Below are positions 1 to 64,000 of a DNA stretch of 64,000 nucleotides, piece after piece. This DNA is from Reyranella soli. Lineage in GTDB: Bacteria > Pseudomonadota > Alphaproteobacteria > Reyranellales > Reyranellaceae. Each line of letters starts with the position of its first letter. Position 1 is the first letter of the stretch. The DNA lies in contig NZ_BKAJ01000032.1 in NCBI RefSeq assembly GCF_007992495.1, positions 62,001-126,000 of the forward strand. The letters are read 5' to 3'. The notes under the pieces were generated by a model that saw nothing but the letters and a program-made list of their open reading frames with translations, searched no databases and had not been told where the DNA came from. A program made the position numbers and the translations under genes.

Positions 1-1
1 G

Positions 2-547
2 GAGTTGCACGCGGAGGCCGTGGCGGCGGGGCGCGAGCATATTCCGCTCGCCATCGGCATCGGTCTCAACACCGGCTACGCCTCGGTCGGGAACTTCGGC
101 TCGGCGCAGCGCCTGACCTATTCCTGCCTGGGCAACGACGTGAACCTCGCGTCGCGGCTGGAGGGGCAGTGCAAGACCTACCGGGTCGGCATCGTCATCG
201 GCGAGAAGACCCGCCAGCAGGCCGAGGGCTACGCCACCCTCGAGCTCGATCTCGTCATGCTCAAGGGCAAGACGGAGCCGGAGCACGCCCATGCGCTGTT
301 GGGCGGCGTTGCCATGGCCAAAACACCCGCCTATCAGGAACTGGTGCGGCGGCAGACCGAATTCCTGGCGCATTACCGGGCCGCCGCCTTCGCCGAGGCG
401 CTTGAACTGATTCCCGGTTGTCAGGAGGCGGCCGACGCGCTGGGTTGGAACCAGGGTTACTACGAGATCATGCGTGCGCGCGTTGACGGCCTGATCGACG
501 ACTCGCCGCCCGACTGGACGGGAGTGTATGTCGCCAAGGAAAAGTGA
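2..547 (+). CDS. Class III adenylate/guanylate cyclase, C-terminal part (cut by window edge)
   Basis: The reading frame is open to the left edge, so the true start lies outside. The visible 181 residues begin inside the nucleotidyl cyclase catalytic domain: GIGLNTGYASVGNFGS followed by LTYSCLGNDVNLASRLE matches the stretch holding the second half of the class III active site (the family's typical G-D-x-V-N-x-A-x-R-L reads here as G-N-D-V-N-L-A-S-R-L). A further 75 residues or so follow the domain, with no recognised motif. The expected reaction is ATP or GTP to the cyclic nucleotide. Such proteins often carry an N-terminal CHASE2 or other sensor, which cannot be seen here. The stop codon overlaps the next start by 20 bp, so the two genes are probably co-transcribed. 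Confidence 0.85.
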   Translation, partial: ELHAEAVAAGREHIPLAIGIGLNTGYASVGNFGSAQRLTYSCLGNDVNLASRLEGQCKTYRVGIVIGEKTRQQAEGYATLELDLVMLKGKTEPEHAHALLGGVAMAKTPAYQELVRRQTEFLAHYRAAAFAEALELIPGCQEAADALGWNQGYYEIMRARVDGLIDDSPPDWTGVYVAKEK

Positions 548-1445
548 TGCCGAGCGGATCGCCGCCATCGAAGCGCTGGTCTGTCGTGATGTCGGCCGCA
601 AGACGGCAGAGCTAATCGCCGCGAGCAGCGGAGAGCTTGCCGCTGCGGGGCAGGCGCTGACACGCGCCACGAGCGTCGGCCTGATCACCGGTTTCTTCGT
701 GCCGCGCGGCGAGGTCGCCGCACCCGAGACCGACGGTCCGGTCGGCACGGCGCTGCTCGCGGCCGCGCTGGCCGCCTGCGGCGTGCCGGCGCGCATCGCA
801 GTCGACACACCGTGCGCTGGCGCCGTGCGGGCGGCCGTTGCCCAGGTGGGTGAGGGCGTGGAGGTCGACGAGATCGCGGTCGAGGATCGGGCGGGCCTCG
901 AGGACTTGGCGGCGCGCTGGCGTAAGGCCGGGATCAGCCATGCCGTCGCGATCGAGCGCTGCGGCCGCAGCCCCGACGGCCGGCCGCGCAACATGCGTGG
1001 CGTCGACGTCTCGGCCTGGACGGCGCCGCTCGATGACCTGTTCCTGGGCGGGCCTTGGCGGAAGCTGGCGGTCGGCGACGGCGGCAACGAGATCGGCATG
1101 GGCAAGCTGCCCGACGGGCTGATCGCCCGCTTTGTGCCAAACGGCGCCAGCATCGCCTGCGTCACGTCCTGCGATCATCTCGTGGTGGCCGGCGTCTCCA
1201 ACTGGGGCGCCTACGGCTTGATGGCGGCGCTGGCGGTGCTGCGCCCTGAATGGTCGCCGATCATCGGTCGCTTCCTTACGGCGGAACGCGACCTCGCCGT
1301 GACGCGCGCCACTGTCGACAGGGCGGGCGCTGTCGATGGCGTAACGGCGCGCCGCGAGGCGACGGTCGATGGCTTCGGGCCGGAAATCCATGGTCCGCTG
1401 ATCGACGAGCTCGGTCGCATTGCACGGGGAGAGGCGGCGGACTAG
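528..1445 (+). CDS. D-glutamate cyclase-like (DUF4392) protein
   Basis: This 305-residue protein resembles the D-glutamate cyclase C-terminal domain family (DUF4392), which in animals converts D-glutamate to 5-oxo-D-proline. The recognisable pieces are LITGFFVPRGE near residue 55 (phosphate-loop-like in the family), AIERCGRSPDGRPRNMRG near residue 145, and GDGGNEIGMGK near residue 185, the family's best-conserved block. No signal peptide or membrane segment is seen. ATG is preceded by GGAG four bases upstream, inside the end of the cyclase gene, so translational coupling is likely. The bacterial substrate is not known with certainty; the call is by motif resemblance only. Confidence 0.75.
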   Translation: MSPRKSDAERIAAIEALVCRDVGRKTAELIAASSGELAAAGQALTRATSVGLITGFFVPRGEVAAPETDGPVGTALLAAALAACGVPARIAVDTPCAGAVRAAVAQVGEGVEVDEIAVEDRAGLEDLAARWRKAGISHAVAIERCGRSPDGRPRNMRGVDVSAWTAPLDDLFLGGPWRKLAVGDGGNEIGMGKLPDGLIARFVPNGASIACVTSCDHLVVAGVSNWGAYGLMAALAVLRPEWSPIIGRFLTAERDLAVTRATVDRAGAVDGVTARREATVDGFGPEIHGPLIDELGRIARGEAAD

Positions 1446-1456
1446 GTTCCGGCGCC

Positions 1457-2623
1457 ATGGAAAACCCCTACGCCCCGACACATCCTGAAATTCGCGATGC
1501 GGTCCGCCAGCTCTGCCTGAAGTTCGACGGCGCCTACTGGCGCAAGCTCGATCGCGACCGCGGCTATCCGACGGAATTCGTGCAGGCGCTGACCGAGGCC
1601 GGCTGGCTCGCGATCCTGATTCCCGAGGAGTATGGCGGCTCGGGGCTCGGTATCTCAGCCGCCGCCGCAGTCCTGGAAGAGGTACAGCGTGCCGGCTGCA
1701 ATGGCGCCGCTTGCCATGCCCAGATGTACATCATGGGGACGCTGCTCAGGCACGGCAGCAAGGAGCAGAAGGAACGCTACCTGCCCAAGATCGCCAGCGG
1801 CGAGCTGCGCCTGCAGGCGTTCGGCGTCACCGAGCCGACCAGCGGCACCGACACCCTGGCGCTGCGCACGACGGCGGTGAAGAAGGACAACAGCACCTAC
1901 GTCGTGAATGGGCAGAAGGTGTGGACCAGCCGCGCCGAACATTCCGACCTGATGCTGCTCTTGGCGCGCACGACGCCGCGCGAGGAGGCCAAGAAGCGCA
2001 CCGAGGGGCTGTCGGTGTTCCTGGTCGACATGCGCGAGACGCTGGGCAAGGGCCTCACCATCCGACCGATCCGCACCATGATGAACCACAACAGCACCGA
2101 AGTGTTCTTCGACAACATGGAGGTGCCGGCCGAGAATCTCGTGGGCGAGGAGGGACAGGGCTTCCGCTACATCCTGAGCGGCATGAACGCGGAGCGCGTG
2201 CTGATTGCCGCCGAGACCATCGGCGACTCCCGCTGGTTCATTGAGAAGGCGACCGACTACGCCAAGGAGCGCAAGCTGTTCGGCCGACCGATCGGCCAAA
2301 ACCAGGGCGTGCAGTATCCCATCGCCCGAGCCTATGCCCAGACCGAGGCTGCCGATCTGATGGTGCGCAAGGCCGCGGCGCTCTACGAGGCCAACCTGCC
2401 GTGCGGCGCCGAGGCCAACATGGCCAAGATGCTGGGCTCGGAGGCGGCGTGGGCGGCCGCCGACATGTGCGTGCAGACCCACGGGGGCTTCGGCTTCGCC
2501 GAGGAGTACGACATCGAGCGCAAGTTCCGCGAGACCAAGCTCTACATGGTGGCGCCGATCTCGACCAACATGATCCTGAACTTCATTTCCGAGCACGTGC
2601 TGGATCTGCCGCGGTCGTATTAG
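1457..2623 (+). CDS. Acyl-CoA dehydrogenase family protein
   Basis: A 388-residue FAD-dependent acyl-CoA dehydrogenase, the usual family length. It shows the FAD/substrate segment GVTEPTSGTDT, the middle beta-domain with NGQKVWTSRAEHSD, and C-terminal KLFGRPIGQNQGVQ and QTHGGFGFAEEYDIER. The start chosen is the ATG eleven bases after the preceding stop; the open frame continues upstream but there overlaps the DUF4392 gene. Odd point: the usual catalytic Glu of the C-terminal Y-E-G-T segment is absent, and this protein has LYMVAPISTNM instead. A Glu at residue 246 (MNAERVLIAA) lies where isovaleryl-CoA dehydrogenase carries its base, so that residue may do the job (inference). The substrate is not predictable from sequence. 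Confidence 0.9.
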   Translation: MENPYAPTHPEIRDAVRQLCLKFDGAYWRKLDRDRGYPTEFVQALTEAGWLAILIPEEYGGSGLGISAAAAVLEEVQRAGCNGAACHAQMYIMGTLLRHGSKEQKERYLPKIASGELRLQAFGVTEPTSGTDTLALRTTAVKKDNSTYVVNGQKVWTSRAEHSDLMLLLARTTPREEAKKRTEGLSVFLVDMRETLGKGLTIRPIRTMMNHNSTEVFFDNMEVPAENLVGEEGQGFRYILSGMNAERVLIAAETIGDSRWFIEKATDYAKERKLFGRPIGQNQGVQYPIARAYAQTEAADLMVRKAAALYEANLPCGAEANMAKMLGSEAAWAAADMCVQTHGGFGFAEEYDIERKFRETKLYMVAPISTNMILNFISEHVLDLPRSY

Positions 2624-2666
2624 TCTTGCCGGACCGCGGGCCTGGAGGTCCGCGGTCCGGCAAGAG
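2624..2666. repeat. Long palindrome between convergent genes, likely two-way terminator
   Basis: Perfect 16-bp arms (2624-2639 and 2650-2665) enclose a 10-base loop. The palindrome begins one base after the acyl-CoA dehydrogenase stop and ends three bases before the Rieske gene's stop, so it can form the 3' hairpin of both transcripts. Its arm, TCTTGCCGGACCGCGG, is found again exactly at 36266 and in variant form at 33257 and 53369. Confidence 0.8.
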
Positions 2667-2668
2667 AC

Positions 2669-3793
2669 CTAGACCGCCGACCGTCCGCTCATCGCCCGCA
2701 CAATCATCTTCTGGAACTGGATCACCAGCTGCTCGCTCTTGGTGAGGAACTGGCCGCGATCGGGCAGGCCGCCCGCCAGCCCTTGCTGAACGGCGTCGGT
2801 CAGGTCGTCATCTTCCTGGGCGACCTGCTTGTTGAAGGCGATCAGTGCCTCGGCGAAGCCTTCGTCGACCCCCGGCCCGAAATACTGCTCGGAGAAGCCA
2901 CGGGTGGCGTTCGGGCCGTCGGGCAGCCAGACGTCGACGGACAAGTTGGGGAAGCCAGGATTGATGTTGATGGTGAGGTTCGGCCACAGGAAATGGTACT
3001 GCGACTCCGCCACCTCACCGCGCACGTCGTAGAGCTCGACCTTGGTCTTGCCCTCGAGAGCAGCCGGTCGCACGCGGCCGGCCTGGCTGGAGAACCAGCC
3101 GTGCGAGGCCAGGGTGTAGACGTCCGGCCGAACGTCAATTGCCGCACTGAAACCCGGATGGGCGACGGCGCAGTGGTAACACTCGAGGTAGTTCTCCAGC
3201 ATCGCCTTCCAGTTGGCGCGTGCCTTCCAGTCGCCGCGGCTGTGCAGCTGGATGGTGCCGAGATCGATGCCGCTCCTGGCGATGATGTCGAGCACCGGGC
3301 CGTAGCAGTCCTTTGCCGAGGGCGCGTTCGGATCGAGATTGACGAACACGAACGGCCCCAGCGCCTCGACCCGGATGGGCAGCAGCGGGAAGTCCTCCAG
3401 CCGGAAGCCCGGCTCGGCGTTCGAACGCGGCGCGCGGCGCAGCCCACCCGCCAGGTCGTAGGTCCAGGCGTGATAGCCGCATTGCATCAACGAGGCGTTG
3501 CCGCGGCCCTTCATGACCAGGTGGCGGCGATGGCGGCAGACATTGACGAAGCCTGCCAGTCCCTTGTCGTTGTGCACGACCACCACCGGCACGGCGCCGG
3601 CATAGCCCGTGACGTAGTCGCCGGCCTTGGCGAGCTCGGCCAGCGGCCCGACATAGTTCCAGCTCTTGCGGAAGACGTGCAGCAGCTCCCGCTCGGTGAC
3701 CGACGGATCGGTGTACCAGCGGGCCGGCAGCGACTCGCCGCGCTCGAGAGCGGCGAGAAGCGCCGCCGGCTCCTCGTCGATCGGCGCTGTCAC
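2669..3793 (-). CDS. Rieske non-heme iron oxygenase, catalytic (alpha) subunit
   Basis: A 374-residue aromatic-ring-hydroxylating-type oxygenase. The N-terminal Rieske [2Fe-2S] domain has C86-x-H88 and C105-x2-H108. The catalytic domain has ENYLECYHCAVAHP, giving His207 and His212 as mononuclear iron ligands, with the bridging acidic residue of such enzymes at Glu204. The N-E-C-Y-H-C-x3-H-P arrangement resembles oxygenases acting on quaternary amines (glycine betaine or carnitine type) more than classic ring dioxygenases, but the substrate cannot be fixed. GTG start. A reductase partner is not adjacent. A 96-residue gene ends five bases upstream and probably shares the transcript. Confidence 0.88.
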   Translation of the reverse strand: MTAPIDEEPAALLAALERGESLPARWYTDPSVTERELLHVFRKSWNYVGPLAELAKAGDYVTGYAGAVPVVVVHNDKGLAGFVNVCRHRRHLVMKGRGNASLMQCGYHAWTYDLAGGLRRAPRSNAEPGFRLEDFPLLPIRVEALGPFVFVNLDPNAPSAKDCYGPVLDIIARSGIDLGTIQLHSRGDWKARANWKAMLENYLECYHCAVAHPGFSAAIDVRPDVYTLASHGWFSSQAGRVRPAALEGKTKVELYDVRGEVAESQYHFLWPNLTININPGFPNLSVDVWLPDGPNATRGFSEQYFGPGVDEGFAEALIAFNKQVAQEDDDLTDAVQQGLAGGLPDRGQFLTKSEQLVIQFQKMIVRAMSGRSAV

Positions 3794-3798
3794 GGGCG

Positions 3799-4089
3799 TC
3801 AGCTCGGCTTGACCGGCTGGGCGGGTGGCTGATCGCGGCGGATGACGCCCTTTTCCAGGAGCTGCTTCAGGAAGGCCTCGATGGTGGCGGCGCTGCGCAC
3901 GAAGCCCTCGACGGACATCACCAGCATCCCGGTGGTCTCCAGCACCGGCTGCTGGCCGTCCTCGACGGGCGGCGTGACGCCCAGCTCGATGCGGACGGCC
4001 CCATTGGTCAGGCCGATTCGCTTGAATTCGTCGACGTATTGTGGATCTTTTGACACGTCTTTGGCCTCCGACTGCTCGCGTTGGCTCAT
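3799..4089 (-). CDS. Small conserved-looking hypothetical protein upstream of the Rieske oxygenase
   Basis: A 96-residue soluble protein starting MSQREQSEAK; an upstream in-frame ATG would add 23 residues, but the extension looks non-coding (AT-rich, no ribosome site). It has a charged N-terminus, a central GVTPPVEDGQQPVLETTGMLV segment and a helical C-terminus ending in a Pro-rich tail. No family is recognised. It lies five bases before the oxygenase gene in the same direction, so they are probably co-transcribed. The segment VMSVEGFVRSAATIEAFLKQ suggests a small helix-based binding protein, but no function is assigned. Confidence 0.6.
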   Translation of the reverse strand: MSQREQSEAKDVSKDPQYVDEFKRIGLTNGAVRIELGVTPPVEDGQQPVLETTGMLVMSVEGFVRSAATIEAFLKQLLEKGVIRRDQPPAQPVKPS

Positions 4090-4334
4090 CCTAGCGTCGC
4101 CAAGAATCTGCACGTACCGAGACGAGATTTGGCAATAAGCCATTAAAAAGACAAACAAAATATGGAAAGAGGGCTGGCCATTTCACAACCTGCGCGATAA
4201 GGTCCGCGGCAACCATTGCGGTACGATCTGCCTGCTTCTGCTCGGTTCTGCGGGACTATGACGGTCGATCTCGATTCTTTGCGGAGTGAAAGTGGCGTGC
4301 CGGCCCGTCCTCGGCCAATTGGCGTCGGCTGATC

Positions 4335-7300
4335 ATGGCGACTAGTCCTGATCTGATCATAGACAGCATCACCGCCCCGCTGACTGTCGAAAAGAATGCG
4401 ACCCTCAACTTCTCCTACGTCGTGAAGAATGCAGGGACAGCCGCGATATCGTCGTTTGGGAGTATCGCGACTGCCGAGATCGATGATGAGACGCCCGCCT
4501 ATCCAGATGGAGCCAGCGTAAATACCGGTGCTATGGCCGCTGGCGCGACGAAAACGATCTCAGCCAATCTTAGCACGACGGGACTGGGCCTCGGCGAGCA
4601 CACGCTCTGGATCGCCGCCGATTCGTTCAATGACATTGCCGAAAGCAACGAAACCAATAATCTGACGTCGGTCACGTTCACGGTCGTAAATACCAAACCC
4701 GATTTTACGATCACCACGGTGTTCCTGAACGAGCCAGAGCCGTCCGTCGTCCAGGGGGACGACCTCGATTTCGAATACATCGTTGCAAATCTCGGCGGCT
4801 CGGCGTCGGACACCGGTTCGATCTTCTACAACTTCGACACGAAACCTGACCTCTCCCATCGTACGGGCCCCATACGTGGGGCGAATTTGGAGGCGGGTGG
4901 ATCGACGCTCATCAGTGATAGCATCAGCACGACCGGGCTGAGCGTTGGCACGCATACACTTTGGATAGGTGTGGATGCGACGAAGGCCAAGAGTGAGAAT
5001 GACGAGACCAACAACTTCACTTCGGTCACGTTCACGGTCACGGAAAGACCTAAGCCTGACCAGATCATCGAGAGCATAACGGGGCCGGCCACCATCGTGC
5101 AGGGTGGCGATCTCAACTTCAGCTACGTCCTGAAGGACATCAACAGCGAAAACACCACGAACAGTTTCGGCTCCATCACCTTCGGTATCGACAGGCAGCC
5201 GACATCTTCGACCTACGACTATATAGTTGGTGCCGGCACTCTCCCGGCCGGGGGATCGCTGACTTTCAACGAGGTTCTGCACGCCAATCTCAGCGTCGGG
5301 CAGCATACACTGTGGATCAAGGCGGACGGTCTGGGGAACGTCGCCGAGGCAAATGAGAACAACAATCTCAAGTCGTTCACCTTTACGGTGACGGCCGCGC
5401 CGGTAAACCCGGATCTCTCGATGATCAGCCTCGATGGCCAGACGTCGGTCATGCAGGGAAGCAGCCTCAGCATCAGCTACGTGATCAAGAACGTCGGCAC
5501 GCTTGCGGCCGGGCTCAGCAATGCCGGCTACATGATCGACCAGGACGTCGATGCGACCCACTACCTGAGCGCGCCCACGATCAACGCGCTGGCGGTTGAC
5601 GCGACGCAGTCGCTCACCGCGATCATCGACACGAGCAGCCTCACCGTTGGACTACACACCGTCTGGTTCAAGGCGGATGTGTTCGGAACGCTCACCGAGA
5701 TATCGGAGTCGAACAACTGGGGTAGCTTCACGTTCAATGTCACGGCGGCGGTGCGGCCGGACATGGTGGTGAGCAGCATCACGCCGGCCGCGACGTCGGT
5801 GGTGCAGGGGGCGAAGCTCGACTTCTCGTTCGTGCTCGAGAACAGCGGCGTGGCGGCGGCAGGCAGCAGCTGGGCGGGCTTCCGCATCGACAGCCAGCCG
5901 GACAGCCCGCATGCCGACGGGTTCGGCCTGAGCAGCGGACTGGCGGTGGGCGGCACGCAGACGCTGAACGGTGGCATCGACACGTCGCACCTCAGCGTCG
6001 GCACCCACACGCTGTATGTCATGGCCGACTACTGGAACAACCAGGTGGCCGAGAGCGACGAGACCAACAACGTGCGGTCGGTGACTTTTACGGTGACGGC
6101 GCCGCCGCGGGCGGATCTGCAGGTCGCCAGCGTCACGCCGGCGGCAACGTCGGTGGTGCAGGGGACGAAGCTCGACTTCTCGTTCATGCTCGAGAACGCC
6201 GGCGCCGCGGGCTCGGGCAGCAGCTGGGCGGGCTTCCGGATCGACAGCCAGCCGGACAGCACGCATGCCGACGGGTTCGGCCTGAGCAGCGGACTGGCGG
6301 TGGGCGGGACGCAGACGCTGAGCGGCAGCATCGACACGTCGACGCTGAGCGCCGGCACGCACACGCTGTATGTCATGGCGGACTACTGGAACAACCAGGT
6401 GGCTGAGGGTGATGAGGGCAACAACGTACGGTCGGTCACCTTCAATGTGAGGGCGCCGGTGCAGCCCGACTTGGTGGTGGCGAGCGTGACGCCGGCGGCG
6501 ACGTCGGTCGTGCAGGGGACGAAGCTCGCCTTCTCCTTCTTGGTGGAGAACACCGCCGACAGCCGCCCGACGGCGGGCAGCTGGGCGGGCTTCCGGATTG
6601 ACAGCCAGCCGGACAGCACGCACGCCGACGGCTACATCGCCGTCGGATCGCTGGTGGCGGACGGCACGCAGACGCTGAGCAGCAGCATCGACACGTCGAA
6701 GCTAAGTGTCGGCACGCATACGCTGTATGTCATGGCCGACTACTGGAACAACCAGGTGGCCGAGGGTGACGAGACCAACAACGTGGCGTCGTTCACCTTC
6801 ACAGTGACGGCGCCGCCGCGTCCGGACCTTGTGGTGGACGGCATCACGGCGGGCACGTCGGTGATGCAGGGGCTGGCCTTCGACTTCTCCTACGTCGTGA
6901 AGAACAACGGCACGCTGCCGACGGGCGGCATGAGCTGGGCCGGGTTCATGCTCGATCAGCAGCCCGACTCGACGCACTTCGTGGGCTACAACCAGACCAA
7001 CGGTCTGGCGGCGGGAGCGTCGCAGACGCTCAGCAACAGCATCGACACGTCGAAGCTCAGTGTCGGCACCCACACGCTGTACGTTGCGGCCGACTATTGG
7101 GGCAACATGGTGGGCGAAGGCAACGAGGCCAACAACTGGACGTCGATGACGTTCGACGTGACGGCGCCGGTGCAGCCCGACCTGGCGGTGAGCAGCATCA
7201 CGGCCGGGTCGTCGGTGATGCAGGGCGTGGCGTTCGACTTCTCCTATGTGGTGAAGAACATCGCGGCCGGGCTGCCGTCGGGCAAGAGCTGGGCGGGCTT

Positions 7301-8240
7301 CATGCTCGACCACGAGGTCGATGCGACGCACGCGGCGGGCTTCGGCCTCGTCGATTCGCTGTCAGCCGGCGGCTCGCAGACTCTGGGCGGCAGCATCGAC
7401 ACCTCGAAGCTCAGCGTCGGCACGCACACGCTCTACGTCATGGCCGACTACTGGGGCAACCTGGTCGGCGAGGGCAACGAGGCCAACAACGCCCTGTCGG
7501 TGACATTCGACGTGACGGCACCGGTGCAGCCCGATCTGGCGGTGAGCAGCATCACGGCCGGAGCCTCCGTGATGCAGGGCGTGGCGTTCGACTTCTCCTA
7601 CGTGGTGAAGAACATCGCGGCCGGCTTGCCGGCGGGGCAGAGCTGGGCCGGCTTCATGCTCGACCATGAGGCCGACCCGTCGCATTACATCGGCTTCAAC
7701 CAGACAGGCGCGCTGGCGGCGGGGGCATCGCAGACGCTGGGCGGCAGCATCGACACCTCGAAGCTCAGCGTCGGCACGCATACGCTCTACGTCGCGGCCG
7801 ATTACTGGGGCAACATGGTGGGCGAGGGCAACGAGGCCAATAACAGCCTGTCGGTGACGTTCGAGGTGACGGCGCCGGTGCAGCCCGACCTGGCCGTGAG
7901 CGGCATCACGGCCGGAGCTTCTGTGACGAAGGGTGTGGCGTTCGACTTCTCCTACGTGGTGAAGAATATCGCGGCCGGCTTGCCGGCGGGCCAGAGCTGG
8001 GCCGGCTTCATGCTCGACCAGCCCGCCGATCAGTCGCATTACATTGGCTTCAACCAGACCGGCGCGCTGGCGGCGGGGGTGTCGCAGAGGCTGACCAACA
8101 GCATCGACACCTCGAAGCTCAGCATCGGCACCCATACGCTCTACGTCGCGGCTGACTACTGGGGGAACATGGTCGGCGAGGGCAACGAGGCCAACAACGC
8201 CCTGTCGGTGACCTTCAACGTCATCGATCCGTTCGCGTAA
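4335..8240 (+). CDS. Giant CARDB-repeat protein with 11 tandem repeats
   Basis: The 1301 residues are almost entirely eleven tandem Ig-like CARDB (cell adhesion related domain in bacteria) units of about 118 residues. Units begin near 4344, 4695, 5052, 5406, 5754, 6108, 6462, 6819, 7173, 7527 and 7881; the last six steps are 354 or 357 bp. Each starts with a PDL-like motif, then S-V-x-Q-G and F-S-Y-V-V-K-N, and ends with G-T-H-T-L-Y-V-x-A-D and N-E-x-N-N before a V-T-F-x-V strand. Units 5-7 and 8-11 form two near-identical subfamilies; units 1-4 are divergent and less GC-rich. Neither an N-terminal signal peptide nor an RTX or other C-terminal export signal is evident, and no clear ribosome site precedes the ATG. 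A surface adhesin or matrix role is likely from the domain, but export is unexplained. It stands alone between divergent and convergent neighbours. Confidence 0.88.
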   Translation: MATSPDLIIDSITAPLTVEKNATLNFSYVVKNAGTAAISSFGSIATAEIDDETPAYPDGASVNTGAMAAGATKTISANLSTTGLGLGEHTLWIAADSFNDIAESNETNNLTSVTFTVVNTKPDFTITTVFLNEPEPSVVQGDDLDFEYIVANLGGSASDTGSIFYNFDTKPDLSHRTGPIRGANLEAGGSTLISDSISTTGLSVGTHTLWIGVDATKAKSENDETNNFTSVTFTVTERPKPDQIIESITGPATIVQGGDLNFSYVLKDINSENTTNSFGSITFGIDRQPTSSTYDYIVGAGTLPAGGSLTFNEVLHANLSVGQHTLWIKADGLGNVAEANENNNLKSFTFTVTAAPVNPDLSMISLDGQTSVMQGSSLSISYVIKNVGTLAAGLSNAGYMIDQDVDATHYLSAPTINALAVDATQSLTAIIDTSSLTVGLHTVWFKADVFGTLTEISESNNWGSFTFNVTAAVRPDMVVSSITPAATSVVQGAKLDFSFVLENSGVAAAGSSWAGFRIDSQPDSPHADGFGLSSGLAVGGTQTLNGGIDTSHLSVGTHTLYVMADYWNNQVAESDETNNVRSVTFTVTAPPRADLQVASVTPAATSVVQGTKLDFSFMLENAGAAGSGSSWAGFRIDSQPDSTHADGFGLSSGLAVGGTQTLSGSIDTSTLSAGTHTLYVMADYWNNQVAEGDEGNNVRSVTFNVRAPVQPDLVVASVTPAATSVVQGTKLAFSFLVENTADSRPTAGSWAGFRIDSQPDSTHADGYIAVGSLVADGTQTLSSSIDTSKLSVGTHTLYVMADYWNNQVAEGDETNNVASFTFTVTAPPRPDLVVDGITAGTSVMQGLAFDFSYVVKNNGTLPTGGMSWAGFMLDQQPDSTHFVGYNQTNGLAAGASQTLSNSIDTSKLSVGTHTLYVAADYWGNMVGEGNEANNWTSMTFDVTAPVQPDLAVSSITAGSSVMQGVAFDFSYVVKNIAAGLPSGKSWAGFMLDHEVDATHAAGFGLVDSLSAGGSQTLGGSIDTSKLSVGTHTLYVMADYWGNLVGEGNEANNALSVTFDVTAPVQPDLAVSSITAGASVMQGVAFDFSYVVKNIAAGLPAGQSWAGFMLDHEADPSHYIGFNQTGALAAGASQTLGGSIDTSKLSVGTHTLYVAADYWGNMVGEGNEANNSLSVTFEVTAPVQPDLAVSGITAGASVTKGVAFDFSYVVKNIAAGLPAGQSWAGFMLDQPADQSHYIGFNQTGALAAGVSQRLTNSIDTSKLSIGTHTLYVAADYWGNMVGEGNEANNALSVTFNVIDPFA

Positions 8241-8734
8241 GGCTGGGCAGCTCTTCACAGGATTTGGACAAGTTGGCGCGGGGCCGCCGGATTGCCAGCA
8301 CTGCTGGCACCGATGCTGGACCCCGGACGTTTTTGCGCCTTTTAGCCCCTTATGGGACGCAAAAACTAGAACTTCAGTAGACTCATTGGCAAACTTAAGT
8401 TATATTGACCGTGCGTCGTCTCCCGGCGGCTCCGCTCTATGCATCGTTCATCCGACACCATCACGCGCCCGGCCGCGGCCGGACCGGCCTGCCCGGCCGA
8501 GCAATGCCAACATCTAAACTTGTAACGATCGATTCGCCGGCAGCCCCAGGGATAGTGGGCCGCCTTCCGAGCTCCACTATGAAAGTACCGGCGGAAATGC
8601 CGAAAATACCGGAAAGTCATCTCGCCGCGCCGAGGAACGCGTATGTCGTTGCTGTCGCTTTCCAGGCGACATCGCCTGGCCGCTGGCGAACGCGATTCCG
8701 TTTGCCGTTCAGCCAGTCGAACCTGTGCGAAAAG
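8241..8734. other. 494-bp intergenic stretch without a supported gene
   Basis: No convincing coding sequence is seen. It holds a perfect 8-bp inverted repeat, TGCCAGCA and TGCTGGCA, around one base (8293-8309). A second has 9-bp arms GTTTTTGCG (8329-8337) and CGCAAAAAC (8358-8366); either could end the CARDB transcript. The following 8370-8410 stretch is AT-rich. The short frames here have no family resemblance or ribosome sites. Confidence 0.55.
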
Positions 8735-9364
8735 CTACTGGCCGAAAGCGGCATGTTTGATCATGGCGATGGCAGCCATGATTGCCGCATGGCCGACCAT
8801 CAGCAGGAAAACCGTCCAGATGGCCGTAGTCAGCGTGAGCAGCCAGCCGAGCATGGCCATCACGCCGTCATCTTCGATCAAGGCAAGGCAGAAGAACATG
8901 ATCGCCCATGCCGGCAAGAAATTATCGAACGGGATCGGCAGCGCCAGGATCACGATGTTCGCGGCCCACGCCACGAGCAGGATGCGCCGCGGCATGCCGT
9001 TGACCCACCATTCGTGCCGCGCGTGCACGGTGTCCTCGAGCCACCGGATGCAGCGTCGCGCACGGCCCAGGAAGGTCTGCAGCTTGCCGCGCCGCAGCCC
9101 GCGACGGCCGATCAATACCGGCAGCCTCGGCACCTCGCGGCCGGCGAAGAACTGCACCAGCAGGAAGACCATCGGCAGGCCGGTTATAGTCGAGAGCCAG
9201 GGAATTCCTGTCGGGATGCAGTTCGGCACGTTGAGGGCCGCGATCGCGAAGGCGTAGGAACGGCCGTGCAGCCCGCTCAAGAATTCATCGAGAGTGAGTA
9301 ACGACTTTCGGTCGCCCGCAAAGAGCTCTTCGAGCGTCTGCAGAAGACCGAAATTGTCTTTCAT
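8735..9364 (-). CDS. exoD: ExoD-family exopolysaccharide synthesis membrane protein
   Basis: A 209-residue inner-membrane protein of the ExoD family, linked in rhizobia to exopolysaccharide production and alkali tolerance. It shows the typical order: a short soluble N-terminus, a first hydrophobic hairpin with IPTGIPWLSTITGLPMVFL (the PG/ST-G-LP signature region), a basic amphipathic loop (RRGLRRGKLQTF), then NGMPRRILLVAWAAN and the second hydrophobic block with PIPFDNFLPAWAI. The C-terminus is one more hydrophobic pair. The ATG overlaps the stop of the CitE-like gene (ATGA), so it is translated from the same minus-strand message as the lyase and hydratase, an unexpected partnership. The molecular function of ExoD is not established. 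Confidence 0.85.
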   Translation of the reverse strand: MKDNFGLLQTLEELFAGDRKSLLTLDEFLSGLHGRSYAFAIAALNVPNCIPTGIPWLSTITGLPMVFLLVQFFAGREVPRLPVLIGRRGLRRGKLQTFLGRARRCIRWLEDTVHARHEWWVNGMPRRILLVAWAANIVILALPIPFDNFLPAWAIMFFCLALIEDDGVMAMLGWLLTLTTAIWTVFLLMVGHAAIMAAIAMIKHAAFGQ

Positions 9365-10224
9365 CCACCCGTCCGGCCAAGCAGACGGCGGGCGAGCACG
9401 AGATGCGGCTTGTCCAGCATCTTGCCGTCGAGTGTGAGCACGCCCGACCCGGGATTGCTCTCGAAGGTGTCGACGACCCGCTTGGCCCAATCGACTTCCT
9501 GCGCCGTCGGCGTGAACACCTCGTGGATGACCGCGACCTGGTCGGGATGGATGGCGATCTTGCCGCCATAGCCCATGCGCCGAGCGTCGGATGCCTCGGC
9601 GCGCAGGCCGGCGACATTCTTGATGTCGGGATAGACCGTGTCGTAGGCGGTGATGCCCGCGGCCACCGATGCCATCAGGTTGACGGTGCGCGCCAGCCTG
9701 AAGGTGTCGTCGTATTCACCGGGCGCGGGGCCCTTCGCCAGCGCGCCGAGGTCGGCCATGAGATCCTCGCCACCCCATGAATGGCCGATCAGCCGGGGAT
9801 GCTTGGCGGGCGCGGCCGTCAGCGCGAGCACGGCAGCCGCACTTTCGGTAGCGATGGTCAGGATCCTGGTGGCGCCGGCCTCGATGCCTTCGCGCGCCTC
9901 CAGGGCGTCGAGGTATGTCGCCAGCAGGTCGACGTTGGCCTGGCCGACGCACTTGGGAAACACGATACCGTCGGGCTTGCCCTGCATGACGACGGCGAGG
10001 TCGCCCAGCGTGAGGCCGGTGTCGAGCGCGTTGACGCGGACATAGAGCTTGGGCCCGGAGCGATTGGCCGACTTCAAGTAAGCCAGCACCATGTCGCGCG
10101 CGATCTTCTTGCGATCGGTCGCGACCGAGTCCTCGAGATCGAGGATCAGGCCGTCGGGACCGGAAGAGGGGCCCTTGGCGAGCTTGCGCTCGGAATCGCC
10201 GGGAACGAACAGGAACGAACGCAT
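9361..10224 (-). CDS. CitE-like CoA-ester lyase (HpcH/HpaI aldolase family)
   Basis: A 287-residue TIM-barrel lyase of the CitE/malyl-CoA/citramalyl-CoA family, which cleaves 3-hydroxydicarboxyl-CoA thioesters. It begins MRSFLFVPGDSERKLAK (the family's CoA-site motif) and has LILDLEDSV, Arg63 in YVRVN, Glu127 in ATESAAA and Glu153-Asp154 in GGEDLMADLG for magnesium and substrate binding, and KIAIHPDQV near the C-terminus. The chosen ATG follows the MaoC stop by five bases; a longer open frame upstream overlaps that gene and is not used. Together with the MaoC hydratase it could hydrate and cleave a branched unsaturated dicarboxyl-CoA. Beta-methylmalyl-CoA or citramalyl-CoA are plausible substrates (inference). 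Confidence 0.88.
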   Translation of the reverse strand: MRSFLFVPGDSERKLAKGPSSGPDGLILDLEDSVATDRKKIARDMVLAYLKSANRSGPKLYVRVNALDTGLTLGDLAVVMQGKPDGIVFPKCVGQANVDLLATYLDALEAREGIEAGATRILTIATESAAAVLALTAAPAKHPRLIGHSWGGEDLMADLGALAKGPAPGEYDDTFRLARTVNLMASVAAGITAYDTVYPDIKNVAGLRAEASDARRMGYGGKIAIHPDQVAVIHEVFTPTAQEVDWAKRVVDTFESNPGSGVLTLDGKMLDKPHLVLARRLLGRTGG

Positions 10225-10229
10225 GTGTC

Positions 10230-10688
10230 TCAGGAGTCCTTCGGCTTCTTGCGCATCAGCGCCTGGCGCGTGCATTGCGCGACGGTCTCGCCGCGCTGGT
10301 TGATGGCGACGTGGTTGAACTCGACGATGCCGGCGTCGGGCCGCGACTTGCTCTCGCGCAGGCTCACCACCGTGGTCTTCACCCGGAGGGTGTCGCCGTG
10401 GAAGACGGGCTTGGGAAACTTCACGTCGGTCATGCCGAGATTGGCGACCGTGGTGCCGAGTGTCGTGTCGTTCACGGTGATGCCGATCATCAGGCCCAAG
10501 GTGAACAGGCTGTTGACGATGCGCTGGCCGAACTCGGTCTTGGAGGCGAACTCCTCGTCGAGATGCAGGGGCTGCACGTTCATGGTCAGCGAGCTGTACA
10601 GCACGTTGTCCATCTCGGTGACCGTGCGCGTCCAGGCATGGTTGAACACCCGGCCGACCGTGAATTCCTCGTAATAAAGCCCTGCCAT
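10230..10688 (-). CDS. MaoC-like hot-dog acyl-CoA hydratase
   Basis: A 152-residue single hot-dog-fold protein of the MaoC dehydratase family. The hydratase signature, normally G-D-x-N-P-L-H, appears as M-N37-V-Q-P-L-H42, so the catalytic Asp is replaced by Asn while the His is kept; [17 protein letters not shown] follows as expected. It is the first gene of a minus-strand set (maoC-like, CitE-like, exoD), with a five-base gap to the next. Pairing with a CitE-type lyase is typical of routes that hydrate mesaconyl- or similar enoyl-CoA and then cleave the product. The changed residue means activity should not be assumed. Confidence 0.85.
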
Positions 10689-10792
10689 CTTCCTCCCCGC
10701 GAACAGGCCCTTCTAGCACGGATGGACGCTGCCCGGCTCACCATCGTATCAATGCGGCCACAGGACGAAACATCGAAGACGGAGCGTAACCG

Positions 10793-11770
10793 ATGCGCGC
10801 GATGATGAGCGAAACGCCGGGCGGACCGGAGAGCCTGAAGCTCATGGAATTGCCCTCCAAGCCGTTGGGCAACGGCCAGGTCCGCGTCGCCGTCAAGGCC
10901 GCCGGCGTCAACTTCCCCGACACGCTGATCATCGCCGACAAGTACCAGTTCAAGCCGCCGCGTCCGTTCGCGCCGGGCCACGAGATCGCGGGCGACATCG
11001 TCGAGGTCGGCGAGGGGGTGAGCGGCTACAAGAACGGCGATCGCGTCATCGGCATGATCGGCCATGGCGGCTACGCCTCGGAGGCCGTCGTCGACCAGGG
11101 CGCGCTGCTGCCGATGCCGCCGAACATGAGCTACGAGGACGGTTCGGCCTTCACCATGACCTACGGCACGTCCTACTACGCGCTGAAGCAGAGGAGCGAC
11201 TACAAACCCGGCGAGACACTGCTGGTGACGGGCGCCTCGGGCGGCGTCGGCCTGACCGCGGTCGAGCTCGGTGCGTTGATGGGCTTGAAGGTGATCGCGG
11301 CCGTCGGCTCGGACGAGAAGATGGAGATCTGCCGCAAGTACGGCGCCACCATGTTCGTGAACTACGCCAAGGAGAAGATGCGCGACAAGGTCAAGGAGCT
11401 GACCGGCGGCAACGGTGCGGACATCATCTACGACGCCGTCGGCGGCGATGCCTTCGACGAATCGATCCGCTGCATCGCCTGGTACGGCCGCCTGCTGGTG
11501 GTGGGCTTCGCCGCCGGCCGCATCCCGTCGCTGCCGGCCAATCTCGCGCTGCTCAAGAGCTGCGACGTGCGCGGCGTGTTCTACGGCGCCTGGCGCGCCC
11601 GCGAACCCAACGAGGCGCGCAAGAACTTCGACGAGCTCCTGAAGTGGTACAGCGAGGGCAAGCTCAAGCCGCACATCTCCATGCGCTTTCCCCTGGAGAA
11701 GGGCGCCGAGGCCATGAATGCGCTGCTTTCGCGCAAGGCGACGGGCAAGGTCGTCCTGACCGTGGCGTGA
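10793..11770 (+). CDS. Zinc-free NADPH:quinone oxidoreductase-like MDR protein
   Basis: A 325-residue medium-chain dehydrogenase/reductase of the quinone oxidoreductase type. It has the N-terminal GroES-like domain with VNFPDTLIIADKYQ and APGHEIAGDIVEVG, and a Rossmann domain with the nucleotide motif TGASGGVGLTAVELG near residue 145. The zinc-binding cysteines of alcohol dehydrogenases are absent. It likely reduces quinones or enoyl compounds with NADPH in the cytoplasm. It is divergent from the MaoC gene and heads a plus-strand run (reductase, Bug receptor, SDR, DUF2817 peptidase) with gaps of 2 to 10 bases, so it is probably an operon. Confidence 0.9.
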   Translation: MRAMMSETPGGPESLKLMELPSKPLGNGQVRVAVKAAGVNFPDTLIIADKYQFKPPRPFAPGHEIAGDIVEVGEGVSGYKNGDRVIGMIGHGGYASEAVVDQGALLPMPPNMSYEDGSAFTMTYGTSYYALKQRSDYKPGETLLVTGASGGVGLTAVELGALMGLKVIAAVGSDEKMEICRKYGATMFVNYAKEKMRDKVKELTGGNGADIIYDAVGGDAFDESIRCIAWYGRLLVVGFAAGRIPSLPANLALLKSCDVRGVFYGAWRAREPNEARKNFDELLKWYSEGKLKPHISMRFPLEKGAEAMNALLSRKATGKVVLTVA

Positions 11771-11778
11771 GACCGCCA

Positions 11779-12747
11779 ATGATCGGCCGGCGCCGGCTCA
11801 CCGCCTTCTTCGGTGCGTCTCTCCTGCCCACGGTGGGGCGCGCCGACGATTTTCCCATCAAGCCGATCACGCTTGTGGTGCCGTTCACCCCGGGCGGTTC
11901 GATCGACATGCTGGCGCGCCTCGTCGCCCAGCAGGCGTCGGCGACGCTCGGCCAGCCGATCGTGATCGACAATCGCAGCGGCGCCGGCGGCCTCATTGCC
12001 GCGGCGGCGGTCGCCAAGGCCGAACCCGACGGCTACACGCTGCTGATGGCGTCGGCTGCCCAGGTGACGATCCCGCCGTGGATCAACCGGTCGCTCAGCT
12101 TCGATCCGCCGCGCGACCTCATACCGGTGGCGCACCTTGCCGACACGCCGATGGTGCTGATCGTCTCGTCGAGCTCCAAGGCGCAGACCGTCAACGACTT
12201 CGTGGCGATGGCGCGGGCCAATCGCGGCGGCCTCAACTATGGCTCGACCGGCGTCGGCACCATCTCCCAGCTCGTCATGGAGTGCCTGAAGCTCGCGGCC
12301 GATATCGACGTCGTGCACGTACCCTATCGTGGCGCCGCGCCGGCGCTGGCCGACCTGCATGCCGGCCAGGTGCAGGCGATGTTCACCAGCACGGCCTCGG
12401 CCGCGCCCATGGTGTCGTCAGGCAAGTTCCGGCCGCTCGCGGTGACGACCAGGACTCGCTCGCCCTTGCTGCCCGACGTACCGACCATGGCCGAAGCCGG
12501 CTGGCCGACCGCCGAGGTCGTGGTCTGGGCGGGCATCATGGCGCCGGCCGGCACGCCGCGGGTCATCATTCGCCAGCTCGAGCGCGCCTTCGTCGAAGCC
12601 TCGTTGTCGCCCGAGACACGCGAACGCCTGGTCGTGTTCGGCACCGATCCCGTCGGCGGCGGCACCAGGGCTTTCGCCGAGGTGCTGGAGAAGGACCTGG
12701 CGCTGTGGCAGCGCGTGGCGCAGGCGTCGGGTGTGAAGGTGGAGTGA
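11779..12747 (+). CDS. Bug-family periplasmic solute-binding protein (TctC-like)
   Basis: A 322-residue tripartite tricarboxylate transporter receptor of the Bug family. The N-terminus MIGRRRLTAFFGASLLPTVG is an export signal with consecutive arginines, possibly Tat type. The mature part shows the family pattern: PIKPITLVVPFTPGGSIDMLAR, IVIDNRSGAGG, AKAEPDGYTLLM, VHVPYRGAAPALADL and KFRPLAVTT. The ligand is usually a carboxylate, but no specific one can be read. The ATG lies eight bases after the reductase stop; an upstream extension within the reductase gene is rejected. No TctA/TctB membrane genes are nearby, so the partner transporter must be elsewhere. Confidence 0.9.
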   Translation: MIGRRRLTAFFGASLLPTVGRADDFPIKPITLVVPFTPGGSIDMLARLVAQQASATLGQPIVIDNRSGAGGLIAAAAVAKAEPDGYTLLMASAAQVTIPPWINRSLSFDPPRDLIPVAHLADTPMVLIVSSSSKAQTVNDFVAMARANRGGLNYGSTGVGTISQLVMECLKLAADIDVVHVPYRGAAPALADLHAGQVQAMFTSTASAAPMVSSGKFRPLAVTTRTRSPLLPDVPTMAEAGWPTAEVVVWAGIMAPAGTPRVIIRQLERAFVEASLSPETRERLVVFGTDPVGGGTRAFAEVLEKDLALWQRVAQASGVKVE

Positions 12748-12751
12748 CATC

Positions 12752-13507
12752 GTGACCAGACTCTCGGGCAAGATCGCAATCGTGACAGGGGCCGCGTCCG
12801 GCATCGGAGCCGCATCGGCGAAGCTCTTCGCCGACGAAGGCGCGCAAGTGCTGGCGGTGGATCGGCCGGAATCGGCGATCGAGCAGGCGCATGCCGGCAA
12901 CAATGCCATCGCCGCCTTCGGCTGCGACATCACCGGCGATGACGCGCCCAAGAAGATCGTTCAGGCGGCGCTCGCCAAGTTTGGCGCCATCGACATCCTG
13001 TTCAACAATGCCGGCGTCAGCGGACGGGCCTTCGTCGAGGAGATGACCGACGCGCAGTGGGACCACGTCAACGGCGTCAATGTGCGCGCGATGTTCAGAA
13101 TATGCCGCGAGGCCATTCCGGCGCTCAAGGCACGCGCCAAGGAGAAGGGCCGGGCGCGCATCGTCAACACCGCTTCGGTGATGGCTTTCGACACCGACTA
13201 TGGGCTGGCCGCCTACTGCGCCTCCAAGGCCGGCGTCGGCGGGCTGACGCGCACGCTGGCGCTCGAGCTCGGCAAGTTCAACATCACCGCCAACTATGTC
13301 TGTCCTGGCGCCATCTATACCGGCATGACGCGCACCAATTTCGACAATCCGGAAATCCGCGCGGTCTGGGAAAAGAAGGCGGCCTTGCGCCGGCTCGGTC
13401 AGCCGATCGATATTGCCCGCGGCGCGCTCCTTCTGGCGTCCGACGAGGCCGACTTCATCACCGGTCATGAGCTGGTGGTCGATGGCGGGCTCACCCTGCG
13501 TACCTGA
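12752..13507 (+). CDS. Short-chain dehydrogenase/reductase
   Basis: A classical 251-residue SDR. It has the cofactor motif TGAASGIG (residues 12-19), the NNAG motif (LFNNAGVSG), the catalytic Ser in VNTASVMAF, and Tyr/Lys in the AAYCASKAG motif, followed by PGAIYTGM and GHELVVDGG near the end. GTG start four bases after the Bug stop. Substrate unknown. It probably belongs to the same transcript as the reductase, the receptor and the DUF2817 protein, suggesting a small catabolic or detoxifying set for an imported carboxylate (inference). Confidence 0.9.
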   Translation: MTRLSGKIAIVTGAASGIGAASAKLFADEGAQVLAVDRPESAIEQAHAGNNAIAAFGCDITGDDAPKKIVQAALAKFGAIDILFNNAGVSGRAFVEEMTDAQWDHVNGVNVRAMFRICREAIPALKARAKEKGRARIVNTASVMAFDTDYGLAAYCASKAGVGGLTRTLALELGKFNITANYVCPGAIYTGMTRTNFDNPEIRAVWEKKAALRRLGQPIDIARGALLLASDEADFITGHELVVDGGLTLRT

Positions 13508-13516
13508 GTAACCATC

Positions 13517-14614
13517 ATGACCAACATCCATTCCTTCGCTGCTTCCTACGGCGAGGCGCGAGACAAGTTCCTGGCGGCAGCCCGCGTCGCCGGCGCCACG
13601 ACCTACCGCTACGACAATCCCAGCAAGGGCCCGAAGGGCGAGTCGCTGTCGACCGACGTGGCTCGGCTCGGTCCCGACGACGCCTCGCGGGTGGTGGTGA
13701 CGATCTCCAGCACCCATGGCGTGGAGGGCTATTGCGGCTCGGGCTTCCAGGTCGACTGGCTGGCAAGCGTCGGTGCGGGCGGCTTGCCCAAGGACACCGC
13801 TGCAGTGTTCGTGCACGCCATCAACCCCTACGGCTTTGCCTGGACGCGGCGGGTGACAGAGGAGGGCAACGACCTCAACCGCAACTATGTCGACCACAGC
13901 AAGCCCTATCCGGCGAACGAGGGCTATCTCGAGATCGCCAACTTCCTGGTGCCAACCGATCTCAGCCAGACGACCCTCGACGCCGCCGACGCCAAGCTTG
14001 CCGCCTATCGCAAGAAGGTGGGCGACATCGCCTATTTCCGCGCGGTATCTGCCGGCCAGTATAGCCATCCCGACGGCATGTTCTTCGGCGGCGGCGGGCC
14101 CTCCTGGTCGAACCGCACGCTGCACGCCATCACCGACCGATTCCTGAAGGGGCGCCAGGACGTGGCCGTCATCGATTTCCATACCGGCCTCGGTCCCTAC
14201 GGCTACGGCGAGCCCATCACCCACTTCGATATCAACACGCCGGCGTCACGCCGCGTGCGTGCCTTCTGGGGTGAGTCGGTGACGGAGTCCAAGCGCGGCC
14301 AGACGGCGTCGCAGGCGCGCGACGGGCTGGGTCACTACGGCCTCAACCGCGTGCTGACCGAGCCCGAGACCCGGCTCACCATGTGCACCCTGGAGTACGG
14401 GACCTTCGATCGCGAAAGCGGCCAGAAGGCTTTTCGAGCCGACCACTGGCTGCACAAGTACGGCGATCCGCTGGGCAAGGAGGCGGGGCCGGTCCGGGCG
14501 GCGATGCGCCGGCAGTTCTATCCGGAGACCGACGACTGGAAGGAAGCGGTCCTCTTTCGCGGCCACCAGATCGTTCGTCAGGCCATCGCCGGCGTGCAGT
14601 GGGGTGCTCTTTAG
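13517..14614 (+). CDS. DUF2817 M14-like metallopeptidase/deacylase
   Basis: A 365-residue protein of the DUF2817 family, related to zinc carboxypeptidases and aspartoacylases. Visible are the zinc motif STHGVEGYCGS (His67, Glu70), NPYGFAWTRRVTEEGNDLNR with the family's D-x-N-R, and the DFHTGLGPYGYGE block holding a further metal-site His. There is no signal peptide, so it is probably cytoplasmic. The start is the ATG nine bases past the SDR stop. It may hydrolyse an amide or N-acyl amino acid, but no substrate is known for these bacterial members. It ends the four-gene run. Confidence 0.85.
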   Translation: MTNIHSFAASYGEARDKFLAAARVAGATTYRYDNPSKGPKGESLSTDVARLGPDDASRVVVTISSTHGVEGYCGSGFQVDWLASVGAGGLPKDTAAVFVHAINPYGFAWTRRVTEEGNDLNRNYVDHSKPYPANEGYLEIANFLVPTDLSQTTLDAADAKLAAYRKKVGDIAYFRAVSAGQYSHPDGMFFGGGGPSWSNRTLHAITDRFLKGRQDVAVIDFHTGLGPYGYGEPITHFDINTPASRRVRAFWGESVTESKRGQTASQARDGLGHYGLNRVLTEPETRLTMCTLEYGTFDRESGQKAFRADHWLHKYGDPLGKEAGPVRAAMRRQFYPETDDWKEAVLFRGHQIVRQAIAGVQWGAL

Positions 14615-14696
14615 GTTCTCGAGAGGAGAACATTCTGGGGACAAACCGCCCGCGAAAAGCCACACGCCTCGCAATTGATCCTGCTAAAAGCCTCCC

Positions 14697-16631
14697 ATGC
14701 GTGTCCTGGTGGCGCTGATCGCCTTTGTGGCTGTCGCCGTGCTCAATCTTTTGTGGTGGTGGTGGCCCAACAGGCCGGTTGAGATTGCCGGCTGGACCAG
14801 CGCCCCTTTGCAGAGCGTTTCGTTCGCGCCCTACCGGCCGGGCCAGAGCCCGCTCACCCGAACCTTCCCGACGCCCGACCAGATCGAGGAAGATTTGCGC
14901 CGCCTGCAGGGCAAAGTCCGCGCCGTCCGGACCTATTCGTCGGGCGAGAACCTCGAGACGGTGCCGCAGCGCGCCGGCAAGTACGGGCTGAAGGTCTGGC
15001 ACGGCGCCTGGCTGAACGACAACGACAAGGAGAACCTCGAGCAGATCAACCTGCTGATTGACCATGCCAACAAGTACAAGGACACGGTCGAGCGCGTGAT
15101 CGTCGGCAACGAGGTGCTGCTGCGCAAGGAACTGACCGCGAACCAGCTCCGCCGCTACATCCGCCAGGTCAAGCAGCGTGTTTCACAGCCGGTGACGTAT
15201 GCCGACGTCTGGGAATTCTGGATGCGCAACCCGTCGCTCGCAGACGAGGTCGACTTCATCACCATCCATATCCTGCCGTACTGGGAGGACGTGCCGATCG
15301 GCCTGGATCGCCGCGAGCCCGACGGCACGCCCAGCATCGAAAAGCACATCGTCGACATCTACAAGAAGGTGCAGGAGCGCTTTCCCGGCAAGACGATCGT
15401 GATCGGCGAGACCGGCTGGCCGAGCGATGGCCGCATGCGCTCCGACGCGCGCCCCGGCCGGGTCGAGCAGGTGCGCTACTTCTCGACCTTCCGTTCAATC
15501 GCCGACCGCGAGAAGTTCGACTACAACGTCGTCGAAGCCTTCGACCAGTACTGGAAGGCGCGCCAGGAGGGCACGGTGGGCGCCGCCTGGGGCCTGCTCG
15601 ACGCCCAGCGCCACGACAAGTTCGAGCTCGGCAAGCCGGTATCGGCCGAGCCGCACTGGCGGATCCTGTTCATCCTCTCGACCCTGGCCGGCGGCCTGAT
15701 GCTGGGCGGCTTCGTCGTCATGCGTCGCGGGGCGCGCGGCAAGGCGATTGGGATCTTTGCGGTCTTCGCCCAGCTCGTCGCCACCTGCTACGTGCAGGCG
15801 ACCTGGATCGACCTTTCACGGACCTTCTACTTCGAGAAGATGGTGGGCGTGGTCTTCTGGGCCGTCCTGCTGGGGCTTTTCAGCTACGCCCTGCTGCGCG
15901 GCATCGCCGACAGCCTGACCGGCAAGATGGCCGATCCTTCGCTCTATGGCGCGCGCGTACGCGAAGCCTGGCGGGCTTGGCGCGAGCTGCCGCGCTATCA
16001 GATCCTCCGGCGCGCCGACCTGATGCTGCAGGTCCTCTACCTGGTGCTGACGGTCATCTGCATCTTCTACCTGATCGTCATCAGCATCGACTGGTACGAC
16101 GGCGTCATCCGCATAAGCGACACCTTCTATCGCCAGATCGCCATCGACGGCCGCTATCGCGACTTCCCGATTTGGAGCTTCGTGATCCCGAGCATCGTGC
16201 TGATGGCCTGGAAGACGCTGACCATCGTGCGCCGCGAGCCGGTGTCGCGGGCCGACCGCTGGACCAAGGCGCTGTCGTTCGGCCGCCTGCTGGGCTACGA
16301 CGGCAGCAAGGGGTTCGTCCGCATGGACCGCTCCTATAGCCGCATCCGGCCGATCCTGCCGGAAATTGCCCTTTCGTTCCTGTTGGTCTTCTGGGCCGTC
16401 ATCATGGTGGTCACCGAGGGTGCCATAAAGCTGCACGACGGTGGGGCGGGCGGCTTCGTCGCCGTCGACGGTGGCCGCTGGGTGATCGGCACGCTGTTCT
16501 GGAACACCCAGGCCGACTGGTTCAGCGCTCTGGCCATCCTGATGGCCGTGCCTTATCTCGCGACCATCTACGTGTCGTTGCGCGAGCCACTGGCAGAACC
16601 GCCGCCGGACTCCTATACCAGCAAGTGGTAG
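14697..16631 (+). CDS. Membrane-anchored GH17 beta-1,3-glucanase-like protein
   Basis: A 644-residue protein. Residues 1-24 form a membrane anchor; residues about 30-320 are a glycoside hydrolase family 17 barrel with acid/base Glu139 (VIVGNEVLLR) and nucleophile Glu238 (VIGETGWPSDG). From about residue 325 onward there are some seven hydrophobic segments, separated by a basic loop with EAWRAWRELPRYQILRRADL. In rhizobia similar GH17 modules occur with NdvB/NdvC cyclic beta-glucan enzymes, but no glycosyltransferase domain is visible here. It may remodel glucan at the periplasmic face of the inner membrane (inference). The gene stands alone, with an 82-bp leader after the DUF2817 gene. Confidence 0.82.
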   Translation: MRVLVALIAFVAVAVLNLLWWWWPNRPVEIAGWTSAPLQSVSFAPYRPGQSPLTRTFPTPDQIEEDLRRLQGKVRAVRTYSSGENLETVPQRAGKYGLKVWHGAWLNDNDKENLEQINLLIDHANKYKDTVERVIVGNEVLLRKELTANQLRRYIRQVKQRVSQPVTYADVWEFWMRNPSLADEVDFITIHILPYWEDVPIGLDRREPDGTPSIEKHIVDIYKKVQERFPGKTIVIGETGWPSDGRMRSDARPGRVEQVRYFSTFRSIADREKFDYNVVEAFDQYWKARQEGTVGAAWGLLDAQRHDKFELGKPVSAEPHWRILFILSTLAGGLMLGGFVVMRRGARGKAIGIFAVFAQLVATCYVQATWIDLSRTFYFEKMVGVVFWAVLLGLFSYALLRGIADSLTGKMADPSLYGARVREAWRAWRELPRYQILRRADLMLQVLYLVLTVICIFYLIVISIDWYDGVIRISDTFYRQIAIDGRYRDFPIWSFVIPSIVLMAWKTLTIVRREPVSRADRWTKALSFGRLLGYDGSKGFVRMDRSYSRIRPILPEIALSFLLVFWAVIMVVTEGAIKLHDGGAGGFVAVDGGRWVIGTLFWNTQADWFSALAILMAVPYLATIYVSLREPLAEPPPDSYTSKW

Positions 16632-16644
16632 GCGCATCGTCGAT

Positions 16645-16666
16645 GCCTCACCCCCCGGGGTGAGGC
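16645..16666. repeat. 10-bp perfect inverted repeat after the GH17 gene
   Basis: The arms GCCTCACCCC and GGGGTGAGGC lie either side of two cytosines, 13 bases after the GH17 stop and 27 bases before coxG. A GC-rich hairpin without a strong T-run; possibly a terminator or 3'-end stabiliser. Its CCTCACCC/GGGTGAGG arm recurs at 21842-21875. Confidence 0.6.
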
Positions 16667-16693
16667 GAGGGCGCTTCAGCCGGGAGTTACCGA

Positions 16694-17302
16694 ATGGAAA
16701 TCAAGGGCGAGTACAAGATCGCGGCCCCGCGCGAAAAGGTCTTTGCGGCGTTGAACGACCCGGCCGTATTGCAGGCCTGTATTCCGGGCTGCGAATCCCT
16801 GGAGAAGACGTCGGATACCGAAATGAAAGCCAAGGTGCGCATGCGCATCGGCCCGGTCAGCGCGAGCTTCTCGGGCAAGGTCACGCTCTCCGATATCGAC
16901 CCGCCGAACGGCTACAGGATCTCCGGCGAAGGGCAGGGCGGGGCCGCGGGCTTCGCCAAGGGCGGCGCCGTGGTCACCTTGCGCGAGGACGCGGGCGACA
17001 CCGTGCTGAACTACAATGTCGATGCCCAGGTCGGCGGCAAGATCGCCCAGGTCGGCGCCCGCCTGATCGACGGCACGGCCAAGAAGCTGGCTGACGAGTT
17101 CTTCAGCAAGTTCGCCGCCATGGTCGGCGGCCCGCCGCCGGCCGCCGCCGTGGCCGGGGCGCCGTCGGATGCGCCGCCGGCGCCCGAGACGGTTTCTCCG
17201 CCGTCACCGCCGCCCGCTGCAGCGCAGCGCGGCTATCGGCACTGGCTGGTCATCGGCATCGGTGCAGCAGTCCTGATCCTGATTTTCCTTGCGAGCCGTT
17301 AG
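16694..17302 (+). CDS. coxG: CoxG-type SRPBCC protein of the CO-dehydrogenase-like operon
   Basis: A 202-residue CO dehydrogenase subunit G family protein. Residues 1-145 are an SRPBCC/START-like lipid-binding fold: [32 protein letters not shown] and a [16 protein letters not shown] segment. A Pro/Ala-rich linker follows, then a C-terminal membrane helix ([20 protein letters not shown]). In Oligotropha CoxG is linked to anchoring the enzyme to the membrane. It is first in a coxG-S-L-M order, 135 bp before coxS. The neighbouring subunits support the name. Confidence 0.88.
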
Positions 17303-17437
17303 CAGCGGCCGCCAAGTCGGTTGTCATCCGCAATTCGCTTGACCGGCGCATGAGCGGCTTGCGAGAGTCGTTTCAACGCCCAGTGGGTGTGCTTTTTGCG
17401 CGCCTGCGCAAACCAACAATGTGAGGGAGAAGAGTAC

Positions 17438-17923
17438 ATGACCATTCCCGTCGCCATGACCGTCAACGGCAAGTCCGTCTCGGGCAAGGTCGAGGCGCGC
17501 ACGCTGTTGGTGCAATTCCTGCGCGAGCATCTCGGTATGACCGGCACCCACGTCGGCTGTGACACCAGCCAGTGTGGTGCCTGCGTCGTGCACGTCGACG
17601 GCAAGTCGGTGAAGTCCTGCACCATGCTTGCCGTCCAGGCCGAAGGCGCCAAGGTCATCACCATCGAAGGCCTGGCCGAGAGCGCCGAGAAACTCCATCC
17701 CATGCAGGAGGCGTTCCGCGAGAACCATGCCCTGCAGTGCGGCTTCTGCACCCCGGGCATGGTGATGAGCGCCATCGACATGGTGAAGCGCCACAACTAC
17801 CAACTCGACGAAGCGACGGTGCGCCGTGAGCTCGAGGGCAACCTCTGCCGCTGCACCGGCTACCACAACATCGTGAAGGCCATCCTGGCGGCCGCGCCCG
17901 CCATGAAGTCTGCGGGGGTGTAG
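17438..17923 (+). CDS. coxS: Xanthine oxidase-family [2Fe-2S] small subunit (CoxS-like)
   Basis: A 161-residue iron-sulfur subunit with two [2Fe-2S] clusters. The N-terminal plant-type ferredoxin domain has [12 protein letters not shown] plus a later Cys (SCTMLAV), and the C-terminal helical domain has QCGFCTPGM and LCRCTGYHN. The start is the ATG preceded by GGGAGAAGAG; an upstream in-frame ATG within the spacer is rejected. It passes electrons from the molybdenum site of the large subunit to the flavin of the medium subunit. Its stop is two bases before coxL. Confidence 0.92.
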
Positions 17924-17925
17924 CC

Positions 17926-20301
17926 ATGAACGCGCCAACCGGAATCGGCGCCCGGGTCAAGCGGAAGGAAGACCAGCGCTTCCTCACCGGCACGGGCCGT
18001 TATGTCGACGACCTGCCGCTCGCGCGCGCGACCTACGCGCACTTCCTGCGCTCGCCGCATGCCCACGCCAAGATCAAGAGCATCGACACCACGGCCGCCA
18101 AGGCGATGCCGGGCGTCGTTGCGATCTTCACCGGCAAGGACATCGCCGACGCCAAGGTCGGCGGGCTCATTTGCGGCTGGGTGGTCAAGGACAAGCATGG
18201 CCAGCCGCACAAGGCGCCGCCGCATCCGGTGATGGCGGTCGATACCGTGCGCTATGTCGGTGACACGGTGGCCATGGTCGTGGCCAACAGCCATGACGAG
18301 GCCAAGGACGCCGCCGAGGCGATCAAGGTCGACTACGAGGAGAAGCCCGCCAACGTCGACCTTGCCAAGGCGCTCGACAAGGGTGCGGCCGAGGTTCACG
18401 CGGCGGAAGCGCCCGGCAACCTGATCTACGACTGGGAGATCGGCGTGAAAGCCGATGTCGACGCCGCCTTCGCCAAGGCCGCGCACGTCACCAAGCTCGA
18501 CATCGTCAACAATCGCCTGATCCCCAACGCCATGGAGCCGCGCGCCGCGGCGGCGGAGTACGACAAGGGCACGGGCAACTACACGCTCTGGTCGACGTCG
18601 CAGAACCCGCATGTGCTGCGCCTGATCCTGTCGGCCTTCGTGCTCGGCATCCCCGAGCACAAGCTGCGCGTCGTCGCCCCCGACGTGGGCGGCGGCTTCG
18701 GCAGCAAGATCTTCTGCTACAACGAAGAGACCATGGTCACCTGGGCGGCGAGTCGGGTCGGCCGTCCGATCAAGTGGACCGCCGAGCGCAGTGAATCGTT
18801 CCAGACCGACGCACATGGCCGCGACCACGTCACCCATGCCGAGCTGGCGCTCGACAAGGACGGCAAGTTCCTGGCGCTCAAGGTCGAGACCATCGCCAAC
18901 ATGGGCGCGTATCTCTCGACCTTCTCGACGGCGGTGCCGACCTATCTCTACGCCACGCTGCTGGCGGGCCAGTACACGACGCCGCTGATCTACGCCAACG
19001 TGAAGGCGGCGCTGACGCACACCGCGCCGGTCGACGCCTATCGCGGCGCCGGGCGGCCGGAGGCGACGTTCGTCGTCGAGACGATCGTCAGCAAGGCAGC
19101 CAAGGAGCTGAAGATGGATCCGGCCGAGCTGCGCCGGAAGAACTTCATTCCGTCGGATGCCTTCCCGTACCAGACGCCCGTGGCGCTGCAGTACGACTCG
19201 GGCAACTACCCGCCGATCATCGACGAGGCGATCAAGATCGCCGACTACAAGGGCTTCGAGGCGCGCCGCGCCGAGGCCAAGTCGCGCGGCAAGCTGCGCG
19301 GCATCGGCTTCTCGTCCTACATCGAGGCCTGCGGGCTGGCGCCTTCTCAGGTGATTGGCCAGTTGGGCGGCGGTGTCGGCCAGTGGGAATCGGCACAGCT
19401 CAAGTTCAACCCGACGGGCAACGTCCAGATCCTGACCGGCTCACACAGCCACGGCCAGGGCCATGAGACGACCTTTGCCCAGCTCGTGTCGGACAAGCTT
19501 GGCGTGCCGATGGAGAACATCGAGGTCGTCCACGGCGACACGGCGACGACGCCGTTCGGCATGGGCACCTACGGCAGCCGTTCGCTGGCGGTCGGCGGCT
19601 CGGCCATCATGAAAGCGGCCGACAAGGTCATTGCCAAGGGCAAGAAGATCGCCGCTCACTTGATGGAAGCGTCGGTCGCCGACGTCGTGTTCGAGAACGG
19701 CACTTTTAAGGTCGCCGGTACCGACAAGGCGGTGCCGCTCGGCCAGGCGGTGTTCGCCGCCTACGTGCCGCACAACTATCCGCTGGCCGAGATCGAGCCC
19801 GGCATGGACGAGAACGCCTTCTACGATCCGGCGAACTTCGTCTATCCGGCCGGTACGCAGATCTGCGAGGTCGAGATCGATCCCGACACCGGCGTCGTCG
19901 AAGTCATCAGCCACACCGCGGTCGATGATTTCGGCAACATCATCAATCCGATGATCGTCGAGGGCCAGGTGCATGGCGGCATCGTCCAGGGTGTCGGCCA
20001 GGCACTGCTCGAGAACGCCGTCTACGACAAGGAGACGGGCCAGCTCATCAGCGGCTCGTACATGGACTACACCATGCCGCGCGCGTCCGACGTGCCGTCG
20101 TTCAAGCTCGGCTACAAGGTCACGCCCTGCCCGCACAATCCGCTGGGCGTGAAGGGATGCGGCGAAGCCGGTGCGATCGCCGCACCCGCCGCCGTGATGA
20201 ATGCCGTCCATGACGCGCTGGCGCCGCTCGGCGTCAGCCACGTGCCGATGCCCGCCACACCGCTCAACGTGTGGCAGGCGATCAACGGCGCGTCGAAGTA
20301 A
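17926..20301 (+). CDS. coxL: Form II CO-dehydrogenase-like molybdopterin large subunit
   Basis: A 791-residue molybdenum hydroxylase large subunit. The active-site loop reads AYRGAGR (371-377), the form II signature; true aerobic CO dehydrogenases have AYRCSFR with the Cys that binds copper. Other marks are GGGFGSKIF near residue 255 and the catalytic Glu747 in [11 protein letters not shown]. It therefore belongs to the xanthine oxidase superfamily, and CO oxidation is unproven; form II enzymes may act on other carbonyl or N-heterocyclic substrates. It is translated with coxS and followed by coxM. No coxDEF maturation genes lie in the window. Confidence 0.9.
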
Positions 20302-20314
20302 GGGAGGATCAGAG

Positions 20315-21112
20315 ATGTACGATTTCCATTATCATCGTCCGAAGACGCTGGCCGACGCGGTTGGCCTGCTCAAGGGCAAGGATGAGGCGCGCCCGATGTC
20401 GGGCGGCATGACCCTGATCCCGACACTGAAGCAGCGGCTCGCCAAGCCCTCCGACGTGGTCGATCTCGGCGGCATCAAGGAGCTGGCCGGCATCAAGGTC
20501 GAGGGCAACAACGTGGTGATCGGCGGCATGACCCGCCACGCCGACGTCGCGAGCTCGGCCGACGTGAAGGGCGCGATCCCGGCGCTGGCCTACCTCGCGG
20601 GCCATATCGGCGATCCGCAGGTGCGCAACCGCGGCACGATCGGCGGCTCGATCGCCAACAACGACCCGGCGGCCGACTATCCGGGCGCCGTGGTGGCGCT
20701 CAACGCGACGGTCACGACAAACACCGGCAAGCACACGGCCGACAGCTTCTTCAAGGGGCTGTTCGAGACGGCCTTGAGCGACGGTGAGCTCGTCACCTCG
20801 GTGAGCTTCCCCAAGGCCGAGAAGGCCGCCTACATGAAGTTCCCGAACCCGGCCTCGCGCTACGCCATGGTCGGCGTCTTCGTGGCCAAGACGGCGGGCG
20901 GCGTGCGCGTTGCCGTCACCGGCGCGGGCCCTTGCGTCTTCCGCGTCAAGGCGATGGAGGATGCGCTGGCCAAGAACTTCTCGTCGGACGCCATCAAGGA
21001 CATCAAGGTCCCGGCTGACGGACTGAACAGCGACATCCACGCCAGCGCCGAATACCGCGCCCACCTGGTCAACGTCATGGCCCGCCGGGCCGTCGACGCG
21101 GCCAATAAGTAG
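20315..21112 (+). CDS. coxM: FAD-binding medium subunit of the CO-dehydrogenase-like enzyme (CoxM)
   Basis: A 265-residue FAD-binding subunit of the molybdopterin dehydrogenase type. It starts MYDFHYHRPKTLADAVGLL, has the FAD motif PMSGGMTLIP near residue 25, and NRGTIGGSIANNDPAADYPG near residue 105, both typical. The ATG follows AGGGAGG; a longer frame overlapping coxL is rejected. It is the last gene of the operon: a strong hairpin terminator lies 27 bases after the stop. It carries electrons to an unknown acceptor, possibly the quinone pool through the CoxG-anchored complex (inference). Confidence 0.9.
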   Translation: MYDFHYHRPKTLADAVGLLKGKDEARPMSGGMTLIPTLKQRLAKPSDVVDLGGIKELAGIKVEGNNVVIGGMTRHADVASSADVKGAIPALAYLAGHIGDPQVRNRGTIGGSIANNDPAADYPGAVVALNATVTTNTGKHTADSFFKGLFETALSDGELVTSVSFPKAEKAAYMKFPNPASRYAMVGVFVAKTAGGVRVAVTGAGPCVFRVKAMEDALAKNFSSDAIKDIKVPADGLNSDIHASAEYRAHLVNVMARRAVDAANK

Positions 21113-21139
21113 CCGCCGGTTCGAGGAACGACTAACGTC

Positions 21140-21170
21140 AGGGGCGCCCATCGGGCGCCCCTTTCGTTTG
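21140..21170 (+). terminator. Rho-independent terminator of the cox-like operon
   Basis: A perfect 10-bp stem (21140-21149 with 21153-21162) closes on the loop ATC and is followed by TTCGTTTG. It sits between coxM and pcp, so pcp probably has its own promoter or relies on read-through. Confidence 0.85.
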
Positions 21171-21183
21171 CAGAGAGTACGAT

Positions 21184-21825
21184 ATGAAGGCTTTGGTCAC
21201 GGGGTTCGATCCGTTCGGCGGGGACGAGGTGAACCCGTCGTCTCTGGCGGTCAGCAAGCTCAAGAAGCGGATTGCCGGCATCGCTGTGCACACGGTCGAG
21301 CTGCCGACGTCCTATGCGAAGTCGGCCGGCGTGCTGCGGGCGGCGATCGACAAGGTCCGGCCCGACATCGTGTTGTGTGTCGGCCAGGCCGGTGGCCGCA
21401 GCGAGCTTTGCCTGGAGCGCATCGGCATCAACGTCCAGGACGCCCGCATCCGCGACAACGACGGCAAGCAGCCGATCGACAAGCCGGTGGTGAAGGAGGG
21501 CCCGGCGGCGTACTTCGCGACCCTGCCAATCAAGGCCTGCGTGGCGGCGCTACGGAAGGCAGGGCTGCCGGCGGCCGTGTCGAACACGGCCGGCACCTTC
21601 GTCTGCAACCACATCCTCTATTCGCTGATGGACATCGCCCAGGACCATCCCGCTGCCTTCCGCGGCGGCTTCCTGCACATCCCCTATGTGCCCGAACAGG
21701 TCGCCCGACTGGGCGCTGCACCGTCGATGGCGGTGGAGGACATCGTGCGCGGCATCGAGATTATCCTCGAGGTCAGTGCCGAGCGGACCGTCGATATCCA
21801 GACAGTTGAAGGGCGCATTTCATAG
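21184..21825 (+). CDS. pcp: Pyrrolidone-carboxylate (pyroglutamyl) peptidase I
   Basis: A 213-residue C15-family cysteine peptidase that removes N-terminal pyroglutamate. The family marks are all present: VTGFDPFGGDEVNPS at the N-terminus, the Glu of LERIGIN near residue 80, the catalytic Cys in SNTAGTFVCNHILY near residue 142, and His in FLHIPYVPEQ near residue 165. The length is typical (about 215). The start is the ATG behind a GAGAG stretch. It stands alone after the cox operon terminator. It is of interest that a D-glutamate cyclase-like gene, which would make a pyroglutamate-type product, lies in the same window, though far away. Confidence 0.92.
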   Translation: MKALVTGFDPFGGDEVNPSSLAVSKLKKRIAGIAVHTVELPTSYAKSAGVLRAAIDKVRPDIVLCVGQAGGRSELCLERIGINVQDARIRDNDGKQPIDKPVVKEGPAAYFATLPIKACVAALRKAGLPAAVSNTAGTFVCNHILYSLMDIAQDHPAAFRGGFLHIPYVPEQVARLGAAPSMAVEDIVRGIEIILEVSAERTVDIQTVEGRIS

Positions 21826-21841
21826 AAGCCGGCAGGCAATC

Positions 21842-21875
21842 ACCTCACCCTTAGGGCCGCTCCTCAGGGTGAGGT
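21842..21875. repeat. Inverted repeat between convergent pcp and regulator genes
   Basis: Arms ACCTCACCCT (21842-21851) and AGGGTGAGGT (21866-21875) with a 14-base loop sit in the 62-bp space where two genes converge. Probably a shared terminator hairpin; the arm sequence is related to the repeat at 16645. Confidence 0.6.
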
Positions 21876-21887
21876 CGGAGCGAACAT

Positions 21888-22673
21888 TCAAACCGGCGTG
21901 TAGATGATGAGCCTCAGGGCAGGGTCGTCACTCGCCTGAAAGCTCGCATGCTCGAAGCGCAGCAGGCCTTTCTTGGGGTGGGTCATCTGTTTGCGGCCGG
22001 AGACGGCGGCGCGGATGTCATGGGCCTTCCACCAAGTCGTGAACTCAGGACTCTCGCGGTGCAGCCGGGCCAAAAGCTCGACGAAGGCCGGATCGTCTGC
22101 CCATAGATCGTGGGTGGCGCGGAACTGGGCGACCACGCGCCGTGCCTGCTCGTTCCAGCCCACACCGAACACGCGCCGCGTCGCGGGCTTGGTCAGGATG
22201 ATAATGAGGATGTTGCGATCCTCTTCAGGTAATCGGCTGAAGGCGAAGACCTCCTCGGCGGCCTTGTTCCAGACGAGCACGTCCCAGCGACGGCCGGTGA
22301 CGTAGGCGGGCTGGTTGAGGCTCTCGACGACGCGCCTGATGGCCTCCGGCACGCTCTCGCGCACGAAGGCGCGGCGGCCCGGGTTGCGGGTGAGGGCGCG
22401 CAGGTGGGCGTGCTCGACCTTGCTCAGCCGCAAGGCGCGGGCGAGGGCATCGACCGTCGTGACCGATGGGCTGACCGACCGGCCCTGTTCCAGGCGGATA
22501 TACCAATCGACGCCGATGCCGGCGAGCTCGGCCACTTCCTCGCGGCGCAGCCCCGGCGTGCGTCGCCGCCGGCCGGCCGGCAGCCCGGCGGCGCGCGGCG
22601 TTAGCCGTTCCCGGCGCGAGCGCAGGAAATCGCCCAGTTCATTGCGGCTGCGGTCTGCAAAGGTGGCATCCAT
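21888..22673 (-). CDS. XRE-type regulator with MmyB-like ligand-binding domain
   Basis: A 261-residue transcription factor. Residues about 8-75 are a helix-turn-helix (LGDFLRSRRERLTP, RRTPGLRREEVAELAGIG, WYIRLEQGRSVSPS). Residues 100-255 resemble the MmyB-like fatty-acid-binding domain (VVESLNQPAYVTGRRWDVLVWN, HDLWADDPAFVELLARL). It is divergent from an MDR oxidoreductase 76 bp away, the usual arrangement for this family, so it likely controls that gene and itself. A minus-strand TATTAT box (22683-22688) lies about 10 bases from the ATG, with CTGACG 18 bases further up. The message may therefore be leaderless or nearly so (inference). The longer upstream frame runs into the divergent gene and is rejected. 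Confidence 0.88.
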   Translation of the reverse strand: MDATFADRSRNELGDFLRSRRERLTPRAAGLPAGRRRRTPGLRREEVAELAGIGVDWYIRLEQGRSVSPSVTTVDALARALRLSKVEHAHLRALTRNPGRRAFVRESVPEAIRRVVESLNQPAYVTGRRWDVLVWNKAAEEVFAFSRLPEEDRNILIIILTKPATRRVFGVGWNEQARRVVAQFRATHDLWADDPAFVELLARLHRESPEFTTWWKAHDIRAAVSGRKQMTHPKKGLLRFEHASFQASDDPALRLIIYTPV

Positions 22674-22749
22674 GATCCCAGGATAATACCAGGTCTGAAT
22701 GCCGATCGTCAGCGCCTGTATCCATGGTCTTCCGCAACAAGAGGCGTCC

Positions 22750-23817
22750 ATGAAAGCAGCAGTCCTGAAGGCCTTTGGCTCACCCCTCGTCGTCGAGACC
22801 GTGCCCGATCCGGTGCTGGGCACAGGCGAGGTGGTCGTCGACGTCGCGGCGACCAAGGTGCTCGCCTATGCCGGCGAAGTGCTGAGCGGCCAGCGCCGTT
22901 ATCTGCTGGAGCCGCCGGTGATCCCGGGCGCAGGCTGCATCGGCCGCGTGCGCGAGGTCGGCCCCGACGCGACGGAACTGGCGCCGGGCGACTGGGTGTT
23001 CTGCGATCCCACGGTGCGTTCGCGCGACAATGCGCAGGCGCCCGACATCATCCTGCAGGGCCTGACGGCCGGCAGTGAGCGCGCCAAGCGCCTGCAAGAG
23101 TACTTTCACGACGGGTCGTGGGCCGAGCGCACGCGCGTGCCAACAGAATGCGTCGTCCGCATCGGACCGCTCAGCGATGTAGAGGCCGTGTCGTGGTGCG
23201 CGTTCGGGAACTTCGTGGTGCCCTATGGCGGTTACGTCGCTGCTAAGCTGCAGCCTGGAGAGACCGTCCTGGTGAATGGCGCGACCGGCGCTTTCGGCAG
23301 CGGCGGCGTCGCGGTAGCCCTGGCAATGGGTGCCAGCGCCGTGATCGCCACAGGTCGCAACCAGCAGGCCCTCGACGATCTGGTGCGCCGCTTCGGCAAG
23401 CGCGTGCGACCGGTGCGCATGGCGGTCGACGAGGCGCGTGATCGCAAAGCCATCCTCGACGCGGCGCCGGCGCCGATCGACTGCGTGCTCGACCTCCTGC
23501 CGCCGGCGGCCACGCCGGCCCAGGTGCGGACCGCGCTACTCGCCGTGCGGCCCTACGGCCGCGTCGTTCTGATGGGAGGCATCCGCCAAGACATCTCGGT
23601 CCCCTATGACTGGCTGATGCGCTGTTGCATCACCATCCACGGCCAGTGGATGTACCCGCGCGATTCTATCGCCCGGTTGGTGGCGATGGTGCGGGCTGGG
23701 CTGCTGTCGCTCGATCATCACGAGGCCAAGTGCTTCGGCCTCGACGACGTGAACGAAGCGATCGCCTACGCCGCTGCCACTGCGGGTCCCTTCACGATGA
23801 CAGTGCTTCGGCCTTAG
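22750..23817 (+). CDS. MDR-family oxidoreductase (zinc-free alcohol dehydrogenase-like)
   Basis: A 355-residue medium-chain dehydrogenase/reductase. The N-terminal GroES-like domain has VIPGAGCIGRVREVGPDATEL where zinc enzymes carry G-H-E, so the catalytic zinc site appears lost. The Rossmann motif NGATGAFGSGGVAVA is near residue 180, followed by VIATGRNQQAL. It probably uses NAD(P)H on a carbonyl or enoyl substrate. The start is the second in-frame ATG, before KAAVLKAF, which aligns with the family; the first would add 17 residues. It is probably controlled by the divergent MmyB-type regulator. Confidence 0.87.
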   Translation: MKAAVLKAFGSPLVVETVPDPVLGTGEVVVDVAATKVLAYAGEVLSGQRRYLLEPPVIPGAGCIGRVREVGPDATELAPGDWVFCDPTVRSRDNAQAPDIILQGLTAGSERAKRLQEYFHDGSWAERTRVPTECVVRIGPLSDVEAVSWCAFGNFVVPYGGYVAAKLQPGETVLVNGATGAFGSGGVAVALAMGASAVIATGRNQQALDDLVRRFGKRVRPVRMAVDEARDRKAILDAAPAPIDCVLDLLPPAATPAQVRTALLAVRPYGRVVLMGGIRQDISVPYDWLMRCCITIHGQWMYPRDSIARLVAMVRAGLLSLDHHEAKCFGLDDVNEAIAYAAATAGPFTMTVLRP

Positions 23818-23830
23818 TTGCCTAAGCTGC

Positions 23831-26800
23831 CTACTCCGCTGCGATGGCGAGTGGCGGATGGTCGGCTGGTGCCTCGACGAGCTTGGGCTTTTCTGCCGGC
23901 CGCTTGACCCGGAACCAGGCCGCGTAGAGCGCCGGCAGGAACAAGAGAGTGAGGGCGGTCGCCACCAGGAGGCCGCCCATCAGCGCCACCGCCATCGGCC
24001 CCCAGAACACGCTTCGCGACAGCGGGATCATGGCGAAGATGGCGGTGCCGGCGGTCAGCAGGATCGGCCGGGCACGGCGCACCGTGGCGTCGATCACGGC
24101 GTCCCAGGACGAGTGGCCGGCGGCGATGTCCTGGTCGATCTGGTCGACCAGGATCACCGAGTTGCGCATGATCATGCCGGCGAGCGCAATGACGCCCAGC
24201 AGCGACACGAAGCCGAAGGGCTGGTTGAAGGCGAGCAGGAACAGCGACACGCCGATCAGCCCCAGCGGTGCCGTCAGCACCACGAGCGCCAGTTTGGAGA
24301 AGCTCTGCAGCTGCAGCATCAGAAACAGCATCATCAGGAAGGCCATGACCGGCATCATCTTGAAGATGGAGCCCTGGCTCTTGGCGCTCTCCTCGCTGTC
24401 GCCGCCGACTTCGATGCGATAGCCCGGCGGCAGCTCGGCGCGCACCGGAGTGAGCGCCTTGTCGATGCGGGCGGCGACGTCGGGTCCCTGCACGCCGTCG
24501 ATCACGCCGGCGCGCACCGTCATTAGCAGCTCCTTGTTGCGCCGCCACAGGATCGGCTCCTCGAGCTCGAAGCGCAGCGTCGCGAGCTGGGCAAGCGAGA
24601 CCACGCCGCCGTTGCCGGTGCGCATGTTGATCGCTTCCAGGCCCTCGACGCTGAGCCGCTCGGCCGGCACGGCGCGGGCCACCACGTCGATCGTCTCGGT
24701 GCGGTCGCGGTACTGCGTCACGGTCACACCGGACAGCAGCGTCTGCAGCGTGTTGCCGAGAAGCTGGGAGTCCACGCCGAGCGCGCGCGCCTTGTTCTGG
24801 TCGACCTCCAGCCGCACCGTCTTGGCGAGCTCGTTCCAGTCGAAGTTGATGTCCTTGGTCGCCGGGTCGGCCTTGAAGATCTGGCGGACCTTCTCGGCGA
24901 CGGCCCGGACCTGCTGCGGATCGTCGCCCAGCACGCGGAACATCACGGGATAGCTGACCGGCGGGCCGTTCTGCAGGCGCTGGACGCGGGCGCGCACCGC
25001 CTCGAAGCCGCTGGCAAACAGATCATTGAGCTCGGTGACGACACGCTCACGCGCGGCGAGGTCCTTGGTCATAACGATGACCTGGCCGAAATTCGCGTTG
25101 GACAGCTCCGGCACCGTCGGCAGGTAGAAGCGCGGGCTGCCGGCGCCGACATAGGATGTGTAGAAGGCGACGTCGTGATTCTCGCCCAGCCACTTCTCCA
25201 GGCGCCGCACTTCGTGGTCGGTGGCGGCCCACGAGGCGCCCTGCGCCAGCTTCAGGTCGACGATCAGCTCGGGACGGTTGGCCGTCGGGAAGAACTGCTT
25301 CTGCACGAGGGTGAAAGCGCCCATCGAAGCGACGAAGGCCAGTGCCGTGATGGCGATCGTGGTCTTGCGCCAGGTCACGCACCACACGACCAGCTTGCGG
25401 AAGGTGGTGTAGAGGCGGCCGCTGTAGGGATCGTGATGATGGACCTTGGGCGTCGGCAGCAGGTGGTAGCCCATCCACGGCGTGAAAAGCACGGCCACGA
25501 ACCAGGAGATGATCAGCGACAGGCCGACCACCCAGAAGATCGAGTTGGTGTACTCGCCGGCGCTCGAGCGCGCGAAGCCCACCGGCACGAAGCCGACGGC
25601 GGTGACCAGCGTCCCGGTCAGCATGGGGAAGGCGGTCGAGGTATAGGCATAGGTCGCGGCCTCGAGCCGGCTGGCGCCCTGTTCCAGCTTCACCATCATC
25701 ATCTCGACGGCGATGATGGCGTCGTCGACCAGCAGGCCGAGCGCAATGATCAGTGCGCCGAGCGAGATGCGCTGGAAGTCGATGCCGAGCAGCAGCATGC
25801 CAACGAAGGTGATGGCCAGCACGAGCGGCACCGACATCGCGACGATCACGCCGGTACGCACGCCAAGGCTGATGAACGACACGACCAGCACGATGGCCAG
25901 GGCCTCGAGCAGCGAGGAGATGAACTCCTCGAACGACTTGTCGACGACCTCGGGCTGGTTGGAAACGCGGTGCACGGTGATGCCGACCGGCAGGTCCTTC
26001 TCGACACCGTCCATCACCTTGTCGAGCGCCTTGCCCAAGGTCTGCACGTTGCCGCCCGGGGCCATCACGACGCCCAGACCGATCACCGGCTTGCCCTTGA
26101 AGCGCATGGAGATCTGCTGCGGGTCCTGGTAACCGCGCTTGATCTCGGCCACGTCCGACAGCATCAGCGTGCGGCCGTTGGCGCTGAAGGGCAGGGACGC
26201 CAGCTCCTCGGCCGAGATTGGCGCGCCGTCGACGCGCACCGACACGCGCTCGCCCTTGGTCTCGACCGTGCCGGCGGCGACGATGGCGTTCTGGCGGCGC
26301 ACGATCTCCAGGATCTGGTCGACCGGCACGCCCAGCATAGCGAGCCGCGAATGGCTGAATTCGATGTAGATCTTCTCGTCCTGCAGGCCGATCAGGTCGG
26401 CCTTGGTGACGTCGGGCACGCGCAGCAGGCGCTGGCGCACCGCCTTGACGATCTCCTTGACTTCGGCCGGCGAGAAGCCGTCGGCCTCGAAGGCCCAGAT
26501 CAGGCTGTAAGTGTCGCCGTACTCGTCGTTGAAGAACGGACCGACCACGCCCTGCGGCAGCGAGCCCCTGATGTCGCCGACCTTCTTGCGCACCTGGTAC
26601 CAGAGGTCGGGCACCTTGGCGGGCGGGGTGTCATCGCGCAGCGAGACGTAGATCACCGTTTCACCGGGCTTGGTGTAGCTGTTGACGAAATTGAAGTAGG
26701 GCAGCTCCTGCAGCTTGGTCTCGATCTTCTCGGTGACCTGCTGCTCCATCTCGCGCGAGGTGGCGCCCGGCCAGGCCGCCGACACCACCATCTGCTTGAT

Positions 26801-26935
26801 GGTGAAGGGCGGATCCTCGCCGCGGCCGAGATTGAAGAAGGCGTAAACGCCGGCCGCGACCAGGGCGATCATGAAGAACACGGTCAGCGTGCTGTATTTC
26901 AGCGCGAGCGCCGACAGGTTGGTGCGCGTGGTCAT
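23831..26935 (-). CDS. RND efflux pump inner-membrane transporter
   Basis: A 1034-residue AcrB-family (HAE-type) proton-driven exporter. The N-terminal membrane helix (STLTVFFMIALVAAGVYAFF), the first large periplasmic loop, helices with the proton-relay aspartates in LGLLVDDAIIAVEMM near residue 405, the second periplasmic loop, and a C-terminal helix block ending LTLLFLPALYAAWFRVK are all visible. It lies 39 bases after the adaptor gene in the same operon. No outer-membrane factor gene is adjacent, so a shared TolC-like channel must be encoded elsewhere. Expected role: export of hydrophobic drugs or solvents, under the divergent TetR. Confidence 0.93.
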   Translation of the reverse strand: MTTRTNLSALALKYSTLTVFFMIALVAAGVYAFFNLGRGEDPPFTIKQMVVSAAWPGATSREMEQQVTEKIETKLQELPYFNFVNSYTKPGETVIYVSLRDDTPPAKVPDLWYQVRKKVGDIRGSLPQGVVGPFFNDEYGDTYSLIWAFEADGFSPAEVKEIVKAVRQRLLRVPDVTKADLIGLQDEKIYIEFSHSRLAMLGVPVDQILEIVRRQNAIVAAGTVETKGERVSVRVDGAPISAEELASLPFSANGRTLMLSDVAEIKRGYQDPQQISMRFKGKPVIGLGVVMAPGGNVQTLGKALDKVMDGVEKDLPVGITVHRVSNQPEVVDKSFEEFISSLLEALAIVLVVSFISLGVRTGVIVAMSVPLVLAITFVGMLLLGIDFQRISLGALIIALGLLVDDAIIAVEMMMVKLEQGASRLEAATYAYTSTAFPMLTGTLVTAVGFVPVGFARSSAGEYTNSIFWVVGLSLIISWFVAVLFTPWMGYHLLPTPKVHHHDPYSGRLYTTFRKLVVWCVTWRKTTIAITALAFVASMGAFTLVQKQFFPTANRPELIVDLKLAQGASWAATDHEVRRLEKWLGENHDVAFYTSYVGAGSPRFYLPTVPELSNANFGQVIVMTKDLAARERVVTELNDLFASGFEAVRARVQRLQNGPPVSYPVMFRVLGDDPQQVRAVAEKVRQIFKADPATKDINFDWNELAKTVRLEVDQNKARALGVDSQLLGNTLQTLLSGVTVTQYRDRTETIDVVARAVPAERLSVEGLEAINMRTGNGGVVSLAQLATLRFELEEPILWRRNKELLMTVRAGVIDGVQGPDVAARIDKALTPVRAELPPGYRIEVGGDSEESAKSQGSIFKMMPVMAFLMMLFLMLQLQSFSKLALVVLTAPLGLIGVSLFLLAFNQPFGFVSLLGVIALAGMIMRNSVILVDQIDQDIAAGHSSWDAVIDATVRRARPILLTAGTAIFAMIPLSRSVFWGPMAVALMGGLLVATALTLLFLPALYAAWFRVKRPAEKPKLVEAPADHPPLAIAAE

Positions 26936-26974
26936 GAGTCTCTCCCCGACCTCGATAGATGAGAGGGTCGTTCG

Positions 26975-28129
26975 TCAGCGCGCGGCTTGCTGCTGCGGCT
27001 GCATGGGCTTCACCCTCTGGCCGGTCTCGAGCTTGTGGACGCCGGCGGTGGCGATCAGCTCGCCATCCTTGACGCCCGAGGCGATGGCGGCCGTCTCGTC
27101 GCGCCAGCGCGCGATGGTGACGTTGCGTAATGTGACGGTGCCGTTCTCCTTGTCGACAACCCATACGGCCGGCTGCGTGCCGCGTTGGAAGATCGCCGAC
27201 AGGGGGACCTCGGCAACGGTCTGCGCATCCGGCCGCTCGAAGGCGAGCGTCGCGGTCATGCCGAGCCCGATGAAGGGCGGCTGTTCGATCACGCTGAAAC
27301 GCGCCGGATAGGTCCGCGTCATCGGATCGGCGCTGGGCGAAAGCTCGCGCAAGCGCACGGTGTAGCGCCGGCCCGGGTCGGACCACAGTTCGAAGCTCGC
27401 GGCGCGCGCCTCACGTACGGTCTTCAGGCGGTGCTCGGGCACGCCGACCACGATCTCGAGTTCATCAGTGCGCGCCACGCGCACGACGCCCTGACCCTGC
27501 GCCATCACCTGGCCGACCTCGGCCTGCACGGCGGTGACCACGCCCTCCGTATCGGCGCGTAGCTCGGTATAGGCGAGATTGTTCTCGGCCGAGGAGAGCT
27601 GGCTTCTGGCTTGTTCGACGCGGGCCTGGGCCGTGGCAGCGAGCGACTGGCGCTGCTCCATCGTCTGCGCCGTGAACACCGCTGTGCCGCGCAGGTTGAG
27701 ATAGCGCTCGTGATCGGCCTTGGCGCGCGCATAGTCGGCATCGGCCGAGGCGAGGGCAGCGCGGGCATTGTCGACGGCCAGGCGATAGTCGGCGGGATCG
27801 AGCTGGGCGATCAGGTCGCCGGGCTTGACCGTGCCGCCGACATCGACGGCGCGGGTGACGATCTTGCCGGCGACGCGGAAGCCCAAGGTGCTTTCGATGC
27901 GGGGCACGATGGTACCCGCCAGCACCAGCGACTGGCTGCGGCGTTGGTAGGCGATTTCCACGACCCGCGCCGGACGAACCACCGGCTCGTTGGTGGCGAC
28001 CGGACGGGAGGCATTGGCGGTCCAGGAAAGGGCGGCGAACCCGGCAGCGGCGGCGGCTCCGGCTCCTAGGACGATCGCGACCGCCTTGAAGGGAACCTTA
28101 CCGAGGAGCTGGGCGTACGGAACACGCAT
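26975..28129 (-). CDS. RND efflux periplasmic adaptor (membrane fusion) protein
   Basis: A 384-residue HlyD/AcrA-family adaptor. A signal/anchor (FKAVAIVLGAGAAAAAGFAALSW) is followed by the lipoyl half-motifs (LGFRVAGKIVTRAVDVGGTV, and later TEGVVTAVQAEVGQVMAQGQ), an alpha-hairpin rich in Ala and Gln (residues about 105-185), and a beta-barrel domain. The start is the ATG nine bases after GGAAGGA; the alternative TTG six codons upstream overlaps that ribosome site. It links the RND pump to the outer-membrane channel. First gene of the efflux operon, divergent from tetR. Confidence 0.92.
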   Translation of the reverse strand: MRVPYAQLLGKVPFKAVAIVLGAGAAAAAGFAALSWTANASRPVATNEPVVRPARVVEIAYQRRSQSLVLAGTIVPRIESTLGFRVAGKIVTRAVDVGGTVKPGDLIAQLDPADYRLAVDNARAALASADADYARAKADHERYLNLRGTAVFTAQTMEQRQSLAATAQARVEQARSQLSSAENNLAYTELRADTEGVVTAVQAEVGQVMAQGQGVVRVARTDELEIVVGVPEHRLKTVREARAASFELWSDPGRRYTVRLRELSPSADPMTRTYPARFSVIEQPPFIGLGMTATLAFERPDAQTVAEVPLSAIFQRGTQPAVWVVDKENGTVTLRNVTIARWRDETAAIASGVKDGELIATAGVHKLETGQRVKPMQPQQQAAR

Positions 28130-28154
28130 GGCTAACCGTCCTTCCAAGGTTTAC

Positions 28155-28214
28155 AATGTTCAGAAGACCACCTGAACGGCGTTAACTGAACATTGATAAG
28201 TTATCGGCGTTCAG
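28155..28214. promoter_or_regulatory. Operator region between the RND operon and tetR with four half-sites
   Basis: Four copies of the same hexamer stand in 57 bp: GTTCAG at 28158, CTGAAC at 28172 and 28186, GTTCAG at 28209. The first two form a palindrome with an 8-base spacer. The first and third extend to perfect 9-bp arms AATGTTCAG and CTGAACATT. The two CTGAAC copies are 14 bp apart. The position between divergent efflux and repressor genes strongly suggests binding by the neighbouring TetR. Confidence 0.8.
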
Positions 28215-28242
28215 ATAAGAGTCAAGTGGAAGGAGATCGTTT

Positions 28243-28902
28243 TTGACAGGGTTTGCGACAGTGTTGCCGGCCGGCCGCAAGCGCCGCGGCGAGGGCCATA
28301 CTCGCCGGGAGGAGATCCTCCAGGCCGCCAAGGATCTGTTCCTGGAGCAGGGGTATGACTCGACCACGATCCGGCGAATCGCCGATCGTGTCGGCATTTC
28401 AGCGCCAGCGCTGTATCTCTATTTCAAGGACAAGGAAGCGCTGATGCTGGCGCTTTGCGATCAGACCTTTGCGCATCTGATAGAGGCGGTCGGCGAGATC
28501 GAGCGGACGGTGGCCGATCCGCTGGAGCGGGTGCGGCGGTTTGGCGAGGCGTACGTCCAGTTCGGCCTCAGCCATCCCGACGAGTACCGCCTGGTATTCC
28601 TGGGCGCCAACATCCCGGAGGCCATCCGCAAGGTCGGCCACAAGGCCGCGACCGACGATCCGACGAAGCCCGGAGTGGGCGGCGCGCTGGTCTTCAAGCG
28701 CCTGGTGGGCATCCTGACCGAGCTCGAGGCGTCGGGCACCAAGCTCAATTACCCGCCGGACACGTGCGGTGAGCTCTGCTGGATGGGCCTGCACGGCCTG
28801 GTCTCGGCCTTCATCCTGAAGCCCGAGTTCCCGTGGTCGGATCGCGAGCTGCTGGTCAAGGGCATGCTCGACATCCACCTGAAGGGCATTTTGCGCACTT
28901 AA
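28243..28902 (+). CDS. TetR-family repressor of the RND efflux operon
   Basis: A 219-residue TetR/AcrR regulator. The N-terminal helix-turn-helix is clear (HTRREEILQAAKDLFLEQGYDS, IRRIADRVGISAPALYLYFKDKEAL); the C-terminal part (about 85-219) is a helical ligand domain of the WHG type, with HPDEYRLVFLG. It uses a TTG start, well supported by GGAAGGAG seven bases upstream, and the rare start may keep expression low. The divergent position and the repeated CTGAAC sites between the genes indicate that it represses both the efflux operon and itself. Confidence 0.92.
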   Translation: MTGFATVLPAGRKRRGEGHTRREEILQAAKDLFLEQGYDSTTIRRIADRVGISAPALYLYFKDKEALMLALCDQTFAHLIEAVGEIERTVADPLERVRRFGEAYVQFGLSHPDEYRLVFLGANIPEAIRKVGHKAATDDPTKPGVGGALVFKRLVGILTELEASGTKLNYPPDTCGELCWMGLHGLVSAFILKPEFPWSDRELLVKGMLDIHLKGILRT

Positions 28903-28904
28903 CA

Positions 28905-28962
28905 GGAGCACGGGCCTCTGGCCCGCTCACGAACCATGAGGCGAGCCAGAGGCCCGCGCTCC
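28905..28962. repeat. Palindrome between convergent tetR and ABM gene
   Basis: An imperfect long palindrome: a left half with ACGGGCCTCTGGCCCGCTCA and a right half with the near-complement TGAGGCGAGCCAGAGGCCCG, separated by about eight bases. It fills most of the 66-bp space between convergent genes. Probably a two-way terminator related in position and GGGCCT core to the palindromes at 2624, 33257 and 36266. Confidence 0.65.
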
Positions 28963-28968
28963 CAGCTA

Positions 28969-29271
28969 TCAAGCGTTCTGCAGGACGTGGACGGCGCGGT
29001 TGGCCACGAGGTCCTTGTTCTTTTCGCCGTAGGCTTTCATGTGCGCCGAAGCGCCATGGGCCTTGAGGTCGTCCATCGACTCCCACTTTTCGATGACGAC
29101 GAAAGTATCAGGACCGAACTTGGCGAACGGGCCGCCGTCGGTGTCGACCGTGGCGCCGTACTCGATGCAGCCCTTTTCGGCATGCACTGCCGGCACGTTG
29201 GCCTTGAAGTTCTTGAGGATTTCGTCCCGCTTGCCGGGCTTCGCGGTGATGATGGCGACGACGTGGATCAT
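28969..29271 (-). CDS. Antibiotic biosynthesis monooxygenase (ABM) domain protein, YgiN-like
   Basis: A 100-residue single ABM-domain protein of the dimeric alpha+beta barrel type. It starts MIHVVAIITAKPGKRDEILKNF and has CIEYGATVDTDG and FVVIEKWESMDDLKAH, the usual central core with the Trp and the His of AHMKAYGEK. Relatives include quinol monooxygenase YgiN and small detoxifying enzymes that need no metal or cofactor. It lies 18 bases after the amidohydrolase gene on... the same strand but is upstream of it in transcription order, so both may be co-transcribed with this gene last. The substrate is unknown. Confidence 0.87.
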   Translation of the reverse strand: MIHVVAIITAKPGKRDEILKNFKANVPAVHAEKGCIEYGATVDTDGGPFAKFGPDTFVVIEKWESMDDLKAHGASAHMKAYGEKNKDLVANRAVHVLQNA

Positions 29272-29289
29272 GATGTCTCCTCCTGAATT

Positions 29290-30975
29290 CTAAGCGGCAC
29301 GCCCGTGACGTAGCAGGCGGCCGGGCAACCTGTCATTGGCCGCGACCGCATCCTTGCCGTCGCGACGGATCAGCTTGCCGTTGACGATGACGGCATCGAT
29401 GCCGCTCGCCTCCGACACCAGTCGATCGGCGCCGGCCGGCAGATCGTAGACGCGCTTGAGCGGCCCCGGCCCGACTGTCTTGGGATCGAACACCACGACA
29501 TCGGCCGGGCGGCCTTCGGCCAAAAGGCCGCGATCGGTGATGCCGAACATCTCGGCCGGCCGCTGCGTGAGATTGTGCACCGCCTGCTCGACCGTAAACG
29601 TCTTCTTCTCGCGTACCCAATGCCCGAGCAGGTACGTCGAATAGCAGGCGTCGCAGAGCTGGCTGGCGTGGGCGCCGGCATCGGACAGCGCGATGATCGT
29701 GTTGGGATCGGTGATGAGCTCGGCCACTTCCTTCTCGTCGAAGTTCATCACGGCCATGCGGAAGCGCGCCTGCAAGTCGTTGGCAAGCGCCAGCTCGAGC
29801 GCGAGATCGACGGGATCCTTGCCGAGCTTGCGCGCCGCATCGGCAAGCGGCTGCTCCTCGAGCTCGCGCGCCGACGGCGCCCAGGCGATGATCACCCGGT
29901 CCCACCAGTTCCGGAACAGCGGCGTCACCTCGGAGCGCAGCTTCTCGCGCCACGCCGGATCGGCATAGGCGCGGCGGCGCGTGCCGGGCGACTTCGCGTC
30001 CTCGACGGCGAGCTCGTTCATGAACTTCATGACGTCGAAGATAAACGGCTCGGCGAAGGTGAACTCGAAGTTGAGCGGCCGGCAGCTCACCTGCGGGATC
30101 ACCAGCGCGCCTGCTTTCCTCTGCTCGGCGGCGAGGTCGAGCTGCTTGCGATGGCCACCCGGTCCGTAGAGGTAGGAGAGCAGGGCGGTCCACGTCACCG
30201 GCACGTTGTACTTGCGGCTGACCTCGGCCATGTGGCGCGTGGAGAAGTCGCGGCCGATGGTGATCTGCATCAGGCCGCGCTTGAGCTCGCCCATGACGGA
30301 GACCAGCGCGTCCATCTCTTCCACGGTGGCCTGGCGGCTGGGCACCGGCTTGCCGGCATAGCCGTTGTGGCTCACCGACACCGAGGTGCCGAAGCCGATG
30401 GCGCCGGCGTCCATCGCCTCGCGCACCAGCTTCTTCATGGCGCCGATCTCGTCGGCCGTGGCGGCGCGTTCGGTCGATTCCTCGCCCATGATATAGAGGC
30501 GCAACGGCGTGTGGCCGAACAGAGCGGCGACATTGATCGCCGAGCCGCGCTTCTCCAGCGCGTCGAGATACTGCGGGAAAGTCTCGAACGGCCAGCTCAT
30601 GCCGAGGCCGGCCTCAAGCGCTTCGAGGCTCATGCCCTCGACCTTCTCGAGCGTCTGCATGATGAGCTTGCGATGGATCGCCTTGGTCGGCGCAACACCG
30701 AAGCCGCAGTTGCCGATCACCGTGGTGGTCACGCCATGCCACGGCGAGATGCTGAGCATGCGGTCCCACAGGATCTGGGCGTCGTAGTGCGTGTGCACGT
30801 CGACGAAGCCTGGCGAGACCACTTTGCCCTTGGCGTCGATGGTCGTAGTGCCCGGCCCCTCGGCCTTGCCCAGCGCCACAACCTTGCCGTCCTTGACGCC
30901 GACGTCACCAGTGAAGCCGGGCTTGCCAGAACCGTCGACGATCGTGCCGCCCGTGATCTTGAGGTCGTAGGTCAT
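29290..30975 (-). CDS. D-aminoacylase-type amidohydrolase (N-acyl-D-amino-acid deacylase family)
   Basis: A 561-residue amidohydrolase superfamily enzyme. The N-terminus (MTYDLKITGGTIVDGSGKPGF) is the small beta domain, then FVDVHTHYDAQILW gives the H-x-H metal site. IGNCGFGVAPT, the central Ser/His region around GFGTSVSVSHNG, the aspartate in ALSDAGAHASQLCD, and the C-terminal DVVVFDPKTVGPG are all typical of the family. It cleaves N-acyl or related amides; whether D-amino acids are the substrate is uncertain. The start is the ATG after AAGGGGCAGCA; the longer frame runs into the divergent dehydrogenase promoter region. Confidence 0.88.
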   Translation of the reverse strand: MTYDLKITGGTIVDGSGKPGFTGDVGVKDGKVVALGKAEGPGTTTIDAKGKVVSPGFVDVHTHYDAQILWDRMLSISPWHGVTTTVIGNCGFGVAPTKAIHRKLIMQTLEKVEGMSLEALEAGLGMSWPFETFPQYLDALEKRGSAINVAALFGHTPLRLYIMGEESTERAATADEIGAMKKLVREAMDAGAIGFGTSVSVSHNGYAGKPVPSRQATVEEMDALVSVMGELKRGLMQITIGRDFSTRHMAEVSRKYNVPVTWTALLSYLYGPGGHRKQLDLAAEQRKAGALVIPQVSCRPLNFEFTFAEPFIFDVMKFMNELAVEDAKSPGTRRRAYADPAWREKLRSEVTPLFRNWWDRVIIAWAPSARELEEQPLADAARKLGKDPVDLALELALANDLQARFRMAVMNFDEKEVAELITDPNTIIALSDAGAHASQLCDACYSTYLLGHWVREKKTFTVEQAVHNLTQRPAEMFGITDRGLLAEGRPADVVVFDPKTVGPGPLKRVYDLPAGADRLVSEASGIDAVIVNGKLIRRDGKDAVAANDRLPGRLLRHGRAA

Positions 30976-31043
30976 TGCTGCCCCTTGGGCTTGCTCCAAA
31001 ACACCCGTCCAGTATACGTCGTTCGGCGTCGCAGGAGGAAAGC

Positions 31044-32111
31044 ATGGCCAAGCATAAGATCGCACTCATTCCGGGAGACGGAATCGGCAAAGAGGTTCTG
31101 CCCGAGGGCGTGCGCGTGCTCGAAGCCGCGGCGCGGCGCTTCAACTTCCAGCTCGAGTTCACCGACTTCGACTGGTCGTGCGATCGCTTGCTGCAGACCG
31201 GCAAGATGATGCCGGACGACGGCATGGAGCAGCTCAAGGCTTTCGAGAGCATCTTCCTCGGTGCGGTCGGCTGGCCGGGCGTGCCCGACCACGTTTCGCT
31301 GTGGGGTCTGTTGATCCCGATCCGCCGCGACTTCGACGAGTACGTGAACCTGCGCCCCGTCCGCCTGTTCGAGGGCGTGCCGTCGCCGCTCGCCAACCGC
31401 AAGCCGGGCGAGATCGATTTCTGGGTGGTGCGCGAGAACACCGAGGGCGAGTACAGCCAGATCGGTGGCCGCATGTTCCAGGGCACCGACATGGAGTTCG
31501 CCATCCAGGAGGCGATCTTCACGCGTAAAGGCGTCGACCGCGTGCTGAAGTTCGCCTTCGAGTTCGCCAGCAAGACCAAGAAGAAGCACGTGACGTCGGC
31601 CACCAAGTCCAACGGCATCATCCATACGATGCCGTTCTGGGACGAGCGCTTCGCCGAAATGAAGAAGAACTATCCCGACATCAAGGCCGACCAGTATCAC
31701 ATCGATATTCTCACCGCGCACTTCGTGCGCAATCCCGACTGGTTCGATGTCGTGGTCGGTTCCAACCTGTTCGGCGACATCCTGTCGGATCTGGGCCCTG
31801 CGCTCACCGGCTCGATCGGCGTGGCGCCCTCGGGCAACATCAACCCCGAGCGCAAGTTCCCCTCAATGTTCGAGCCGGTGCATGGCTCGGCGCCGGACAT
31901 CGCCGGCAAGTGGATCGCCAACCCGATCGGCCAGATCTGGTCGGGCGCCATGATGGTGCGACATCTCGGCTACCCCGAGGCGGCCGAGGCCATCGAGCGG
32001 GCGATTGCGGCCTCCCTGGTCGAAGGCGGCCCCCGGACGCGGGACCTGGGCGGCAATGGCGACACTAAGACCGTCGGGGCGGCCATTGCGGAGCTTGTGA
32101 AGACGGTGTAG
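31044..32111 (+). CDS. Tartrate/D-malate dehydrogenase (isopropylmalate dehydrogenase family)
   Basis: A 355-residue NAD-dependent beta-hydroxyacid oxidative decarboxylase. It has IALIPGDGIGKEVLPEG at the N-terminus, the substrate arginines in LRPVRLFEGV and VVRENTEGEYSQIGG, the Lys of SATKSNGI, and the metal aspartates in SNLFGDILSDLGPAL. The segment FTDFDWSCDRLLQTGKMMP is typical of tartrate dehydrogenase/D-malate dehydrogenase rather than LeuB. The ATG follows AGGAGGAA. It lies 35 bases before a Bug receptor gene, which suggests import and oxidation of a hydroxy-dicarboxylate (inference). Confidence 0.9.
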   Translation: MAKHKIALIPGDGIGKEVLPEGVRVLEAAARRFNFQLEFTDFDWSCDRLLQTGKMMPDDGMEQLKAFESIFLGAVGWPGVPDHVSLWGLLIPIRRDFDEYVNLRPVRLFEGVPSPLANRKPGEIDFWVVRENTEGEYSQIGGRMFQGTDMEFAIQEAIFTRKGVDRVLKFAFEFASKTKKKHVTSATKSNGIIHTMPFWDERFAEMKKNYPDIKADQYHIDILTAHFVRNPDWFDVVVGSNLFGDILSDLGPALTGSIGVAPSGNINPERKFPSMFEPVHGSAPDIAGKWIANPIGQIWSGAMMVRHLGYPEAAEAIERAIAASLVEGGPRTRDLGGNGDTKTVGAAIAELVKTV

Positions 32112-32146
32112 CTCGCCCTGAGGTTGATCGCTTCAGGGAGTTTTCG

Positions 32147-33130
32147 ATGAAAAGACGCACTCTGCTGGCCGCGACCGCGGCGAGCGGGCTTGCGGCCATG
32201 CCCGTTGCTTCGATGGCCCAGGCCTATCCGAGCAAGCCCATCACGGTGGTTGTGCCGTTCGCGGCCGGCGGCCCGACCGATGCGCTGGCCCGTATCCTGT
32301 GCCAGCGCATGGGCGAAGCGCTGGGCCAGCAGCTGATCGTGGAGAATGTCGGCGGCGCCGGCGGCACGATCGGCGTCGCCAAGGTCGCCCGTGCGACCCC
32401 CGACGGCTACACGATCGCCTTCACCCACATGGGCACGCTCGCCGTCAACATCGCGCTCTACAAGTCGCTGCCCTACGACAGCCAGAAGGACTTCGAGCCG
32501 GTCGGGCTCGGCGGCACCAATCCCATGGTGCTGGTCACCAAGAAGGACCTGCCGGCCGAGACCTTCCCGGAATTCCAGGCCTACGTGAAGGCCAATGAGA
32601 AGAAAGTGCAGTACGGCATGGCCGGCATCGGCGCCGCCTCGCATCTCGGCGGCCTGATGCTGAACAGCATGATGAAGGTCGACGTGCTCGAGATCCCGTA
32701 CAAGGGAACCGGCCCGGCGCTGAACGATCTCGTGTCCGGCCAGTTCGACTACATGGTCGACCAGGCCGTGAACGTGCTGCCGCAGATCAAGAGCGGGAAC
32801 ATCAAGGCGCTGGGCGTGTCGACGACCAAGCGCCTGTCGCAGTTGCCCGACGTGCCGACCATCGATGAAGCCGGCCTGAAGGGGTACGAGGTCACGATCT
32901 GGAACGGCTTCTTCGCGCCCAAGGGCACGCCCAAGGACGTCGTCGCCAAGCTCAACCAGGCGCTGGTGACGACGCTCTCCGACGACAAGGTCAAGGTGCG
33001 GCTGACCGAGCTCGCCGTCGACCTGCCCGAGGGCAAGGAAACGACGCCCGAGGCGCTGGGCGCGCAGCTCAAGGCCTCGATCGACAAGTGGGTGCCCGCC
33101 GTGCGGGCCGCCGGCGTCAAGCCGGAGTAG
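32147..33130 (+). CDS. Bug-family solute-binding protein next to the dehydrogenase
   Basis: A 327-residue TctC-like receptor. The N-terminus MKRRTLLAATAASGLAAMPV with a later ASMAQA cleavage site is an export signal with a double arginine. The mature protein shows PSKPITVVVPFAAGGPTDALAR, VENVGGAGG, ARATPDGYTI, EIPYKGTGPALNDL and the C-terminal PKGTPKDVVAKLNQAL of the family. It probably delivers a hydroxy-dicarboxylate to a TctAB-type transporter coded elsewhere, since it is paired with a tartrate/malate-type dehydrogenase. A hairpin terminator follows 14 bases after the stop. Confidence 0.92.
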   Translation: MKRRTLLAATAASGLAAMPVASMAQAYPSKPITVVVPFAAGGPTDALARILCQRMGEALGQQLIVENVGGAGGTIGVAKVARATPDGYTIAFTHMGTLAVNIALYKSLPYDSQKDFEPVGLGGTNPMVLVTKKDLPAETFPEFQAYVKANEKKVQYGMAGIGAASHLGGLMLNSMMKVDVLEIPYKGTGPALNDLVSGQFDYMVDQAVNVLPQIKSGNIKALGVSTTKRLSQLPDVPTIDEAGLKGYEVTIWNGFFAPKGTPKDVVAKLNQALVTTLSDDKVKVRLTELAVDLPEGKETTPEALGAQLKASIDKWVPAVRAAGVKPE

Positions 33131-33143
33131 GGCTCGCCGATCG

Positions 33144-33174
33144 CAGGGCCGCCCATTGTGCGGCCCTGTTCTTG
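33144..33174 (+). terminator. Terminator after the dehydrogenase/Bug operon
   Basis: Arms CAGGGCCGC (33144-33152) and GCGGCCCTG (33160-33168) pair over nine bases with a seven-base loop, then TTCTTGCC follows. Confidence 0.75.
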
Positions 33175-33184
33175 CCGGAGCGTG

Positions 33185-33235
33185 GACCCCTGCCTTCGCC
33201 GAAGCGAAGCCGTTTCGGCTTCGCGCAGGCAGGTC
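33185..33235. repeat. Nested palindrome with GCGAAGCCG stem
   Basis: A perfect 9-bp stem (33204-33212 with 33216-33224, loop TTT) is flanked by imperfect outer arms, CCCTGCC on the left and GGCAGG on the right. It lies between the terminator and the next palindrome, in the same 208-bp convergent space. Confidence 0.6.
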
Positions 33236-33256
33236 CAGGTCCGCTCATACTCTTCG

Positions 33257-33325
33257 TCTTCCGGACCGCCGGCCTCTGGCCGGCATCAGGAGCATGAGCC
33301 GGCCGGAGGCCGGCGGTCCGGAAGA
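33257..33325. repeat. Palindrome of the CCGGACCGC family between convergent genes
   Basis: Perfect 19-bp arms (33257-33275 and 33307-33325) enclose a further GGCCGG-rich core. The arm TCTTCCGGACCGCCGGCCT is a two-base variant of the one at 36266. It ends 13 bases before the stop of the small secreted protein gene on the minus strand. Confidence 0.75.
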
Positions 33326-33338
33326 GCGCTGAGCTAGT

Positions 33339-33707
33339 CTAGTTGCGCGGCGCGTTGCCACCAAAGCCGCCATACTGATCGCCGCCACCCTGAGGCAGCT
33401 GGCCGCCCGGCGGCGGGCCTTGACGCTTGCCGCTGTTTGTCGTGCCGTTGCTGCTCTGGGCCCGCGATGGATCGCCGTGGTGCTTGCGCCGGTGAGATGA
33501 CCCGCCCTGCTGTTGATCGCCATTGGTGCGCTGGCGCGGTGGCTTCGCAGCCGGACCATTCTGCGGATTGGAAGGAGGGGCGTCGGTATTGGTGCCGCGA
33601 TTGGTCGGCGGAGGCTGGTCGCTGTTGCGATCCTGGGAGAGCACCGGTTGTGCAGAAAGAGCCGAGGCGAAAAGCGATACGAAAGCGAGTCCCTTCACAT
33701 GGGTCAT
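33339..33707 (-). CDS. Small secreted, low-complexity Gly/Asn/Gln/Pro-rich protein
   Basis: A 122-residue protein with a clear Sec signal peptide (MTHVKGLAFVSLFASALSAQ, cleavage probably near SAQPVLSQ). The mature part has no fold signature: it is rich in Gln, Asn, Pro, Gly and Ser, with a basic patch SHRRKHHGD and a C-terminal QLPQGGGDQYGGFGGNAPRN. It is probably intrinsically disordered in the periplasm or outside. No family is recognised. Codon use is ordinary for the region, so it is likely a real gene, but no function is assigned. It is convergent with the Bug gene. Confidence 0.65.
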   Translation of the reverse strand: MTHVKGLAFVSLFASALSAQPVLSQDRNSDQPPPTNRGTNTDAPPSNPQNGPAAKPPRQRTNGDQQQGGSSHRRKHHGDPSRAQSSNGTTNSGKRQGPPPGGQLPQGGGDQYGGFGGNAPRN

Positions 33708-33807
33708 GCACGTCCTATGAGCTGAAGATCAGCCGATCAATCAATCGCCGGCCTTGCTCAAGTTACGACTGCGCTTCGTTCGCCATCCCTGGGTTCAATC
33801 AGGGCAA

Positions 33808-34869
33808 TTACTTGGCAATCTGCAGTTCATCGAACGTGATGACGACGGAGCGCTGCGTCGTGCCGCCCTCATCGCGCAGCGCCAGCGTGACGTGACGCGC
33901 CCACCAATCGATGTCGACGATGCCAAAGTTCGGCGCCGCATAGAGCGCGCCGAGGCGATTGGTTCCGGGCTCTTTCGCGGCCGAGAACGCCTTGTTGATG
34001 CCGCTCGACGTCACTTCGTAGAGCGGCGGCATGTCGGCCGGTGCTTCGCGATAAAGCGCGCCGATGTGGCGATCGCCCGACAGCAGCACGACGCCTTTGG
34101 CACGCGAGTCTCGAATGGTATCGATCAGTTTCTGGAGCTCGAGCGGGAAGTTGCCCCAGCGCTCCCAGCCATGGCCTTCCGCCAGCACCTGGATGCTCGA
34201 CACCAGCAGGCGAAGCTCGGCGGGCTTGCGCAGCTCCGCGGCAAGCCACGCCCATTGCGTCTCGCCCAACATGGTCTTCGCCTGATCGGGGTCGGGCAGG
34301 TAGCGTTCCTTGCCCGGCGCGCCGCGCTGGTCGGTGATCTTGAGCGGCGAGCGGAACCAGCGCATGTCGAGCAGAATGATCTGCACGCGCATACCCGGCG
34401 GGCCGATGATCTGCGCATCGTAGAGGCCTTCGCGGGTGCGCCGGACGTCGGTTGCCGGCGCCTTCCAGAAGTCCAGGAAGAGATCCTTCGACACTGCCTT
34501 GTAAGGGAAGTCGCCGCCGCCGTCGTTCAGGCCATAGTCGTGGTCGTCCCAGATCGCGAGATGGCTGACGCTGTCGCGCAGCTTGTTGTAGCCCGCGATG
34601 GCGTCGGCCGTGGCGTAGGCCTTGCGCAGAGGGCCGGCGTCGGCGGTGTTGAAATCGCCGTAGACGTTGTCGCCGGCGAAGATGAAAAGCTCGGGTTTGT
34701 AGGCGAGAATGGCGTCCCAGACGGGCTGCGAATCGGCCTGCTCGGCGCATGAGCCGAAGGCGATGCGCGTCAGCGGACGCCGGGCCTGGGCAAATAGGCC
34801 GGACGGTAGCAGCGTGGCCGCAGCCATGAGCTGGGCAAGAGTGCGGCGGAGGAGCATGGTGGTGGTCAC
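33808..34869 (-). CDS. PhoD-like alkaline phosphatase/phosphodiesterase
   Basis: A 353-residue metallophosphatase of the PhoD family. An N-terminal export signal (MLLRRTLAQLMAAATLLPSG) precedes the catalytic core: RIAFGSCAEQ, FIFAGDNVYGD, IWDDHDYGLND and VVLLSGDRHIG, which supply the metal-binding Asp, Asn and His residues. The tail SVVITFDELQIAK is typical of a C-terminal beta strand. The start could be the GTG used here or the ATG four codons later; neither has a strong ribosome site. It probably releases phosphate from esters in the periplasm. Its start is 36 bases from a divergent membrane protein gene. Confidence 0.88.
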   Translation of the reverse strand: MTTTMLLRRTLAQLMAAATLLPSGLFAQARRPLTRIAFGSCAEQADSQPVWDAILAYKPELFIFAGDNVYGDFNTADAGPLRKAYATADAIAGYNKLRDSVSHLAIWDDHDYGLNDGGGDFPYKAVSKDLFLDFWKAPATDVRRTREGLYDAQIIGPPGMRVQIILLDMRWFRSPLKITDQRGAPGKERYLPDPDQAKTMLGETQWAWLAAELRKPAELRLLVSSIQVLAEGHGWERWGNFPLELQKLIDTIRDSRAKGVVLLSGDRHIGALYREAPADMPPLYEVTSSGINKAFSAAKEPGTNRLGALYAAPNFGIVDIDWWARHVTLALRDEGGTTQRSVVITFDELQIAK

Positions 34870-34905
34870 TCAAATGCCAGGATTGCAGCTTTAGTTGTCA
34901 CTACC

Positions 34906-35415
34906 GTGAAACGCCATCTCAAATACGCCCTCGAACTGCTGTTCGTGCCCATTGCAGCGGCGATCGTCTTCATCGAGGAGACGCTGCTGCGCTACCTTGG
35001 GCTCGCCATGGCGGCGATCGCCAAGTGGCCGCCCGTTGCGGCGATCGAAGCTTGGTTACGGCGCCTGCCGCCGTGGGGCGCTCTGCTGGCCTTCGCTGCG
35101 CCTTCACTGCTGGTGATTCCGATCAAACTTTCCGCTGTCTGGTTTGCCCTGCATCATCGCTACGGTCTGTCGCTGTTGAGTATTGTCATCGGCAAGATGC
35201 TGGCCACGGCCTTGGTGGCGCGGCTCTACATGGTGCTGCGGCCGACCCTGGTGCGGATGGCCTGGTACCTCAAGGCCGAGACTCGGCTGTTCGACTGGCG
35301 CGACCGGCTCTACGCCTTCGTGCGAGCCCTGCCGGCTTGGCAGAGGGCGAAGGCGCAGGTTCAGAGTGTGCGGCGCTGGCTGCGCGAAATGGTCTTTCGA
35401 GCTTCGTCGCGCTAG
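34906..35415 (+). CDS. Conserved hypothetical membrane protein
   Basis: A 169-residue protein with three hydrophobic stretches: about residues 8-25 (ALELLFVPIAAAIVFIEE), 56-78 (WGALLAFAAPSLLVIPIKLSAV) and 87-103 (GLSLLSIVIGKMLATAL). These are followed by a basic amphipathic tail with LVRMAWYLKAETRLFDWRDRLYAFV. GTG start. I recognise no named family, though proteins of this build are common in alphaproteobacteria next to metabolic genes. It ends ten bases before the TauD-like gene and may be co-transcribed with it. Confidence 0.7.
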   Translation: MKRHLKYALELLFVPIAAAIVFIEETLLRYLGLAMAAIAKWPPVAAIEAWLRRLPPWGALLAFAAPSLLVIPIKLSAVWFALHHRYGLSLLSIVIGKMLATALVARLYMVLRPTLVRMAWYLKAETRLFDWRDRLYAFVRALPAWQRAKAQVQSVRRWLREMVFRASSR

Positions 35416-35425
35416 GGTTCGCAGC

Positions 35426-36265
35426 ATGCCTGAAGTCGTTTCTTGCAAGGGGCCGCTCGGCGCGCGCATCGAGGGTCTCGATCGCAGCCGCGCCGGCGAG
35501 CCCGAAGTCACAGCTTTCCTGAACCGCACGCTGGCCGAGTACCTGCTGGTCGTGGTGCCGGGCGAGCGTATGGCGCCCAGCGAGACGCTGGCCTTCGCGC
35601 GGGCGTTCGGCACACCCAGGACCCAGCTACTGCGCTACAAGCGCAGTGGCGATGTACCGGAAGTGTCGGTCATGGTGTCGACCCTGATGGCCGACGGCAC
35701 GACCGACAAAACGGCGCTCCGTGCCGAGGACTGGCATACCGACGATTCGTACTTCGCGGTCCCTGCCAAGGCGACGTTGCTGCACGGCATCGAGATCCCG
35801 AGCCGCGGCGGCTCGACCTGGTTCTGCAACATGCACTCGGTCTACGAGGCGCTGCCCGGAGAGCTTCGCCGGCGCATCGACGGCATGCGGGCCATCCACG
35901 GCTACGACACGCCGCGCGCCCGCAACCGGCCGTCGGCGCGCACGCCGCAGGAGATCGCCGAGACGCCCGACGTCGAGCATCCTCTGGTGCGCACTCACCC
36001 GGAGACTGGCCGCAAGGCGCTCTATCTCAATCCCAACCGGCTCGACCGCATCGTCGGGCTGGAGCGCGCCGAGAGCGACGCGCTGCTCGACGAACTGGCC
36101 GACGAGGCGCGCAAGCCGCGGCACCATTTCGGGCATGTCTGGGCGGCGGGCGATATCGTGATCTGGGACAACCGCGCCACCATGCACCGGGTGATGATCG
36201 ACTACCCGATGGGCGAGCCGCGGGTGACGCAGCGCGTGCTGATCGAGGGCGAGAAGCCGGTCTAG
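35426..36265 (+). CDS. TauD/TfdA-family Fe(II)/2-oxoglutarate dioxygenase
   Basis: A 279-residue dioxygenase with the 2-His-1-carboxylate iron site: His104 and Asp106 in EDWHTDDSYF and His254 in DNRATMHRVMIDY, with Arg266/Arg270 (PRVTQR) for 2-oxoglutarate. A GDIVIWDNR block precedes the last His, as in TauD and TfdA. The length is typical. The substrate (taurine, phenoxyacetate or another) is not readable. The start is the ATG ten bases past the membrane protein stop; a longer overlapping frame is rejected. Confidence 0.9.
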   Translation: MPEVVSCKGPLGARIEGLDRSRAGEPEVTAFLNRTLAEYLLVVVPGERMAPSETLAFARAFGTPRTQLLRYKRSGDVPEVSVMVSTLMADGTTDKTALRAEDWHTDDSYFAVPAKATLLHGIEIPSRGGSTWFCNMHSVYEALPGELRRRIDGMRAIHGYDTPRARNRPSARTPQEIAETPDVEHPLVRTHPETGRKALYLNPNRLDRIVGLERAESDALLDELADEARKPRHHFGHVWAAGDIVIWDNRATMHRVMIDYPMGEPRVTQRVLIEGEKPV

Positions 36266-36380
36266 TCTTGCCGGACCGCGGGCCTCCAGGCCCGCTCATA
36301 GTCTTCGTCTTCCGGACCGCGCGGGTCCTCGCTCGCCTCATGATCATGAGCGGGCCAGGAGGCCCGCGGTCCGGCAAGAG
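36266..36380. repeat. Longest palindrome of the CCGGACCGC family, between convergent genes
   Basis: Perfect 20-bp outer arms (36266-36285 and 36360-36379) continue inward with one mismatch (CCAGGCCCGCTCAT against ATGAGCGGGCCAGG) to about 34 bp. A 45-bp centre carries another TTCCGGACCGCGCGGG copy. It fills the gap between the TauD and CoA-transferase stops and shares its outer 16 bases exactly with the palindrome at 2624. Confidence 0.85.
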
Positions 36381-37574
36381 TCAACGCACGGCGCCGGCTG
36401 CTTTCATCGTCTCGATCTCGGCGTTCGAATAGCCCGCTTCCGACAGCACCTCGCTCGTGTGCTCGCCGAGCCTGGGCGCGTGGGTGAGCTTGGAGCGATC
36501 TCCGCCGGAGAAGGTGTTGGCAGGTTTGGTGCGGCGGATCTTGCCTTCGGTGGGATGGTCCTCGGCGCTGAAGAAGCCCACGTCGGTGAGATGTGGATCG
36601 GTCAGCAGGTCGTCGATCGAGTTGTAACGGGCCGCCGGGATGTCGAGCTCATCGAAGATTTTCAGCCACTCATTCGTGGTCTTCTGCGCGAGGCCCGCCT
36701 TGCGGACCTCGAAGTAGGCGGCGGAGTTGGCGGTGCGGCTGCCGGGGCTATCGAAGCGCGGGTCGGTCTTGAGCTCGGGCCGGCCGATGGCGTCGAAGAA
36801 ACCGAAGGCATGCGGGTTGGTATTGGGTGCGACGGTGATGTAGCCGTCCTTGGTCGGCAATGGCCGGTAGTCGGGCGTCAGCAGGCGGTTGTCGCCGCTC
36901 GGCCCGACTGGCGGGTCGAAGGTCATGGCGCCCATGTGCTCGCTCGACACGAACGAGGCCATGTTCTCCAGCATCGGTACGTCGATCGCCTCGCCCTTGC
37001 CGGTCTTCTCGCGGCGATAGAGGGCGAAGCCGATGGCCTGCGCGGCGATCAGCCCGCTGGTGTGATCGCTCATCACCATGGGCACGAAGCGCGGCTCGCC
37101 GGTCGCGCGGGCGAGGGTGCCGGCGACACCTGACAGGCTCTGCACGATCGGATCGTAGGCGGGGCGGTTGTAGTATCGGCCGCCGCGGCCGAAGGCCAGG
37201 ATCGAACAGTGAATGAGCTTGGGGTGCTTGGGCGCCAGGCTCTTGTAGTCGAGGCCGGCGCGGGCGAGGCCTTCGGGCCGCACGTTGCTCACGAACACGT
37301 CGGCGTTCGCGATCAGCCGCTTCATCGCAGCAAGCCCCTCGGCCTTCTTGAGGTCGAGCACGATCGAGCGCTTGTTGCGGTTGAAGTTGATGAACTTGCC
37401 CGACATGCCGGGGTTGCGGCTGCCACGCGCCATGGTGCGCAGAAGGTCGCCGGCCGGGGCTTCGACCTTGATCACGTCGGCGCCGTAGTCGGCCAGCGTG
37501 CGCGTGCAGATCGGCCCGACCACGACCGTCGTCAGGTCGACGACGCGCACGCCATCGAGAGGGCCGCCATTCAT
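36381..37574 (-). CDS. CaiB/BaiF (class III) CoA-transferase
   Basis: A 397-residue family III CoA-transferase. It starts MNGGPLDGVRVVDLTTVVVGP, has GADVIKVEAPAGDLLR, and the catalytic Asp141 in AYDPIVQSLSG; MVMSDHTSGLIAAQAIGFAL and LGEHTSEVLSEAGY near the end fit the family. It moves CoA between carboxylic acids. The ATG overlaps the stop of the hydratase gene before it (ATGA), so the two are translationally coupled. CoA-transferase plus hydratase recalls mesaconyl/itaconyl-type routes, but the acid is not known. Confidence 0.9.
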   Translation of the reverse strand: MNGGPLDGVRVVDLTTVVVGPICTRTLADYGADVIKVEAPAGDLLRTMARGSRNPGMSGKFINFNRNKRSIVLDLKKAEGLAAMKRLIANADVFVSNVRPEGLARAGLDYKSLAPKHPKLIHCSILAFGRGGRYYNRPAYDPIVQSLSGVAGTLARATGEPRFVPMVMSDHTSGLIAAQAIGFALYRREKTGKGEAIDVPMLENMASFVSSEHMGAMTFDPPVGPSGDNRLLTPDYRPLPTKDGYITVAPNTNPHAFGFFDAIGRPELKTDPRFDSPGSRTANSAAYFEVRKAGLAQKTTNEWLKIFDELDIPAARYNSIDDLLTDPHLTDVGFFSAEDHPTEGKIRRTKPANTFSGGDRSKLTHAPRLGEHTSEVLSEAGYSNAEIETMKAAGAVR

Positions 37575-38437
37575 TGCGTGAACTCCAGGTCCATCTCGCC
37601 GCACAGCACGCCGTTCTTGTCGGCCGCCCAGATCCTGAGCTTGCCGTCCTTCTGCTGCTCGCCGCGCACCTCGATGGACTCACCGACCCACAGCGGATGG
37701 ACGAGCCGCGTGGTGTAGGTTGCGAGCGTGCCCTGGGCATGCTTGAGCGCCGCATCGACCATCAGGTGCATCGACAGGCCGCCGTTGGAGACGATGGCAG
37801 GATAGCCTTCCTCGCTGCGCGTGTAGTCGCCGTCGTAGTGGATGCGATGGGCGTTCCAGGTCAGCGCCGAGAAGCGGAAGTTGAGCGTGTTCGTGAGTTC
37901 GGTGCGCTCACTCCAGGCGTGATCGGTGCGCGCCTTGGTCGGCACGGTCGCCGTGGTCTTCTGTCCCGCCGGCACCGCCTGCCGGTAGATCGCATCCATT
38001 TCGTCGACCGCGAGGGTCTTGCCGCCCTGCTCGTAGGTGTGGCGCATGGTCAGCACGAAGATGTCGCCCGAGCGGCCGGTCTTGGGGACGATGTTGGCGA
38101 CCTCCGCTTTCTTCACGGCGGGCTCGCCGACGCGCAGCCGGCCCATGACCTTGACCCGGCGGCCGGCGCCCATGCGGCGCGGCATCGGGATCGGCGGAAG
38201 CACGACGCCTTTCTTGGCGTGGCCGTCCGGCCCGATCTCGCTCTGCAGCACCGTCTCGACGCCGATGAAGCTGAACCAGTGCGGCGGCAGCTCGGTGCCA
38301 CGGACAATCGTCGCCGGATCTACGTTGAAGGTGCCGGCGGCACGCCGTACCGACATCAGTCCGACATCGTCCTCGACGGTGCGTACGCGGCCGATCCAGG
38401 GCCGCAGATCGTTCATCGCCTCGTCCATCCAGCTCAT
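37571..38437 (-). CDS. HTD2-like double hot-dog hydroxyacyl-CoA dehydratase
   Basis: A 288-residue protein with an N-terminal FAS1-like dehydratase region and a C-terminal hot-dog half with TWNAHRIHYDGDY (the HTD2/mesaconyl-C4-CoA-hydratase pattern N-x-H-R-I-H-Y-D), then YPAIVSNGGLSMHLMVD. The start is the ATG placed eight bases after GGAGG; an alternative start 11 codons upstream is less likely. It probably hydrates an enoyl-CoA made by the coupled CoA-transferase. Relatives include itaconyl-CoA and mesaconyl-C4-CoA hydratases. A terminator on the same strand separates it from the SnoaL-like gene upstream. Confidence 0.85.
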   Translation of the reverse strand: MSWMDEAMNDLRPWIGRVRTVEDDVGLMSVRRAAGTFNVDPATIVRGTELPPHWFSFIGVETVLQSEIGPDGHAKKGVVLPPIPMPRRMGAGRRVKVMGRLRVGEPAVKKAEVANIVPKTGRSGDIFVLTMRHTYEQGGKTLAVDEMDAIYRQAVPAGQKTTATVPTKARTDHAWSERTELTNTLNFRFSALTWNAHRIHYDGDYTRSEEGYPAIVSNGGLSMHLMVDAALKHAQGTLATYTTRLVHPLWVGESIEVRGEQQKDGKLRIWAADKNGVLCGEMDLEFTQ

Positions 38438-38483
38438 CTCGTCATCCTCCGTGGGAGCGGAAAATCGCACGCATCCCCGGAAA

Positions 38484-38512
38484 GAAGAAGGGCCTGCTTT
38501 CGCAGGCCCTCC
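38484..38512 (-). terminator. Terminator of the SnoaL-like gene (minus strand)
   Basis: Arms AGGGCCTGC (38489-38497) and GCAGGCCCT (38502-38510) pair with loop TTTC; on the minus strand a T-rich TTCTTCTTT follows the stem. It lies before the hydratase gene, so that gene needs its own promoter. Confidence 0.75.
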
Positions 38513-38528
38513 GCATCGAAAGCGAAGG

Positions 38529-38599
38529 CTGTCATCCCGAGCGTAGCGAGGGACCTTTCCTGCGGCCCCAAAGGCCCCTCGCTTCGCTTGGGGTGACAG
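38529..38599. repeat. Imperfect palindrome of the GTCATCCCGAGCG type
   Basis: Left arm CTGTCATCCCGAGCGTAGCG and the right arm (38575-38599), whose complement reads CTGTCACCCCAAGCGAAGCG, match at most positions over about 24 bp. It begins at the stop of the SnoaL-like gene. Sequences of this type are widespread intergenic repeats in proteobacteria; this copy is single in the window. Confidence 0.65.
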
Positions 38600-39016
38600 T
38601 TATTTGTTGCGGACAGCCAACAAAGCCTTGAGGCCCTGCCAACCCCAGTAGACGCGGTGATAGACGATCAGGCCGTCCTCGATGTCCATCGATTCGAACA
38701 GGTCGACCTGCGTGCTGCCGCTGGGCGTGAGCCGCGGATACTCCCAGGTGAGGAGGCGGCCGTTGGAGAAGAAGAGCCCGCTGCGATAGAGCTCAGTGAA
38801 CTCCGCCTTCAGGTTCGCGAAATTGCGGGCGAACAGTTTTTCGATCTCGCTGTGACCGCGCAGGATGCCGTCGTCGCGCTCGGGGAACTGCGCCAGGACG
38901 GTGGGACTCTCGAACACGGCATGCTCGGCATAGAGCGCCATCAGGCCGGCGAGGTCCTGGGACATCAGCGTCTTGTGCCACTGTTCGTAGATGTGACGGA
39001 TTTGAGCGTCTGACAT
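38600..39016 (-). CDS. SnoaL/NTF2-like protein
   Basis: A 138-residue single-domain cone-shaped NTF2-like protein. It begins MSDAQIRHIYEQWHKTLMSQDLAGLMALYA, the first helices of the fold, and has GHSEIEKLFARNF, TWEYPRL and a FESMDIEDGLIVYHRVYWGW core strand. The start is the ATG after AGGAGAG; the nine-codon upstream extension lacks such a site. Members bind or transform small hydrophobic molecules (isomerase, cyclase or ring-hydroxylase helper roles), so the fold alone gives no specific job. Its own terminator follows downstream. Confidence 0.85.
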   Translation of the reverse strand: MSDAQIRHIYEQWHKTLMSQDLAGLMALYAEHAVFESPTVLAQFPERDDGILRGHSEIEKLFARNFANLKAEFTELYRSGLFFSNGRLLTWEYPRLTPSGSTQVDLFESMDIEDGLIVYHRVYWGWQGLKALLAVRNK

Positions 39017-39086
39017 GGCGGCTCTCCTGGTGAGTGGGAGCAAGCCAATAGTCTGATCCTGCTGACAGCGTTGTGTCAGCAGCGGC

Positions 39087-39120
39087 CAAAAAGAAAAGGG
39101 GACCCGAAGGTCCCCTTTCC
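39087..39120 (-). terminator. Terminator of glnA (minus strand)
   Basis: Arms AAAGGGGACC (39095-39104) and GGTCCCCTTT (39109-39118) with loop CGAA; on the minus strand TTTTCTTTTT follows the stem directly. It begins about 20 bases after the glnA stop. Confidence 0.85.
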
Positions 39121-39139
39121 ATCGATCTCCGAGGCTCGC

Positions 39140-40546
39140 TCAGATCGAGTAGTACATCTTGTACTCGACCGGCGCCGGCTGGTGCTCCCAGTTGTAGACC
39201 TCTTCCCACTTGAGCTCCATGTAGGCGTCGATCTGGTCGTCGGTGAACACGCCGCCCTTGGTCAGGAAGGAGCGGTCGGAGTCGAGGCTGTTCAGCGCCT
39301 CGCGCAGCGAGCCCGCCACGGTCGGAACCTTGGTCAGCTCTTCCGGCGGCAGGTCGTACAGGTTCTTGTCCATCGGGTCGCCCGGATGGATCTTGTTCTG
39401 GATGCCGTCGATGCCGGCCATCAGCATCGCCGCGAAGGCGAGGTACGGGTTGGCCGACGGATCGGGGAAGCGGACTTCCACGCGCTTGCCCTTCGGCGAG
39501 GCCGAGTAGGGGATGCGGCACGAGGCCGAGCGGTTGCGCGAGGAGTAGGCCAGCAGCACCGGCGCCTCGAAGCCCGGGATGACGCGCTTGTAGGAGTTGG
39601 TGCTGGCGTTGCAGAAGGCATTGAGCGCCTTGGCGTGCTTGATGATGCCGCCGATGTAGTACAGCGCCGTCTCCGACAGGTCGGCATAGCCCGAGCCCGC
39701 GAACAGTGGCTTGTTGTCCTTCCAGATCGACTGGTGGGTGTGCATGCCCGAGCCGTTGTCGCCGTACAGCGGCTTCGGCATGAAGGTCAGCGTCTTGCCG
39801 TAGCTGTGGGCGACGTTGTGCAGGGTGTACTTGTACTTCTGCACGTTGTCGGCGGTCTTCACCAGCGTATCGAAGCGAAAACCAAGCTCGTTCTGCGCCG
39901 GCGCCACCTCATGGTGATGGATCTCCATGATGAGGCCCATGTCAGTGCAGACCGACATCATCTCGGCGCGCAGGTCGTTCATCGAATCGACGGGCTGGAC
40001 CGGGAAGTAGCCGCCCTTGACGCCCGGGCGATGGCCCATGTTGCCGCCTTCGTACTCGGCGCCGGAGTTCCACGGCGATTCGCTCGAGGTGACCTTGTAG
40101 AAGCTGCCGCCCATCGAGACGTCGAAGCGCACGTCGTCGAACACGAAGAACTCGAGCTCGGGGCCGAACACGGCGGTGTCGCCCATGCCGGCCGACTTCA
40201 GGAAGGCTTCGGCGCGCTTGGCGGTCGAACGCGGGCAGCGGGCATAGAGCTGGCCAGTCGACGGCTCGACGACGTCGCAGTTCACGATCAGCGTGGTCTG
40301 CGCGGCGAAGGGATCGAGCACGGCGGTCGACGGATCGGGCATCAGGATCATGTCGGACTCGTTGATCGCCTTCCAGCCGGCGATCGATGAGCCGTCGAAC
40401 ATCACGCCGTCGACGAAGGAGCTTTCATCGGTGGCCGAGGCCATACGCGCGGTGTGCTGCCACTTGCCGCGCGGATCGGTGAAACGGAAGTCGACGAATT
40501 TGACGTCCTTTTCCTTGATCAGCGCGAGAACCTGTTTGGCGTCCAT
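39140..40546 (-). CDS. glnA: Glutamine synthetase type I
   Basis: A 468-residue type I (GSI-beta) glutamine synthetase that makes glutamine from glutamate, ammonia and ATP. It shows [16 protein letters not shown], the metal-binding [12 protein letters not shown] and [22 protein letters not shown], and the adenylylation site Tyr397 in [10 protein letters not shown], so it is under GlnE control like the enterobacterial enzyme. It follows glnB by 57 bases in the same direction, with a strong terminator after it. Regulation by nitrogen status is supported by the candidate sigma-54 promoter ahead of glnB. Confidence 0.97.
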
Positions 40547-40603
40547 CTGTCGTGCTTCCCTTTGCTGTGGTCACTCTTTGCCTCTGCCCCCAGAGGCTAG
40601 GTC

Positions 40604-41029
<426 letters not shown>

Positions 41030-41142
41030 TTATCAACAACGGCTGGCCGTGAATTGCACTCCTCGAGTGGCTATTCGTTGGGCTGATTGTCGAATTTCAG
41101 GGCATATAACTGATCAATAATAAGTCACATACGAGCGCGCTT

Positions 41143-42309
41143 ATGAAACCCGTGAATTCATTGATGTCCGGCCTTGGAACGACGGTCTTCGAGGTGATGT
41201 CGGGCCTGGCCCGCGAGCATCAGTCGGTCAACCTCGGACAGGGCTTCCCCGACGACAAGGGGCCGGAAGAGGTGAGGGTGGCGGCCGCCGACTATCTGAT
41301 GACGGGGCACAACCAGTACCCGCCGATGATGGGCATCCCGGAGCTGCGCCAGGCCGTGGCCGAGCACGCCAAGCGCTTCCAGGGCCTCGACATCGATTGG
41401 CAGAGCGAGGTGCTGGTCACCTCGGGCGCGACCGAGGCGCTGGGCGACTGCCTGTTCGGCCTGATCGAGCCGGGCGACGAGGTCGTGCTGATCGAGCCGC
41501 TCTACGACTCTTACCTGCCGATCGTGCGCCGGGCAGGGGGCATCCCGAAGCTGGTGCGGCTGGAGCCGCCGACATGGCGGCTGCCGCGCGAGGAACTGGC
41601 GGCGGCGTTCAGCGGTCGCACCAAGCTCATCCTGTTCAACACGCCGATGAATCCCTGCTCGAAGGTGTTCGATCGCGAGGAGCTCGACTTCATCGCCAAG
41701 CTCTGCCTCAAGCACGACGCTTATGCCGTGTGCGACGAAGTCTACGAGCACATCATCTTCGATGATCGTCGGCATCTGTCGATCATGACGCTGACGGACA
41801 TGCGAGAGCGCACGGTGCGCATCGGCTCAGCCGGCAAGAGTTTCAGCCTGACGGGCTGGAAGGTGGGCTACGTCACGGCGGCGCGTGAACTCATGAAGGT
41901 CATCGCAAAGACCCATCAGTTCATGACCTTCACCACGCCGCCCAACCTGCAGTGGGGGGCGGCAACCGGGTTACGCCTGGGCGACAGTTATTTTTCAGGC
42001 CTCGCCGCCGACATGCAGCGCAAGCGGGATCATCTCGCCCATGCCCTGTCCGATATCGGTTTCGATGTCCTGCCGGCACACGGCACCTACTTCGTGACGA
42101 CCGATTTCCGGCCGTTGGGCTTCAACGGCACGGACGAAGATTTCTGCCGCCACATCACGGTCGAAGCCGGGGTGACGGCCGTGCCGGTCAGCGCCTTCTA
42201 TGACGCCCCCGAGCATGCCCCACGCCACCTGGCGCGCTTTTGTTTTTGTAAGCACGACGAGACGCTCAACAGCGCAATCGATCGGCTTGGACGCCACTTT
42301 AGGAAATAA
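41143..42309 (+). CDS. Class I/II PLP-dependent aminotransferase
   Basis: A 388-residue fold-type I aminotransferase. It has VNLGQGFPDDKGPEEV and YPPMMGIPELRQAVA near the N-terminus, LVTSGATEALGDCLFGLIEPGDEV, LFNTPMNPCSKVF, and the PLP lysine in IGSAGKSFSLTGWKVGY near residue 235. The NLGQGFPD start and the size resemble methionine or kynurenine-type aminotransferases (YbdL/KAT class); the exact donor is unsure. It is divergent from glnB across 200 bp and precedes the TetR array, which might include its regulator (inference). Confidence 0.9.
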   Translation: MKPVNSLMSGLGTTVFEVMSGLAREHQSVNLGQGFPDDKGPEEVRVAAADYLMTGHNQYPPMMGIPELRQAVAEHAKRFQGLDIDWQSEVLVTSGATEALGDCLFGLIEPGDEVVLIEPLYDSYLPIVRRAGGIPKLVRLEPPTWRLPREELAAAFSGRTKLILFNTPMNPCSKVFDREELDFIAKLCLKHDAYAVCDEVYEHIIFDDRRHLSIMTLTDMRERTVRIGSAGKSFSLTGWKVGYVTAARELMKVIAKTHQFMTFTTPPNLQWGAATGLRLGDSYFSGLAADMQRKRDHLAHALSDIGFDVLPAHGTYFVTTDFRPLGFNGTDEDFCRHITVEAGVTAVPVSAFYDAPEHAPRHLARFCFCKHDETLNSAIDRLGRHFRK

Positions 42310-42361
42310 TCACAATGGGCTAGCCGACTTTCTTCAGTTCTGATCGGCGTCACGATCGTTA

Positions 42362-42435
42362 CAATTTGCACCGCAGCCTACCCCAAAGTGTGCATGTACT
42401 TACTGCATTTCGATTGCTAATATATTTGTTGCAGC
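42362..42435 (+). promoter_or_regulatory. Upstream region of the TetR array with two TTTG-TTGCA-like motifs
   Basis: CAATTTGCACC (42362) and ATTTGTTGCAGC (42424) precede the first array gene. The same words recur upstream of the fourth gene at 44408, 44428 and 44449. They may be operator half-sites shared by the array. The second lies in AT-rich DNA (CTAATATATTTG) that could also hold the promoter. Confidence 0.45.
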
Positions 42436-42499
42436 CCGAGGCGCCGAGACGCGAAATGCCGTGTCGCGGCGGCCGTAGGCACATGACCTGACGAAGACC

Positions 42500-43132
42500 G
42501 TGTCCACAACGACGACCACCGCCCCACGACCTGCCCGCATCGACGGTCGCCGCCTGCGCAGCGAGCGAACCAAGCAGTTGATCATCGAGGCTTACCTCGC
42601 GCTGCTGCGCGAGAACCCGGTGACGCCCATGCCGACGGCGGCCCGCATCGCCGAGCGTGCCGGCTATTCGGTGCGTTCGATCTTCGAGCGCTTTCCCGAT
42701 CTCAACAAGCTCAGGGCCGCGGCGGCGGACTACCAGCTTGCCCAGGCGGCGGCACTTGCCCCGCCGCGCAACATCGACGGCGATCGGCAGACCAGGATCA
42801 AGTCGCAGGTCGAGACCCGCGCCGGCACCTGTGATCGCGGCGTAGCGCTGTGGCGCGTCCTGATCTTCAGCCTCGACCAGGACGAAGAGCTGAAGCCGCG
42901 GGTCCGCATCGCCCGCGAGCGCACCATCGAGCGCATGGAGATCATGTATCGGCCGGAGCTCTCGACGCTGTCGGAGCGCGACCGCAAGCACATACTGATC
43001 GCGCTCGAAGCCATCACCGATATCGAAAGCTGGGCACGCATGCGCGAGCTCTATGGCCTGTCGTTCGAGGAAGCGTGCGGCGTGTGGATACGCGCCGTCG
43101 ACCGCATGCTGCCGCCGACGCCGTCGAACTGA
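42500..43132 (+). CDS. TetR-like regulator, first of four tandem paralogues
   Basis: A 210-residue TetR-type protein. The N-terminal DNA-binding half reads DGRRLRSERTKQLIIEAYLALL, then IAERAGYSVRSIFERFPDL. The C-terminal half has DGDRQTRIKSQVETRA, ERMEIMYRPELSTLSERDR, IALEAITDIESWARMRELYGLS and VDRMLPPTP. The other three array members share each of these blocks in order, so they arose by tandem duplication. It uses a GTG start. Ligand and targets are unknown. The next gene follows after eight bases. Confidence 0.88.
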   Translation: MSTTTTTAPRPARIDGRRLRSERTKQLIIEAYLALLRENPVTPMPTAARIAERAGYSVRSIFERFPDLNKLRAAAADYQLAQAAALAPPRNIDGDRQTRIKSQVETRAGTCDRGVALWRVLIFSLDQDEELKPRVRIARERTIERMEIMYRPELSTLSERDRKHILIALEAITDIESWARMRELYGLSFEEACGVWIRAVDRMLPPTPSN

Positions 43133-43140
43133 GGACGATC

Positions 43141-43755
43141 ATGGGTCCGCCTTCGTCTTCCCCGGACGGCCGGCGCCTGCGCAGCGAGCGGACCAAGCAG
43201 TCGATCATGGAGGCCTATATCGAGCTGCTGCGCGAGCGGCCCGAGATTCCGACGGCCGCCCAAATCGCTGCCCGCGCCGGGATTTCGACGCGGTCGGTCT
43301 TCGAGCGGTTCGTCGACCTGCAGGGACTAAGCCTTGCCACTGTGGACCATGCCTTCGCGATGGGCGAGGCGCAGGCCGTCGCACGCAACATCGATGGCGA
43401 CCGGCAAACCCGCGTGCGGTCGCATGTCGAGACCCGTGCCCAGACCTGTGAGCATTGGCTGCCGGTATGGCGCGTCGTCATCGCCAACCTGGGCAGGCTC
43501 GACGCGCTGCGCGAGCGCGTCCGCTTCATTCGGCAGGTGATCGTCAAGCGCATGGAGCTGATGTATCGGCCGGAGCTCGAGGGTCTTCCCGCCCAGGAAC
43601 GCCGTGACCTCTTGATCGCGCTTGAGGCGCTGGTCGATTTCGAGAGTTGGGGCCGCATGCGCGAGAGCCATGGGCTGTCGTTCGACGAGGCGTGTTCGGT
43701 GTGGATGCGGATGATCGATCGCCTCCTTCCGCCGACGCCGCACGGCCAGCCATGA
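43141..43755 (+). CDS. TetR-like regulator, second of four tandem paralogues
   Basis: A 204-residue paralogue of the first. It starts MGPPSSSPDGRRLRSERTKQ and keeps ARAGISTRSVFERFVDL in the recognition region, RNIDGDRQTRVRSHVETRAQ in the centre and IDRLLPPTP at the end. The recognition helix differs from its siblings (ISTRSVFERF against YSVRSVFERF), hinting at a different DNA site. The start is the ATG eight bases past the previous stop; a longer overlapping frame is rejected. Its stop overlaps the third gene's ATG (ATGA). Confidence 0.87.
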   Translation: MGPPSSSPDGRRLRSERTKQSIMEAYIELLRERPEIPTAAQIAARAGISTRSVFERFVDLQGLSLATVDHAFAMGEAQAVARNIDGDRQTRVRSHVETRAQTCEHWLPVWRVVIANLGRLDALRERVRFIRQVIVKRMELMYRPELEGLPAQERRDLLIALEALVDFESWGRMRESHGLSFDEACSVWMRMIDRLLPPTPHGQP

Positions 43756-44378
43756 GCGGGACCGATATGTCGCCGCCCCGGCCGACCCGCGTCGATGGTC
43801 GGCGTCTGCGCAGCGAGCGAACCAAGCAGTTGATCATCGAGGCCTATCTCGCTCTCGCGCAGGAGAACTCGCCGCAGGTGCCGACGGCCGCCGAGATCGC
43901 CCATCGCGCGGGCTACTCCGTGCGCTCCGTGTTCGAGCGCTTCCCCGACATCCGGGCCTTGCAGATCGCGGCGACCGACTACGCCCTGGTCCAGGTCGCG
44001 GCACTGGCGCCGGCGCGCGATAGCCACGGCGATCGCGCGACGCGCATTAGGACCCAGGTCGAGACGCGCGGCCAGAGCTGTGAGCGCTGGCTGCCGCTGT
44101 GGCGTTCGCTGGTCGTCAACCAGGGCGATTCGCCCGAGCTCAAGCAGCGGATCGTGCTGTCGCGTCAGCGTGTCATTGCCCGGCTGGAGTTGATGTACGC
44201 GCCGGAACTGTCGACGCTGCCCGAAACCGAGCGTCGCTATGTCCTGATCGTGCTGGAAGCCCTGACCGACGTCGAAAGCTGGGCGCGGATGCGGGAATTC
44301 TTCGGCTTGTCGTTCGAGGAGGCGTGTCTTGCCTGGCGCCAGGCGATCGACCGGCTGTTGCCGCCGACACCTGCCTAG
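43752..44378 (+). CDS. TetR-like regulator, third of four tandem paralogues
   Basis: A 208-residue paralogue closest to the first: DGRRLRSERTKQLIIEAYLA is shared residue for residue, followed by IAHRAGYSVRSVFERFPDI. The centre has SHGDRATRIRTQVETRGQ and the end AIDRLLPPTPA. The ATG overlaps the previous stop by four bases, so the two are translationally coupled. It probably forms one operon with genes one and two. Hetero-oligomers among the paralogues are possible but unproven. Confidence 0.87.
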   Translation: MSGTDMSPPRPTRVDGRRLRSERTKQLIIEAYLALAQENSPQVPTAAEIAHRAGYSVRSVFERFPDIRALQIAATDYALVQVAALAPARDSHGDRATRIRTQVETRGQSCERWLPLWRSLVVNQGDSPELKQRIVLSRQRVIARLELMYAPELSTLPETERRYVLIVLEALTDVESWARMREFFGLSFEEACLAWRQAIDRLLPPTPA

Positions 44379-44407
44379 TTGTAGTTACTCAGCGGTAACT
44401 TCTGGCG

Positions 44408-44459
44408 CTTTGTTGCAGTTACGGCTAAAATTTGCAGCACCACAATCACAATTTGCAGC
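44408..44459 (+). promoter_or_regulatory. Repeated AATTTGCAGC motif before the fourth TetR gene
   Basis: AATTTGCAGC occurs twice, at 44429-44438 and 44450-44459, exactly 21 bp (two helical turns) apart. A related CTTTGTTGCAGTT sits at 44408. The same words occur before the first array gene. The spacing suits cooperative binding of a regulator, perhaps one of the array proteins. Confidence 0.55.
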
Positions 44460-44568
44460 TTTCGGGTTTCGGTACCCGGACTGTGCGAATGCCGACTTTG
44501 GCTTGCAGACGATCAATCCTGGCCGTTCCTGTGAATCGCCCCCGACCTGAACTGTGACTTGAACATCC

Positions 44569-45189
44569 TTGTCCTCCGTAATCGCTTCTAAATCTTCCCG
44601 GATCGACGGCCGGCGCTTGCGCAGTGCGCGCACGAAGCAGTTGATCATCGAGGCCTACCTCGCGCTGCTGCGCGAAAGCCCGCAAATCCCGACGGCTGCA
44701 ACGATTGCCGAGCGGGCGGGGTATTCGGTGCGCTCGGTGTTCGAGCGGTTTCCGGACCTGCATGCACTGCGCGTGGCGGCCACGGACTATGCCTTTACCC
44801 AGGGCACGGCGCAGGCCGTGGCGCGCGACTTTTCCGGCGATCGCTACACCCGCGTAAAATCTCACGTCGAGACGCGTAGCTGGATCTGCGAGCAGTGGCT
44901 GCCGTTGTGGCGCGCGTTGAACGCCAACCAGGGCGATTCGAACGAACTGAAGTCCAGGATCAATCTGATACGCCAGGCGATCCTCAAGCGCATCGAGCTG
45001 ATGTACGACCCCGAGCTCTCGACCCTGAACGAAACCGCGCGCCGGCAGACCTTGATCGCCATCGAGAGCCTGATCGACTTCGAGAGCTGGGCGCGGATGC
45101 GCGATTTCGGCGGCATGTCCATCGAGGAGGCGCGCGAGGTATGGGTCATGTCGATCGACCGCCTGCTGCCGCCGACGCCTGTTTCTTGA
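44569..45189 (+). CDS. TetR-like regulator, fourth of four tandem paralogues
   Basis: A 206-residue paralogue, separated from the third by 190 bp that seem to hold its own promoter. DNA-binding half: DGRRLRSARTKQLIIEAYLALL and IAERAGYSVRSVFERFPDL; centre: SGDRYTRVKSHVETRSW; end: IDRLLPPTPVS. It uses TTG, the only in-frame start that keeps the full N-terminus, and it lacks a clear ribosome site, so expression may be weak. The spacing and the two repeated motifs ahead suggest separate control from genes one to three. Confidence 0.85.
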   Translation: MSSVIASKSSRIDGRRLRSARTKQLIIEAYLALLRESPQIPTAATIAERAGYSVRSVFERFPDLHALRVAATDYAFTQGTAQAVARDFSGDRYTRVKSHVETRSWICEQWLPLWRALNANQGDSNELKSRINLIRQAILKRIELMYDPELSTLNETARRQTLIAIESLIDFESWARMRDFGGMSIEEAREVWVMSIDRLLPPTPVS

Positions 45190-45243
45190 CGCTTTGTGCC
45201 GGCAAGCGTAGGAAGGCGCCGCTTCGCGGGAGCGACCACGGTG

Positions 45244-45320
45244 GCGGCCGTAGCTCAGGTGGTTAGAGCGCCAGATTGTGATTCTGGATGTCGCCGGTTC
45301 AAGTCCGGTCGGCCGCCCCA
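45244..45320 (+). tRNA. tRNA-His (GTG anticodon)
   Basis: A full cloverleaf: acceptor GCGGCCG pairs with CGGCCGC, the anticodon arm CCAGA-TTGTGAT-TCTGG carries GTG, the T-arm is GCCGG-TTCAAGT-CCGGT, and the genome-encoded CCA is at 45318-45320. A G at 45243 opposite C73 (45317) supplies the histidine-specific extra G-1. Confidence 0.97.
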
Positions 45321-45347
45321 ATCGCTCGCACGCCCGTTTGCTCGGGT

Positions 45348-45386
45348 GCTCACGCACCTGGGCTGTTGAGCCCTCGGTGCGTGAGC
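45348..45386 (+). other. Long hairpin between tRNA-His and nnrD
   Basis: Perfect 11-bp arms GCTCACGCACC (45348-45358) and GGTGCGTGAGC (45376-45386) with a nested GGGCT-GTTG-AGCCC in the loop. It may terminate the tRNA transcript. The likely GTG start of nnrD lies inside the right arm, so it might also limit nnrD translation. Confidence 0.6.
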
Positions 45387-46870
45387 TAAAGCCCCGCGAC
45401 GACCTCGTCATCCTGACATGCGCCGAGATGGGCCGAGCCGACGCCGCCGCCATCGCGGGCGGCGTGCCGGGTATCGACCTGATGGAGGCGGCGGGCCGGG
45501 CCGTGGCAGATGCCGTTACCGCGCACCATGCGCGCCAACCGGTCGTCGTCCTGTGCGGTCCCGGCAACAACGGCGGCGATGGCTTCGTGGCGGGGCGTCA
45601 TCTGCAGGCAAGGCGCTGGCCGGTGCGGCTGGGCCTGTTGGGCGAGCGTCGCGCGCTGAAAGGCGATGCAGCCTGGGCGGCCGCTACTTGGGCTGGCGAG
45701 GCGGCGCCGCTGACGCTCGATCTGCTCGACGGCCGGCCGCTGGTGATCGACGCGCTGTTCGGCGCGGGACTGACGCGGCCCATCCAAGGCATCGCCGGCG
45801 ACCTCATCGATCGGATCAACGGCGAAGCGCTCACGACCGTGGCCGTCGATGTGCCCAGCGGCCTGCACGGCGATAGCGGCGAGATCATGGGCCGTGCGCC
45901 GATGGCGACGCGGACGGTCACGTTCTTTCGCGCCAAGCCGGGCCACTATTCGCTCGAGGGATTGCGACGCTGCGGCGCGCTCGAGGTTGCCGACATCGGC
46001 ATTACGCCAACCGTGTTGCGTGAGATCGCGCCACGTCTTTGGCTGAACGCACCGGCGTTGTGGCAGTCGCATCTGCGGCGCACCGACCGCGGCGACCACA
46101 AATACGCGCGCGGCCACGCCACCATCCTGGCGGGCGAAATCGCCACCGGCGCTGCGCGTCTTGCGGCGCTCGGCGCGCGCCGGGCAGGAGCAGGGCTCGT
46201 CACCATCGCCACGCCGCCTGCGGCACTTGCCGTCTATCAAGCGGCCGAACCGGGCAATCTCGTCACGGTGTGCAAGGACGGTGACGCTTTCGCCCGGCTG
46301 CTCGAGGATGAGCGGCGCAACGCGATCCTGGTCGGGCCGGGCTCCGGCGTCGGCGAGCGCACGCGCAACGCCGCGTTGGCGGCGCTGGCGACCCGTCGCC
46401 CGGTCGTGCTCGATGCCGATGCCATCACCGTCTTTGCCAGGTCGCCGGCTGAGCTGTTCGCTGCCGTCCAGGGCCAGGCTTTGCTCACGCCCCATGAAGG
46501 CGAATTCCGGCGCCTCTTTCCCGACCTCGTGGCGATCCCCGCGAAGGTCGAGCGCGCCCGCCAGGCGGCGAGGCTGAGCGGGGCGACGGTGCTCCTGAAG
46601 GGGTCCGACACCGTGATCGCCGCGCCCGACGGACGCGCGGTCATCAACGTTCATGCTTCGCCCGGCCTCGCCACGGCAGGAGCGGGGGACGTGCTTGCAG
46701 GGATCGCCGCCGGCCTCTTGGCGCAAGGCCTGTCAGCGTTCGCCGCCGCCGCCGCTGCCGCTTGGCTCCATGGCGACTGCGCACTGCGGTTTGGCCATCC
46801 TGGCCTCATCGCCGAGGATCTGGTCGGACAAATTCCGTATGCGCTGCAGGCGGCACTAGCAGCGAATTGA
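45377..46870 (+). CDS. nnrD: Bifunctional NAD(P)H-hydrate repair enzyme
   Basis: About 497 residues with two domains. The N-terminal YjeF_N epimerase (ILTCAEMGRADAAAIAGG, VLCGPGNNGGDGFVAGRHL, VDVPSGLHGDSG) interconverts the hydrate epimers; the C-terminal YjeF_C/carbohydrate-kinase-like dehydratase (DRGDHKYARGHATILAG, ILVGPGSGVGERTRN, LLTPHEGEFRRLFPD, ASPGLATAGAGDVLAGIAAG) removes water using ADP or ATP. The fusion matches the usual bacterial length. The start is uncertain: GTG 45377 best fits family N-termini but lies in a hairpin; the next in-frame ATG (45428) would cut into the conserved block. Confidence 0.9.
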   Translation: MRELKPRDDLVILTCAEMGRADAAAIAGGVPGIDLMEAAGRAVADAVTAHHARQPVVVLCGPGNNGGDGFVAGRHLQARRWPVRLGLLGERRALKGDAAWAAATWAGEAAPLTLDLLDGRPLVIDALFGAGLTRPIQGIAGDLIDRINGEALTTVAVDVPSGLHGDSGEIMGRAPMATRTVTFFRAKPGHYSLEGLRRCGALEVADIGITPTVLREIAPRLWLNAPALWQSHLRRTDRGDHKYARGHATILAGEIATGAARLAALGARRAGAGLVTIATPPAALAVYQAAEPGNLVTVCKDGDAFARLLEDERRNAILVGPGSGVGERTRNAALAALATRRPVVLDADAITVFARSPAELFAAVQGQALLTPHEGEFRRLFPDLVAIPAKVERARQAARLSGATVLLKGSDTVIAAPDGRAVINVHASPGLATAGAGDVLAGIAAGLLAQGLSAFAAAAAAAWLHGDCALRFGHPGLIAEDLVGQIPYALQAALAAN

Positions 46871-46904
46871 CCGTGTGGCCGGCGCGGGCTAGGGCAGCGG
46901 CCAA

Positions 46905-46989
46905 GCGGGCGTGGTGAAATTGGTAGACACGCGAGATTTAGGTTCTCGTGCCGCAAGGCGTGGGGGTTCAAGTCCCTCCGCCCGCACCA
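46905..46989 (+). tRNA. tRNA-Leu (TAG anticodon)
   Basis: Class II tRNA with a long variable arm. Acceptor GCGGGCG pairs with CGCCCGC, the anticodon arm CGAGA-TTTAGGT-TCTCG gives TAG, the T-arm GGGGG-TTCAAGT-CCCTC is standard, and CCA is encoded. It lies 34 bases after nnrD and about 230 before tig. Confidence 0.96.
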
Positions 46990-47220
46990 GATGCTAGGGA
47001 TACCCAGGCATCACCTCGCGGATGCTAGCGTAACGATCATCGCCCCTTGCGTGCGACAGCCAGTGCAGGTAGACGCTCGCATCCTTACAAGCCAATCAAA
47101 GACCGGCGTATAGTGGAGACGTGGCACTGGGCTCGTGCTCTCAGACAATAGTCCAATGAAATCAGCGTACTGCGATTGCTCCAACGCCCTCGCCGGCGGG
47201 TCAGAAGTGAAGGTAAGACG

Positions 47221-48582
47221 ATGCAAGTGACGGAACTCTCGGCCGAAGGGCTGAAGCGGCAATTCAAGATCGTTGTCCCGGCAGGCGACCTGTCGGCCAA
47301 GGTCGACGAGCGCCTGGCCGAGCTGGCCAAGACTGCGCAGATGCCGGGCTTCCGCCAGGGCAAGGTGCCGGTCGGACTGCTGAAGAAGCAGTATGGCCAG
47401 GCCCTGTTCGGCGAAGCGCTGGAGGCGGCCGTCAATTCGAGCACGGCCAAGGCGATCGAGGATCGCGGTCTGAAGCCTGCGCTGCAGCCGCGCGTCGACC
47501 TCAAGACGCTGGAAGAGGGCAAGGACGTCGAGTTCGAGGTCGTGATCGAAGTGCTGCCCGAGATCGGCAAGCTCGACTTCTCGGAAGTAGAGCTCGAGCG
47601 CCTCAAGGCTGCCGTGCCCGAGAAGGACGTCGAGGACGCGATCAGCCGCATCGCCAAGGCCAACCGGGAGCAGAAGCCGGTCGACCCGCCGCGCCCGGCG
47701 CAGAAGGGCGACGCCATCAAGCTCGACTTCGTGGGCTCGGTCGACGGCACGGAATTTCCTGGCGGCGCCGCACAGGACTACACGCTGGAGCTTGGCTCGG
47801 GCTCGTTCATTCCGGGCTTCGAGGATCAGCTGATCGGCGCCGAGGTCGGCAAGACCGTCGACGTGAAGGTGACCTTCCCGGCCGAGTACGGCGCGCCCGA
47901 GCTCGCCGGCAAGGACGCCGTCTTCAAGTGCACGATCAAGGAGATCCAAGAGTTCGTCGACAAGCCGGCCGACGATGAGCTCGCCAAGAAGAACAACTTC
48001 GAGAACCTCGACGCCATGCGCAAGGCCGTGGCCGATCGCATCAGCCAGGACTACGCGCAGGTCTCGCGCACGATGATCAAGCGCCAGCTGCTCGACAAGC
48101 TTGCCGACACCCATAAGTTTGAGGTGCCCGAGGGCCTGGTCGAGGGCGAGTTCAACGCCATCTGGCAGCGCATCGAGGAAGCCAAGAAGTCCGGCCAGAA
48201 GGTCGACGACGATGAAGAAAAGATGCGCAAGGACTACCGCGACATCGCCGAGCGCCGGGTTCGCCTGGGCCTGCTGCTGGCCGATGTCGGCCGTTCCAAC
48301 TCGATCGACGTTACGCCCGAGGAGCTGAACCAGGCGGTGATGCGCGAGGCCATGCGCTATCCCGGCCAGGAGCGACAGGTTCTGGAATTCTACGGCAAGA
48401 ACGCCGAGCTGAAGGAGCGCCTGCGCGCGCCGATCTTCGAGGAGAAGACCGTCGATTTCATCCTCGAGCTGGCCAAGGTCAACGAGAAGTCGGTTACGCC
48501 CGAGGAACTGCTGAAAGCGGCTCGCGAGGCCGAAGAGGCCGAGGACGAGGACTCGCCGAAGAAGGACGAGCCGAAGGAATAG
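47221..48582 (+). CDS. tig: Trigger factor chaperone
   Basis: A 453-residue ribosome-bound peptidyl-prolyl isomerase. The ribosome-docking signature [10 protein letters not shown] lies at residues 41-50. The FKBP-type domain is visible near residues 155-245 ([32 protein letters not shown]), followed by the helical substrate-binding arm (residues about 250-430) and an acidic tail ([20 protein letters not shown]). The start is the ATG whose protein aligns with family N-termini ([10 protein letters not shown]); the upstream in-frame start is rejected. First gene of the conserved tig-clpP-clpX-lon block. Confidence 0.96.
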
Positions 48583-48608
48583 TGGGCGACGAATTGATCC
48601 AGGGTGGA

Positions 48609-48634
48609 GCGATGGTCTTGAACCGGACCATCGC
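48609..48634. other. 9-bp inverted repeat between tig and clpP
   Basis: GCGATGGTC (48609-48617) and GACCATCGC (48626-48634) around eight bases, TTGAACCG. It could form a terminator-like hairpin for tig or be an operator. It overlaps a CTTGAA box, a -35 candidate for clpP. Confidence 0.5.
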
Positions 48635-48646
48635 CGCTGCCACTTT
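48617..48646 (+). promoter_or_regulatory. Heat-shock-like promoter candidate of clpP
   Basis: CTTGAA at 48617 is followed after 17 bases by CCACTTT, about 28 bases before the clpP start. It resembles the RpoH -35/-10 pattern (CTTGAA with a CCCCAT-like -10). The -10 match is weak, but the same CTTGAAC word with a CCA box also precedes lon. Confidence 0.4.
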
Positions 48647-48673
48647 TATGGCCAGTCACAATGGGGGCCCGCG

Positions 48674-49321
48674 ATGAGTCGCGACCGCAATCCACTCGAG
48701 ATCTACAACAACTACTATGTGCCGATGGTCGTCGAGCAGTCGGCGCGCGGCGAGCGCGGCTACGACATCTGGTCGAGACTGCTCAAGGAACGCATCATCT
48801 TCCTGAACGGTCCGATCGAGGACAACGTCGCCGGCCTGGTCTGTGCCCAGCTCCTCTATCTGGAAGCCGACAATCCGACTAAGGACATTTCGTTCTACAT
48901 CAACTCGCCAGGCGGCGTGGTGACGTCGGGCATGGCGATCTACGACACCATGCAGTACATCCGCCCACAGATCTCGACCCTGGTGTTCGGCCAGGCGGCG
49001 TCGGCCGGCTCGCTGCTGCTGATGGCCGGCCAGAAGGGCAAGCGGTTCGCGCTGCCCAACTCGCGCATCATGATCCACCAGCCATCGGGCGGCGCCCAGG
49101 GCCAGGCGACCGACATCGAGATCCATGCCCGGGAGATCCTTGCGACCCGGGCACGGTTGAACCAGATGTACGTTACCCACACGGGCCGGACGATCGAGGA
49201 GATCGAACGGGCGATGGAGCGGGACAAGTTCTTCTCGCCGCCGGAGGCCAAGGAGTTCGGACTTATCGACGACGTGCTCGAGAAACGCCCGACTCCGACC
49301 ATCCAAGCGGCTGCTTCGTAG
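48674..49321 (+). CDS. clpP: ATP-dependent Clp protease proteolytic subunit
   Basis: A 215-residue serine peptidase that forms the tetradecameric barrel used by ClpX and ClpA. Catalytic Ser110 lies in [11 protein letters not shown] and His135 in [12 protein letters not shown], with [19 protein letters not shown] before the active site. The C-terminus has [19 protein letters not shown]. No N-terminal extension is seen beyond the usual short propeptide. clpX begins about 140 bases downstream in the same direction. Confidence 0.97.
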
Positions 49322-49344
49322 GGAGCAGCCGCGACCAATTGTTT

Positions 49345-49371
49345 CTTGGTTGGCCCTCGGTACACCATATT
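49345..49371 (+). promoter_or_regulatory. Heat-shock-like promoter candidate of clpX
   Basis: CTTGGT at 49345-49350 is followed after 14 bases by CCATATT at 49365-49371. Spacing and -10 fit the RpoH pattern better than the clpP site, although the -35 has two differences from CTTGAA. It lies in the 143-bp gap, about 95 bases before clpX. Confidence 0.45.
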
Positions 49372-49464
49372 TTGAGGTTGTGGCGGTCCGGGGGTCGAGT
49401 TTAACATAGTCTTGCGTGCGGGCCCGTAGTCAGCGGGCTCCCCAAGCGGAGGTGCGTTAAGGCC

Positions 49465-50736
<1,272 letters not shown>

Positions 50737-50781
50737 CTTTTGCAGCGCCGGTGGCAGCCCCCGCCGGCGACCCGCCGTGGT

Positions 50782-50811
50782 CTTGAACAACCCTCTGTTC
50801 GGGCCAATCTT
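50782..50811 (+). promoter_or_regulatory. Heat-shock-like promoter candidate of lon
   Basis: CTTGAAC at 50782 is followed after about 15 bases by CCAATCTT (50804-50811), in the RpoH-like spacing range. It lies about 100 bases upstream of the lon ATG. Confidence 0.45.
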
Positions 50812-50909
50812 TGCTAGTGAGTGCGCGTGCCGGCAGGTCGCGGATCGCCCATTGCGGGGATCGCGGCCAGGGTGCGGGTAGCTCTAACAGCGTATGTAGC
50901 GAGGCAGTC

Positions 50910-53306
50910 ATGAACGCCCCCACTGTAGGCACCACCTATCCCGTCCTGCCGTTGCGCGACATTGTCGTGTTCCCCGGCATGATCGTGCCGCTCTTCGTCG
51001 GCCGCGAAAAGAGCGTGAAGGCCCTCGAAGAGGTCATGAAGGACGACAAGCAGATCCTGCTGATCGCCCAGAAGAACGCCAGCCAGGACGATCCCGGGCC
51101 TGAGGACATCTACACCATCGGCACGCTCGGCACGGTGCTGCAGCTGCTGAAGTTGCCTGACGATACCGTGAAGGTGCTGGTCGAAGGCGGCAAGCGCGTC
51201 AGGATCGTCAGCTACACCGGCAAGGCGGACTTCGTCGAGGCCAACGCCGTCGACATGGAGGAGACGGTGTCGGACGCCTCCGAACTGCAGGCCGCGGCGC
51301 GGTCCGTGGTCTCGGAGTTCGAGAACTACGTCAAGCTGAACAAGAAGGTGCCGCCTGAGGTGGTCGTCTCGATCGCCAAGATCGACGAGCCCGCCAAGCT
51401 TGCCGACCAGATCTCCCAGCACCTGGCGCTCAAGGTCCCCGAGAAGCAGCAGCTGCTCGAGCTCGACTCGGTCAGCAAGCGGCTTGAGCGCATTCTCGGC
51501 CTGATGGAAGGCGAGATCGGCGTGCTGCAGGTCGAGAAGAAGATCCGCAACCGCGTGAAGCGTCAGATGGAGAAGACGCAGCGCGAATACTATCTCAACG
51601 AGCAGATGAAGGCGATCCAGAAGGAGCTTGGCGAGACCGAGGACGGTCGCGACGAGATCTCCGAGATGGAGAAGCGCATCAAGAAGACGCGTCTCAGCAA
51701 GGAGGCGCGCGAGAAGGCAAATGCCGAGCTGAAGAAGCTCCGCACCATGAGCCCGATGTCGGCCGAAGCGACGGTGGTGCGTAACTACCTCGAATGGCTG
51801 CTGTCGATCCCGTGGCGCAAGCCCACGAAGATCATCAAGGACCTCAAGTACGCCGAGGACGTGCTCAACGCCGATCATCACGGCCTTGAGAAGGTCAAGG
51901 AACGTATCCTCGAGTACCTCGCGGTTCAGCAGCGCGTCGACAAGATGAGGGGCCCGATCCTGTGCCTGGTCGGCCCGCCGGGCGTCGGCAAGACTTCGCT
52001 CGGCAAGTCGATCGCCAAGGCGACCGGCCGTAATTTCGTGCGCATGTCGCTGGGCGGCGTGCGTGACGAAGCCGAGATCCGCGGCCATCGCCGGACCTAT
52101 ATCGGCTCGCTGCCGGGCAAGGTCCTGCAGAGCATGAAGAAGGCGAAGTCGTCGAACCCGCTGTTCCTGCTCGACGAGATCGACAAGCTCGGCGCGGATT
52201 TCCGCGGCGATCCGTCGTCGGCGCTGCTCGAGGTCCTGGATCCCGAGCAGAACTCGACCTTCAACGACCATTACCTCGAGGTCGATTACGACCTGTCGAA
52301 CGTGATGTTCATCACCACGGCGAACTCGCTGCGCATGGCGCAGCCGCTGATGGATCGCATGGAGATCATCCGGCTGGCCGGCTACACCGAGGACGAGAAG
52401 GTCGCGATCGCCCGCAAGCACCTGATCGTCAAGCAGATCGAGGCCAACGGCCTCAAGGAAGGCGAGCTCGACATCGGCGACGATGCCGTGCGCGACCTCG
52501 TGCGCTACTACACGCGCGAGGCCGGTGTGCGTAACCTCGAGCGCGAGATCGCCAACCTGGCGCGCAAAGCCACCAAGGAAATCCTCATGAAGGGGACGGC
52601 CAAGGTGAAGGTGCGGGCCAAGAACCTCGACAAGTATGCCGGCGTCCGTCGCTTCCGCTTCGGCGAGGCCGAGCTCGAGGATCTTGTCGGCATCACGACG
52701 GGTCTGGCGTGGACAGAGGTCGGCGGCGAGCTGCTGCAGGTCGAAGCCGTGCTGGTGCCCGGCCGCGGCCGGGTGACCGTCACCGGCAAGCTGGGCGATG
52801 TCATGCAGGAGTCGGTGCAGGCGGCCAACGCCTATGTCCGGTCTCGTGCCAACTCGTTCGGCATCAAGCCGGTGATGTTCGAGAAGCGCGACATCCACGT
52901 GCACGTGCCCGAGGGCGCCACGCCGAAGGACGGCCCGTCGGCGGGTGTCGCGATGATCACCTCGATCGTCTCGGCGTTGACCGGCGTGGCGGTGCGCAAG
53001 GAAGTCGCCATGACCGGCGAGATCAGCCTGCGCGGCCGTGTCATGCCGATCGGTGGCCTGAAGGAGAAGCTGCTGGCCGCGTTGCGCGGTGGTCTCAAGA
53101 CCGTGCTCATCCCCAAGGAGAATGAGCGCGATCTGCCGGAGATTCCCGACAACGTGAAGAAGGGCCTGGAGATCGTGCCGGTCTCGACGGTCGACGAGGT
53201 CCTGGCCCGCGCGCTGGTCAAGCCGCTGGTCGCCATCGAGTGGCCGAACGACCTCGAAGTGGCGGCCGCCAAGCCGGCCGAAGGCGCCGAAGTCCGCGCC
53301 CACTGA
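50910..53306 (+). CDS. lon: ATP-dependent Lon protease
   Basis: A 798-residue LonA-type protease. Residues about 10-210 are the substrate-binding N-domain ([20 protein letters not shown]), then a coiled region ([20 protein letters not shown]), the AAA+ module with Walker [10 protein letters not shown] and Walker [10 protein letters not shown], and the C-terminal peptidase domain with catalytic Ser677 ([11 protein letters not shown]) and Lys720 ([10 protein letters not shown]). The start chosen is the ATG before [11 protein letters not shown]; a 33-codon extension upstream is rejected. Lon removes damaged and regulatory proteins. A strong terminator follows. Confidence 0.97.
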
Positions 53307-53330
53307 GCGGTCCACAACGAACGAACGGTG

Positions 53331-53362
53331 AAGCCCCGGAGCGATCCGGGGCTTCGTCGTTT
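53331..53362 (+). terminator. Terminator of lon
   Basis: Perfect 10-bp stem AAGCCCCGGA / TCCGGGGCTT (53331-53340 and 53345-53354) with loop GCGA, then CGTCGTTTTG. Confidence 0.85.
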
Positions 53363-53368
53363 TGGGTT

Positions 53369-53428
53369 CTTCCGGACCGCCGGCCTCCGGCCGGCTCATG
53401 AGCCGGCGAGATGCCGGCGACCCGGAAG
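53369..53428. repeat. Palindrome of the CCGGACCGC family after lon
   Basis: Left arm CTTCCGGACCGCCGGC (53369-53384) and right arm GCCGGCGACCCGGAAG (53413-53428) pair with two mismatches; an inner CCGGCTCATGAGCCGG palindrome fills the centre. Unlike the other copies it lies between two genes in the same direction. Confidence 0.65.
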
Positions 53429-53499
53429 GGGGAAAAGGCCTTTCCTCGCTACCTATGCGGTTTTAGGCCCGTCTTTCCTACAAAATATGGTATTCAACG

Positions 53500-53529
53500 T
53501 TGACGCGGTTTTCCGCGCGCCCTTACACT
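53500..53529 (+). promoter_or_regulatory. Sigma-70-type promoter of the HU gene
   Basis: TTGACG (53500-53505), 17-18 bases, then TTACAC/TACACT (53523-53529). The predicted start point is near 53536, giving a leader of about 25 bases before the GTG start. Confidence 0.6.
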
Positions 53530-53559
53530 CCCGCCAGCCGGATCATTGGGGGTCTGCCT

Positions 53560-53832
53560 GTGAATAAGCACGATTTGATTGCCGCCGTTGCCGCTTCGAC
53601 CAACCTGTCCAAGACCGACGCAGCCGGCGCGATCGAAGCGATGCTGACGGTCATCACCAAATCATTGAAGAAGAAGGAAAAGGTCCTTCTGGTCGGCTTC
53701 GGCACCTTCCAGGTGTCCAAACGCAAGGCCGCCGAGGGCCGCAACCCCCAGACCGGCGAGAAGATCAAGATTCCGGCCGCCAACGTCCCGCGCTTCAAGG
53801 CCAGCAAGCAGCTCAAGGACGCGATTAACTAG
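53560..53832 (+). CDS. hup: HU-family DNA-binding protein
   Basis: A 90-residue histone-like protein: VNKHDLIAAVAASTNLSKTDA, then GFGTFQVSKRKAAEGRNPQTGEKI (the beta-arm signature), IPAANVPRFKASKQLKDAIN. The GTG start, seven bases after GGGGG, gives the exact family length; the longer frame from an upstream ATG overlaps the promoter and is rejected. HU bends and compacts DNA as a dimer. Its place just after lon is conserved in many proteobacteria. Confidence 0.95.
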   Translation: MNKHDLIAAVAASTNLSKTDAAGAIEAMLTVITKSLKKKEKVLLVGFGTFQVSKRKAAEGRNPQTGEKIKIPAANVPRFKASKQLKDAIN

Positions 53833-53884
53833 ACGGGGAGAGGGGTGGGGCTGGCTCGCCAAGCCGTAGCTCGCGGGCCACAAA

Positions 53885-53944
53885 GCCCGCCTTCGCCCTT
53901 TGGGCTTCGGCGGGCAGCCTTCACTCGCTTCGCGAGCGAAGGCT
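53885..53944. repeat. Two hairpins between HU and tRNA-Val (convergent)
   Basis: GCCCGCC (53885-53891) with GGCGGGC (53909-53915), and AGCCTTCACTCGC with GCGAGCGAAGGCT (53916-53928 and 53932-53944, one mismatch, loop TTC). The second abuts the tRNA-Val 3' end and probably terminates it; the first may serve HU. Confidence 0.65.
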
Positions 53945-54018
53945 GGTGGGCGATGACGGGATCGAACCGCCGACCTGTCCCGTGTAAAGGGAATGCTCTA
54001 CCGCTGAGCTAATCGCCC
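53944..54018 (-). tRNA. tRNA-Val (TAC anticodon)
   Basis: The minus-strand acceptor GGGCGAT pairs with ATCGCCC, the D-arm is AGCTCAGCGGTAGAGC, the anticodon arm TTCCC-TTTACAC-GGGAC gives TAC, and the T-arm is GGCGG-TTCGATC-CCGTC. CCA is encoded at 53944-53946 (read on the minus strand). Confidence 0.95.
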
Positions 54019-54200
54019 GGCGGCGCTTCTAGCACATCTCGACGGATTGCGGCGGCATAACGCAAGTCGTTCACAGATGTCCGGGTGACGTGCTCGCTGC
54101 AATTTGCAAATCACCCGACACTCTTTCGCGGCTCTCTGCCAACGTGCGGAAAGCGTCGATATTTCCGGCACTTACGCACGCCTTCGCGATTGCGGTATGC

Positions 54201-54229
54201 TTGACACTATATAGGGTGTCCTATATCTC
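54201..54229 (+). promoter_or_regulatory. Promoter ahead of tRNA-Asp
   Basis: A perfect TTGACA (54201-54206) followed by AT-rich CTATATAGGG and a -10 candidate TATATC or TATCTC (54222-54229, spacing 15-17). It is the only strong promoter-like sequence before both tRNA-Asp and nuoA. Confidence 0.55.
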
Positions 54230-54251
54230 TCGCGCGCCGTTGGGGACTTAC

Positions 54252-54328
<77 letters not shown>

Positions 54329-54378
54329 GCCCCAACGCTGGCAGCCCGAACGGGCGCCACACGCAGCGAGGGGTGGCG

Positions 54379-54744
54379 ATGGAAGATCTTCTCAGGGAAT
54401 ACCTGCCAATCCTGATCTTCCTTGGCCTCGCCCTGGTTATTTGTTGTGCCGCGGTTGGTGGCTCCTACCTCGTCGCCCGCCAGAACCCGAATTCCGAGAA
54501 GCTATCGCCCTTCGAATGCGGCTTCGCGCCCTTCGACGACGCCCGTGGCCAGTTCGATGTCCGCTTCTACCTGGTTGCCATCCTTTTCATCATTTTCGAC
54601 CTCGAGGTCGCGTTCCTTTTTCCGTGGGCTGTGGCGTTAGGTGACATAGGCCTGTTCGGATTCTGGTCGATGATGCTGTTCCTGGCCGTGCTCACGGTCG
54701 GATTCATCTACGAGTGGCGTAAGGGAGCGTTGGAATGGGAGTGA
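54379..54744 (+). CDS. nuoA: NADH-quinone oxidoreductase subunit A
   Basis: A 121-residue membrane subunit of complex I with three helices: [39 protein letters not shown] and [17 protein letters not shown]. The conserved loop [11 protein letters not shown] with its Cys and the D-L-E-V motif are present. The start is the ATG six bases after GAGGGG; a GTG two codons earlier would overlap that site. First gene of the nuo operon; it overlaps nuoB by ten bases. Confidence 0.95.
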
Positions 54745-55268
54745 TCACCCCAGCCAAGACCAATCCCGCTGCTGAGGCGGCGCTGTCGCGCGCGCTGAAC
54801 GATGAGCTCGCCGACAAGGGCTTCGTCGTCGCTCAGCTCGACAAGCTGATCACCTGGGCGCGCACCGGTTCGATGTGGGGCCTGACCTTCGGTCTCGCCT
54901 GCTGCGGCGTCGAGATGATCCACTGCTGGATGAGCCGTTACGACCTCGACCGTTTCGGCTTCGCGCCGATGCCGAGCCCGCGCTCGGCCGACGTCATGAT
55001 CGTGGCCGGCACGCTCACCAACAAGATGGCGCCGGCCCTGCGCAAGGTCTACGACCAGATGGCCGAGCCGCGCTACGTGATCTCCATGGGCTCCTGCGCC
55101 AACGGCGGCGGCTACTACCACTACAGCTACTCCGTCGTGCGCGGCTGCGATCGCATCATACCCGTCGACATCTACGTCCCGGGCTGCCCGCCGACCGCCG
55201 AGGCGCTGCTCTACGGCGTGCTGCAGCTCCAGAAGAAGGTCCGCCGGACTGGGACGATCGTTCGGTGA
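54735..55268 (+). CDS. nuoB: NADH-quinone oxidoreductase subunit B
   Basis: A 177-residue subunit that carries the terminal [4Fe-4S] cluster N2, next to the quinone site. The ligands are the tandem cysteines in [10 protein letters not shown], the Cys of [13 protein letters not shown] and that of [11 protein letters not shown]. The N-terminal 35 residues are a variable extension. It overlaps nuoA (ten bases) and nuoC (GTGA), indicating coupled translation. Confidence 0.96.
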
Positions 55269-55879
55269 GCGAACCCCTTCAAGAACTCGGCGAGCACATC
55301 AAGCAGGCGACCGCTGGCGCGGTCGTTGCCGCGAATGTACGCCTGGGCGAGCTGATGCTTGAGACGACGCCAGACAAGCTGATCGCGCTGCTGACCTTCC
55401 TGCGTGACGATCCGCGCTGCCTGTTCAAGCAGCTGATCGATGTCTGCGGCGTCGACTGGCCCGAGCGCGAGAAGCGCTTCGACGTCGTCTACAATCTGCT
55501 CAGTCTCAAGAACAATCAGCGCGTCCGCGTCAAGGTCGCGACCGACGAGACCACGCCGGTGCCGTCTGCCGCGCCGCTGTTCAGCTCGGCCGGCTGGTTC
55601 GAGCGCGAGACCTACGACCTCTACGGCGTCTGGTTCGCCGACCATCCCGACCTGCGCCGCATCCTCACCGACTACGGTTTCGAGGGCCATCCGCTGCGCA
55701 AGGATTTCCCGCTGACCGGCTTCGTCGAGCTGCGCTGGGACGACCTGCAGAAGCGCGTCGTCTACGAGCCGGTGAAGCTCACCCAGGAGTTCCGTCGTTT
55801 CGACTTCCTGAGTCCGTGGGAAGGCGCGCACCAGGTGCTGCCCGGGGACGAGAAGGCCGACGAGAAGGCAAAGAGTTAG
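55265..55879 (+). CDS. nuoC: NADH-quinone oxidoreductase subunit C
   Basis: A 204-residue 30-kDa-type subunit of the peripheral arm. Key marks are [27 protein letters not shown], the W[10 protein letters not shown] motif ([14 protein letters not shown]) and [23 protein letters not shown] start overlapping the nuoB stop. nuoC and nuoD are separate here, not fused as in E. coli. The long upstream frame through nuoB is rejected. Confidence 0.95.
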
Positions 55880-55883
55880 CGTC

Positions 55884-57068
55884 ATGTCCGACGTCGAGAT
55901 CAAAACGCTGACGATGAACTTCGGGCCGCAGCATCCGGCGGCCCACGGCGTGCTGCGCCTGGTCGTCGAGATGGACGGCGAGATCGTCGAACGCTGCGAT
56001 CCGCACATCGGGCTGCTGCATCGCGGCACCGAGAAGCTGATCGAATACAAGAGCTACCTGCAGGCGGTGCCGTACTTCGACCGGCTCGACTACGTCTCGC
56101 CGATGAACCAGGAGCATGCCTACGCGCTCGCCGTCGAGAAGCTTTTGGGCATCACCGTACCGGAGCGCGGTCAGTACATCCGCGTCCTGTTCTCCGAGAT
56201 CACGCGCATCCTCAACCACCTGCTGAATGTCACCACTTTCGCGATGGACACCGGTGCGCTCACCCCGCCGTTGTGGGGCTTCGAGCAGCGAGAGCTCCTG
56301 ATGGAGTACTACGAGGGCGTCAGCGGCTCGCGCATGCATGCGGCGTACTTCCGGCCCGGCGGCGTACATCAGGACCTGCCGGATGGCATGCTCGACTCCA
56401 TGGATGCGTGGATCAAGCAGTTCTACCCGTTCATGAAGGACATCGAGAATCTGCTGAACGACAACCGCATCTTCCGTCAGCGCACGGTCGATATCGGCGT
56501 CGTCAATCCGCAGCAGGCGCTCGATTGGGGATTCTCGGGCCCGATGATCCGCGCCTCGGGCCTGCCGTGGGACCTGCGCAAGTCGCAGCCCTACGACGTG
56601 TACGACCGTATGGATTTCGACATCCCGGTCGGCAAGACCGGCGACTGCTTCGCGCGCTACCTGGTGCGCATCGAGGAGATGTACCAGAGCGCCCGCATCA
56701 TGGAGCAGTGCGTCCAGGCGCTGCGCACCGTGAGCGGCCCGGTGCGAGTCGACGACCGCAAGATCTCGCCGCCGCGCCGCGGCGAGATGAAGGGCTCGAT
56801 GGAAGCCCTGATCCACCATTTCAAGCTCTACACCGAGGGCTACAAAGTGCCGGCCGGCGAGACCTATACCGCCGTCGAGGCGCCCAAGGGCGAGTTCGGC
56901 GTCTATCTCGTGTCCGACGGCACCAACAAGCCCTATCGCTGCAAGATCCGCGCGCCGGGTTTCCCGCATCTCGCTGCGCTCGACATGATGACCAAGGGCC
57001 ACCAGCTCGCCGACATGTCGGCGAACATCGGCTCGCTCGACATCGTGTTCGGCGAGATCGACCGCTAG
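55884..57068 (+). CDS. nuoD: NADH-quinone oxidoreductase subunit D
   Basis: A 394-residue 49-kDa-type subunit that forms the quinone pocket with NuoB. It has [62 protein letters not shown] and the C-terminal [12 protein letters not shown], all strongly conserved in the family. It lies four bases after nuoC. Length typical for a stand-alone NuoD. Confidence 0.97.
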
Positions 57069-57084
57069 GAGACGATCGCAGGCC

Positions 57085-57675
57085 ATGATCACCGCTGATC
57101 CCGTGGACGTGCCCTATGTCGAGGAATTCCGATTCACGCCGGAGTACCTGGAGAAGGTCAAAGCCCTGATCGCGAATTATCCGCCCGGCCGTCAGGCCAG
57201 CGCGGTGATCGGCGTGCTCGACCTGGCGCAGCGCCAGGAAGGCTGGCTGTCGCGCGCGGCGATGGATGAGGTCGCCAAGCTTCTCGATATGGCGCCGATC
57301 CGCGTCTACGAGATCGCGACCTTCTATACGATGTTCCAGCTCAAGCCGAAGGGTAAGTACCTGCTGCAGGTGTGCACCACGACGCCGTGCTGGCTGCGCG
57401 GCTCCGACGCGATCATGAAGGCCTGCCAGCATGCCGCCGACGGCGAGACCTTCAGCGTGCAGGAGGTCGAATGCCTCGGCGCCTGCGTGAACGCGCCGGT
57501 CGTGCAGATCAACGACGACTTCTACGAAGACCTCGACGAGGCCTCGCTGCAGAAGGTGCTTGATGCCTTCAAGCGCGGCGAGACGCCCAAGCCCGGCCCG
57601 CAGGTCGACCGCCAGACATCGGCGCCCGAAGGCGGCCCCACCACGCTGACGTCTGCCACCTTGAGGAGCGAGTAG
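57085..57675 (+). CDS. nuoE: NADH-quinone oxidoreductase subunit E
   Basis: A 196-residue 24-kDa-type subunit with a thioredoxin-like [2Fe-2S] fold. The four ligands are in CTTTPCWLRGS and ECLGACVNAP. EIATFYTMFQLKPKGKY precedes the cluster domain. The last 30 residues, rich in Pro, Thr and Gly, are a low-complexity tail. It works with NuoF and NuoG in the NADH-oxidising module. Confidence 0.96.
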   Translation: MITADPVDVPYVEEFRFTPEYLEKVKALIANYPPGRQASAVIGVLDLAQRQEGWLSRAAMDEVAKLLDMAPIRVYEIATFYTMFQLKPKGKYLLQVCTTTPCWLRGSDAIMKACQHAADGETFSVQEVECLGACVNAPVVQINDDFYEDLDEASLQKVLDAFKRGETPKPGPQVDRQTSAPEGGPTTLTSATLRSE

Positions 57676-57678
57676 GCG

Positions 57679-58962
<1,284 letters not shown>

Positions 58963-58977
58963 GGCAGGGAGCAGGTA

Positions 58978-61053
58978 ATGCCCAAGATCAAGATCGACGG
59001 CGTCGAGATGGAGGTCCCGGCCGGGATCACCATCCTGCAGGCCTGTGAGCTCGCTGGCCTCGAGATCCCGCGCTTCTGCTATCACGAGCGCCTGTCGATC
59101 GCCGGCAACTGCCGCATGTGCCTGGTTGAGGTGAAGCCCGGCCCGCCCAAGCCGCAGGCGAGTTGCGCGCTGCCTGTCGCCGACAAGCAGGAGATCTTCA
59201 CCACCACGCCGATGGTGCAGAAGGCACGCAAGGGCGTGATGGAATTCCTGCTGATCAATCATCCGCTCGACTGCCCGATCTGCGACCAGGGCGGCGAGTG
59301 CGACCTGCAGGACCAGGCGATGGGCTACGGCTTCGACCGCAGCCGCTTCCACGAGAACAAGCGCGCGGTGCCCGACAAGGAGCTGGGCCCGCTGGTCAAG
59401 ACCTCGATGAACCGCTGCATCCATTGCACGCGCTGCATCCGCTTCGCCACCGAGGTGGCGGGGACGGAAGAGCTCGGTGCCACCGGCCGCGGCGAGTCCA
59501 TGGAAGTCACGACCTATGTCGAGCATGCGCTGACCAGCGAGCTCTCGGGCAACCTGGTCGACCTCTGCCCGGTCGGCGCGCTCACCTCCAAGCCCTACGC
59601 CTTCGAGGCGCGGTCCTGGGAGCTTGCCAAGACCGAATCGGTCGACGTGTTGGACGCGCTGGGTTCCAACATCCGCATCGACACGCGCGGCGCGCAGGTC
59701 ATGCGCGTGCTGCCGCGGCTGAACGACGACGTCAACGAGGAGTGGATCTCCGACAAGACGCGGCATGCCATCGACGGCCTGCGCTATCAGCGTCTCGATC
59801 GGCCGTACGTGCGCAAGGGCGGCAAGCTCGTCGAGGCGACGTGGGACCAGGCCTTCACCGCCATCGTTGACAGGCTCGGCAAGCTCGAAGGCTCCAAGAT
59901 CGCGGCCATCGCCGGCGACCAGTGCGATGCCGAATCGATGCTGGCGCTCAAGGATCTGATGACGGCGCTCGGTTCGCCCAACATCGACTGCCGCCAGGAC
60001 GGCGCCAAGCTCGAAGGCGGGCCCCGCGGCAGCTACATCTTCAACGCGGGCATCCGCGGCATCGACCAGGCGGACGCCATCCTGCTGATCGGCACCAATC
60101 CGCGCTGGGAAGCGCCGGTGCTGAACGCGCGCATCCGCAAGCGCTACCTCCACGGCGGCTGCCCCATCGCCGGCATCGGGCTGGTTGACGACCTGAGCTA
60201 CCCGGTCGAGCGCCTCGGCATGGGGCCGGCGACCTTGCGCGAGCTGGTCGACGGCAAGCTCGGCTTCTTCGAGAAGCTGAAGGCGGCCAAGAACCCGCTG
60301 ATCATCCTCGGCATGGGCGCGCTCGCCCGATCCGACGGCGCCGCGGTGCTGGCGTTGGCGCGCGATCTCGCCGACAAGCTCGGCGCCGTACGCGAGGATT
60401 GGAACGGCTTTGCCGTCCTGCACACGGCGGCGGCGCGCGTCGGCGGCCTCGATCTCGGCCTGGTGCCGGGTGAGGGCGGCCGGGACGTCGAGGGGATTTT
60501 GGCCGGCTGCGAGAGGGGCGAGATCGGCGCGGTCTATCTGCTGGCCGCCGACGAGATCGACACCAAGCGGCTGGGCAAGGCCTTCGTGATCTACCAGGGC
60601 CATCACGGCGACGCCGGCGCCAATCGCGCCGACGTGGTGTTGCCGGGGGCGGCCTACACCGAAAAGCCCGGCACCTACGTGAACACCGAAGGCCGGGTGC
60701 AGCTGGCGCGCCGTGCCGCCTATCCGCCGGGCGACGCCCGCGAGGACTGGGCGATCCTGCGCGCGCTGTCGGAGCGCCTGGGCAAGACCCTGCCGTACGA
60801 CACGCTCGACCAGGTCCGCGATCGGCTTATTCACATCAACAAGAGCTTTGCCGCCATCGACCAGCAGCAGGCCGGCGGCTGGGGCACGTTCGGCGCGATG
60901 GGCCCGATCGGCGACGCCATGTTCGCTTCGCCGATCGGCAACTTCTACATGACCTGCGCCATCAGCCGCTCGTCAAGGACCATGGCCGAATGCATCGCCT
61001 CGCGTGAGGAGTTTGCCAAGCGGTCCCTCGAGCGGGCGCGGAGGATGGGATGA
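58978..61053 (+). CDS. nuoG: NADH-quinone oxidoreductase subunit G
   Basis: A 691-residue 75-kDa-type subunit. The N-terminal [2Fe-2S] domain has [20 protein letters not shown]; then come [19 protein letters not shown] (His-ligated cluster N5 region) and [13 protein letters not shown] (N4 region). The C-terminal half is a molybdopterin oxidoreductase-like domain that lacks the cofactor in this family. No extra N7-type cysteine set is apparent. Its stop overlaps nuoH (ATGA). Confidence 0.96.
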
Positions 61054-62087
61054 CCGCCGACCTGATCCGCTTTTTCACGACCAACTGGATCGGCCAGGCG
61101 ATCGTCATCGTGGCGCAGTGCCTGGCGGTCACCATCCCGCTACTCGTCGCAGTGGCCTACATGACGTACGTCGACCGCAAGGTCTGGGCCTCGATCCAGC
61201 TGCGCCGCGGCCCCAACGTGGTCGGCCCGTTCGGCCTGCTGCAGCCCATGGCCGACGGCCTGAAGCTGGTGCTGAAGGAGACCATCGTCCCGTCGAGCGC
61301 CAACGGCGTGCTGTTCATCATCGCGCCCATGATCGCCTTCATGACGGCGCTGGTCGCCTGGGCGGTCGTGCCGTTCGACGACGGCTGGGTCATCGCCGAC
61401 ATCAACGTCGGCATCCTCTACCTGTTCGCCATCTCGTCGCTCGGCGTCTACGGCATCATCATCGCCGGCTGGGCCTCGAACTCGAAGTACGCCTTCCTGG
61501 GCGCGCTGCGCTCGGCGGCGCAGATGGTGTCCTACGAAGTCTCGATCGGCTTCGTGCTGATCACCGTCCTGCTCTGCGTCGGCTCGCTCAACCTCTCCAA
61601 GGTCGTGCTCGCCCAGTCCGGCTGGTTCTTCAACTGGTTCTGGCTGCCGCTCCTGCCGATGTTCGTCATCTTCTTCGTTTCGGCGCTGGCGGAGACCAAC
61701 CGCACGCCGTTCGACCTGCCGATGTCGGAAGCCGAGCTGGTAGCGGGTTTCCACACCGAATACTCGGCAATGACCTTCGGCCTGTTCTTCCTTGGCGAAT
61801 ACGCCAACATGATCCTGTTGTCGGCGCTGGGTGCGGTGCTGTTCCTGGGCGGCTGGATGTCTCCCATCCCGTACGCGCCTTTCACCTGGGTCCCCGGCAT
61901 CGTCTGGTTCGCCTTCAAGATCGCGTTCCTGCTGTTCATCTTCTCATGGACCAAGGGGACGCTGCCCCGTTACCGCTACGACCAGCTGATGCGGCTGGGC
62001 TGGAAGGTCTTCCTGCCCGTGTCGCTGGGCTGGGTCGTGCTCACCGCCGCCGTGCTGCAGTTCGGCGGCTGGGTTCCGAAGCTTTAG
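61050..62087 (+). CDS. nuoH: NADH-quinone oxidoreductase subunit H
   Basis: A 345-residue, eight-helix membrane subunit joining the two arms of complex I. The conserved loops [20 protein letters not shown], the E-rich [20 protein letters not shown] and [22 protein letters not shown] are present, as is [15 protein letters not shown] near the end. The start overlaps the nuoG stop by four bases. Confidence 0.96.
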
Positions 62088-62098
62088 GGAGTCGCAGG

Positions 62099-62587
62099 AT
62101 GGCCTCTCTCGACCGTACCGCGCGTTCGTTCCTGCTCTCCGAGCTGGTGACGGGCTTCGCGCTCACCCTGAAGTACATGTTCAAGCCCAAGGTGACGGTG
62201 AACTATCCCTATGAAAAGGGACCGCTCAGCCCGCGCTTCCGCGGCGAGCACGCGCTGCGCCGTTATCCCAATGGCGAGGAACGCTGCATCGCCTGCAAGC
62301 TCTGCGAGGCCATTTGTCCGGCCCAGGCCATCACCATCGAGGCCGAGCCGCGCGACGACGGCAGCCGGCGCACGACGCGCTACGACATCGACATGACCAA
62401 GTGCATCTACTGCGGCTTCTGCCAGGAAGCCTGCCCGGTCGATGCCATCGTCGAGGGCCCCAACTTCGAGTTCTCGACGGAGACCCGCGAGGAGCTGATG
62501 TACAACAAGGACAAGCTGCTCGCGAACGGCGACCGTTGGGAGCCGATGCTCGCGGCCAACCTCCACGCCGACGCGCCGTATCGGTGA
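62099..62587 (+). CDS. nuoI: NADH-quinone oxidoreductase subunit I
   Basis: A 162-residue ferredoxin-like subunit with two [4Fe-4S] clusters: [16 protein letters not shown] and [19 protein letters not shown]. The N-terminal amphipathic segment ([21 protein letters not shown]) docks at the membrane. The start is the ATG after a GCAGG stretch, 11 bases past nuoH; the long frame running through nuoH is rejected. It passes electrons to cluster N2 in NuoB. Confidence 0.96.
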
Positions 62588-62610
62588 GCCGGGACGGGTA
62601 GGGGGAGACA

Positions 62611-63225
62611 ATGATTCTTCAGGCTCTGGCCTTTTATGTGTTCGCGTTCGTGGTCATGGCGTCTGCCGCCATGGTCGTGGTGTCGCGCAATCCCGTCTAC
62701 TCGGTGCTGTTCCTGATCCTGGCCTTCTTCAACGCCGCCGCGCTGTTCGTGCTGATAGGCGCCGAGTTCATCGCCATGATCCTGGTCATCGTCTATGTCG
62801 GCGCCGTCGCCGTGCTGTTCCTGTTCGTGGTCATGATGCTCGACATCAACCTGACGGAGCTGCGCGAGGGCTTCCTGAAATACCTGCCGGTCGGCGCGCT
62901 GATCGGGCTCGTCCTGCTGGCCGAGATCCTGCTGGGACTGGGCGTGATCGGCGGCGGCACGACCAGCCTGACGGGCCTCGACAAAGCCACGCCGCAGGTC
63001 ATCGCAATTGACAACACCCGCGCAATCGGGCGTGTGCTCTACACCCAGTACTTCTACCTGTTCCAGGTCGCGGGCCTGGTGCTGCTGGTCGCCATGATCG
63101 GCGCCATCGTGCTGACCCTGCGCACCCGTCCCGGCGTGCGCCGCCAGAGGGTCAGCGAGCAGCTCTACCGGCCCAAGGGCGACGCCGTCACCGTGGTCAA
63201 GGTGCCGACCCGGGGAGGCGTGTGA
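62611..63225 (+). CDS. nuoJ: NADH-quinone oxidoreductase subunit J
   Basis: A 204-residue five-helix membrane subunit, with the pi-bulge helix region around [22 protein letters not shown] and a basic C-terminal tail ([18 protein letters not shown]). It begins [29 protein letters not shown], typical of the family. It abuts nuoK (TGATG overlap). Confidence 0.95.
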
Positions 63226-63533
63226 TGGTGATCGGGCTCGGCCACTACCTGTTCGTCGCCGCGGTGCTCTTTACCCTGGGCATCCTCGGCATCTTCCTGA
63301 ACCGCAAGAACGTCATCGTCATCCTGATGTGCGTCGAGCTGATGCTGCTCGCGGTCAATATCAACCTCGTCGCCTTCTCGGTCTTCCAGGGCAACGTCGT
63401 GGGCCAGGTCTTCGCCATGCTGGTGCTGACCGTGGCCGCCGCCGAGGCGGCGATCGGCCTTGCCATCCTCGTGGTCTATTTCCGCAACCGCGGGACCATC
63501 GAGGTCGAAGACATCAACGCGATGAAGGGCTAG
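63225..63533 (+). CDS. nuoK: NADH-quinone oxidoreductase subunit K
   Basis: A 102-residue three-helix antiporter-like subunit with the conserved Glu residues in [15 protein letters not shown] and the [13 protein letters not shown] helix. The ATG is chosen six bases after GGGGAGG; the GTG one codon earlier is closer to that site than usual. It gives the standard family length and shares one base with the nuoJ stop. Confidence 0.95.
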
Positions 63534-63545
63534 GGACGCCGCGTC

Positions 63546-64000
63546 ATGGATCTCGCCATCAAGCTCATCGTCCTGCTGCCGCTGCTCGCCGCCGCAATCG
63601 CCGGGCTTTTCTGTCGCGTGATCGGCGACCGCCCGGCGCAGATCGTCACCTGCGCGGCGCTCCTGATCGCCGCGGCGCTCTCGATCTTCGTGTTCGTCAA
63701 GATCGGCTTCGGCCCGGAGAACGCCAAGCTGATCGTGGTCAAGCTCTTCACCTGGATCGATTCCGGCACCTTCGACGTCGCCTGGTCGCTGCGCGTCGAC
63801 ACGCTGACGGCCGTCATGCTGATCGTCGTCACCGGCGTGTCGTCGATGGTCCACGTCTACTCGATCGGTTACATGGCGGAGGATCCCAGCATCCCTCGCT
63901 TCATGTCGTATCTCAGCCTGTTCACCTTCTTCATGCTGATGCTGGTGACGTCGGACAACCTGGTGCAGCTGTTCTTCGGCTGGGAAGGCGTGGGCCTGGC
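63546..64000 (+). CDS. nuoL: NADH-quinone oxidoreductase subunit L, N-terminal part (cut by window edge)
   Basis: The first 151 residues of the large antiporter-like subunit. It starts MDLAIKLIVLLPLLAAAIAGL; the hallmark LRVDTLTAVMLIVVTGVSSMVHVYSIGYM and NLVQLFFGWEGVGL (with the helix-5 Glu) are visible before the window ends. ATG 12 bases after nuoK. Confidence 0.95.
   Translation, partial: MDLAIKLIVLLPLLAAAIAGLFCRVIGDRPAQIVTCAALLIAAALSIFVFVKIGFGPENAKLIVVKLFTWIDSGTFDVAWSLRVDTLTAVMLIVVTGVSSMVHVYSIGYMAEDPSIPRFMSYLSLFTFFMLMLVTSDNLVQLFFGWEGVGL

Follow-up and report, generated by a model that had tools for sequence, protein, structure and literature searches.

A tandem array of four TetR-type regulators in Reyranella soli that probably share a DNA address and differ in their inputs

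Four consecutive TetR-type regulators (P1–P4), encoded in a 64,000-nucleotide stretch of the Reyranella soli genome (the window), probably respond to different signals but act at one and the same DNA address, which appears to be self-directed, because the DNA-reading part of these proteins has hardly changed among the copies and the presumed ligand-sensing core has changed.

Gene array and fold of the encoded proteins

All four open reading frames were consecutive and on the same strand, and none was broken (Table 1). The encoded proteins were 58–68% identical in pairwise comparisons, with a mean column identity of 74%, and the sequence blocks that an earlier reading of this DNA from its letters alone (the sequence-only reading) had quoted as shared were invariant across all four copies. 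Checks for unrelated subfamilies and for broken genes among the four found neither, which bears out the description of the array as paralogous TetR-like genes. As that reading also had it, P1–P3 are closely packed, with an 8-base gap between P1 and P2 and an ATGA overlap between P2 and P3, and a 190-base gap after P3 gives P4 its own upstream region; the spacing suggests that P1–P3 form one operon. The array lies between an aminotransferase gene and nnrD, as reported before, with tRNA-His ahead of nnrD, and no divergent target operon was evident beside it, nor was any other target gene seen there. Within the coding region of the aminotransferase (window positions 41391–41484), ARAGORN also called a tRNA-Pro(CGG), which is probably a false positive.

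Table 1. Array genes, flanking genes and putative cis elements, with positions in the window.
Feature	Position	Strand	Description
Left neighbour, class I/II aminotransferase (PF00155)	41143..42309	+	conserved flank, outside array
M1 site TTACAATTTGCA, upstream of P1	42359..42370	+	motif match
M2 TTACTGCATTTCGATTGCTAATAT, imperfect dyad GCAnTnnnATTGC; putative operator/promoter of P1–P3	42400..42423	+	conserved element
P1, TetR-like regulator 1	42500..43132	+	ORF, 210 aa, GTG start
P2, TetR-like regulator 2	43141..43755	+	ORF, 204 aa, ATG start
P3, TetR-like regulator 3	43752..44378	+	ORF, 208 aa, ATG start
Two M1-like sites AAAATTTGCAGC and ACAATTTGCAGC, direct repeat, upstream of P4	44427..44457	+	motif match
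P4, TetR-like regulator 4	44569..45189	+	ORF, 206 aa, TTG start
Right neighbour, tRNA-His(GTG), then nnrD (PF03853+PF01256)	45244..45320	+	flank

The structure of P4 was modelled with AlphaFold2 on a family alignment of 70 sequences. The model (pLDDT 93.9) showed the TetR topology, with an N-terminal three-helix HTH (helices 14–36, 43–50 and 54–60, the recognition helix comprising approximately residues 54–60) and an all-alpha C-terminal ligand/dimerisation domain (helices 64–199). Those of its fold matches that carried a name (Foldseek, VIA-align) were TetR-family regulators, with VIA-align Z scores of 14.8–16.8 over 166–195 aligned residues, and a profile search matched TetR chains over the N-terminal HTH region. 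The array proteins share the common all-alpha fold, N-terminal HTH and ligand/dimer domain of the family (matches including FasR 6o6p, EthR 1u9n, KstR 3mnl and 2np5), but they are just 12–19% identical to the best-ranked fold matches and were assigned to no named subfamily. Pfam TetR_N (PF00440) matched them in the right position at 14.4–19.9 bits, below the gathering cut-off of 24, and an NCBIfam search gave matches far below cut-off only (BetI, FabR-like) and no equivalog. Judged by the predicted structure, whose fold we regard as confident, P1–P4 are TetR-type DNA-binding regulators.

DNA-reading head, sensing core and promoter elements

The suggestion of the sequence-only reading that changes in the recognition helix had made the copies diverge in DNA target was mostly wrong. 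The recognition-helix region (P4 residues 52–62) was 91–100% identical among P1, P3 and P4 of the window, the helix was nearly invariant across the genus in P1, P3, P4 and their unlinked relatives, and a comparison of the window with four close relatives gave a dN of ~0, with no amino-acid change, for the recognition helices of these three proteins. P2 alone clearly differed, with Ile52 and Thr54 replacing Tyr52 and Val54 near and in the recognition helix. It was the ligand-domain core (residues 64–150) that had diverged instead: identity between the window copies was 45–61% in this core, which had clade-specific residues, and 53–66% in the putative dimer helices (155–201). In the P1 clade, Trp110-Leu-Pro was changed to Gly-Val-Ala, adjoining the invariant Trp114-Arg115, and W110 was replaced by G in 96% of the clade members. 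These comparisons argue for a common DNA address with different inputs, the opposite of what had been suggested.

The M2 pattern TTACTGCAnTnnnATTGCnAATAT, counted as a match within 4 mismatches of its 19 fixed positions, was found upstream of gene 1 in 36 of 57 loci, in nearly all cases 40–106 bases before the conserved protein region. M2 occurred once in the window (0 expected in window shuffles) and was present in 15 of 31 whole genomes, once in each and always shortly ahead of array gene 1; a control search with the pattern reversed gave zero matches in the same 31 genomes. Its core 17-mer TGCANTNNNATTGCYAA had 21 sites in 65 genomes, at most one per genome; by coordinates, 20 of these lay at the array, and the lone off-array site (L183) fell inside an open frame, away from any family gene. 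An imperfect dyad, GCAnT-n3-ATTGC, makes up the core and has the size expected of a TetR-type operator; M2 could also serve as a promoter element or be recognised by some other protein. In 21 of the 57 loci, one sub-lineage among them, M2 was missing or beyond recognition (at least 5 mismatches), and it was not found at unlinked family members; the P1 recognition helix was unchanged in loci without it. In one sub-lineage, loss of M2 went together with divergence or loss of P3, but this amounts to little more than one event and is no proof of a link. Four loci of the sub-lineage without M2 (L060, L065, L069 and L085) carried a different, CTCATGATGAG-like dyad at a similar distance upstream of gene 1 and adjoining a TATACT-like box, and operator turnover is possible there.

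The M1 motif TTACAATTYGCA had 14 exact sites in the 65 genomes, nine of which were in array promoters. M1 or M1-like sites were present at both array promoters of the window (P1 and P4), and the recognition helices of P1, P3 and P4 are conserved, both of which would be consistent with adjacent paralogs that use a DNA site in common, as in SAV576/SAV577 of Streptomyces avermitilis. The M1-like repeats upstream of P4 are 21 bp, or two helical turns, apart, and this spacing was kept in five loci (the window, L048, L050, L052 and L093). Scans of the DNA for sigma-70 promoters and terminators gave nothing above shuffles. Auto- and cross-regulation would be the simplest reading of the cis elements, with binding to them putative.

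We consider it about an even chance that the array is an auto- and cross-regulating set of TetR repressors whose members use one DNA address in common and differ in their inputs, and that it arose by ancient tandem expansion. In the ancestor of all Reyranella-group members, a single TetR-family repressor gene would have been inserted between the aminotransferase and tRNA-His genes and expanded in tandem to give the four genes. As dimers, the proteins would use their hardly altered recognition helices to bind similar A/T-rich sites of the TGCAA/TTGCA type in the array's own two promoters, with the P1–P3 promoter read through M2 and M1 and the P4 promoter through the M1 repeats. Because the dimers would bind sites in its own promoters, the array would repress itself and cross-repress, and, with a ligand-domain core that varies from copy to copy, each copy would free the shared site upon a different small molecule. 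Protein binding to M1 and M2, repression, the differing ligands and the existence of other targets are what we infer here. Self-regulation as the sole function would be odd, and the sites at the real targets may be less strict.

A layered or hetero-oligomeric switch, in which copies with diverged DNA targets and an operator each stand in a mutual hierarchy, is unlikely. The differences in P2 at residues 52 and 54 and the separate promoter region of P4 are in its favour, as is the similarity of the dimer helices, which makes heterodimers possible; but the near-invariant recognition helix of P1, P3, P4 and the unlinked copies makes different targets improbable for three of the four proteins, and the one experimentally studied pair of adjacent similar TetR regulators that we found, SAV576/SAV577 of Streptomyces avermitilis, forms homodimers and no heterodimer (PMC4051647). 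A closed auto- and cross-regulatory loop appears to fit the cis elements better than such a switch.

Age, maintenance and distribution of the copies

Two trees, one of 190 proteins and one of 82, placed P1, P2, P3 and P4 in separate cross-species clades according to array position (bootstrap/SH-aLRT in the smaller, careful tree: P1 98/80, P2 100/92, P3 100/95 and P4 99/93), and the P2 clade was confined to the sub-lineage of the window. A recent local duplication was rejected, the AU test excluding a four-gene clade restricted to the window (p-AU 3.6e-5). The median within-clade dN/dS was 0.16–0.22, which is purifying selection. Since each of P1–P4 forms its own cross-species clade, the array genes are old, vertically inherited and maintained duplicates, with no visible gene conversion.

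It is decidedly unlikely that the copies are redundant duplicates kept by drift or dosage and lacking distinct roles. Copy number does range from 1 to 5, the host genome holds a frameshifted unlinked copy (on contig C118), and some array loci contain partial family members, although these may be MAG errors; standing against redundancy are position-specific clades that span the genus, a dN/dS of ~0.2 and clade-specific core residues.

The host genome (9.85 Mb) belongs to the Reyranella group. We surveyed 74 loci from named genomes; 18 of these were unlinked and the rest lay at the array site, in the order glnA-glnB/aminotransferase, array, tRNA-His-nnrD-tRNA-Leu-tig. Nearly all Reyranella-group loci examined carried 2–5 copies, so the earlier description of such arrays as uncommon needs qualifying, as it does not hold for this group, where arrays of 2–5 genes are the norm. 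Among the 49 loci with both flanks, three full-length genes were present in 23, two in 14, four in 10, five in 1 and one in 1. P1-P3-P4 was the commonest gene order (20 loci), and the four-gene order P1-P2-P3-P4 was found in 8. Family members at E ~1e-86 or better were present in all 65 genus genomes and in one sister-genus genome (G086), and the remaining genera of the family had weaker relatives only (E ~1e-41 to 1e-48). G086 has one gene at the equivalent site, with upstream sequence identical to that of L113, and three further, more distant genomes of sister genera (G047, G048 and G050; loci L176, L177 and L179) have the aminotransferase, tRNA-His and nnrD with no family gene between them. 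One insertion followed by tandem growth would explain this distribution. A plasmid search by protein found no match to the array proteins. More distant family members occurred as tandem pairs unlinked to nnrD in sister genera (L144, L149 and L151, in G087, G050 and G048, respectively).

That the array controls its flanks (glnB-glnA, the aminotransferase and tRNA-His-nnrD), as its position, conserved in nearly all loci examined, might suggest, is very improbable, since the same flanks occur without any family gene in the three sister-genus genomes, M1 and the single M2 of the window are located upstream of array genes and not at the flanking genes, and the position is accounted for by an insertion that was inherited vertically.

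Possible outputs and significance

A second conserved locus (L104–L120) contains one or two unlinked family members next to genes for an FAD monooxygenase (PF01494), MFS, GST, PEP mutase-like, SET-domain and SBP_bac_5 proteins, and is likely to be a regulator-target neighbourhood. These members belong to the same family as the array proteins and have the same recognition helix; unlike the array, they number 1–2 copies per locus, lack M2 and have detoxification-type neighbours. In the host genome, an intact unlinked copy follows genes for a GMC oxidoreductase and a gluconate-2-dehydrogenase-subunit-3-like protein. Because the neighbours of unlinked members include FAD monooxygenases, MFS, GST and GMC oxidoreductase, detoxification or catabolic outputs are hinted at, as a lead only. 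The additional family copy in this genome (G000:C118:1562-2151, L140) is frameshifted and has probably decayed; an apparent TAA lesion in the unlinked copy at C105 was rejected, being a natural stop instead. M1 and M2 were rejected as regulon finders, as they had few off-array sites and the off-array loci compared shared no gene.

TetR repressors are usually single and located beside a target. A search of the available literature on tandem TetR arrays and heterodimers yielded mainly the SAV576/SAV577 pair, the nearest parallel found, and no paper on the Reyranella array. Like the array, that pair consists of adjacent similar TetR genes; its products both repress SAV575, act on common sites and repress each other's region (PMC4051647). 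The pair comprises two genes beside a clear target, SAV575, whereas the arrays here have 2–5 genes, are genus-wide and have no target in sight.

A bolder and rather doubtful proposal is that 3–5 paralogous TetR repressors, possibly including heterodimers, form a closed multi-input switch with one operator type located essentially only in their own promoters. If true, the array would integrate several ligand signals into one response ahead of any effect on an output gene. The array raises the question of what purpose a regulator without a visible regulon serves. It also constitutes a natural test series for the way in which the inputs of paralogous repressors diverge earlier than their outputs, being genus-wide and position-orthologous, with a DNA-reading head that stays constant, cores that change and a conserved element found almost exclusively at its own promoter.
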